Shown here: positions 1 through 40,030 of the stretch, piece by piece
How positions within the stretch are numbered: position 1 is the stretch's first letter
How the letters are laid out: each line of letters opens with the position of its first letter
NCBI GenBank assembly: GCA_001778905.1
Contig: MFIQ01000002.1
Span: 1 to 40,030 of the forward strand
Reading direction: 5' to 3'
DNA: 40,030 nt
Source: Candidatus Giovannonibacteria bacterium RIFCSPLOWO2_12_FULL_44_15
Lineage (GTDB): Bacteria > Patescibacteriota > Minisyncoccia > JACPKW01 > UBA11713
Program-made: the position numbers and the translations under genes
Notes under the pieces: generated by a model
Database searches by the model: none
What the model saw: the letters and a program-made list of their open reading frames with translations, nothing else
What the model was told of the DNA's origin: nothing

Positions 1-269
1 ATACCCGCAACGTCTTTTAGTAACTCTACGTCGGCCTCCAGCTTTTGTATGCGCCGTCTATGATCAACAAAAATTGCGCTATCCATGCGGGCTACGCGCT
101 TTTCAATTTTATCCAAACGCTCATTCGCTTCATTTAAGTGCTTATCTACTATATTAAATTGTTCATCAACCTCCTTAAACCCAGCTGCCATATCCTTCTT
201 AGAAGCTGTTTCATCGAAGCCTTTTTTCATCATCCGCGCCAAGTCATCTAATGTAGTTTTTTTAGCCAT
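1..269 (-). CDS. small predicted coiled-coil protein, 3' end truncated by window edge
   Basis: Minus-strand frame from ATG (cat 267-269) reads MAKKTTLDDLARMMKKGFDETASKKDMAAGFKEVDEQFNIVDKHLNEANERLDKIEKRVARMDSAIF... without a stop to the edge; heptad-like pattern. Confidence 0.7.
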   Translation of the reverse strand, partial: MAKKTTLDDLARMMKKGFDETASKKDMAAGFKEVDEQFNIVDKHLNEANERLDKIEKRVARMDSAIFVDHRRRIQKLEADVELLKDVAG

Positions 270-320
270 ATAACTCAAGTCTATATCTAAAAATTTTAGT
301 GTCAATGTATTTCATCTATA

Positions 321-340
321 CCCAAATTATGCCACAGAAA
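321..340 (-). repeat. 20-bp intergenic box copy 1 (minus: TTTCTGTGGCATAATTTGGG)
   Basis: Exact match to 3829-3848 and 6055-6074. Confidence 0.9.
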
Positions 341-368
341 TCCCTTGAGGATAAGGGATAAATTTTCA

Positions 369-1148
369 TTACCCAGCTAACTGATCCCAGAAAAGCCTCA
401 ATTTTGGATCATATTGATTTTTCGTCGAAACAGGGATAACGAAATCGTTATCCCATTTTTGATATTCACCAAAGAAAATTTTTCCAAACAAATCTTCATA
501 GTGCTTCATTTTATCCTCAAGAGAGTTGCCCTTAGAATATGCATCAAAAATCGAGAGAAATCCCGGATCATTTTCCTCTAAATATTTTACTGCCGCTTTT
601 TCTCCGCGCCACGAAATATCCCTGAAAGAAAAATAAGCGCTAATAAGTTCACTGACGCTATAAAGCAATCGCATTTCGAGAGCTTTTTTGTATAGATCAT
701 CCCCCGAGTAATATCGGAGGTTGGCAATATAATTATAATTAACCTTAACCCAAAAATCTTTTTTTTCTGAATCGGGAACTTTTTGGATTGGTGAATTTTT
801 GCTAAGTTTGTCCTTAAGCGCTGACAATAAATTTTCTGGGTCATATTCTATTTTCCCCTTAACCAACCATTCTAAAAACATTCCATCGAAATTGTTGCAA
901 AATACTTCCTGTTTATTTTTTACATGGTTCAGGAAATCAATATCAAAGAAAAAAATATCGGAAAAACGCTTTTCAATTGTCGTGTATACTAATTTAATTC
1001 CTTCGTTATTTTTATCTATAACAACAACTAAATCTATATCGCTTGATTGAGTAAGTCTTGAGGCGGTTGTGCCAGTTGTAAAAATTCCCTTCACCCGCGG
1101 CGAGGATTTCATTTTCTCGATTAAATCTGTTAGCGAAGAGTATTTCAT
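369..1148 (-). CDS. nucleotidyltransferase-domain protein (MNT/pol-beta-like)
   Basis: N-terminal GIFTTGTTASRLTQSSDIDLVVVID resembles the GS-x(n)-DxD nucleotidyltransferase motif. Confidence 0.7.
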   Translation of the reverse strand: MKYSSLTDLIEKMKSSPRVKGIFTTGTTASRLTQSSDIDLVVVIDKNNEGIKLVYTTIEKRFSDIFFFDIDFLNHVKNKQEVFCNNFDGMFLEWLVKGKIEYDPENLLSALKDKLSKNSPIQKVPDSEKKDFWVKVNYNYIANLRYYSGDDLYKKALEMRLLYSVSELISAYFSFRDISWRGEKAAVKYLEENDPGFLSIFDAYSKGNSLEDKMKHYEDLFGKIFFGEYQKWDNDFVIPVSTKNQYDPKLRLFWDQLAG

Positions 1149-1199
1149 AAAGAATCCGACACTTACAGGTTATCAATTATTTGGTCTATACTCAATAGA

Positions 1200-1229
1200 A
1201 ACCCCCGCGCTCCGAAGAACGCAGGGGCC
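1200..1229 (-). terminator. intrinsic terminator after MTAP-family gene
   Basis: cccccgcg...cgcagggg stem 11 bp downstream of the stop, followed on the minus strand by a short T run (gggggtttct). Confidence 0.6.
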
Positions 1230-1241
1230 GATTCACAGACT

Positions 1242-2111
1242 TTAACCATTCGCCAGTTTGTAATACTCTGCGAGTCTGTCCGTTGCGCAGTTACATTTCG
1301 TAATCTCTTCTGCAGCCACAGAAAGTTTTTCGAGTAACGTTACGGTTGCCGAAGTATTGCGGCGGAATATAGCAAGCACAATTTCTATAGATTCAGCTTG
1401 CATTGAGATCGCACTAGGAATGCCGACATCATAATCAGTTACCGTAGCAACTGCTCCGTAACAAAGTCCTAGCTCGTGCGCGAAGTAGCATTCAGGATAT
1501 TGCGTCATATTCACAACATCCCCGCCCCAAAGCGCGAACATCTTGCTCTCGGCAATGGTTGAGAACCTAGGTCCCTGGATAACAATCACAGTACCAGTGG
1601 CTCTGTACGATACACCCATGGTCTTAAGTTCACGATTCACGATGCCCTGCATCTGCTCGCAGTAGGGCTGCGCCATCGGCAAATGAACAAGTTGGTGATC
1701 AACCTCAAATGTGTCGTCGCGACCCCACGTGAAATTGATGAACTGATTGGGAACTACAAACGTTCCCGGTTCAATCTCTTTTCGGAGACTACTTACTACA
1801 CACGTCCCAATCACATGCCGCACACCAAGCGACTTCATCGCCGCGAGATTTGCCTTGTACGGAACTTTGTGCGGAGGAATCGCATGTTTAGAGCCGTGTC
1901 TTGGCAGAAAAGCAATACGCTCCCCGCAAAGTTCGCCAACGCTGATCGGTCCAGACGGTTTCCCGTAGAGGGTTTCCGTTTCAACAATTTCAGAGATTGT
2001 CAGTCCCGGCAGTACATAGAGGCCCGATCCGCCGATAACTCCAATAAGTGATCTGTCCTTGGCGGAGGGATTTTGCTTGTTCTTCAGGTAAGAGATTCCA
2101 GATGAGCTCAT
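1242..2111 (-). CDS. mtnP: S-methyl-5'-thioadenosine phosphorylase family (MTAP/PNP) protein
   Basis: IGVIGGSGLY N-terminal motif, PRHGSKHAIPPHKVPYKANLAAMKSLGV, QGPRFSTIAESKMFALWGGDVVNMTQYPE; SD aaaggag upstream of ATG 2111. Confidence 0.9.
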   Translation of the reverse strand: MSSSGISYLKNKQNPSAKDRSLIGVIGGSGLYVLPGLTISEIVETETLYGKPSGPISVGELCGERIAFLPRHGSKHAIPPHKVPYKANLAAMKSLGVRHVIGTCVVSSLRKEIEPGTFVVPNQFINFTWGRDDTFEVDHQLVHLPMAQPYCEQMQGIVNRELKTMGVSYRATGTVIVIQGPRFSTIAESKMFALWGGDVVNMTQYPECYFAHELGLCYGAVATVTDYDVGIPSAISMQAESIEIVLAIFRRNTSATVTLLEKLSVAAEEITKCNCATDRLAEYYKLANG

Positions 2112-3450
2112 ACATTATCTCCTTTGTGAATATGGCGTTATTTGCGTCTCGCGCAATGGCATCACCGCAAAGTTCCGAAGAACTCCACGCGCAACCTCCA
2201 CCATCGAGTACACAGTTATTGTCATCCGCCATGACTGAATCGTTAAATAAAGGCAGACGATATCTCCACTTTTTCACCGTTTCTGTTTGTCCAATCCTGA
2301 ACGTGCTAGGCAACTCTCTGACATCCCCCTGATCAAAACGAAGAAATGGGCAGTTGCTCACTTGACCGTCTGCTTGGATAACCAGTTGGTTGCCGTAGCA
2401 AGTGCAATCAACTGAAAACGGTAGGCCGTTTCGGAGAGCAATTAGTTTTTTTTCAAGTTGGTACTCATAACACGGCTCGTTTTCAGCCATACTAGTCAAT
2501 CCAGACAGAACACCGTGAGCGGCTACTCGGCAATAATCTTCTGCGCTCTTCCCCGCAAGTTCGCGAATGAGAGCTTCGCCCTTCATCAAGTTGAAGCCAA
2601 ACTTGGCCACACCCAATTTCCACAGGAAGTCTGGGTATTCTGCTAATCTATAGACGTTCGCCGGAGTGATAGTTACAGAAGCCATAACGCGCACGCCATT
2701 ATCAGCAAGCTGTTTGATAGCACGCTCGATGACAGCAAAAGTTGTATCGCCATTACTTGTGATGCGAAAACGATCGTTATGTTCTTCCGGGCCATCCACG
2801 CCAATTGCAACCGTTACTCCGTAGTAAGCAAATAACTTTGACAAACGCTCATCTACTAAGAAGCCGTTAGTGCAGAGCATAAGTTCAAGCTTTTCAGGGA
2901 GTCGCCCCGCACTTTTCTCCCCATCAACATACGGCAAAAGCTGTTCAAAGATTTCCCTATTCAATAGAGGCTCTCCTCCATAGAAAATCAAGAAGTACGG
3001 ATTGTTGTCTTGCGAGCACTCCTCGATATGCTTTTGCCAAAGGGCGATGCCGGCAACAGCATCCTCGAATGACATTAGACGTTCGCCGTATCGTCTGGCG
3101 AGTGCGGGGATCGGACAGTATGTGCACTTAAAATTGCAGCCTTGCGCCATCATTAGATACAAAATGGTCGGCCGGTTGAATATCTGTAAAATTTGCCTGC
3201 GTGAAGATTCAAGTGCCTTACAGTCGATATCGGAATTATCAATCAGCAATCTTCTGTCCATAAGTTCTCGAACAATGCCGTTATTCAATCTCGTTCGCGC
3301 GCTTATTTCAGAGACAGTATCACACCAACTCTTGCTAGATAAATATATGGGTTCCGGATGTAATTGATGAATAACGGCAACCAGATCATCTCTCTCGAGT
3401 ATGCGCAAGAAACGAGATATAAACACCGGGTTTATAGCAGAATTTTCCAC
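1990..3450 (-). CDS. radical SAM/SPASM peptide maturase with N-terminal RRE/PqqD-like region
   Basis: CNFKCTYC (CxxxCxxC) radical SAM motif, FYGGEPLL, C-terminal Cys set (CTCYGNQL...CPFL...NNCVLDGGGC...LCG). Start revised from 3573 to GTG 3450, which has SD aaggagg; the ORF-track N-terminus reads through a terminator hairpin. Confidence 0.88.
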   Translation of the reverse strand: MENSAINPVFISRFLRILERDDLVAVIHQLHPEPIYLSSKSWCDTVSEISARTRLNNGIVRELMDRRLLIDNSDIDCKALESSRRQILQIFNRPTILYLMMAQGCNFKCTYCPIPALARRYGERLMSFEDAVAGIALWQKHIEECSQDNNPYFLIFYGGEPLLNREIFEQLLPYVDGEKSAGRLPEKLELMLCTNGFLVDERLSKLFAYYGVTVAIGVDGPEEHNDRFRITSNGDTTFAVIERAIKQLADNGVRVMASVTITPANVYRLAEYPDFLWKLGVAKFGFNLMKGEALIRELAGKSAEDYCRVAAHGVLSGLTSMAENEPCYEYQLEKKLIALRNGLPFSVDCTCYGNQLVIQADGQVSNCPFLRFDQGDVRELPSTFRIGQTETVKKWRYRLPLFNDSVMADDNNCVLDGGGCAWSSSELCGDAIARDANNAIFTKEIMYELIWNLLPEEQAKSLRQGQITYWSYRRIGPLCTAGTDNL

Positions 3451-3465
3451 TATCTCCTCCTTTTC

Positions 3466-3504
3466 TGAAAAAAGCCCCTGCGTCTCCGTTGGAGGGCAGG
3501 GGCT
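3466..3504 (-). terminator. intrinsic terminator/attenuator between precursor peptide and radical SAM gene
   Basis: Perfect 8-bp stem agcccctg(3473-3480)/caggggct(3497-3504), followed on the minus strand by TTTTTT. Confidence 0.75.
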
Positions 3505-3533
3505 AATGTGCTGATCCTTTGCGGAGTGTTTGG

Positions 3534-3716
3534 TTACGCTTCCAAATTGACTTTGGTAAGCGCCTCCCGCCACTGCTCTTTGGTTAGTGTTACTTTGCCG
3601 CCGTCGTCATCGGTTATTACAATTTTGTCGTGATGAATTTCCACGACAGGGCAACATCCCTGGCCACCACAGAGCTGGACGCGCGTAATTGCTCCGCCTT
3701 GATCGATCTTGGTCAT
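3534..3716 (-). CDS. putative Cys-rich RiPP precursor peptide (60 aa)
   Basis: MTKIDQGGAITRVQLCGGQGCCPVVEIHHDKIVITDDDGGKVTLTKEQWREALTKVNLEA; SD aaaggagg upstream of ATG 3716; directly upstream of the radical SAM/SPASM gene. Confidence 0.75.
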   Translation of the reverse strand: MTKIDQGGAITRVQLCGGQGCCPVVEIHHDKIVITDDDGGKVTLTKEQWREALTKVNLEA

Positions 3717-3794
3717 CTTTCTCACCTCCTTTCTTTTTTAAACTTCAATAGAATACTATCATACATAATACATAAACTTACCCAATACTATATT

Positions 3795-3820
3795 AAAAAA
3801 TGTATATAAAATATTGTCAA
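3795..3820 (-). promoter_or_regulatory. candidate sigma70-type promoter for precursor operon
   Basis: Minus strand TTGACA (3820-3815), 17-nt spacer, TTTAAT. Confidence 0.45.
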
Positions 3821-3828
3821 ATTTACCA

Positions 3829-3848
3829 CCCAAATTATGCCACAGAAA
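3829..3848 (-). repeat. 20-bp intergenic box copy 2
   Basis: Exact match to 321-340 and 6055-6074. Confidence 0.9.
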
Positions 3849-3858
3849 CCGAGAAAAA

Positions 3859-3888
3859 TTAAAGAGGAGCTCATGGGCTCCTCTTTAT
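3859..3888 (-). terminator. intrinsic terminator after phospholipase C-like gene
   Basis: aaagaggagctcatgggctcctcttt hairpin; T-rich on the minus strand downstream (TTTAATTTTT). Confidence 0.7.
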
Positions 3889-3905
3889 GGTTTGGTTTTT
3901 GTAAA

Positions 3906-5519
3906 TTATTCTGGTACCTCCTTTGGGAAAATCTCCATTGAAACAGCGTCTAATTCCAAGACAAACAATATTGGACTCGGAATAACATTAAATAAACTCA
4001 CAAAAATCAGCTCCAATTCCTCAATTGTAATGTCCGAACAGCTGGGAACAAAATCTTTGATGCTATCTAGTCTCATTTCAACGCTTCTCTGCGACTCGAT
4101 AATTGAATAGCCATGGATTCCGTTTACGGGCGCGGTCAAAATTGCGTCCTGTTGCGTTCCTACTCCGCATTCCGGCCTCCCCCTTATCCCCCACCCAGTC
4201 GTAATATTCCACCCGTCAACTAAAGTTGAATCTGTTCTTGGGTATACATTCAAGGCAAGGCCATTTTTCACGCCAGCAAGAGATATGGGCTTCGCAAAAT
4301 AAAAATCACCAAATTCTTCAGGGGGCGTAGATATTATAATGTTATCCCCGGGATTTTTCGGATCGCCTTGGATGAAACATAAATAAATCAGCGCACCTAC
4401 TTGAGGAATTTCACAATCAGAAGCATTAACCTCCATCCAGAACAGGCGATACAATCCCGCGACGGCTTTGATAGCATGCGGGACTAGCGCTTCGGCAGCT
4501 TTATTAAGACCGATTTTGTTATCCTTACCGTTCAACGACTCTATTTGTCGCGGTTGGCTTACAATATTTTCGGCTGCTACCTCACCTTCCCAAAGATTAG
4601 GAACAAAAATACTTTGCGTCCCGTCTTTCCGCGCATATAAGCCGTTATCGCCGCTTCCCATCTCTGGATCGAAAATATCCCCATCGCTTGCGAAATACTG
4701 AGTCTTTTGAGCCACATAGTAGAAAAGCTTGCCAATCGGGGTTACCTCTTTAAGCACCACCGACCAGTCAAAATCTGGAGGAATATTTGGAAGGAAGTCT
4801 GGATTGTATTCTTTGCTTCCCAATTCTTTTCCCTTTCCTAGAATATACTTCGAGATGTTTTTCCGTTTCCCCATGAACTGCTCAAAAGCATCATCTTCAG
4901 CCGAAGGTCCTTTCCCGGAACAGTGTTTAATAATGAAACTTCTTAGCAACCCTGTGTGGATGTCATTATGAACATGCGCCGGAACTGCCAAGTCTGTCAG
5001 TAAATGGGCCACCTTGCCAAGAACATAATAACTCTGTTCAAAATCAGTCAGCGCGTAAAGAAATTTGGCAGTATCGTACAATTCTTTAGCCCTTTCGAAA
5101 GCGCCTCCATACGACAGGCAACTGCCAAAAGAAACGAGACTGCTGCGAAAGGTAGCGCCGACATCAAGCTCAAAATGTTCGTCAAACAAATCTGGATTCC
5201 AGAAATGCTCGGAAACAGACAGAGTTTCGATGTTGTTTTTTCGATCTGTTATTTTCGTCGCGTCTTCTTCGGCACTCCCCACAATAATGTCGTCCCCTTC
5301 ATCATAATCAGCGCACGAATTTTTAAAAATACACTTCGCAGATACATTTTCGTAACGACCTATGTTCTCTTTTGAAGCATAATCCTTCAGCTCTTGCGGG
5401 ACATCTTCCCAAACATCAATCGCCTCGCGCGCGATATGCTGATGGGTCACAATCTCGTGACCATAGGCAGTTGAATATGATAAGATGAGAATCAGAACAC
5501 TCAATCCAAATCCAAACAT
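3906..5519 (-). CDS. secreted zinc-dependent phospholipase C-like protein
   Basis: Signal peptide MFGFGLSVLILILSYSTAYG; HEIVTHQHIAREA N-terminus and GKVAHLLTDLAVPAHVHND zinc-ligand motif typical of the Zn_dep_PLPC/S1-P1 fold. Confidence 0.7.
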   Translation of the reverse strand: MFGFGLSVLILILSYSTAYGHEIVTHQHIAREAIDVWEDVPQELKDYASKENIGRYENVSAKCIFKNSCADYDEGDDIIVGSAEEDATKITDRKNNIETLSVSEHFWNPDLFDEHFELDVGATFRSSLVSFGSCLSYGGAFERAKELYDTAKFLYALTDFEQSYYVLGKVAHLLTDLAVPAHVHNDIHTGLLRSFIIKHCSGKGPSAEDDAFEQFMGKRKNISKYILGKGKELGSKEYNPDFLPNIPPDFDWSVVLKEVTPIGKLFYYVAQKTQYFASDGDIFDPEMGSGDNGLYARKDGTQSIFVPNLWEGEVAAENIVSQPRQIESLNGKDNKIGLNKAAEALVPHAIKAVAGLYRLFWMEVNASDCEIPQVGALIYLCFIQGDPKNPGDNIIISTPPEEFGDFYFAKPISLAGVKNGLALNVYPRTDSTLVDGWNITTGWGIRGRPECGVGTQQDAILTAPVNGIHGYSIIESQRSVEMRLDSIKDFVPSCSDITIEELELIFVSLFNVIPSPILFVLELDAVSMEIFPKEVPE

Positions 5520-5530
5520 AAATCCTCCTT

Positions 5531-5632
5531 ATGAAAAGACGAATTGTTTCACTATTGGCTGCAATCATCATTGCATTAGGCTTGTTTTATCTTCTCCTTG
5601 ATTTAGCTCTTAAGTCTGGCGGTAATCCTTAA
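5531..5632 (+). CDS. possible 33-aa single-TM small protein
   Basis: MKRRIVSLLAAIIIALGLFYLLLDLALKSGGNP*; divergent from the PLC-like gene; no clear SD. Confidence 0.3.
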   Translation: MKRRIVSLLAAIIIALGLFYLLLDLALKSGGNP

Positions 5633-5694
5633 TTAGTTTTTGAAGCAACTTATTTCCCCTAAAAATAATATATTTCTCACAAATTGTCCACAAA

Positions 5695-5728
5695 AACAAA
5701 CCGCCTCGGCTTCGATAGCGCGAGGCAG
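5695..5728 (-). terminator. terminator after coiled-coil gene
   Basis: gcctcg...cgaggc stem followed on the minus strand by GGTTTGTTTTTG. Confidence 0.55.
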
Positions 5729-5752
5729 TGGTGGCATAAAATTAAGTCTACT

Positions 5753-6007
5753 TTAAATTTCGACTCCGAGCTTATCGCGGATGATTTTCTTTATACGATT
5801 GTGCTCGGCCTTCAGGGTTACGAATTCGAAAGTCTTTTCTAGTAGGGCTGGAAATTCATCCCGCGTCGGCACATTCTTCATCCGCTCTCCCAATCCGTCA
5901 ACTTTTTTTTCAATCCTAACAACATCGCCAGCTAAATCGTTTAAATCCTTCGCCTTAGCAATACCATTGAGTGCTTCTTTCAGATCTCGTTTTGTAATCG
6001 GATTCAT
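5753..6007 (-). CDS. small predicted coiled-coil protein
   Basis: 84-aa ORF, MNPITKRDLKEALNGIAKAKDLNDLAGDVVRIEKKVDGLGERM...; same gene type and 20-bp upstream box as the 1-269 ORF. Confidence 0.65.
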   Translation of the reverse strand: MNPITKRDLKEALNGIAKAKDLNDLAGDVVRIEKKVDGLGERMKNVPTRDEFPALLEKTFEFVTLKAEHNRIKKIIRDKLGVEI

Positions 6008-6054
6008 GTATTATATTTTACTGCGAGAGTAAAATCATCGCAATCCCCCACATC

Positions 6055-6074
6055 CCCAAATTATGCCACAGAAA
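6055..6074 (-). repeat. 20-bp intergenic box copy 3
   Basis: Exact match to 321-340 and 3829-3848. Confidence 0.9.
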
Positions 6075-6119
6075 TAGGAGAAAAATAAGGGGAAAATAAA
6101 AAACACAGGGCGAACAAAG

Positions 6120-6725
6120 TTATTGCAAATCCTGAATTTTTTTCTTCAAGATCTCCGTTCCTGCTTCCCTGCTCGCGGCATCAAGATTAAAAACTTTTCC
6201 GAATGTTACCCTGATATATCCCCGTCTGGTTTTAATGTGAATGGGTAGGATGAGGACTTTCGCCTCGAGGGCAAGGGCCGAAGTCCCGTGATAGAAATAT
6301 CCAAGCTCGTCTCCGCGGATCAAAAATCCTTCCGGAAACATCAAAACTGTCCCTCCTTTTTCTAATATCCTCGTCGGAAATTTAATCGCTTTCTCTATCC
6401 CCTGCCCGCGCCCCGAAGGAAACCCTCCGGTCAATAAATAAAATAATTTTAAAATCCTTAATCTGGCGATTAGTCTCAGTACCTTCGACCGGAAATCAAA
6501 TTCCTCCGTGATATACCGCCCGGGCAAAATCGGCGAGAGCCACGGCATGGAAATAACAATAAGAAAACCGTCCAGTAGCGTTTTATGGTTTGAAACTATT
6601 ATCAGGGGTGCCCTGACACCCGTTAAATTCTCCCTGCCGCGCACTTCGATCTTATAGAAAATCCGTAAAATAATCCCGGCAATTGGCCAGATTAAAAAAT
6701 ACTGAATAAACCAATAAAAAATCAC
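6120..6725 (-). CDS. plsC: 1-acyl-sn-glycerol-3-phosphate acyltransferase (PlsC family)
   Basis: SNHKTLLDG (NHx4D) and LMFPEGFLIRGDELGYFYHGTSALA motifs. Confidence 0.85.
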   Translation of the reverse strand: MIFYWFIQYFLIWPIAGIILRIFYKIEVRGRENLTGVRAPLIIVSNHKTLLDGFLIVISMPWLSPILPGRYITEEFDFRSKVLRLIARLRILKLFYLLTGGFPSGRGQGIEKAIKFPTRILEKGGTVLMFPEGFLIRGDELGYFYHGTSALALEAKVLILPIHIKTRRGYIRVTFGKVFNLDAASREAGTEILKKKIQDLQ

Positions 6726-6738
6726 CAGTTTATTATAG

Positions 6739-6776
6739 CAAAAAAGGCGTCGTCCTGTGAGACAACGCCTTTTTGG
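6739..6776. terminator. bidirectional intrinsic terminator
   Basis: aaaaaaggcgtcgtc ctgtga gacaacgccttttt hairpin. Confidence 0.7.
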
Positions 6777-6895
6777 TCATGATTTTACTAACTTCTCTAC
6801 CCTTCGGACTATGCCTCAGGAATAGACTAATGATTCTTGGCATACCCGTCGGACAACGCCTCGGGGGTATGCAAAGTTAGCGCAAACGAACTATT

Positions 6896-7987
6896 TTATA
6901 GAGCTCGCAACGCCATCTCCGCGATCTTGTCGCCATGGAGATGCATATGTTTGAGATGACGCTTTCGGTGGTCCTCTTTGTCCATTACCGTAATGTCCAT
7001 TTCGCCACAAGCACATTCCCAGACATGCCGCAAAGTAAAGACTCGCTTGACAACATCCGGGGCATTGCCGATAGAAACCTCCTCCGTCGCGCCGGGCTTG
7101 TTTTTTGCAAGCTCCGCCTTAAATCGCTCGATACCTTTTTTCGAAGCCGCATCGTGCGACTCGAGCTGAGCACGTAGCATGGTGTTTTCTCGGAGCAAAA
7201 CAGTTATTCTCGGATGCTCAACTGTGCGATAAGCCCAAGAGATAGCCCAGAAAATAGTACACGCCACTATCGCGAGACCAAAGAGATAACCTTCGCTGCC
7301 TTCCAACCACGGATATGGCAACTCCGTTTGATAGTCAAGCGGGCGCGCTGCAGCGAGGACTCTATTCCAGATTTCGGCGTTACTTTTAACAGTGTCGCTA
7401 TATACCGCGACTACGCCGTTAACCACATCCCCGAATTCAGATGCGCGGCGCAACGCTTCATCTCTGACGCCCTTCAGACTGCTTATTGTCGCGGCCTGCT
7501 TCTCGAGCTTTGTCGAAGCGTTTTTTAACTTTGCCTGCAACACCCCGTTCTGCGTTTTGAACTCCGCTATTTGCTGGTCTCTGGCCAAAATTTCCTGATC
7601 TTTGGCCTGGACCGCGGCAACGACTTTTGCCTCGTTAGCCGCCACGATCTGCGCAACTGTCAAGTACGGAAAGAATACTGGCTCGCCCACCTGAATTTTC
7701 TTGGTCGCTTCCATGGCCGCGTCACCGGTCAATCCGGTGTGATTTTCGGCGACCATTTTTGTGCACTGCATATGGTCTTTGACTTTCTCAAACGGCAAAT
7801 TCCCGTCGATCTCAATCTGCTTGCAAGTCCCCCAGATGGTATTCCCGCGTTCCATGACGATCATAACGCCCGGGAGCACTCTGTCTTTGTAGGACTCGGG
7901 TTGAATGACTTCCTCCTCGGCTCGGGCGAACCCGAGCGTGATTAAGAAAAAAGCAACCGAAATAATCGAAATTGATGTTTTCTTCAC
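6896..7987 (-). CDS. exported/membrane coiled-coil protein with C-terminal Cys/His zinc-finger-like motif
   Basis: GTG start with signal peptide; coiled coil AEFKTQNGVLQAKLKNASTKLEKQAATISSLK; TM YLFGLAIVACTIFWAISWAY; C-terminal CACGEMDITVMDKEDHRKRHLKHMHLH. Confidence 0.6.
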   Translation of the reverse strand: MKKTSISIISVAFFLITLGFARAEEEVIQPESYKDRVLPGVMIVMERGNTIWGTCKQIEIDGNLPFEKVKDHMQCTKMVAENHTGLTGDAAMEATKKIQVGEPVFFPYLTVAQIVAANEAKVVAAVQAKDQEILARDQQIAEFKTQNGVLQAKLKNASTKLEKQAATISSLKGVRDEALRRASEFGDVVNGVVAVYSDTVKSNAEIWNRVLAAARPLDYQTELPYPWLEGSEGYLFGLAIVACTIFWAISWAYRTVEHPRITVLLRENTMLRAQLESHDAASKKGIERFKAELAKNKPGATEEVSIGNAPDVVKRVFTLRHVWECACGEMDITVMDKEDHRKRHLKHMHLHGDKIAEMALRAL

Positions 7988-8120
7988 GTTTATTTCCCCT
8001 TTCTTCCCTAGTTTTCAAGGGTCAATATCTACCTTTATTTCCTTAATTAATTAGCATATTTAGCCATTTTTGGCAATAGGCCTTTATTTTTAGCCCAAAA
8101 TATAATAATGTAAAAGCTAA

Positions 8121-8193
8121 CCGCCCATAGCTCAGCTGGTAGAGCAGCTCCCTTTTAAGGAGAAGGTCGTAGGTTCGATCCCTACTGGGCGGA
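8121..8193 (+). tRNA. tRNA-Lys(TTT)
   Basis: CCGCCCA/TGGGCGG acceptor, D-arm GCTC..GAGC, anticodon loop CTTTTAA, T-arm GTAGG TTCGATC CCTAC; no encoded CCA. Confidence 0.95.
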
Positions 8194-8388
8194 CATTTTA
8201 GAAAAGCGCAAGCCAGAGGAAGCCGCCTCGCTTCGCTCGGCGGCCATTTCGTATTGGATTTTGGGGGCAAAAACGAATTGGCGGTTTCGTAAAATATGAT
8301 TCGCGCCGATGTTTTCCTCCGGGTTCTTTTACGGTTTTTATCGGTGTGGCTCCGCCGCTTTTCGGATTTTTTGCGGGGGGCTTTCATC

Positions 8389-8409
8389 GCCCCGAACTTG
8401 TCGAGGGGC
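8389..8409. repeat. dispersed palindromic repeat (GCCCCGAACTTGTCGAGGGGC)
   Basis: Near-palindrome resembling the 24193-24212 element. Confidence 0.55.
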
Positions 8410-8446
8410 AAAAACGGTTCGCACTATTTCAAGAATACTGGACATT

Positions 8447-9496
8447 CTAGATCCCTTCCTTTTTGAGTTCTTCAATTATTTCTTTTGCTTTTTTGGAAAG
8501 ATGTTTCGGAGTTTTGACTGATATGCGGATTATAAGGTCTCCCCTTCTCGCGCCTTCGGCTCCCGGAACTCCGCGACCGCGGATTCGCAAGGATTCTCCG
8601 GAATCTATCCCTGCCGGAATTTTAACTTTAAGTATTCCGTCTAGCGCGTTTATCGTCCGCTCGCTTCCCAAAATAGCCTCTGTAATCGGGATTGCCAAAT
8701 CCATCACGAGATCTTCACCCTCGCGCGTAAACAGTGCGTGTTTCGATACATTAATACGGATATAAAGATCTCCGGCAACTCCCCCAGAAACAACTTCTCC
8801 CGATCCGGATATCTTAATTATCTCTCCGTCTCGTATGCCGGGGGGAACATTTACAACAATTTCTTCTCTTTTATGGACAACTCCCCCTCCTTTGCAAACT
8901 CCGCAAATCTCATCCGGAATTTTTCCGCGCCCGATGCATTTCCTGCATTCAACCACGCGCATGAAAGAACCCAAAAATGATTTCCCGGATTCGCGGACCG
9001 TGCCGGATCCATTACAAGACGTACACGTTTTGGTTTTTGAACCGGGCGCCACCCCGGAACCTTGGCAATTTGAACAATACGCTGCTTTAGTCAAAAGCAC
9101 TTTTCTTTGGACCCCGAAAATTGATTCTTCGAAATTTACGTCAACTTCAATTGAGATATCGCGCCCGCGCTTAACCCTAGTCCCTCGCCCGCCCATATTA
9201 AACAAGTCTTCAAAAATATCCCCGAAATCAAACCCGGACATATCGCCAAAATCAAAACCGGTCGCCCCATGTCCACCTCCGGCCTGATCCGAAAAAACCC
9301 TGCCATAGTGGTCGTATTCTGCGCGCTTTTTTTCGTCAGACAAAACTTGATAAGCTTCGTTGATTTCTTTAAAATCGTTTTCTTTGCCGCCTTTATCGGG
9401 GTGGTGCTTATGCGCCAATTTCCTAAACGCTTTTTTTATCTCGTCCTTGGACGCGTTTCTTTGGACTCCTAAAATCTCGTAATAATCTTTTGGCAT
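8447..9496 (-). CDS. dnaJ: chaperone DnaJ
   Basis: [34 protein letters not shown]-domain; four CxxCxGxG-type repeats; C-terminal DnaJ domain. Confidence 0.97.
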
Positions 9497-9499
9497 AAA

Positions 9500-10429
9500 T
9501 TAGTTGAACTCAACATATTCCTGCGGCATTGTTCGAGTAAAAATCTTAACAACCCCCGCGTATAGAAGTATTTTAAACGCAATCCAGCTAATTGCAACAC
9601 TTATCCAACCAAGCATGATAAAAAGCGTTCGGAAGGCTGCAAATACCGCCAACGCGAAAATTGCTGGCAAGTACTTTTTGTACGCTCCGAATCGAGCTTC
9701 GATAATGCCGATGCTCCCTTGATATAAAACATCTCCAATCCGCAAATTGCCTTCAATTTTTTCCGCTCCTAGATTTTTTGCGAGCTCTGCCCTGGCCTGC
9801 GCCAAAATTCCGCTTTTCTCCGCTTGGGACAATTTATCAAAAATGAAGGCATTTTCGCTTCGAATAACGGTGATTAACGCTTCGTCGACGGTTTTTGCCG
9901 GATCCGGAATATCAAATGGTAGGATTTTGCCTGCAAGCGGTATTTTGCCTGCTGCAGTAAGAACTTTCTCAAAAGCAGATTTTGGAATAATATCCTCAAA
10001 CTTTCGGATTCCATCCTCAGGATAGAAAAATCCTGCGAGAGAAAGTGCCATGATAGTTAGAAATGTCGGCAGCCCCTTACGCAATAGCTCGTCTACGGAA
10101 AAAGTCATTCGGGATTTAATTTCTTTTTTTATTCTCCCAGCCGGAATGAAACTTAGTATGGAGGATCCGAACATTATGCCTAACGCCAGATATTTATTTT
10201 CAAGAAAAAGAAGCGTCGGGGCAGCGCTTAAAAATATTGATAGGGCAGAGATGTTGTTGCCGAGAAGAATGAATGAGAGGCCTGTTATTCCAAAAAAGAA
10301 AACCAAGACTGCCGCGGAAAAAGGAGAGATCAACCCGAAAATCGGGTTCGTACCTCCCACGAGATACCAGAAATATCCTCCGCTCGCGATAATTAATCCC
10401 GAGAGTATTATTTTGGGCAAGAGTCTCAT
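9500..10429 (-). CDS. multi-TM membrane protein between dnaK and dnaJ
   Basis: 309-aa ORF, several hydrophobic segments; stop/start closely spaced with dnaK. Confidence 0.75.
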   Translation of the reverse strand: MRLLPKIILSGLIIASGGYFWYLVGGTNPIFGLISPFSAAVLVFFFGITGLSFILLGNNISALSIFLSAAPTLLFLENKYLALGIMFGSSILSFIPAGRIKKEIKSRMTFSVDELLRKGLPTFLTIMALSLAGFFYPEDGIRKFEDIIPKSAFEKVLTAAGKIPLAGKILPFDIPDPAKTVDEALITVIRSENAFIFDKLSQAEKSGILAQARAELAKNLGAEKIEGNLRIGDVLYQGSIGIIEARFGAYKKYLPAIFALAVFAAFRTLFIMLGWISVAISWIAFKILLYAGVVKIFTRTMPQEYVEFN

Positions 10430-12348
10430 TAACTCTTATTATCGTCTTTTTTTTCTTCTTTGTTAACGTCTTCGTATTCGGCCTCGCGCTCCTTTTCTGC
10501 GCTGCCCGTAGGATTTGGCCCTTCCTGCGGATTATTTTTGTACAATGCCTCGCCTATTTTGGAGATGGATTTCGAAAGCTCCTCGGTTTTATTCTTTATA
10601 TCCTCCGTATTCTCGCCGTCCTTTACGCCCTTAAGCTCAGCAATCTTCTCCTCAATTTCGCTTTTCGTTTCAGCTGGGACTTTGTCTCCGGCGTCTTTCA
10701 AAGCTTTCTCCGCAGTATACACCAAAGCGTCCGCTTGGTTCTTGATTTCAACCGATTCTCTTCGCTTATGGTCCTCAGTCTTGTGCGCCTCTGCATCCTG
10801 TTTCATTTTTTCGATATCCTCTTTGGAAAGCCCGGTTGAGGCCTCAATTCGAACAGATTGCTCCTTATTTGTCGCTTTGTCCCGCGCCTTCACGTTCAAA
10901 ATCCCGTTGGCGTCGATATCGAAAGAAACTTCAACTTGGGGCATTCCTCTGGACGAAGGCGCTATTCCATCCAGTATGAATCTGCCTAGAGTTTTATTGT
11001 ATTGCGCGATCTCGCGCTCTCCCTGCAAAACATGCACCTCAACCGAAGTTTGGTTATCCGCGGCGGTTGAAAATACCTGGCTTTTGGAAATCGGAATTGT
11101 CATATTCTTTTCGATTATTTTCGTAAAGACCCCTCCCAGGGTTTCGATTCCCAAAGAAAGCGGCGTTACGTCGAGAAGCAAGACATCTTTAATGTCTCCC
11201 TGTAATATTCCGGCCTGCGCTGCCGCTCCGAGCGCAACAACTTCGTCCGGGTTAATAGTGCGGTTCGGTTCCTTTCCGAATAATTTTTTAACCTCTTCCT
11301 GTATCGCGGGCATTCTCGTCTGCCCGCCGACCAAGATAATTTCGTCGATTTCACTCAATTTGAATCCGGCCCCTTTCGGCGAAGCTAAGGTTACGGTGTC
11401 CTTAGTAATATTTATTGATTTAACAATAAGGTCGCGGACAAGGTTTTCTAATTTCGCGCGGGCGAGCTTGATCAGAAAATGCTTGGGCCCAGACGCGTCC
11501 GCGGTGATAAACGGGATATTGATTTCCGTCTCCACCGTTGTCGACAATTCGTGCTTCGCTTTCTCGGCGGCTTCCTTTAAGCGCTGGAGGGCAAGGGCGT
11601 CTTTCGAAAGGTCAATGCCGTCGGATTTCTTGAATTCGCCTGCGAGATAGTTGATTAATATCTGGTCCAGGTCGTCTCCTCCGAGATGGGTATCCCCGCC
11701 AATTGCGCGAACTTCGACAGTATCCGAACTTACCTCCAAAACCGAAACGTCGAAAGTCCCACCCCCAAAATCGTACACAACAATTTTTTCGTCCTTCTTT
11801 TTATTCAATCCGTATGCAAGCGCTGCCGCCGTCGGCTCTGGCAAAATCCTTTTCACTTCGAATCCGGCGATCTCTCCGGCCGCCTTTGTCGCCGCTCTCT
11901 GCGAATCGTCGAAATACGCGGGCACCGTAATTACAGCCGCGTCTATTTTCTCACCTAATTTCGCCTCTGCGTCTCTTTTTAACTTCTGCAGGATCATTGC
12001 GGAGATTTCTTCCGGACGGAGCCATTTATCTCCCATTTTTGCTTCAACTCCTCCGTTTGCGGACGCCTGAATTTTATATGAAAGCCATTTTTTATCCCGC
12101 TCGACTTCCGGATCGGTAAATTTTCTCCCGATGAGCCGCTTTACCGAAAAAACTGTATTCTCGGGGTTTGTAACGGCTTGGCGCTTAGCCAGAAGCCCAG
12201 TTACCCTGTCTCCGGCTTTAGATATCGCGACCATAGACGGCGTTGTCCGAACACCCTCTTCGTTTTCTAGAATCTTCGGCTCCCCGCCCTCAATCACCGC
12301 CATCGCGGAGTTAGTTGTTCCTAAATCTATTCCTAATATTTTTGGCAT
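10429..12348 (-). CDS. dnaK: chaperone DnaK
   Basis: [32 protein letters not shown]...[22 protein letters not shown]. Confidence 0.98.
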
Positions 12349-12361
12349 AATTTTATAGCTT

Positions 12362-12877
12362 TTAGCTTTTAATTTTTAATACTCCTACTTTCACTTTGGC
12401 CGGTCTTAGTACTTTCTCGAAGAGAAGCCAGCCTCTCTGCAAATCTTCGACCACTACATTATCTTTTTTCTCGTCATCGACTTCCTCTTTTTCTATCGCT
12501 TCGTGCATTGCCGGATCGAATTTTTTCCCCTCCGCTTCGATTTGCGTCACTACGTGCTGTTTTAAAATATCTTTCGCCTGCGAGTAAATTTGCTTGATCC
12601 CGCCGTCTCCATGCTTCATCGCCATCTCCAAAGAATCAGTTATCTTAAGAAATTCCAGGAGTACCGATGCTTGGGCGAATTTCACGAAAGTTTCCCTCGA
12701 CTTCTCTTCTTCCTTTCTGGCGTTTATAAAATCTGCCTTTGCTCTCTGCCACCCCGCTAAATGCTCGTCTTTCTCTTTTCTACAAGCTTTCAGGTCCTCC
12801 CGCATTTTTTTCAGCTTATCCTTTAGACCCTCCTCCTCGATAACTTCTTCCTCCAATTCTATTTCTTCGTCTGGCAT
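12362..12877 (-). CDS. grpE: nucleotide exchange factor GrpE
   Basis: Acidic N-terminus, coiled coil, [14 protein letters not shown]...[23 protein letters not shown]. Confidence 0.93.
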
Positions 12878-12878
12878 A

Positions 12879-13601
12879 TTATCCGTTCATATCTTTAATA
12901 ATAAAATTCAGGAGAGAGGAGACCTTTTCATAATTCATCCGCTTGGGGCCGAGCGAGAAAACTACGCATTCTCCAAATTCGCCGTCCGAAAACTTCATCG
13001 AAACGGAGCCAAACTCTTTGGCATCTTTTAACGAACTCTCCCCACCGATAAAAACCGACGGCCTATCCTCAAAAGATTCCGCCAAAAATTTTTCGGCGAC
13101 GCCTTCAATGTTATCGATCAAACGGGAAAACTCAACTGTGAGGTTCCTGTCGTCAAATTCCGGTTCGGAAAAAACTTTTTCAAGCCCATAGGCTTCAATT
13201 CTGGGCTCGCCTCTGAAACTGGCGATTCCGGTAAAAAGGCCAACTTCGTCCGCAAGCGTTTTTACAAAATTCTCGAATAACATTTCGTGCCTGCTTCTAA
13301 CCTCTTGGACAAGTTCGTCCAGAACCATCCTTTCGTTTCGCGTTGGGTCTTTATGCGACATTAAATTATCAACAAAATACCGATACGCCTTATCGGTTGG
13401 AATCCTGCCCGAAGAAGTATACGGCTGCTCCAAATAGCCCTCCTTGTCCAGCTCGAGCATCGCGTTTCTGATCGTCGCAGGGCTCAATCTAAAAGTCTTA
13501 GATTCAAAAATTCTCCCCGAGGAAACAGAAGAAGCGCTCCGGACATAGTCTCGGATTATAAAATTAAGGATATTTTCCTCCCTAGCCCCCAATCTATTCA
13601 T
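12879..13601 (-). CDS. hrcA: heat-inducible transcription repressor HrcA
   Basis: SPATIRNAMLELDKEGYLEQPYTSSGRIPTDKAYRYFVD motif; CIRCE upstream. Confidence 0.95.
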   Translation of the reverse strand: MNRLGAREENILNFIIRDYVRSASSVSSGRIFESKTFRLSPATIRNAMLELDKEGYLEQPYTSSGRIPTDKAYRYFVDNLMSHKDPTRNERMVLDELVQEVRSRHEMLFENFVKTLADEVGLFTGIASFRGEPRIEAYGLEKVFSEPEFDDRNLTVEFSRLIDNIEGVAEKFLAESFEDRPSVFIGGESSLKDAKEFGSVSMKFSDGEFGECVVFSLGPKRMNYEKVSSLLNFIIKDMNG

Positions 13602-13619
13602 GACCTGATTTTATTCGAA

Positions 13620-13646
13620 TTAGCACTCCCTGTCAAGGACTGCTAA
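13620..13646. promoter_or_regulatory. CIRCE operator (HrcA binding site)
   Basis: TTAGCACTC-N9-GACTGCTAA, one mismatch from TTAGCACTC-N9-GAGTGCTAA, 19 bp upstream of hrcA. Confidence 0.92.
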
Positions 13647-13659
13647 TCAGTGGCCAAAA

Positions 13660-13719
13660 CTAGCGTTTCGCCCACTGCGGGGCTTTGCGGGCTTTCTTAA
13701 GGCCGAATTTGCGTCGTTC
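13660..13719 (-). pseudogene. displaced rpsI 3' tail
   Basis: Minus strand encodes ERRKFGLKKARKAPQWAKR* identical to the RpsI C-terminus (14328-14387) with about 14 synonymous nucleotide differences in 57. Confidence 0.9.
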
Positions 13720-13931
13720 TAAGTTGAAGCTGAGAGCAATTGCCACTCTCCCTTTCTTTTTACTGCCCGAAAAACATTATTTTTCTTCATTTCGGACGTA
13801 TCCTCATCCAGTATTATTTTTGAATTCCTGGGTAACGCATCCAAAATATCGGGGTGCTTTAAAATATATTCCTGAAATTCCACAGAAAGCTTTAAGTTTT
13901 TTTCCATTTTTTTTAATTCAGATTCAGACAT
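13719..13931 (-). CDS. small protein, possible DUF5647-like / toxin-antitoxin partner
   Basis: MSESELKKMEKNLKLSVEFQEYILKHPDILDALPRNSKIIL...; family recalled by eye, needs confirmation. Confidence 0.6.
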   Translation of the reverse strand: MSESELKKMEKNLKLSVEFQEYILKHPDILDALPRNSKIILDEDTSEMKKNNVFRAVKRKGEWQLLSAST

Positions 13932-13942
13932 GATTTAATAGT

Positions 13943-14275
13943 TTAGTTATTAAAAAATCTACTTTTTATTTGTTTGAAATTGCTTCTTAGATCTTTAAGT
14001 GAATAAGTTAACGCTAAATTGTAATCCTTTATTTTAAATTGTGTTATGACTTCTTTGCCGTTCTTATAATATGTGTGCTTATGCGGAAACCTCCATTTTA
14101 TTTTTCCAGTATAGTCGTGAGCTGTATCGTACCTAATTACAGGTTTCCATTCTTTCTTAAGACGGGCTTCAAAATTGACTGAAAACCCTAAAACTACCTT
14201 TTTCTCTCTAGAAAACTTTACATGAATACGGCTTCTTCTCGATAGCTCTATGGTGTAACCTTTTTCTATTTTCAC
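13943..14275 (-). CDS. small basic protein, possible toxin-antitoxin component
   Basis: 110-aa ORF, VIRYDTAHDYTGKIKWRFPHKHTYYKNGKEVITQF; 11 bp upstream of its partner ORF. Confidence 0.6.
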   Translation of the reverse strand: MKIEKGYTIELSRRSRIHVKFSREKKVVLGFSVNFEARLKKEWKPVIRYDTAHDYTGKIKWRFPHKHTYYKNGKEVITQFKIKDYNLALTYSLKDLRSNFKQIKSRFFNN

Positions 14276-14327
14276 TATACTCTATTTTGTTATATATGTG
14301 AATAAGGACGGGAATAGAATGGAAATA

Positions 14328-14837
14328 TTACCTCTTCGCCCACTGAGGAGCCTTCCTTGCCTTCTTTAAGCCGAATTTGCGGCGCTCTTTCATGCGCGGA
14401 TCGCGTTTTAGATATCCAAACGGTTTTAAAACTTTACGGAGTCCGGGCTCGATTTTCTCGAGCGCGCGAGAGATTCCGTGACGGACCGCTTCCGCCTGCG
14501 AGTGTATCCCTCCCCCGTTAACCATGACGCTTATCGAAAACTTTTGGGGGAGATTTGTTTTTTCCAAAGGCAGGTCGATTATATTTTTCAATTCAAATGT
14601 CGGGAAATACGAATCGTATGCTTTCTCGTTTATTGAAATCGAAAACGGGGTATTTTGAAAAATTCTGACGCGCGCGATAGAGGTTTTTCTTCTTCCAACC
14701 GCCTCTATATATTTTCCGCTGACCTCGGGCATGTGCGGACGCGGAACTTCCACCTTCTTTGATTCAGGTTTTTTTACAACTTTCTTTGCAGCTGGTTTTT
14801 TTGCAGCAATTTTCTTCTTTGGCGGCATTTTATTCAA
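14328..14837 (-). CDS. rpsI: 30S ribosomal protein S9
   Basis: AVGRRKTSIARVRIF, VNGGGIHSQAEAVRHGISRAL, RKFGLKKARKAPQWAKR; Lys/Ala-rich N-terminal extension. Confidence 0.97.
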   Translation of the reverse strand: MNKMPPKKKIAAKKPAAKKVVKKPESKKVEVPRPHMPEVSGKYIEAVGRRKTSIARVRIFQNTPFSISINEKAYDSYFPTFELKNIIDLPLEKTNLPQKFSISVMVNGGGIHSQAEAVRHGISRALEKIEPGLRKVLKPFGYLKRDPRMKERRKFGLKKARKAPQWAKR

Positions 14838-15171
14838 ATTTCAAATTCCTGATAATGTGCTTTCTCGATCGGTTTTTGGGAAGCATCCCCCAGACTGCGC
14901 GCTTGAAAACTTCTCTTGGGCTTTTTGCCCAAAGCTCTTTTAGCCCTATATGCTTCAACCCGCCCGGGTATCCGGAATAGTCGGCGTATACTTTCGTCCT
15001 GAGTTTCGTCGGATGAATATTCAATTCTTTGACGTTTTTAATCGTCAATGTGTGAGACGGCCTGATTCGGGGTTCAAAAGATGGCAAATTTTTTCCGCGA
15101 AGCATAAGTGCGGCCGCCGATGCGGCCCGCCCAAGAGATTTTCCTTTTACGTCTAAAACTGCGTTCTCCAT
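14830..15171 (-). CDS. rplM: 50S ribosomal protein L13
   Basis: DVKGKSLGRAASAAALMLRGK...YSGYPGGLKHIGLKELWAKSPREVFKRAVWGMLPKNR. Confidence 0.95.
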   Translation of the reverse strand: MENAVLDVKGKSLGRAASAAALMLRGKNLPSFEPRIRPSHTLTIKNVKELNIHPTKLRTKVYADYSGYPGGLKHIGLKELWAKSPREVFKRAVWGMLPKNRSRKHIIRNLKFE

Positions 15172-15176
15172 AAAAT

Positions 15177-15527
15177 TTATACGAATTCGATTAATGCCAT
15201 GGGAGCGCGGTCCGAAGGACGGGTCCCAAGCTTGATTATTCTAGTATATCCTCCTTTGCGGTCAAGATATTTTGGTGCCAAGACGGTCTGCAGTTTTTTG
15301 GCCGAGATATTATCCGGCAATATTGCGAGTATGTCTCTACGCGCGGCAAGTCCGCTATTTTTGGCTTTAGTGACAAGTCGTTCAACTTTCGGCCTGATTT
15401 CTTTCGCCTTCGCCTCGGTCGTTTTTATTTTTTCCTTCAAAATGAGCGCCCTCAATAAAGAGCGCATCAAAGCAACGCGAACTTTCCTGACTCTGCCGAA
15501 TTTTCTTCCTTTCTTCCTGTGCCTCAT
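15177..15527 (-). CDS. rplQ: 50S ribosomal protein L17
   Basis: MRHRKKGRKFGRV...KIKTTEAKAKEIRPKVERLVTKAK...GGYTRIIKLGTRPSDRAPMALIEFV. Confidence 0.96.
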   Translation of the reverse strand: MRHRKKGRKFGRVRKVRVALMRSLLRALILKEKIKTTEAKAKEIRPKVERLVTKAKNSGLAARRDILAILPDNISAKKLQTVLAPKYLDRKGGYTRIIKLGTRPSDRAPMALIEFV

Positions 15528-15528
15528 T

Positions 15529-16506
15529 TTATTCTTTAAGCGATTGCCCTATTTTGGAAAGTGCTTCCTCAATTTCTTCGACTGCTTTAGAGCCTATTCC
15601 CTGGAGCGAAAGCAAATCTTCTTTTGATTTTTTAACCAACCCTCCAACCGTCCTGATGCCAGCCCCCGATAAGGCGTTCTGGGTACGGGAAGAAAATTCA
15701 AGATCTTCTATCCGGACTTTAAGCGGATCTTCGTCGTCAAGCGCTTTCCCCGCTTCGGCAGAAGCAATCTCTTCTTGAGAAAGCTCCGCAACTTCGGGAA
15801 CTTCGCTTTTAACCTTCTCTTCGTCAAAAACCAGCGCTTCAAGCTGCTTTACTAAAATCCTGACGGCCTCCTCGATAGCGTGCTTCGGATTAATGGTCCC
15901 GTCGGTTTCGATCAAAATCCTAAGCCGGTTGTAATCTGTCCGATCGCCCACACGCATATTTTCAACCTCATAGTTTACTTTCTTTATCGGCGTAAAAATG
16001 GCGTCTAGGGTCAGCATGCCGACTTCAGCTTTTTCCTTCTCGAGAACTTCCCTCGGGATATATCCCAAGCCGCGCTCGACAGTGGCTTCAATTTCGAACT
16101 TCGCTTCCTTGGAAGTTAAAGTCGCAATGGTTAAATCCTTATTCATGACTTCCACTTGCGTCGGGGTTTCAAAGTCGCCAGCGGTCACTTTTTTAACTCC
16201 TTTGGCGGATATCTTTATAACCTGCGGCTCATCAACATGCATCAATAACCTAACCTGTTTTAAATTGAGGATTAAGGATATTATGTCCTCTTTAACGTCC
16301 GGAATCGTCGAGAATTCATGGGATACCCCGTGAATTTTGACGCGGGTAATAGCAGCCCCCGGCAGAGACGACAGAAGAACGCGACGCAAGCTATTCCCTA
16401 TAGTATGCCCGTAGCCCGGGTGCAGGGAATCAATCTCGTAAACTCCTTTATTTTCTTCCTCGGATACGGTGCGTATGCGGGAAGGTATTGAAATGGTGTA
16501 GCTCAT
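15529..16506 (-). CDS. rpoA: DNA-directed RNA polymerase subunit alpha
   Basis: HPGYGHTIGNSLRRVLLSSLPGAAIT; C-terminal alphaCTD helices. Confidence 0.97.
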   Translation of the reverse strand: MSYTISIPSRIRTVSEEENKGVYEIDSLHPGYGHTIGNSLRRVLLSSLPGAAITRVKIHGVSHEFSTIPDVKEDIISLILNLKQVRLLMHVDEPQVIKISAKGVKKVTAGDFETPTQVEVMNKDLTIATLTSKEAKFEIEATVERGLGYIPREVLEKEKAEVGMLTLDAIFTPIKKVNYEVENMRVGDRTDYNRLRILIETDGTINPKHAIEEAVRILVKQLEALVFDEEKVKSEVPEVAELSQEEIASAEAGKALDDEDPLKVRIEDLEFSSRTQNALSGAGIRTVGGLVKKSKEDLLSLQGIGSKAVEEIEEALSKIGQSLKE

Positions 16507-16537
16507 AACTCAATCGTTAAACCATTAATTAATAATT

Positions 16538-17152
16538 TTATCTCGAGTAAAACTCAATGATCGCCTTTAAATTAATATTTGAACCCAAGAGTAAATCGTC
16601 TTCCGTCGCGGGAGAACTTAATACAACGCCTTCTTTTTTCTCTTTATCAAAAGAAAGCCAGGCTGGCGGGACATATTTTTTGAGGTAGGTATCCAAATCC
16701 CTAAAAATTCCACCGGAAAGGCTTTGCTGCTTGATTGTAATTTTGTCGTCTTTCTTGACCCTGAATGACGGGATATTCACCCTCCTGCCGTTCACCATAA
16801 AATGCCCGTGCGTGACGCCCTGCCTTGCCTGCGTTCGAGTCTGTGCAAACCCCAGGCGGTAAACCGCGTTATCGAGCCTCGACTCCAAAAATTTCATAAG
16901 ATTTTCCCCAGAGTCTCCAGTCCTTTTCTCCGCTTCCCTTATATAATTCCTGAACTGGCGTTCTCGAAGGTTATACAAAAATTTAAGTTTCTGTTTTTCT
17001 TTAAGCTGTGCCCCGAATTCGGACGAAGCACGCGAAAACTTGCGCGTTTTCCCATGCTCGCCGGGGGCATACGGCTTTCTTTTAAACGCGCATTTCTCGC
17101 GTCCGCAAATCGACATCCCCAACCGCCTGCAAATTTTGCATGAAATCCTCAT
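16538..17152 (-). CDS. rpsD: 30S ribosomal protein S4
   Basis: CKICRRLG...[16 protein letters not shown]4 domain [37 protein letters not shown]. Confidence 0.96.
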
Positions 17153-17156
17153 ATTT

Positions 17157-17588
17157 TTATACTCGTCTTGGTTTAGGCGGCTTCGGGCCGTTATGCGGCA
17201 CTGGCGTTAAGTCCCTGATAAATTGTATTTCAAAACCCTTTGACGCGAATGTCCTGATTGCGGATTCCCTGCCCGAGCCGATTCCTTTGACTTTGATCCC
17301 GACTTCTTTCAATCCCATTAATTTGGCTTGTTCGGCGATAAATTCCGAAACCTTAGACGCAGCGTATGGAGTTCCTTTCCTTGCTCCTTTGAATCCCATG
17401 GCTCCGCAGGAAGAAGATAGTATGACATTCCCTCCCCGGTCAGTCAGTGTGGCAATCGTATTATTATAAGTTGAAAGAATATTCAAAACCCCAAAGTCTA
17501 TTTTCCGCTTCGGAAGTTTTGACTGGGACTGGCTTTTGGCTCCTCCCGAAGCCCCGTCTGCTTTTTGGATTACTCTTTTCTTGCCCAT
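17157..17588 (-). CDS. rpsK: 30S ribosomal protein S11
   Basis: [24 protein letters not shown]...[19 protein letters not shown]...[18 protein letters not shown]. Confidence 0.97.
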
Positions 17589-17614
17589 ATTTTATTTATA
17601 GTGAGTTTATCGAA

Positions 17615-17998
17615 CTATTTTTTCTCAAGCTTGCGCTTTCCCGAACCCATCGTCTTCCTGACATTGCCCCTTCGAGTTCTCGAATTGGTCTTGGTCCTCT
17701 GCCCACGGGACGGAAGGCCTCTCGAGTGGCGCATCCCGCGATAGGATCCGATATCCCTGAGCCGTTTTATATTGAATAAAATTTCTCTCCGCAATTCGCC
17801 TTCAACCTTGTAATTCTTTTCTAGTTCCTCGCGCAGCCTGTTTATCTCGTCCCCCTTTAAATCCTTAGGGTGCTTCCCTTCCGGTATCCCCGCTTTTTCT
17901 AAAATTTTTAACGCCGAATTGCGCCCGATCCCGTAAATATAAGTAAGAGCTATCTCAAGCCTTTTACTGTCCGGTATATTTATGCCTGCAATCCTCAT
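17615..17998 (-). CDS. rpsM: 30S ribosomal protein S13
   Basis: [25 protein letters not shown]...[31 protein letters not shown]. Confidence 0.97.
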
Positions 17999-18007
17999 AA
18001 ATAATTT

Positions 18008-18121
18008 TTAGCCTTGGCGCTGTTTATGCTTCGGGTTTTTGCAAATTACATGCAAACGTCCGCGTCGGCGGACTACTTTGCACGAACTACAAATTTTCTT
18101 AACTGAAGCTCGAACCTTCAT
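18008..18121 (-). CDS. rpmJ: 50S ribosomal protein L36 (absent from the ORF track because of its length)
   Basis: [37 protein letters not shown]. Confidence 0.96.
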
Positions 18122-18133
18122 TCAATTTAAACT

Positions 18134-18352
18134 TTATAATCTTTGTATTATTCGCCCCTTTTTTTCATCGTAAGGCGTCATCTCGACTTTAACCTTATCG
18201 CCAACAAGCACTTTTATGTAAAAAAGACGCATCTTTCCTGCGAGATGCGCGAGGATTTCCCTCTTGTCCTCCAATATAACCTTGAAGGTAGCGTTGGGCA
18301 AAGCCTCTATTACCTGTCCTTGGATGATTGTTTTGTCCTTATTTTCTAACAT
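18134..18352 (-). CDS. infA: translation initiation factor IF-1
   Basis: [57 protein letters not shown]. Confidence 0.96.
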
Positions 18353-18392
18353 TCTAATCCGCCAGCAGGCGAATAGTCCTTATATCTTAATC

Positions 18393-19739
18393 TTAAAGGT
18401 TTTGATAGTCAAGCTTTATTTTATTCGGGTCGGAAGGGAAAAATCTCAGCCAAGAAGGGCTAAAAGTTATCTCCGCCCTGTCAATTCCTGGGTATCTCTT
18501 AAAAACATCCTGCCGCATAGAGCGCGAGGCTTGGGATAAATCTTTTTTAAGCGCCTCTTCGTCGAAAAGCCAAGTAAATCTGGCTTGCCCCGCTATTTTG
18601 AAGGTAATCTTTTTTTCGTTTATATTTTTGCTCAAAATCTTGAAATCGAGATCATTCAAATTATTAACCATAACCTTCTCCTCGCCATTCAAGTCCAAAT
18701 ATTTGCTCGCGAGTTCCCTTGTTATCTCATCTGCCTTGAATATTGAGACTTGAGCCGATACCTTCGCTTTTATCTGAACCTCATCGGCAACTGTATTAAC
18801 TTTCGGATCCGCATCGAGAAGAGTTATTTTCACATCTATCGCGCTCGCTGGAATATAGGCGCTTTCTAACAAACTTTTCTGGACTTTGTTTTTAATCTCC
18901 TGCCTGAAATTCTCCTGGGCCTGTATCAATAGATTGTTTATCGCTTCTTGTGTGACAATCTTTGCTCCGCCGGAAGATCCTCCGGCCATTTCCGTCTTAG
19001 ACCTTGCGTAAATCTTTTCGAATTTAGGCGTTCCCTTGAATCCAGGTATAGTGAAATCCGCTAGACCGATATTATATTCCGCTCCCGCCTTGTCCGCGTA
19101 TACGGTCACTTCGAGCTGTCCCGGGGTAAGCTTTCCTCCCTCCATTTTTCCTCCCGGAAGCGTGATGCTATTTTTAATGCGGTAAATCTTTCCTCCTGGC
19201 GCTTCGAGTCGCGTTGTTGCCACGAGAGCCTGTTCTGCAGTCGAGTAAGCGTTGAAAATTATTATCTGCCCCGATGCCTTTTCTGTTCCAGATGATGTTT
19301 TTTCTATAGAGCCGCCAAGCTCTACAGTATCTTCTACGCTGATAATTTCTAAAGAAACTGCGGATGCCGCATTGGAAGAAGCTTCGATGTTGGCGTCTAC
19401 ATCCATGGAAACCTGCCGTGGCGCGACAGATACCCGAACCTCCGCAAGTGATATGGCAAAAATGCCGATCGCCGCCAGAATTATGACTGCTCCCAATAAA
19501 ATTAGCGTACTTTTTAACTTGGGCAAGCCGAATTTCCTCCCCTCTTTCTTGATTTCCGGGAGTTTGCCTAATGGAATTTCTTTTGCGGCCGCTTTTTTCT
19601 TTACGGGGATTGCCGCCATTTTGGCTGTCCTTTCTTCCACAACTCTCGGGGGAAGCCTGGAGGGCTTGGAAGCTATATCCCTCATCAAAGGCCGCCCTGA
19701 AGCGGGGTTACGCTCTATTGGATTATTTCTGCTCGCCAT
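18393..19739 (-). CDS. membrane-anchored protein, single N-terminal TM and large extracytoplasmic region
   Basis: TM LKSTLILLGAVIILAAIGIFAISLAEV; partner of the overlapping actin-like gene. Confidence 0.65.
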   Translation of the reverse strand: MASRNNPIERNPASGRPLMRDIASKPSRLPPRVVEERTAKMAAIPVKKKAAAKEIPLGKLPEIKKEGRKFGLPKLKSTLILLGAVIILAAIGIFAISLAEVRVSVAPRQVSMDVDANIEASSNAASAVSLEIISVEDTVELGGSIEKTSSGTEKASGQIIIFNAYSTAEQALVATTRLEAPGGKIYRIKNSITLPGGKMEGGKLTPGQLEVTVYADKAGAEYNIGLADFTIPGFKGTPKFEKIYARSKTEMAGGSSGGAKIVTQEAINNLLIQAQENFRQEIKNKVQKSLLESAYIPASAIDVKITLLDADPKVNTVADEVQIKAKVSAQVSIFKADEITRELASKYLDLNGEEKVMVNNLNDLDFKILSKNINEKKITFKIAGQARFTWLFDEEALKKDLSQASRSMRQDVFKRYPGIDRAEITFSPSWLRFFPSDPNKIKLDYQNL

Positions 19740-20910
19740 ATTTCACCGCGCTTAGCGCTAATAGTAATGGTAGCGTCATTTTGGAATCTTTGCGATCCAC
19801 GCCGGATGTTAATATTTTCTCGCTAAAATTCTCCGGATTGAAATTTACGACATCAAACGGTTTCCCTAAAATCGTAAAGGAAGCGAATTCCGGAGAATCA
19901 AGGCATTGTTTTAATATGTCGCTTCCGGCAACCCCGCCAAGAATAACGAGAGTCTGCGGCAGCGGCTGCACACTACCAAGCTCGGAAAGCGATTTGGCAA
20001 GAAAACTCTGCCATTCCGAACAAACTCCTAATGCGGCCGACGAAAGTTTTTCATCAGTGGCATGTTTCATATCTCCCCCGCTTCGCGCCGAAAAAAATGA
20101 AAGCGCGTCGCCCAGGCCCATATTAAGCGAGGAGGCAACCCTCCTGATAACAAGATTTGCGCCCCAAATAAAACTTTTTGTATCTTCTAAAACTCCATCC
20201 CGAATCAGGTAAATCTCGGTGACCTCCCCGCCGACATCAACCACCAAATACCCGTCTTTTGGATTAACCATTTCGGACAAAACTCGGAAGAGAGAAAATG
20301 GTTCGGAAATAAACTTTATTTGCGCCCGCCAAAAAAAATGCTTCAGGATATCGTCAATATTCCTTACAAAGCTTTTTCTTGCGGCACTCAGGTAAATGAA
20401 AAGCTCAAGCTTATTCGTATCTTTCCCGTAGGGATTTACAATCGGGTAGCCGTTAACGATAAACTTCATCTTTTCCTGTTCTAAAATTTCTATGCCTTCC
20501 GGGTCATCTAACTTCTCTTTGCCTTTGCGGCTAAAAAGTTCAAGCTCATCTTCCATTATTTTGTCGACGAGATCCTCTGTTACCCTAAACGTGTCGCGCC
20601 TATCTATTTTCACATGCTTTGTATTGGAAAAATACCATGGGACAGACAATACCAAGTAGATTACGTCGGGCAGCTTTTTACCGTTCGACTTGATGAGATT
20701 TTCAGAAATTTCCTTAATCGCCTTCTTCGCGTGCCTCTCAATATGGTTAAAGTCCGGGTTTTCCAGAAGCGGCAGCCTTAAATGAGAGAAAGACAAAAAA
20801 GCAGGAATTTCATCCTCTTTTTTTGACAGCAATGAAGCGCCCACCGAGGAACTCCCGATATCAAAGACTAGAATTTTTTTCTCTTTTTTCAGCCTCGAAA
20901 AAAACATCAA
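19723..20910 (-). CDS. FtsA/PilM-like actin-fold ATPase
   Basis: KKILVFDIGSSSVGASLL, GYLVVDVGGEVTEIYLIRDG, LVILGGVAGSDILKQCL. Confidence 0.75.
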   Translation of the reverse strand: MMFFSRLKKEKKILVFDIGSSSVGASLLSKKEDEIPAFLSFSHLRLPLLENPDFNHIERHAKKAIKEISENLIKSNGKKLPDVIYLVLSVPWYFSNTKHVKIDRRDTFRVTEDLVDKIMEDELELFSRKGKEKLDDPEGIEILEQEKMKFIVNGYPIVNPYGKDTNKLELFIYLSAARKSFVRNIDDILKHFFWRAQIKFISEPFSLFRVLSEMVNPKDGYLVVDVGGEVTEIYLIRDGVLEDTKSFIWGANLVIRRVASSLNMGLGDALSFFSARSGGDMKHATDEKLSSAALGVCSEWQSFLAKSLSELGSVQPLPQTLVILGGVAGSDILKQCLDSPEFASFTILGKPFDVVNFNPENFSEKILTSGVDRKDSKMTLPLLLALSAVKYGEQK

Positions 20911-22607
20911 GGTATAATTTTCCCCCTAATTCTCCTGACGCCGGAGGCGGAGGCCTCTTCTTTAATTATAACAAATTTGCCGATATCTTGCGTGTTCTTG
21001 ACGTGCGGCCCGCCGCATAATTCTTTTGAAAAATCGCCTGCGCTATATACCTTCACGTGCGCGGGATACTTTTCCTTAAAAAAATAAAGCGCCCCAGATC
21101 TTTTGGCTTCTTCTATATCCATCTCTTCCATCTTAACTTTGAGCTTTCTAGATATCGCTTCGTTAATAAGATCTTCCACTTTTTTAATCTCGTCTATGGT
21201 AAGTTTTCTCGGAAAACTGAAATCAAACCGCGTTCTTTCTACGGTAATGTCTGAACCCATTTGCCGAACATTTTCTCCTAAAATCTTTCTAAGCGCCGCT
21301 TGCAAGAGATGCGTCGCCGTATGAAGGCGGGTAACTTTCTTCAGCTCTTCCTCATCTTTAGCCTTAAGCTCACCGGTATTTAAAAGAAGGCCATGCCCTC
21401 CGAATTTACCCGCCGCCCCGGCTCTGGATTTTTCCTGATGCTTGCCAAATTCTTTATCAAAACTCTCGCGAGTCAGACTGCTCGATTTCGCCCCGGAGAA
21501 TTCTTTTATTATTTCGTAAGGCAAGCCGAAAGTTTCGTACAGGCTAAATGCCTTCTCGCTCGTAATATTTTCGTTTTTTTCCAATTCCTTAATCCCGCGC
21601 GAGAGCGTTTTGGAAAATTTCTCGCGCTCCGCCCAGTATGCATTTATTATGTCGTCCCGCCTATGCTTCAATTCGGGATAAAAATTTCCATAAATTTTTA
21701 TCGCCTCGATTATCGCCGATTCGAAAATCTGCGGGTTGAGAAAGTTTATGTACTCATATACCAAAGCTCTCCTCAAAAGACGCCTCAATATATAACCGGC
21801 TTCTTTATTCGAGGGTGAAACTCCGTCGGAAAGCAAAAATGCCGACGCTCTAAGATGGTCCGAAATAATTCTTCTCTGCCTCTCCGATATCGTCCCTGGG
21901 AGAATATCCAAAATTGGCAAAAATAGGTCTGTTTCGAAAATATTTCTCTTCCCCTGTGAAACCATTGCCAAGCGCTCCAGTCCCATCCCCGTATCAACCC
22001 CAGGCGTTTTTAACTTTTCCAAAGTCCCGTCCTTTAGTTGATAAAATTCATTAAAAACTATATTCCAAACCTCAACGCCGTTTATATAAATTTCCGTCGT
22101 AGGCCCGCAAGGTCCTTCAGCCCCCGTTGGACCCCAGAAATTATCCTCCCTCCCGCATTTCCGTATATCCCTTATCCCAAGGTTTTCCCAAAAATTAAAC
22201 GATTCTTCATCGAACGGGACATTTTTATCTCCCGCGAAAACCGTAACATATTCGATTTCAAGGCCAATGGAATCGAAAAAATCTTTTCCGTATGAGATGG
22301 CTTCTTTTTTGAAATACCCTCCGAATGAAAAGTTGCCTAGCATTTCGAAAAATGTATTGTGGCGTTCGTCTCCGACCTCGTCGATATCTGATGTCCTAAA
22401 GCATTTCTGGATGGAAGCCGTGTTCTTGTACTTAAAATCGCGCATCGGATCCGCCTCGCCGGTGTAATATTTTTTAAATTGCTGCATGCCTGCGGTTGTC
22501 AAAAGCACGGACGGGTCATCCGGCAGAAGCGAGCTTGAAAGCACAATTGCATGCCCTCTTGATTTGAAAAATTCGAGAAATTTTTTGCGTAACTCGTTCG
22601 CCGACAT
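20907..22607 (-). CDS. alaS: alanyl-tRNA synthetase, short form (566 aa)
   Basis: FLEFFKSRGHAIVLSSSLLPDDPSVLLTTAGMQQFKKYYTGE; HTATHLLQAALRKILG editing motif; CGGPHVKNT near the C-terminus. Confidence 0.95.
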   Translation of the reverse strand: MSANELRKKFLEFFKSRGHAIVLSSSLLPDDPSVLLTTAGMQQFKKYYTGEADPMRDFKYKNTASIQKCFRTSDIDEVGDERHNTFFEMLGNFSFGGYFKKEAISYGKDFFDSIGLEIEYVTVFAGDKNVPFDEESFNFWENLGIRDIRKCGREDNFWGPTGAEGPCGPTTEIYINGVEVWNIVFNEFYQLKDGTLEKLKTPGVDTGMGLERLAMVSQGKRNIFETDLFLPILDILPGTISERQRRIISDHLRASAFLLSDGVSPSNKEAGYILRRLLRRALVYEYINFLNPQIFESAIIEAIKIYGNFYPELKHRRDDIINAYWAEREKFSKTLSRGIKELEKNENITSEKAFSLYETFGLPYEIIKEFSGAKSSSLTRESFDKEFGKHQEKSRAGAAGKFGGHGLLLNTGELKAKDEEELKKVTRLHTATHLLQAALRKILGENVRQMGSDITVERTRFDFSFPRKLTIDEIKKVEDLINEAISRKLKVKMEEMDIEEAKRSGALYFFKEKYPAHVKVYSAGDFSKELCGGPHVKNTQDIGKFVIIKEEASASGVRRIRGKIIP

Positions 22608-22631
22608 GAAAGCATTTTAGCATAAAATTCA

Positions 22632-22682
22632 GCCAAAAAAAATGCGGCGGGATGCTCTATAAGAACATCTCGCCGCACAGAT
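22632..22682 (-). terminator. terminator after the 22703-23098 gene
   Basis: tgcggcgggatg...catctcgccgca stem followed by a T run on the minus strand. Confidence 0.7.
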
Positions 22683-22702
22683 TTGCCACACCAAAGATCA
22701 AG

Positions 22703-23098
22703 TCAGAAACGCAGACGCCTACGCCGCCGCTTATCTTCGGGCTCTTTGGCTACGGCGGCTATTTTAGCATCCCTCCATGCAAATAACCCCTTTCTGACGT
22801 AAGCTGGATCTAATCCGAGGATTTCACAAACACTAACGAAAGAAAAAAGACCTCCATCGCTTTCGTCCATGAACCATGCTTCCGCGTCGTCAAATAATGA
22901 AATCTCTTTCGGGTATTTCGCGCAAATATATTTTTGGAAGCAATGAACCGCTTCTTCCAAAACAGCAAGCATGACTCGCTTTTCCGGCTCCATCTCTCTT
23001 GGCTTAAAGGTCTTTAGATACTCCTCATGGGCCAGAGTGTCCGGCTGAAAAAGCTCTTTAATGGCCGGGTCCAGTGTTCCGCTATACTGAGACCTCAT
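22703..23098 (-). CDS. hypothetical protein with HTH-like segment and basic C-terminus
   Basis: SVCEILGLDPAYVRKGLFAWRD...RRRRRLRF; SD ggagggg upstream. Confidence 0.6.
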   Translation of the reverse strand: MRSQYSGTLDPAIKELFQPDTLAHEEYLKTFKPREMEPEKRVMLAVLEEAVHCFQKYICAKYPKEISLFDDAEAWFMDESDGGLFSFVSVCEILGLDPAYVRKGLFAWRDAKIAAVAKEPEDKRRRRRLRF

Positions 23099-23170
23099 AT
23101 TTTGTCCCCTCCCTGTGTACTAAATTTTGATTTGAATTTTAATACAAAAAGGGATTTTTGGCAACAGGAT

Positions 23171-24232
23171 TTACTTCTCGATTATTCCTCCACCCAGAAG
23201 GCGTTCGCCAGAGTAAAAAACGACGGACTGCCCAGGAGCGACCGCGCGCTGGGAGGAATCGAAAACAATTTTCAATTTTGAATTTTCAATTTTTAAAATG
23301 CTGCACGCCTGCAACGTCTGCCTGTATCGAATCCGCGTGGAAATTTTTTCCGGAATATCGTCCGGCAAATTCGCGCCAGATATGAAAATTTCTTTTTTAT
23401 ATAAAACTGGATCCGAAGCGCCTTCGGCGACGATAATCGTATTTTTTTCTTTATTTGTCTCGGCAACGTAGAGTGGCTCCGAATGCCCGCCCAATTTTAT
23501 TCCGTGCCTTTGCCCCGGAGTGAAAAAATATGCGCCGTCGTGAGTTCCTAAAACTTTCCCTCCAGAATTAACCACACTTCCCGCGTTTTTCGGCAAATAT
23601 TCGCGCAGAAAATCCTGAAAATCCACCTTGCCTACGAAACAGAGACCCTGCGAATCTTTTTTATCCGCGGTAATTAAACCGGCTTTCTTTGCAATTTCCC
23701 GTACTTCGCTTTTCAGATAATCACCGATGGGGAAAAGCGCGCGGGACAATTGGTCTTGCGTAAGCCGCCATAAAAAATAAGTCTGGTCTTTGTTTCTATC
23801 TTTCGCTTCGTGAATCCAAAATCTTGAATCTTCATTCTTTACTCTGGCATAATGCCCCGTCGCGATAAAATCCGCTCCCATTGAAATTGCCTTTTCCAAA
23901 AAAATACCGAATTTAATTTCGGAATTACAAATGACATCCGGGTTAGGCGTTCTCCCAGAAGCGTATTCGCGGATCATGTAATTAAAAACTCCTTCCTTAT
24001 ATTCTTCTTTAAAATCAAAAACATGAAACGGGATCCCGAGCTTGGCCGCAACTCGCATCGCATCTCTTCTATCTTCGTTCGAATCGCACCCCTCCCAGCA
24101 AGTCATATGCGCGCCCGTAACATCGTATCCTTGTTCCTTGAGCAAAAAAGCGGCGACGCTTGAATCAACGCCTCCGGACATAGCTACAAAAACCCTTCGA
24201 CTTCGCTCAGGGCTAGCTTTCTTTGTATCCAT
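23171..24232 (-). CDS. mnmA: tRNA-specific 2-thiouridylase MnmA
   Basis: VFVAMSGGVDSSVAAFLLKEQGYDVTGAHMTCW; NPDVICNSEIKFG; DSQGLCFVGK. Confidence 0.95.
   Translation of the reverse strand: MDTKKASPERSRRVFVAMSGGVDSSVAAFLLKEQGYDVTGAHMTCWEGCDSNEDRRDAMRVAAKLGIPFHVFDFKEEYKEGVFNYMIREYASGRTPNPDVICNSEIKFGIFLEKAISMGADFIATGHYARVKNEDSRFWIHEAKDRNKDQTYFLWRLTQDQLSRALFPIGDYLKSEVREIAKKAGLITADKKDSQGLCFVGKVDFQDFLREYLPKNAGSVVNSGGKVLGTHDGAYFFTPGQRHGIKLGGHSEPLYVAETNKEKNTIIVAEGASDPVLYKKEIFISGANLPDDIPEKISTRIRYRQTLQACSILKIENSKLKIVFDSSQRAVAPGQSVVFYSGERLLGGGIIEK
24193..24212. repeat. dispersed palindromic repeat inside mnmA 5' coding region (CCCTTCGACTTCGCTCAGGG)
   Basis: Encodes SPERSRR in the MnmA N-terminus just before the conserved VFVAMSGG start. 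Confidence 0.7.
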
Positions 24233-24266
24233 AACGCTTAAAATATAATCTAAATTTGGAAATTTT

Positions 24267-24304
24267 TAAAGGGGGTGAGAGCGGTAGCGCACTCACCCCC
24301 TTTG
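24267..24304 (-). terminator. intrinsic terminator
   Basis: aaagggggtgag...ctcaccccctttt-type hairpin with T-rich minus-strand tail. Confidence 0.7.
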
Positions 24305-24334
24305 ATTGTCGTCTCTGGTGTACCTGCTTATTTG

Positions 24335-24697
24335 CTATTCTCCACTGGCAACTTTTTTCCCATAGAGCAGGTCTCGTTGTTTCTCGATAACATTATTTAA
24401 ATCTTCGATCTGCCTTCTGTGATTTTCCTCAATTCTAGAAACCCTGCTTTCGGCCAACTTCAATCGTCCCCTAATCTCAATTACCTGCCGCTGTTTATTT
24501 CGTAACTTTTTCAGCAGACGAATAACTCTTCCGCGAGCTTTTTTTAATTCCGGGCTTAAGGATCTTGGAAACCCGAAATCCATTTGATCTACGTTTATCT
24601 TTAGCTCGCTTTCCTCGTTTTGACCATCCCCGCTAATCGGGTGATACGCGTCTTCACTCGCTCCTTTTTTATCTTCTCCAAGAGCTGTGATTGTCAT
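24335..24697 (-). CDS. small coiled-coil hypothetical protein
   Basis: Start revised to ATG 24697 (MTITALGEDKKGAS...) with SD ggaggtg; KKLRNKQRQVIEIRGRLKLAESRVSRIEENHRRQIEDL. Confidence 0.6.
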   Translation of the reverse strand: MTITALGEDKKGASEDAYHPISGDGQNEESELKINVDQMDFGFPRSLSPELKKARGRVIRLLKKLRNKQRQVIEIRGRLKLAESRVSRIEENHRRQIEDLNNVIEKQRDLLYGKKVASGE

Positions 24698-24711
24698 GAT
24701 ACACCTCCCTT

Positions 24712-25119
24712 TCATGAATAGTTGTATAAATACCATCCCCCATTCCGGAACACGAACTCAAACTGCCAGAATGAGAGCCATTTCCTGCCTTCGAGATCGA
24801 CGCGTATGATCCATGCCTGGACCTTAGTAACATCTCCTCTCACGGTTGTCCTGGTAGACCAGATGCCCAGTCCTCCGCAACCGCAAACATAGGGCACGTT
24901 AGGCAAGGCTACAGAGTCGGCGCCTTTGGGGCCGAGCAGATCCCGCGAAATTTTTGCAAGCGATAACGACCACTCCCTCTCCGAAGCTTGCCTCTCGAAT
25001 AGTGACTGGATTTTTTTAAACGCTTCGCGAAGTTTCTTCTCCGGGTTTTCGTTTGCAAAAGTTAGATCCGCGTAGAAAAAAACGCCCACAGCGAGGGCGA
25101 TCAATTTGTTAAACATCAT
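24712..25119 (-). CDS. secreted hypothetical protein
   Basis: MMFNKLIALAVGVFFYADLTFANEN signal peptide; SD aaggagg. Confidence 0.6.
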   Translation of the reverse strand: MMFNKLIALAVGVFFYADLTFANENPEKKLREAFKKIQSLFERQASEREWSLSLAKISRDLLGPKGADSVALPNVPYVCGCGGLGIWSTRTTVRGDVTKVQAWIIRVDLEGRKWLSFWQFEFVFRNGGWYLYNYS

Positions 25120-25134
25120 TTTCTTGCTCCTCCT

Positions 25135-25875
25135 TTAGCGCAAGTATTTTGTCCTATTCAGTTTATGCTCTTCGAAAGTCTTCGCATAGTGGATAACGCC
25201 CTTCGAATCCGAAAGATAATAGAGATACGCCGAGATAGTTGGATTAATCGCGGCTTCGATCGCGCCAATTCCGGGGTTCGAGATGGGCCCAACCGGAAGC
25301 CCTTTATATTTATAAGTGTTATACGGGTCGTCCAAAACCAAATCCGCATCTGTAAGTTTATGCGAAGATCTTCCAGTTGCATAAGTCAGCGCAGCGTCCA
25401 CTTGAAGCGGCATCCCGAGCGAAATCCGCCTCCATAAAATCCCGGAAATAATTTTTCTATCTTTCTCCGAGGCCGCTTCCTCTTCAAGCAAAGAAGCCAT
25501 AATTACGATATCGCGCATTTCTTTTTTCTGTCTCGCGATCTCGCTCTCAAAAATAGCGGTCTTCTCTTCGAAATTTCTCTTAATTTTCGCGGCAATAACT
25601 TTCGGCTTGGAATCTTTGAAAAATTCATAAGTATCGGGAAATAAAAATCCTTCTTCCGAAACCGCTTCTTTCAAAAATTCATCCCGTCCAACAATCCCTG
25701 CGCTTTCCAGCGCCGTCGCAATTTGATAGACGTTAAACCCCTCCGGAATCGTTACGGAAATAGTTTCTGCCGGTGCCGGAGCTGGCTCCTTTGAGGAATA
25801 CCAATAAAGCAAAAATATGAGAAAAATAAGGATTGTCCCGAGAGCGGCAATTTTAAGCTCTTTCCAGATCGGCAT
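25135..25875 (-). CDS. mltG: endolytic transglycosylase MltG (YceG family)
   Basis: VTIPEGFNVYQIATALE, IMASLLEEEAASEKDRKIISGILWRRISLGMPLQVDAALTYA, YNTYKYKGLPVGPISNPGIGAIEAAINP. Confidence 0.92.
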   Translation of the reverse strand: MPIWKELKIAALGTILIFLIFLLYWYSSKEPAPAPAETISVTIPEGFNVYQIATALESAGIVGRDEFLKEAVSEEGFLFPDTYEFFKDSKPKVIAAKIKRNFEEKTAIFESEIARQKKEMRDIVIMASLLEEEAASEKDRKIISGILWRRISLGMPLQVDAALTYATGRSSHKLTDADLVLDDPYNTYKYKGLPVGPISNPGIGAIEAAINPTISAYLYYLSDSKGVIHYAKTFEEHKLNRTKYLR

Positions 25876-25894
25876 ATAAAAATAAGTTTAGCAT

Positions 25895-25940
25895 AAAAAG
25901 AGCCCGCCTCGCACAAATTGCGTGCGCGGCGGGCTCGGTT
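25895..25940 (-). terminator. terminator after purQ
   Basis: agcccgcc...ggcgggct hairpin with T-rich minus-strand tail. Confidence 0.6.
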
Positions 25941-25958
25941 CTGGGCAGAGAAAAATCG

Positions 25959-26732
25959 TCATAGCTCGACCGCAAAGTTTACAGCGTTTTCAAACATCTG
26001 CAAACCGTGTGGCTTATCTATAGATTCTCTTCGCCAGTTATCGAATTGGGAGAATTCAACGAAGCGTTCCGGATGCGGCATGAGCCCAAAGATCCGGCCG
26101 AATGGATCGCATACTCCCGCGATGGAATAGAGCGACCCGTTCGGATTCGCCGGATAAAAATCAGCCGGCTGGCCACCCTCGGAATAGCGCAATGCTACGC
26201 AATTTTTATTCTCACCGATCTCCGGCCATTTCGTATCCACAAAGAAGCTTCCCTCGCCATGGGCAACTGGAAGCATGATCTCGTTATCGTACCCGCGGGT
26301 AAAAATGCACGGACTTCCCTTTTCTGTGATGAGCTTTATCCACCGGCACTCGAATTTTCCGGAATCGTTAGTCTCGAGTGTTGCGTACCGAATGCCTATA
26401 GTATTTAACGGCAAGAGTCCGGATTGAACGAGCACCTGGAACCCGTTGCATATTCCGATGACAAGTTTCCCTGCATCAACGAATTCTTGAAGCTCGTCGT
26501 GCAGAAATGAAATAAGCTCAACCGCCAGAATCTTTCCCGATGCCACATCATCTCCGTAAGAAAACCCACCGGGAATTGCCAGTATCTTGTAGCTCCGGAG
26601 GCGGAGTGCGCCGCTCCGGAGCTGGTTTACGTGCACGAACTCAGGATTGCCTCCCGCTTTTCTAAAAGCGTAGGAGGTTTCTTCATCGCAGTTCGTGCCG
26701 TCCGTTCTCAAAATGCAGACTTTGGGTCTCAA
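25959..26732 (-). CDS. purQ: phosphoribosylformylglycinamidine synthase, glutaminase subunit
   Basis: CILRTDGTNCDEETSYAFRKAGG, AIPGGFSYGDDVASG, GICNGFQVLVQSGLLP. Confidence 0.93.
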   Translation of the reverse strand: MRPKVCILRTDGTNCDEETSYAFRKAGGNPEFVHVNQLRSGALRLRSYKILAIPGGFSYGDDVASGKILAVELISFLHDELQEFVDAGKLVIGICNGFQVLVQSGLLPLNTIGIRYATLETNDSGKFECRWIKLITEKGSPCIFTRGYDNEIMLPVAHGEGSFFVDTKWPEIGENKNCVALRYSEGGQPADFYPANPNGSLYSIAGVCDPFGRIFGLMPHPERFVEFSQFDNWRRESIDKPHGLQMFENAVNFAVEL

Positions 26733-29557
26733 TGGAACACCTCCTTCATAGGTTTCTGCCAGAACTCTTTCAATTCATCAAGGTCAGCTCGGAAAACATG
26801 GCCGCGGTTATGAACGCTGATAACTTCGCTTGCAATCGTGCGTCCAATTTCCTCCGCATGCATTCCCAAAGATTGAACCTCGTAAACATCCATATCCCTC
26901 ACCTCAATGAGAAAGCAACCGGCAGTCTCGTTAAATAGCCGAAAATCTATTCTCTCTTTTTCTTCGCGCGCGTACCCGAGTTCCAGAGATGCGCCCATCC
27001 CACCGCCGAAGCACATCTCCGCGAGAGTCGTGAAAAGTCCTCCATCGCTTATGTCGTGGCAGGAAAGAATAATTCCTCTGGCAATAAGCCGGTGAAGTTT
27101 CTGAAACGTCCTCACCGCTTCTTTGAGATTAACCCTCGGCAGATTATTGCCAACTATGCCATGCAGATCGTAGTAAACTGAGCCTGCCATCTCCAGCTTT
27201 CGCAATCCCACTTGCATGATTGCGGATCCTTCCTCTTTGAAATCCGCAGAGATCGTTTTTCTCACATCCCGAATTTTTCCGAAGACCGAGATGCAAAGCA
27301 CCGGAGGAATTTTGATAACTGTGCCGTCTTTCCCGCGATACGTGCTCGACAAGCTATCCTTGCCGGAAATGTACGGAATCCCGAACGCCTCCGCGATGTC
27401 TACACACGCATCAACCGAGCGGTCTAGCGCGCCCAATTCCTGTTCGTCGGGATACGGCCAGATAAAGTTATCGATAAGCCGCGCTTCTCTCGGATCCCCG
27501 CCCACAGCGACAAAGTTTGCTAATGCTTCAGTCGCCGCCCAGACACTCCCCCAATACGGATCAATGCGATTCAATATCGGGTTCAGTCCGTGGCTGATAA
27601 TAACTCCATAGCGTTCCCCCAAAATCGGCGTCAAAACTACGGCGTCGTTCGGCCCGTCGTGATTGACGCCCGAAAACGGCGCGAGGGCATTCATGCCCTG
27701 CACGCTATGATCATACATCCGCACAATGGATTCCTTTGAGCAAACATTTGGATGGCTCAAAATTCGGCGGCAGGTTTCTCTCCAGTCGCTCGGCACAGGT
27801 ATCTCCGGTTCCTCAAATTCCGGGCGCACCCAATTTGCATTCAGCACTCGCTGCGGCAAGCCGTGATGAAGAAAATCCATACTGAGATCGCAGAGCGTTT
27901 CGTTTTCGTACATCACCACAAGCCGTCCGGTATTGGCGAAAACTCCAAGCCACGTTGCTTCGACATTCAAAGCCTCACAGATTTCGAAGAAGCGAACTAT
28001 ATTTTCCGGGGCAATAGCAACCACCATTCGTTCCTGCGATTCCGAAATCCAGATTTCCCACGGCGACATTCCCGGATATTTGGTCGGCGCCCGCTCAAGA
28101 GCTACATGAATGCCGGTTTCGCTTCCCATCTCTCCGATAGCCGACGAAAAACCTCCCGCTCCGCAATCGGTTATGGCGCGAATCAAACCTTCATCGCGAC
28201 ATCTAAGAACTGCGTCGCCCACTTTTTTTTCCTCGATCGCATTTCCTATCTGGACTGCGCTGGCATTAACCTGTACGGTCTGGTCGGTCATTTCACCCGA
28301 AGAAAACGTTGCGCCATGGATTCCATCCCGCCCGGTTCTTCCGCCAATTACAATAATCCTGTCTCCCGGCTGCGGCTTGCCTTTTAGACACTTGCCCACG
28401 GGAATTATTCCGTACGCGCCGACAATAACCGTAGGTTTTGCACGAAAATCTTCGTGGAAGTGTATGGAGCCATTATTGGTCGGGACGCCCATGCGATTCC
28501 CATAGTCCCTAACTCCATCAACCACGCGTCGTAATAAATAACGAGGACTCAAGCAACCGGCAGGAAGTTTCTCTGGGTCAAAGTCTGGAGGAGCAAAACA
28601 AAAAATATCAGTCGATGCAATTGGCTTTGCGCCCTCGCCGTCCCCGAAAATATCCCTTAATACCCCGCCGGTTCCCGTCATCGCTCCGCCGTAAGGCTCG
28701 AGCGCACAAGGACTATTATGAGTTTCTACCTTTCCGCACAAACCTTGCCCGCCGAAAAAATCTATAACGCCGGCGTTGTCATCGAAGACCGAGAGCAAGC
28801 CGTCCGCGAATTTTTCCGCCGTTCCCTTAATTCGGGCGATCAATGGTTTTTTCCCCACGCCGTTCACAATAAGGCGCGCTCGAAAAGTTTTGTGGCTGCA
28901 GTGCTCGCTCCAAGTTTGAGCATATGTTTCACATTCCCCATCAGTCAGATCGCGCCCTATTTCACAAGCGTGCGCCTGGAGAACTCGCATCTCTTCGAGA
29001 TCAAGATGCCATTCATGATTCTTGGATAGTTCCACTAGTTCCTCGCCGCTCATTCGACAAATGGGGATGATCGTGATCGCTCCGCGTTCGCCCGAGATAA
29101 TAAGCGTAATAGGCGGCTCGATGACAACGCGCTCGACAGTTTTGTTGACTAGCAGCCGGTCGCAGATAAATTGAACGTCCTCATCCGACGGCGTTCCAAA
29201 GAACCCATACTCAGTGCTGGAATCCGCCGCGACAAGATTTATGCCCAGATCGCCTACCGCTTTCATGATCGACGCCGCCTCCGGATTCATTACTCCGGGT
29301 TTGTAAGCGACTTCGATTAAGCGGGCCGCAAATTGGATCAGCGGTGAATTCAAAGTGAATACCTGCGTCAATTGGTCTGTGAAAAGTTTTTCCGCGAGAT
29401 AGGATGCATCCTCGGGTTCAATTCCCTCGAGACGATAGACGCGCGCCGTCTTAACACCAACGATGCTCCTGATACCCAAATTGCGTATTTCGGTAAAACA
29501 GCTTTGACCTCGAACATCAGTTCCGATTTTGGTTCCTACTCTTACCACTTGTATCAT
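26729..29557 (-). CDS. purL: phosphoribosylformylglycinamidine synthase, large subunit with N-terminal extension
   Basis: QTWSEHCSHKTFRA, KVETHNSPCALEPYGGAMTGTGGVLRD; overlaps the purQ start by 4 bp. Confidence 0.93.
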   Translation of the reverse strand: MIQVVRVGTKIGTDVRGQSCFTEIRNLGIRSIVGVKTARVYRLEGIEPEDASYLAEKLFTDQLTQVFTLNSPLIQFAARLIEVAYKPGVMNPEAASIMKAVGDLGINLVAADSSTEYGFFGTPSDEDVQFICDRLLVNKTVERVVIEPPITLIISGERGAITIIPICRMSGEELVELSKNHEWHLDLEEMRVLQAHACEIGRDLTDGECETYAQTWSEHCSHKTFRARLIVNGVGKKPLIARIKGTAEKFADGLLSVFDDNAGVIDFFGGQGLCGKVETHNSPCALEPYGGAMTGTGGVLRDIFGDGEGAKPIASTDIFCFAPPDFDPEKLPAGCLSPRYLLRRVVDGVRDYGNRMGVPTNNGSIHFHEDFRAKPTVIVGAYGIIPVGKCLKGKPQPGDRIIVIGGRTGRDGIHGATFSSGEMTDQTVQVNASAVQIGNAIEEKKVGDAVLRCRDEGLIRAITDCGAGGFSSAIGEMGSETGIHVALERAPTKYPGMSPWEIWISESQERMVVAIAPENIVRFFEICEALNVEATWLGVFANTGRLVVMYENETLCDLSMDFLHHGLPQRVLNANWVRPEFEEPEIPVPSDWRETCRRILSHPNVCSKESIVRMYDHSVQGMNALAPFSGVNHDGPNDAVVLTPILGERYGVIISHGLNPILNRIDPYWGSVWAATEALANFVAVGGDPREARLIDNFIWPYPDEQELGALDRSVDACVDIAEAFGIPYISGKDSLSSTYRGKDGTVIKIPPVLCISVFGKIRDVRKTISADFKEEGSAIMQVGLRKLEMAGSVYYDLHGIVGNNLPRVNLKEAVRTFQKLHRLIARGIILSCHDISDGGLFTTLAEMCFGGGMGASLELGYAREEKERIDFRLFNETAGCFLIEVRDMDVYEVQSLGMHAEEIGRTIASEVISVHNRGHVFRADLDELKEFWQKPMKEVFH

Positions 29558-29602
29558 TGATTTCTCCCTTCATATTCATTTGGAAACGATCAGTTTATTT
29601 GT

Positions 29603-29636
29603 TCAAAAAGTAGCAAAATCCAGAGAAATAAGCAAA
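29603..29636 (-). promoter_or_regulatory. 34-bp purine-gene motif copy A (upstream of purL)
   Basis: tcaaaaagtagcaaaatccagagaaataagcaaa. Confidence 0.75.
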
Positions 29637-29643
29637 GTGAAAA

Positions 29644-29680
29644 ATGCCCCATCCGATCGCGTCGGATGAGGCATTGAAAA
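29644..29680 (-). terminator. terminator after DUF84 gene
   Basis: atgccccatccga tcgcg tcggatgaggcat hairpin, T run on the minus strand. Confidence 0.7.
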
Positions 29681-29684
29681 CAAA

Positions 29685-30230
29685 CTAGCTTTTTTTATGC
29701 AGGAGCGCGGCGAGAGCCATTTGAACCGCCATCGCCTCTTCGTCTAATCGAGAAATGGCGTTTCGCGTCATAAGGCCGATGTGGCCGTATTCGTAGCGTG
29801 CGTTCGGTATGCCCGATGTTTTTTCAATCGCTTCGCCAAGCTGATATCCCTGCCTTATTAAAGAAACGATATTCGCAGGAACAAAAACGCTCGGACCCGC
29901 TCCGCTTCCTTCATCTCCCTTATCGTTTATCACCACGCTCCATGTGCGAAGATAGCAAATGCCACTGACCATCTCCAATGTACCCTCGATACCCACTCCA
30001 AATTCCGCATCACTGACTTCATTCAGCGCAGTCCTAGCCCGATTTCTGGCTCCTAATATCCCTTCGCAATCGGACACCGGTTGCTTCCTGATACCGGAAG
30101 AAACTGGCGTCGATATAAATTTCCACTCAGCCGAATTCGCATTAGCCTCATTCGGCATCATTCGACAAAAAGCCAACTCTGCCGCTTGTCGTTTTGTCGC
30201 TTGATTGGATCCTACAGCCACTATAGGCAT
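29685..30230 (-). CDS. inosine/xanthosine triphosphatase-like (DUF84/YjjX family)
   Basis: VAVGSNQATKRQAAELAF, GILGARNRARTAL, FGVGIEGTLE, FVPANIVSLI. Confidence 0.8.
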   Translation of the reverse strand: MPIVAVGSNQATKRQAAELAFCRMMPNEANANSAEWKFISTPVSSGIRKQPVSDCEGILGARNRARTALNEVSDAEFGVGIEGTLEMVSGICYLRTWSVVINDKGDEGSGAGPSVFVPANIVSLIRQGYQLGEAIEKTSGIPNARYEYGHIGLMTRNAISRLDEEAMAVQMALAALLHKKS

Positions 30231-30260
30231 AAAACACCTCCAGTCAAAGATTCTATTCCC

Positions 30261-30294
30261 TCAAAAAGTAGCAAAATTCGAGGAAATAAGCAAA
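30261..30294 (-). promoter_or_regulatory. 34-bp purine-gene motif copy B (upstream of DUF84 gene)
   Basis: tcaaaaagtagcaaaattcgaggaaataagcaaa. Confidence 0.75.
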
Positions 30295-30304
30295 ATAAAT
30301 TTTT

Positions 30305-30346
30305 GAATAGTAAGTATTCTCGCGATCGCGAATATACTTACTATTC
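30305..30346. repeat. 42-bp palindromic repeat copy 1
   Basis: GAATAGTAAGTATTCTCGCGATCGCGAATATACTTACTATTC; near-identical to 34277-34318. Confidence 0.85.
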
Positions 30347-30358
30347 AAATAAAAAACC

Positions 30359-32503
30359 TCAAAAAGGCAATATGTCGTAGCAATAGCGATCAATTTCTCC
30401 GCCGCAACCCCTTGAATCGTCCCCGTCAAATCCTGCAGTACTGGACCATGCTCCGCTCCCTTTCGCGCCGCAGCCTTTGTCGGTTTTAGAATTGCAATCT
30501 TTGTCGTTAGCAAGCCCGACACTGTCCCTACTCTCCAAACTCGCCCCGAGATGATACGAGTCGCGGGAATTTTTCAGGGTATGGTAAGTATAGTAGTATT
30601 GCGCTTTTGTTGTCGGATCGGTTGGCAATGTCTGCGAATATTTCGGGCTGACGTCGCTCAATTTCGCTGGGTACCCGTTTTTTTCATCGTAATAAAGCTC
30701 AAATGCAAGACGCAACTGGCTTAAATCCGCCATACGGCGTGCATCCCGGGCCTTCATTCGCGCGATGCTTAAGGCACCTCCGGATATTTCGTCGGATATT
30801 TCGTAGAAAGTTTTGGAATCTTTCGGCGCATCGATTTTCACTTCTTTGTTGATATCCGAAATTACCACCTTAAAAACTATATTTATCTGCTTATCTTTGA
30901 GTGTTGTTGCCGAGTCGGATGGCACCGCGCGGATGGTATAGGTAATGATCGCGGGATACCCATTCGCGTCAGCCCAAAGGGTAAGCTTGGCATTTTTATC
31001 ATAGTAATCGAACGCTTCATTGAATTCCGGGCTTTTCAAATATTCGAGATATCCGCGATCGGCGATCAGAGAATAATCCGTAGTAAGACTCTTTTTATCC
31101 GCTTCTTTTATTAGGCGCTCGTAAAACAAGGCGACTGCTTCCTTGCGGATTTTGAGATCGTAGCGGTAAAGCGACCTCCCCTCCACATTTTCGGAACGCG
31201 GGGCGTTTTCAAAAGCGAACAGTTTCTCCTCGTCCGCGATCGTCGCCGCCTTTTGAATTAACTCCAGGAGCTCCCTGCGGTTCTCCTTATATTTTTTCTC
31301 GGCATCTGGGACTTCGTTTGTAAAATAGGAAAAATCGCCGTATGATGCGTCTTCCGAAGACGTAGCCGCATTTGGATCGATTTTGATCCACTGGCCTTTT
31401 ATGTTTCCAATAAAACCTAAAAATATGCTCGGGATATTATTGACCCGTAAATAATATATTCCATCTTTCTTGAGGGCATCCGCGTTTAATTTATAGGTCA
31501 GGTCCCCGAGGTCTCCAGTGGCATCGCCGTTGAATTTCCAATCGGCTGTTTCTTTTTCCCAATCCGTCTGTGCGGAGGCAGAGAAGCTTACATTCATCTC
31601 TGGGGGCGCGTAGTTAACCATCTCTTGAAGCGAGACCAAAAAGGGCTTAGGCGGCTCGGAAGATATATACAGGTAACTCGAGCTGTCTTTTGTAAACGTT
31701 ACTCTCTTTCCTTCGATGCGAGTCGCCTCGGGCTTAAAATTATAAATTTTTTTCAACTGAACTATGGCATTATCCGTTTCGAAGTTAATTGTGAGTTCAA
31801 AATTTTTGCCGTCACCCGATCGCCTATACCCGTATTCCTCTTCCGTCTTGGGATCAGTTATGGACAATTTGCTCGTATAATAATATTTCTGCTTTCCGGC
31901 GTCGACAAGCAATTGCTTCGCGGTCGCGGGATATGGATTGGTTTTTTGGGAATATCCTAAAGTCTGCAAATACTGCAGTATCGCTCCCGCATTCTGCGCT
32001 CGCGCCGAATCATTTTTATACATCTCACGCGCCGCGTTGCCTAAAGTAAGCTTAGAGGAAAACGGCTCGGCATCGGCATCGCGCTTGCCAACGGATACCG
32101 AGGCAGAAATTGAATAAGAAGAAGTATCGATTTTGGAAGCCGCGAGGAGAATTCCGGACATTAAATTATCCTCGGCATATGGTGCGTGCGCGAAGGGACC
32201 AAGCTTCATGAAATATGCGTACGCCCCACCTCCAAGCAAAGCTACGACGACAATCCCAGCGGATATAGATATAATCAGTTTTTTGTAAGAGCGAGGCTGT
32301 TGTTGAAACTGGCCTGGTTGTTGGAATTGAGCTGGTTGAGGTTGGACAGGCGCAGTGCTAGTTTTCTCAATCTCCGAAAACCCTGCGGCGATATCTGCAT
32401 CCTGCCACCCCGTGTCTTTTAAAGCTTTAATTACTTCGTCTTTTGATTTCCCCGCGCTAAGCGATTGCTGAATAAATTTAAGGAGCTCTGTGTTTGGATT
32501 CAT
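30359..32503 (-). CDS. large membrane-anchored protein with C-terminal pseudopilin-like segment
   Basis: Start revised to ATG 32503 (MNPNTELLKFIQQSL...); TM KLIISISAGIVVVALLGGGAYAYF; C-terminal KARDARRMADLSQLRLAFELYYDEKNGYP. Confidence 0.75.
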   Translation of the reverse strand: MNPNTELLKFIQQSLSAGKSKDEVIKALKDTGWQDADIAAGFSEIEKTSTAPVQPQPAQFQQPGQFQQQPRSYKKLIISISAGIVVVALLGGGAYAYFMKLGPFAHAPYAEDNLMSGILLAASKIDTSSYSISASVSVGKRDADAEPFSSKLTLGNAAREMYKNDSARAQNAGAILQYLQTLGYSQKTNPYPATAKQLLVDAGKQKYYYTSKLSITDPKTEEEYGYRRSGDGKNFELTINFETDNAIVQLKKIYNFKPEATRIEGKRVTFTKDSSSYLYISSEPPKPFLVSLQEMVNYAPPEMNVSFSASAQTDWEKETADWKFNGDATGDLGDLTYKLNADALKKDGIYYLRVNNIPSIFLGFIGNIKGQWIKIDPNAATSSEDASYGDFSYFTNEVPDAEKKYKENRRELLELIQKAATIADEEKLFAFENAPRSENVEGRSLYRYDLKIRKEAVALFYERLIKEADKKSLTTDYSLIADRGYLEYLKSPEFNEAFDYYDKNAKLTLWADANGYPAIITYTIRAVPSDSATTLKDKQINIVFKVVISDINKEVKIDAPKDSKTFYEISDEISGGALSIARMKARDARRMADLSQLRLAFELYYDEKNGYPAKLSDVSPKYSQTLPTDPTTKAQYYYTYHTLKNSRDSYHLGASLESRDSVGLANDKDCNSKTDKGCGAKGSGAWSSTAGFDGDDSRGCGGEIDRYCYDILPF

Positions 32504-32555
32504 GTAATTAATTATACCGCTTCCGGCGGTTTTCATTTGTGAGTATCTGTAAAAA

Positions 32556-32597
32556 TAAAAAGGGCGTGTGCGAGACAATTCCCGCACACGCCCCTAA
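32556..32597 (-). terminator. terminator after purM
   Basis: gggcgtgtgcg...cgcacacgccc stem followed by TTTTTATTTTT on the minus strand. Confidence 0.75.
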
Positions 32598-32610
32598 ACT
32601 TCAAACTTGC

Positions 32611-33729
32611 CTAACGAACACCAAGAGTTGACCCCCGAAACTCCAGATTCTTCGGCTTGATGATGACTTTCTTCTCGTCGCTCCGCTCGATATGGCCGGC
32701 GTGCACTGCGCTGAGGCCTTCCGGAAACTTTTGCCTCTCGACAATGGCCAGAACTTTCCGCGCGTGAGTTTCCGGTACATACAGCGCGAAACCTGCGCCC
32801 ATATTCAAGTTTCCATACGCCTCCATGTCATCCACCGGGCCATACTTCTGAATGAAGTCAAAGATCGGAAGTTGCCTCGGTAGCAGCGAGATGCTGTAGG
32901 TAAAGTCGCCCTGCGCTCTCATGAGCTTCCGCCAGCCGTGTCCTGTGATATTCACGGCGTAATGGATGTAAACGCCAGCATCTAGGCAATCCTCGACAAA
33001 CGGAACATAGATCGGTGTCGGGTCGAGAAGTGTATCGCCGTATGTTCGCCCGTCGCTGAGCCGTGTGAGATAGCCATCAGGTAATTTCTTAGCGATCTTC
33101 CGAGCCATCGTGAGCCCATTCGCGTGGATACCGGAACTTCCGATGAGAATGATTGCGTCTCCGTGCTGGATATTTGGATAAATTACTTTCGATTTTGGCT
33201 CTACTATTCCAACGGACGATCCAGCGATAACAGACGCTTCTTCCCCGATGATATCTTTGAGAGTTGGAGTTTCTCCACCTCCCCAAACACAACCCGCGAG
33301 GTCGCAAGCGTATGCCCAGCCAGCTATCAGCTCCTCCATACGTGTTTTATTTTTAAACCACTCGGAGGCGCCAGTTGCCAAATGTTGGGATGCCCCCAAT
33401 GGCCTTACCCCAAGCGTTATCATGTCATTGAAAATCATTGCGGCCGCGTCTATCGCGACTTTAAAATAATATGAGCAGCCAGTAAGCTTTTCCATGGCAT
33501 CGGCAACCAAATTTTTTGTACCGAGGCCCTCCTCAACAATCCCGAGAATAAAATCATGGTGAAGAGATTCCATCATATACACGCTTTCTCCGCGGCTCCA
33601 TTCGAGCTCGCGAAAACCTCTCTTCAGTAGATTCTTTGCAGTCTTTCGCGCGGCGAGCTGTGCCATGCGCTTAAACGGATCCATCGCGTCGTAATCCACG
33701 CCGACATTCTTATATGTCATGTTGCTCAT
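32611..33729 (-). CDS. purM: phosphoribosylformylglycinamidine cyclo-ligase (AIR synthetase)
   Basis: GVDYDAMDPFKRMAQLAARKT, AIDAAAMIFNDMITLGVRPLGASQHLA, GSSGIHANGLTMARKI; start revised to ATG 33729 with SD ggagg. Confidence 0.88.
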   Translation of the reverse strand: MSNMTYKNVGVDYDAMDPFKRMAQLAARKTAKNLLKRGFRELEWSRGESVYMMESLHHDFILGIVEEGLGTKNLVADAMEKLTGCSYYFKVAIDAAAMIFNDMITLGVRPLGASQHLATGASEWFKNKTRMEELIAGWAYACDLAGCVWGGGETPTLKDIIGEEASVIAGSSVGIVEPKSKVIYPNIQHGDAIILIGSSGIHANGLTMARKIAKKLPDGYLTRLSDGRTYGDTLLDPTPIYVPFVEDCLDAGVYIHYAVNITGHGWRKLMRAQGDFTYSISLLPRQLPIFDFIQKYGPVDDMEAYGNLNMGAGFALYVPETHARKVLAIVERQKFPEGLSAVHAGHIERSDEKKVIIKPKNLEFRGSTLGVR

Positions 33730-33758
33730 AATTTTCCTCCAGTCAAAGATTCTTTCCC

Positions 33759-33792
33759 TCAAAAAGTAGCAAAATCCAAGGAAATAAGCAAA
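33759..33792 (-). promoter_or_regulatory. 34-bp purine-gene motif copy C (upstream of purM)
   Basis: tcaaaaagtagcaaaatccaaggaaataagcaaa. Confidence 0.75.
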
Positions 33793-33866
33793 ATTAAATT
33801 AGGAAGTTGATTTAATATTCAGACTGCGCTAGTTTAGGGCAAACGCTGTTTTGAAAGGAGTGCTCT

Positions 33867-34262
33867 ATGCAACTTCTGCGATTCTGCGGCGCAGGGGTGC
33901 CTGGCGTACTCCTGTATTACATTGTCTATGTTTCTTTAACTCGATTGACCGATCAGTGGTACGTCGCAGCAACAGTTGTCGCTTCCATTGCGAGCTGGGG
34001 CCTAACTTTTCTTCTACAGAAGTATTGGGCATTTAGGAATAAAGAATCCGAATGGCTTATGCGGCAGATTATAAACTACGCCGGGAAAGTCCTCTTCTTT
34101 ATTTTTATCCTTGGGCCAGGCCTTATTTATCTGCTTGTTGAACACGCCGAGCTTCCTGATCTGTGGGCGCAGGCTATCTTGACGCTTGTCGTGTCGTCCA
34201 TAAGCTACCTTATCGACAAACGCATCTTCGCCAACAAAAAAACCGCCGCGTCATCCCCATGA
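33867..34262 (+). CDS. GtrA-like membrane protein
   Basis: LLRFCGAGVPGVLLYYIVYVSL...ASIASWGLTFLLQKYWAFRNK; SD gaaaggag. Confidence 0.85.
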   Translation: MQLLRFCGAGVPGVLLYYIVYVSLTRLTDQWYVAATVVASIASWGLTFLLQKYWAFRNKESEWLMRQIINYAGKVLFFIFILGPGLIYLLVEHAELPDLWAQAILTLVVSSISYLIDKRIFANKKTAASSP

Positions 34263-34276
34263 CCTAGGCGGTTTTT
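34238..34276 (+). terminator. terminator after GtrA-like gene
   Basis: aaaaaccgcc...ggcggttttt hairpin. Confidence 0.7.
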
Positions 34277-34318
34277 GAATCGCAAGTATTCTCGCGATCG
34301 CGAATATACTTACGATTC
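34277..34318. repeat. 42-bp palindromic repeat copy 2
   Basis: GAATCGCAAGTATTCTCGCGATCGCGAATATACTTACGATTC. Confidence 0.85.
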
Positions 34319-34322
34319 AAAT

Positions 34323-34364
34323 AAAAAAAGGCGTGGCGAGATCTCTCTCGCGCACGCCCGTGGC
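34323..34364 (-). terminator. terminator after 34370-34717 gene
   Basis: ggcgtg gcgagatctctctcgc gcacgcc hairpin with T run on the minus strand. Confidence 0.65.
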
Positions 34365-34369
34365 ACTTC

Positions 34370-34717
34370 CTATCGGAAATATTTCCGATACTCTCGGTCG
34401 ATTTCCAGAGCCTTAACGATCATACGTATAAAGGAAACGAATTTAAGGACGTTAAATCCCCTTCTAAGAAGCTTATAGCGCTTCCCTTGCACCCAGTACC
34501 TCTGGAAAGAATTCTCGACGGCTTGGCGCGCGCTTTGCGGAAAGTTTTTTACGTTAAGATCGTTAACCCTGCTAAGCCGCTCCGGATTGGAAAATTTATA
34601 CATTTCGCCGCCCGCGAGCAATAGACCCTTAAGCAAAACTAGGCGCTTTCCCGGCGAGAGCTTCCGCCACCCATACAAAATCTCCGCGTCTTGAATATGT
34701 CGTCTTGGCCACCGCAT
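34370..34717 (-). CDS. hypothetical protein (115 aa, basic)
   Basis: ORF with following terminator. Confidence 0.55.
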   Translation of the reverse strand: MRWPRRHIQDAEILYGWRKLSPGKRLVLLKGLLLAGGEMYKFSNPERLSRVNDLNVKNFPQSARQAVENSFQRYWVQGKRYKLLRRGFNVLKFVSFIRMIVKALEIDREYRKYFR

Positions 34718-34811
34718 AATCCCCTCCTCTCAAAATCAAGGAAATTTTATTTCTTGCAGTATAGCAGAACGCTTTATTTAATCATAAAAAGTGGTATATT
34801 ATGTAAAATCT

Positions 34812-34882
34812 GGGGGTGTGGTTCAATGGTAGAATATCGGTCTCCAAAACCGACGATCAAGGTTCGATTCCTTGCACCCCCG
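34812..34882 (+). tRNA. tRNA-Trp(CCA)
   Basis: GGGGGTG/CACCCCC acceptor, anticodon loop CTCCAAA, T-arm CAAGG TTCGATT CCTTG. Confidence 0.95.
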
Positions 34883-34933
34883 CTAATTTTAGTATCGAGA
34901 GACCGAGAGGGCTAAAAATGTTAAAATTGTATT

Positions 34934-35950
34934 ATGCAAATTGAAGATCTAGGCATCATTCTTTCGCCTACAGAAAACGAGTTTGAAAAGCGGGCTGTCC
35001 TAAATCCTGCGTGCATTGCCGAGGGTGATATAGTCCACATGTTTTATCGCGCCATCAATCAAAATAATATTTCTACAATTGGATATTGCCAGATTAAAGA
35101 TAATAAGGTTATCCGCAGAGATAATAAGCCTTTAATTTTCCCTGAACATAATTTCGAACGTAGCGGCGTCGAGGATCCCAGGATAGTTTATTTGGATGGA
35201 ATGTATTATCTGTTTTACACAACATACGATGGATATGATGCATCCGCTGCTTATGCTATTTCCTCTGATTTGCGTAATTTTAAAAAACAGGGGCCAATTT
35301 TTCCTGCAATCCTTTATAAGGACGCTAGTAAGATTTTTAAACATGCGGGCCTTCCGGAAAAATATGAATGGTATGCAAAACACTATGAAGAAGAAAGAGG
35401 CCAAGGAGTCTCTCTTTGGCAAAAGGATGTTTTTCTTCTGCCAGAGAAAATCGAAGGAAATTTTTTTCTGATTCATAGGATAATGCCAGGAATCCAAGCC
35501 ATAAGTTTTAGGAATTTTTCTGATTTGACTGAGGAATTATGGAGAAAATACCTACTCCATATGGCCGAATTTATAATTCTTGATCCAAAATATAAATTTG
35601 AAAACAAACGCATCGGCGGAGGTTGCCCGCCTATCAAAACAAGGCATGGCTGGCTGCTAATTTTTCATGCTATAGAACAAACGAACCACGGAAAAATTTA
35701 TCATGCTGCAGCTGCACTGCTGGATCTAAAAAATCCGCTTCACGTCAAAGCAAGGCTGCCATTTCCACTGTTCTCGCCGGAAGGACAAGACGAAAGAGAG
35801 GGCGTAACAAATGATGTCGTATTTCCCACTGGCTCAATACTGAAAAAAGATGATTTATTTATCTATTACGGCGCCGCTGATTCCAAGATAAAAGCGAAAA
35901 AAATCAGCGTAATTGAATTAATTAATGAATTGCTAAAACATAAGACATGA
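34934..35950 (+). CDS. GH130-family glycoside phosphorylase/hydrolase
   Basis: VHMFYRAINQNNISTIGYC, GVEDPRIVYLDGMYYLFYTTYDG, IGGGCPPIKTRHGWLLIFHAI. Confidence 0.8.
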   Translation: MQIEDLGIILSPTENEFEKRAVLNPACIAEGDIVHMFYRAINQNNISTIGYCQIKDNKVIRRDNKPLIFPEHNFERSGVEDPRIVYLDGMYYLFYTTYDGYDASAAYAISSDLRNFKKQGPIFPAILYKDASKIFKHAGLPEKYEWYAKHYEEERGQGVSLWQKDVFLLPEKIEGNFFLIHRIMPGIQAISFRNFSDLTEELWRKYLLHMAEFIILDPKYKFENKRIGGGCPPIKTRHGWLLIFHAIEQTNHGKIYHAAAALLDLKNPLHVKARLPFPLFSPEGQDEREGVTNDVVFPTGSILKKDDLFIYYGAADSKIKAKKISVIELINELLKHKT

Positions 35951-36372
35951 AACGACCTAATAAACCATTTCAGGAGAAAATCATAAAACCTTGGGGCAGG
36001 GAAATTATTTTTACCCCTAAAGAATTAGGAAGGACGGGGAAAATTTTATCAATCCGTTCAAAAAAAAGACTTTCCTTTCAGTATCACGACAATAAAGAAG
36101 AAACTTTATGCTTATTTTCAGGCAGTGTCCTACTTTGGATAGAAAACGATGACGGCAAGCTACAAAAAATAAATATGGAACCACAAAAGGGGTATACTAT
36201 TCTGCCTAAACAAAAACACCGGCTGGAAGCCTTAGAAGATTCAATTGTACTGGAAATTTCTTCACAAGAAAAAGGCAATACTATCCGACTGAAAGACGAT
36301 TATAATCGCGGGACTGAAACTGAAGATGAAAGAAATAAGCCCAATAGAAATTGGCATGGCGAGACCAACTAA
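35947..36372 (+). CDS. cupin-domain protein (mannose-6-phosphate isomerase type II-like)
   Basis: KPWGREIIFTP, LSFQYHDNKEETLCLFSGSVLLWIEND, PQKGYTILPKQKHRLEALEDSIVLEIS. Confidence 0.75.
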   Translation: MKRPNKPFQEKIIKPWGREIIFTPKELGRTGKILSIRSKKRLSFQYHDNKEETLCLFSGSVLLWIENDDGKLQKINMEPQKGYTILPKQKHRLEALEDSIVLEISSQEKGNTIRLKDDYNRGTETEDERNKPNRNWHGETN

Positions 36373-38563
36373 AGTTTTGTTTTTAGGGACATACCCTCCC
36401 CGGCGTTGTGGTATAGCCACTTTTACTTACGACCTGGCTCAAGCGTTTTATAATACATTCGCACCAGCAATAAAGACAACAGTCGCGGCAATGAATTACA
36501 GCGCCCTAAAAAACCCCAAATACTCTTCACGAGTTGTTTTGGAAATTGATCAGGATAAAACTGAAGATTATAAAATAGCGGCTAAAAAAATAAACGCAGA
36601 CCCAAATATCAAATTGGTTTGCATCCAGCATGAGTTTGGAATCTTCGGAGGAGAATTCGGCTCCAACCTCAAATATTTTCTTGCTGAACTTAAGAAGCCA
36701 ACAGTAATGACTCTGCATACCGTACTTCCCAACCCGAAACCTGCCATGGAAGCATCTATAAGGCCTCTGTTGGACCGTGTTTCATACCTGGTAGTAATGA
36801 GCACAAATTCTAAGAATATCTTGATTTCTAGGTACGGTATAAATCCCAGAAAAATTTTTATAATAGATCACGGCATACACCCAGTTGAATTTGAAACGAG
36901 CGAAAAATTTAAAAAGGCGCTCCACATACAAAATAGGCAGGTCATGAGCACTTTTGGGCTTCTTAATCCAGGAAAGGGGATTGAGTATGTATTGGATGTA
37001 ATTCCGGAATTAATTCGCAAGTTTCCAAACCTGCTTTATCTCGTTATGGGAGTAACGCACCCGCTTGTCCTAAAAAATGAAGGCGAAGAATATCGCAATT
37101 TTCTGATGGAGAAGGCAAATCAATTAAAAATTCAAAAATATGTTCGCTTTTATAACCTCTATTTGGAAGTTGGTCGTTTGTTGAAATTTTTACAAGCCAC
37201 CGACATTTATATTGCGTCATCCACTAATGTTGACCAAGCGGTAAGTGGAACGTTTTCATATGCCATGGGAACTGGGCGACCCATAATATCAGCCCCATTT
37301 GCACAGGCCAGAGAAGACATAGGAGAAGCAGGCCTTCTCGTCAATTTTCGAGACAAGAGTTCGTTAAAAAAAACTATAGAACAGCTACTTGTAAATCCCA
37401 AATTGAGGGAAGTTATGGGAAAGAAAGCATATTTTAACACCAGACACATGACTTGGTCCAATGTGGCACTTTCCTACCTTAAGGTTTTTATGAAATGCGC
37501 GCCTGACCTTTCTGTTGACAACAGGCATCTACCAAAATTAAATCTTAAACATTTAAATAAACTTACGGATCGTTTTGGAATTTTTCAATTCGCCGATTTG
37601 AGCCATAGAAATCCTGATTTTGGTTACACATTGGATGACAACGCGCGAGCTTTAGTGATCGCCGCAAGATATTATTCAGCGGGCATTAGAAAAAAAACTA
37701 CTTTGCGCTTATTGAATATATATTTGTCTTTTATTGCAAATGCTTTGGGATCGGATGGATTTTTAAATTATTTTAATAAAAATTATAAGCCTGATGATGC
37801 CGCCAACGCCAAAGACAACTTGGAAGACGCCGACGCCAGAGCTTTATGGGCTCTTATGCAATTATCTGTTATTCACGCCATTCCAGTTGAATTAAAAAGA
37901 AAAGCTCAAAAAATCTACAAGCGCAGGTTAAAAATTGGCGTGCACTTCCAACACATTCGCCCCAAAGCTTTTTACATAAAAGGCTTATTTGCCTTATATC
38001 AAAGCCATTCCTCACAGAATCTACGTGAAAAAATCAGAATACTTGCAGACGAGCTAATGAAAAATTATGTGGCTCACAGTGATTCCGGTTGGCACTGGTT
38101 CGATAGCATCATAACTTATTCCAACTCTGTATTATGTGAAAGTTTGTTGTCCGCTTTTCAGGCTACAGGAAAAGAAGAATATTTCTATGTCGGCAAAAAA
38201 ACTCTGGACTTTTTGATTTCTCATTCTTTCGTAAATGGAATTTATATGCCTGTCGGACAGAGCGGGTGGTTCGAAAAAGGCGGAAAAAGAAAATTCTTCG
38301 ACCAACAGCCAGAAGACGTTGTAGCTATGGTCGAAGCTCTTAAAAAAATATATATAATCACGCGGGAAGAAAAGTACAAAATGTTAATGACCAAAGCTTT
38401 TTATTGGTATCTGGGAGAAAATTATTTAGAGCAGTATCTCTACGACCAAATAAGTGGCGGGTGTTATGACGGATTAGGGAAAAGAAGCGTTAATCTGAAT
38501 CAAGGGGCGGAATCCACAGTTTCCTATTTAGCCGCTAGGATAGCCGTGAATGATTCTAGTTAA
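36356..38563 (+). CDS. GT4-family glycosyltransferase with C-terminal alpha-helical (alpha/alpha-barrel-like) domain
   Basis: PTKVLFLGTYPPRRCGIATFTYDLAQAF; FGLLNPGKGIEYVLDVIPEL; SGTFSYAMGTGRPIISAPFAQARE; long C-terminal helical region from DRFGIFQFADLSHRNPDFGYTLDDNARALV. Start at 36326 is also possible. Confidence 0.8.
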   Translation: MARPTKVLFLGTYPPRRCGIATFTYDLAQAFYNTFAPAIKTTVAAMNYSALKNPKYSSRVVLEIDQDKTEDYKIAAKKINADPNIKLVCIQHEFGIFGGEFGSNLKYFLAELKKPTVMTLHTVLPNPKPAMEASIRPLLDRVSYLVVMSTNSKNILISRYGINPRKIFIIDHGIHPVEFETSEKFKKALHIQNRQVMSTFGLLNPGKGIEYVLDVIPELIRKFPNLLYLVMGVTHPLVLKNEGEEYRNFLMEKANQLKIQKYVRFYNLYLEVGRLLKFLQATDIYIASSTNVDQAVSGTFSYAMGTGRPIISAPFAQAREDIGEAGLLVNFRDKSSLKKTIEQLLVNPKLREVMGKKAYFNTRHMTWSNVALSYLKVFMKCAPDLSVDNRHLPKLNLKHLNKLTDRFGIFQFADLSHRNPDFGYTLDDNARALVIAARYYSAGIRKKTTLRLLNIYLSFIANALGSDGFLNYFNKNYKPDDAANAKDNLEDADARALWALMQLSVIHAIPVELKRKAQKIYKRRLKIGVHFQHIRPKAFYIKGLFALYQSHSSQNLREKIRILADELMKNYVAHSDSGWHWFDSIITYSNSVLCESLLSAFQATGKEEYFYVGKKTLDFLISHSFVNGIYMPVGQSGWFEKGGKRKFFDQQPEDVVAMVEALKKIYIITREEKYKMLMTKAFYWYLGENYLEQYLYDQISGGCYDGLGKRSVNLNQGAESTVSYLAARIAVNDSS

Positions 38564-38611
38564 CTGGGCTGGTTCATGACCGATGACGCCCGCAAAGGTG
38601 CTGGGCGATTC

Positions 38612-38631
38612 CTTGCCTACCGGCAGGCAAG
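38612..38631. repeat. palindromic repeat CTTGCCTACCGGCAGGCAAG interrupting the tRNA-Trp 3' end duplicate
   Basis: 20-bp near-palindrome; CTTGC occurs at both edges (38612-38616, 38632-38636). Confidence 0.75.
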
Positions 38632-38650
38632 CTTGCACCCCCGCAAATTT

Positions 38651-39382
38651 TTATACCTTCAATCTCTCATCCCACAAAATTTTCAAATGCGCCGAGTGGA
38701 AGAGAACGGAAATCCATGCCATAACGATAGAGGATATTATTAAAGTCTCGCCGAGAGTCCTAAAATTCTCCGAAAGCGGAGTTAAGATCAAGGCGAGGAT
38801 GCCCGCGATATATATAAAAAGGCGCATCCGGTCGAGGACGAATTTATAATCTTCGTCGAGCGAAAATTTTCCGGATGCGAACTTAAATTCGAGATTCCTA
38901 ATCAAGCCCAAGAAAATATACCCGACCAAAAACCAGAAAAATAAATTGGCGGCTAAAAATTGGTACGAGATGAGGTAGAAGCTCAAAACGAGCACCAGTA
39001 TAAAATCCCTCGTGATGTCCAAAACGACCCCTGTCTTCGTCACTCTTTTCGCGTTCCTGGCGAGCGAGCCGTCGAGCATATCAGTGAAGCCGGCGAGAAG
39101 CGTTACCGCAAATATGACAAGATAATCGGATTTGACACTAAAAAGATATGCGAGAAGTCCGACCAGAGCAAAGCCAATTAGGCTGACGACATTCGGGCTT
39201 ATAAAGTGGAGGTGCTCGTCCAGAAAATCCGTCAGCGGGCGCAAAAGATAATCTCGCCACTCCGCCTCTGAATCCGTCGTTCTTGAAAGATAGGCTTGAA
39301 TAATAACCTTGGAAAGAAAAAGAGGCAATATGAAATAGCCAGCGATCGCAGCCAATCCGAAAACTCCTATGCTTGAGAACAT
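38651..39382 (-). CDS. CDP-alcohol phosphatidyltransferase family protein
   Basis: DMLDGSLARNAKRVTKTGVVLDITRD matches DG-x2-AR-x8-G-x3-D-x3-D. Confidence 0.88.
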   Translation of the reverse strand: MFSSIGVFGLAAIAGYFILPLFLSKVIIQAYLSRTTDSEAEWRDYLLRPLTDFLDEHLHFISPNVVSLIGFALVGLLAYLFSVKSDYLVIFAVTLLAGFTDMLDGSLARNAKRVTKTGVVLDITRDFILVLVLSFYLISYQFLAANLFFWFLVGYIFLGLIRNLEFKFASGKFSLDEDYKFVLDRMRLFIYIAGILALILTPLSENFRTLGETLIISSIVMAWISVLFHSAHLKILWDERLKV

Positions 39383-39385
39383 AAA

Positions 39386-39544
39386 TTAAGCTTTCGCTTC
39401 TTTATGCGCGGTTCTTTTTTTGCACCACCTGCAGAACTTGCTGAATTCCAATTTCCGCTCAACCTTCTTTTTATTTTTGGTCGAATAGTAGTTGAACCGC
39501 TTGCACTTGGTACACTGAAATTTTATTAAGTTTACCTGTGACAT
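39386..39544 (-). CDS. rpmG: 50S ribosomal protein L33
   Basis: MSQVNLIKFQCTKCKRFNYYSTKNKKKVERKLEFSKFCRWCKKRTAHKEAKA*. Confidence 0.93.
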   Translation of the reverse strand: MSQVNLIKFQCTKCKRFNYYSTKNKKKVERKLEFSKFCRWCKKRTAHKEAKA

Positions 39545-39560
39545 ATATTCATATTACCAG

Positions 39561-39633
39561 AGCCGAGACCGGGAATCGAACCCGGGACCTCATCCTTACC
39601 ATGGATGCGCTCTGCCGTCTGAGCTATCTCGGC
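39561..39633 (-). tRNA. tRNA-Thr(GGT)
   Basis: GCCGAGA/TCTCGGC acceptor, anticodon loop ATGGTAA, T-arm CCGGG TTCGATT CCCGG. Confidence 0.95.
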
Positions 39634-39977
39634 AGTCTTTCAAAAACCTTATGTATCTTAGCGCGAATCCCTTTCTTTTTCAAAAAAGACTCCAATATCT
39701 TCCCTGATCTCGCGAGCTCCTTTTTCTGGTCGTACGCCCTTCCTCCGTACGCCCCGCATTTCTCATGGACCATAAGATAGATCTCCTTGGGATGGTGCAG
39801 CCTAAAAGATTTCTCGATTTGAGAAAGCAGATACGGATGCTTTATATCTTTTGCCCCTCCCGCGACTTTAATTATATCCGGCATCTTCAATTTCTTTTTT
39901 TTAATCAGTGAATCGAGCGCTACAGAAAAGCGCGCATCGAAACACCAAAGCATTACAGCGTCCGCGTGATAAGCCAT
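39624..39977 (-). CDS. beta-carbonic-anhydrase-like short protein
   Basis: CFDARFS (CxDxR) and HEKCGAYGG (HxxC) zinc motifs; 117 aa. Confidence 0.7.
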   Translation of the reverse strand: MAYHADAVMLWCFDARFSVALDSLIKKKKLKMPDIIKVAGGAKDIKHPYLLSQIEKSFRLHHPKEIYLMVHEKCGAYGGRAYDQKKELARSGKILESFLKKKGIRAKIHKVFERLPR

Positions 39978-39978
39978 A

Positions 39979-40029
39979 TTAATCCGCGAGAACGCTTAAA
40001 TTATTTCTGTCGTCCATCTCCAAGAAGCC
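39979..40029 (-). CDS. C-terminal end of an upstream CDS (partial)
   Basis: Open minus-strand frame ...GFLEMDDRNNLSVLAD* to the window edge; too short to identify. Confidence 0.25.
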   Translation of the reverse strand, partial: GFLEMDDRNNLSVLAD

Positions 40030-40030
40030 G

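Follow-up and report, generated by a model that had tools for sequence, protein, structure and literature searches.

A conserved, promoter-like element shared by three nucleotide-metabolism units in a Candidatus Giovannonibacteria genome

In the DNA of a tiny uncultured bacterium (Ca. Giovannonibacteria; genome G000, 745,416 bases in 32 contigs) the same 34-bp element stands ahead of purL, purM and a gene for a DUF84 family NTPase, which raises the question of whether these copies are promoters, binding sites of a purine regulator or mere products of local duplication. The window (i.e. the whole stretch of 40,030 nucleotides analysed here) corresponds to contig C2 of this genome, and its relevant features are as follows (promoter hexamers are putative):

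25959..26732, minus strand: purQ, overlapping the end of purL and in the same unit; passes Pfam cut-offs
26729..29557, minus strand: purL, with a fused PurS-like N-terminal part; passes Pfam cut-offs
29603..29636, minus strand: copy A, before purL-purQ; -35 TTGCTT 29635-29630, TG 29615-29614, -10 TACTTT 29612-29607
29643..29675, minus strand: terminator-like hairpin after the DUF84 gene, just ahead of copy A
29685..30230, minus strand: DUF84 family NTPase, inosine/xanthosine triphosphatase-like; passes Pfam, below the NCBIfam equivalog cut-off
30237..30265, minus strand: leader of copy B, common to copy C, ending in a Shine-Dalgarno sequence
30261..30294, minus strand: copy B, before the DUF84 gene; -35 30293-30288, -10 TACTTT 30270-30265
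30302..30349, strand undefined: palindromic repeat followed by a T-run, terminator-like, after a pilin-like gene and just ahead of copy B
32560..32595, minus strand: terminator-like hairpin after purM
32611..33726, minus strand: purM; passes Pfam, below the NCBIfam equivalog cut-off
33736..33763, minus strand: leader of copy C, common to copy B
33759..33792, minus strand: copy C, before purM; -35 33791-33786, -10 TACTTT 33768-33763

The three copies, all on the minus strand (0 in 100 shuffles), read TTTGCTTATTTC-N5-ATTTTGCTACTTTTTGA and differ solely at motif positions 13, 14, 15 and 17, which gives copies A, B and C the centres TCTGG, CTCGA and CTTGG. The positions, common strand and purely central variation given in a preliminary description were exact, and the distances to the start codons, put there at 30-46 bp, measured 45 bp (ATG 29557), 30 bp (ATG 30230) and 32 bp (ATG 33726). 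Equally present were the pair of TTTGCT half-sites, which form a direct repeat at a distance of 19 bp, and the leader GAGGGAA(TA)GAATCTTTGACTGGAGG that had been ascribed to copies B and C; the leader of copy A is unlike it, and all leaders (~30-45 nt) hold little besides the Shine-Dalgarno sequence. As previously described, no copy precedes the intervening gene (30359-32503), which by eye shows a TATAAT box at its start instead.

Considering the terminator-like hairpins after purM, the pilin-like gene and the DUF84 gene, we note four apparently separate units (purM, gene 30359-32503, the DUF84 gene and purL-purQ), three of which carry the element. That its targets act in purine synthesis or nucleotide sanitation was borne out: PurL, PurQ and PurM are accompanied by a probable inosine/xanthosine triphosphate clean-up enzyme (DUF84), all passing Pfam cut-offs.

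The repeat between the pilin-like gene and copy B belongs to a multi-copy palindrome (core TTCTCGCGATCGCGAA, arms ~24 nt) found between genes in the bacterium's family; some of its copies resemble two-way terminators and others directly precede a promoter, and the one ahead of the DUF84 gene is identical at 57/57 positions to one after gtrA in the sister genome G001. Copies were located at:

window: 30302-30349 and 34274-34321
elsewhere in G000: C3:28161-28206, C3:28823-28862 and C20:2067-2106
relatives: G001 C9:9850-9897; G003 C8:24003-24031

Further repeats were recorded in the same genome. A second clustered one, TTTCTGTGGCATAATTTGGG, which resembles an extended -10 (TGGCATAAT), occurs in exact copies at 321-340, 3829-3848 and 6055-6074 of the window (minus strand), and 266 kb of the genome yielded no others. 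On contig C26 (L023) a 22-base exact repeat, GTCTCCTGAAATGGTTTAACGT, lies at 13849 and 15362, close to the starts of two genes and with 1.5 kb between its copies, and contig C10 (L151) holds imperfect tandem repeats at 16303-16980 (spacings ~147 bases).

Allowing up to three mismatches, the 34-bp element is unique to its three window copies in the whole 745-kb genome. A scan allowing eight mismatches returned just two further matches (with 7 and 8 mismatches) in the 266 kb of genome read in detail, and a relaxed own-genome scan, in which the pattern spacing was one base short (so that the true copies scored 3 mismatches), added two weak matches, one of them within a coding frame. When the regions ahead of 105 putative genes were compared, only the three copies formed a strikingly similar set (30-32/34), the next-best pair (26/34) being both strands of one AT-rich intergenic region. 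An exact search of viral contigs did not find the element, and plasmids searched with the region around copy A gave no match. Thus, the generic promoter before many unrelated genes that the preliminary description had named as its refutation was not what the genome-wide scan revealed: all three copies precede nucleotide-metabolism genes, and a fourth precedes purL of the sister species.

This fourth copy, the ortholog of copy A (C9:5481-5514), was the only occurrence elsewhere among 387 genomes of the class and lies upstream of purL in G001 (Candidatus Giovannonibacteria RIFCSPLOWO2_12_FULL_43_11c), whose PurL is 89% identical to that of the window; at 80 purL loci of other bacteria (Desulfotomaculaceae, Curtissbacteria, Dependentiae and others) the motif was seen only in the sister species. 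Between copy A and its ortholog the core differs at 1/29 positions and the centre at 3/5, while 30.5% of the fourfold-degenerate sites of purL differ between the two genomes, and we take the core to be constrained since so few changes would be expected with P ~3.6e-4 given this divergence (an indicative value, as the core/centre split was post hoc). Over all four copies the centre varies at 4/5 positions and the core at 1/29 (Fisher P 5e-4, likewise indicative, with a post hoc split and non-independent copies). Conservation is also good in the stretch adjoining the start codon of purL. As the G001 copy is closer to copy B (centre TTCGA/CTCGA, then TTGAG-GAATA) than to copy A, the copies have drifted around a fixed core.

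What, then, could hold this core in place? Read 5' to 3', the element consists of TTGCTT, 17 bp and TACTTT, with a TG one base ahead of the second hexamer; nothing but the short leader of each gene follows it, and we consider it probable, from sequence features, that it is a promoter (-35 TTGCTT, 17-bp spacer, extended -10 TGCTACTTT) whose copies make the three units a co-expression set. All copies have what defines an extended -10, a TGN ahead of a hexamer whose second base is A and whose sixth is T (TGC-TACTTT in the three window copies, TGC-TATTTT in G001). The 17-bp spacing, the TG extension and the 30-45 nt to the ATG support the promoter reading; it is weakened by hexamers that each match only 3/6 consensus bases (the -35 despite its 17-bp spacing), by a strict promoter scan that misses both, and by invariant flanks (ATTTC and ATTT in the spacer, TTGA after the -10) beyond the needs of a bare promoter. 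In the part of the genome that was sampled, two patterns were enriched ahead of genes, TGCTANNNT (9 vs 1.9 in shuffles, the three copies probably being among the nine) and TGNTANNNT (22 vs 9.0 in shuffles, again probably counting the three copies). The leader of the DUF84 gene holds TAGAAT as another conceivable -10, which was discarded, being absent before purM and purL. Of the 'direct-repeat operator or special promoter' suggested earlier, the promoter fits better than the operator, with TTGCTT-17-TGCTACTTT as far from the start codon as is normal for promoters. An RNA polymerase with a housekeeping-type sigma factor would read the element, transcription would start ~25-45 nt ahead of each ATG, and the three units would probably be switched on together.

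The poor hexamers and invariant spacer flanks also leave room for a dedicated nucleotide-responsive regulator, which would bind the TTTGCT half-sites over a weak promoter and govern a very small purine-linked regulon (purL-purQ, purM and the DUF84 gene); judged from the sequence, we hold this to be possible, though on the doubtful side. Bases invariant outside the hexamers, the variable centre, the weak hexamers, the direct repeat and the fact that all three targets act on purine nucleotides speak in its favour, but the half-sites overlap the -35 and the extended -10 and may simply follow from them, the known PurR sites are absent at the copies, and the candidate regulator protein is only hypothetical. 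Moreover, the element was found neither before the purC-purE fusion of the same genome nor before its two purD genes (C22:2969-4222, C30:7965-9224). The purine genes of this genome comprise these two purD genes, purL-purQ, purM and the purC-purE fusion; purF and purH were not found with curated models (a weak purF match was partial and far below the cut-off) and, as the genome is rated 100% complete, the pathway seems partial. With the purC-purE and purD genes devoid of the element and purF and purH not found, a general purine regulon element is not supported: the candidate of the preliminary description survives only in a narrow sense, as an element exclusive to purL-purQ, purM and the DUF84 gene, and control of the three units by purines is hypothetical.

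Local duplication offers a different account, in which the copies are alike merely because they arose recently and share no meaning beyond a usable promoter. The leader common to copies B and C, the confinement of all three copies to 4.2 kb and the other clustered promoter-like repeat (321, 3829, 6055) agree with it; nonetheless, we regard it as improbable, for the core was kept in the sister species in spite of the fourfold divergence and the variation is concentrated in the centre.

Riboswitches occur upstream of purine genes in other bacteria. The B. subtilis pur operon is a case in point (PMC10912719). That the element forms part of such an RNA switch, as its location upstream of purine genes might hint, is highly implausible, given that only 30-45 nt remain after it, that these differ between copy A and copies B/C, and that none of the copies matched an Rfam model, relaxed thresholds included.

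Returning to the promoter reading, we asked how three units came to carry the element. Alignment of this genome with G001 revealed a conserved order of purL-purQ, gene 30359-32503 and gtrA, interrupted in the window by the two remaining units: at the place of the purM unit (~32560-33804) G001 has a transposase gene, and at that of the DUF84 unit a protein-L-isoaspartate methyltransferase gene. From these two genomes, either gain in this genome or loss in G001 would account for both units. None of the other six genomes in the family yielded the DUF84 gene, and the window's type of purM has a patchy distribution (9/289 genomes of the class, E <= 1e-60). G001 has a different, divergent purM directly after its purC-purE fusion, and this genome has the fusion without purM there; the two loci (G000 C26 (L023) 8698-9033 vs G001 C34 (L024) 5664-6818), with the other purM type in the window, look like a non-orthologous purM replacement. 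The regions ahead of the closest purM relatives (G035, G129), read by eye, have no such element and thus give no indication of the promoter having come with purM. Since the purM and DUF84 units are species-specific relative to G001, we infer that they probably acquired copies of the purL promoter; the element would then be an older feature of purL-purQ in the genus, and purM and the gene for the DUF84 NTPase would be transcribed from its copies, each as a separate promoter-gene-terminator unit, so that all three units would be expressed alike.

The element is real, unique, conserved, promoter-like and common to three units, and their co-expression is likely. As nothing was retrieved in a literature search for Patescibacteria purine regulons and mapped promoters, such an element before three functionally linked units provides a concrete, testable case of shared control, and it suggests that reuse of a resident gene's promoter may be how newly placed metabolic genes are wired in. 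It is rather unlikely that a Patescibacteria-specific, nucleotide-sensing regulator acts on the direct-repeat promoter, the other-type purM and the DUF84 NTPase having been recruited by copying of the purL promoter; if true, this would illustrate step by step how a regulon grows in a genome of <1 Mb.

Among known systems, the extended -10 promoters of the sigma-70 type resemble the element in the TG one base before the -10, the 17-bp spacer and the normal distance to the start codon, whereas its poor hexamers (3/6 each) and the invariance of its spacer flanks and of the bases following the -10 set it apart. In E. coli, the PUR box is a palindromic operator like ACGCAAACGTTTNCGT; this pattern (2 mismatches allowed) had no match at the copies, and its total in the window was below chance. 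The regulon of E. coli PurR (LacI family) is similar in that one element is common to scattered pur genes, including purL and purM, but the PUR box is a palindrome and not a direct repeat, and the element described here covers only part of the pur genes. The PurBox of Firmicutes follows the pattern AWWWCCGAACWWT, which likewise gave no match at the copies, with a window total as expected by chance. The PurR systems of B. subtilis and L. lactis are comparable in their repeated boxes near pur promoters and differ in their sequence pattern, absent at our copies, and in having a PurR where here a regulator is only hypothetical. The L. lactis PurR activates transcription (PMC10912719), and an activating PurR of this kind would suit a promoter as weak as the one proposed here.
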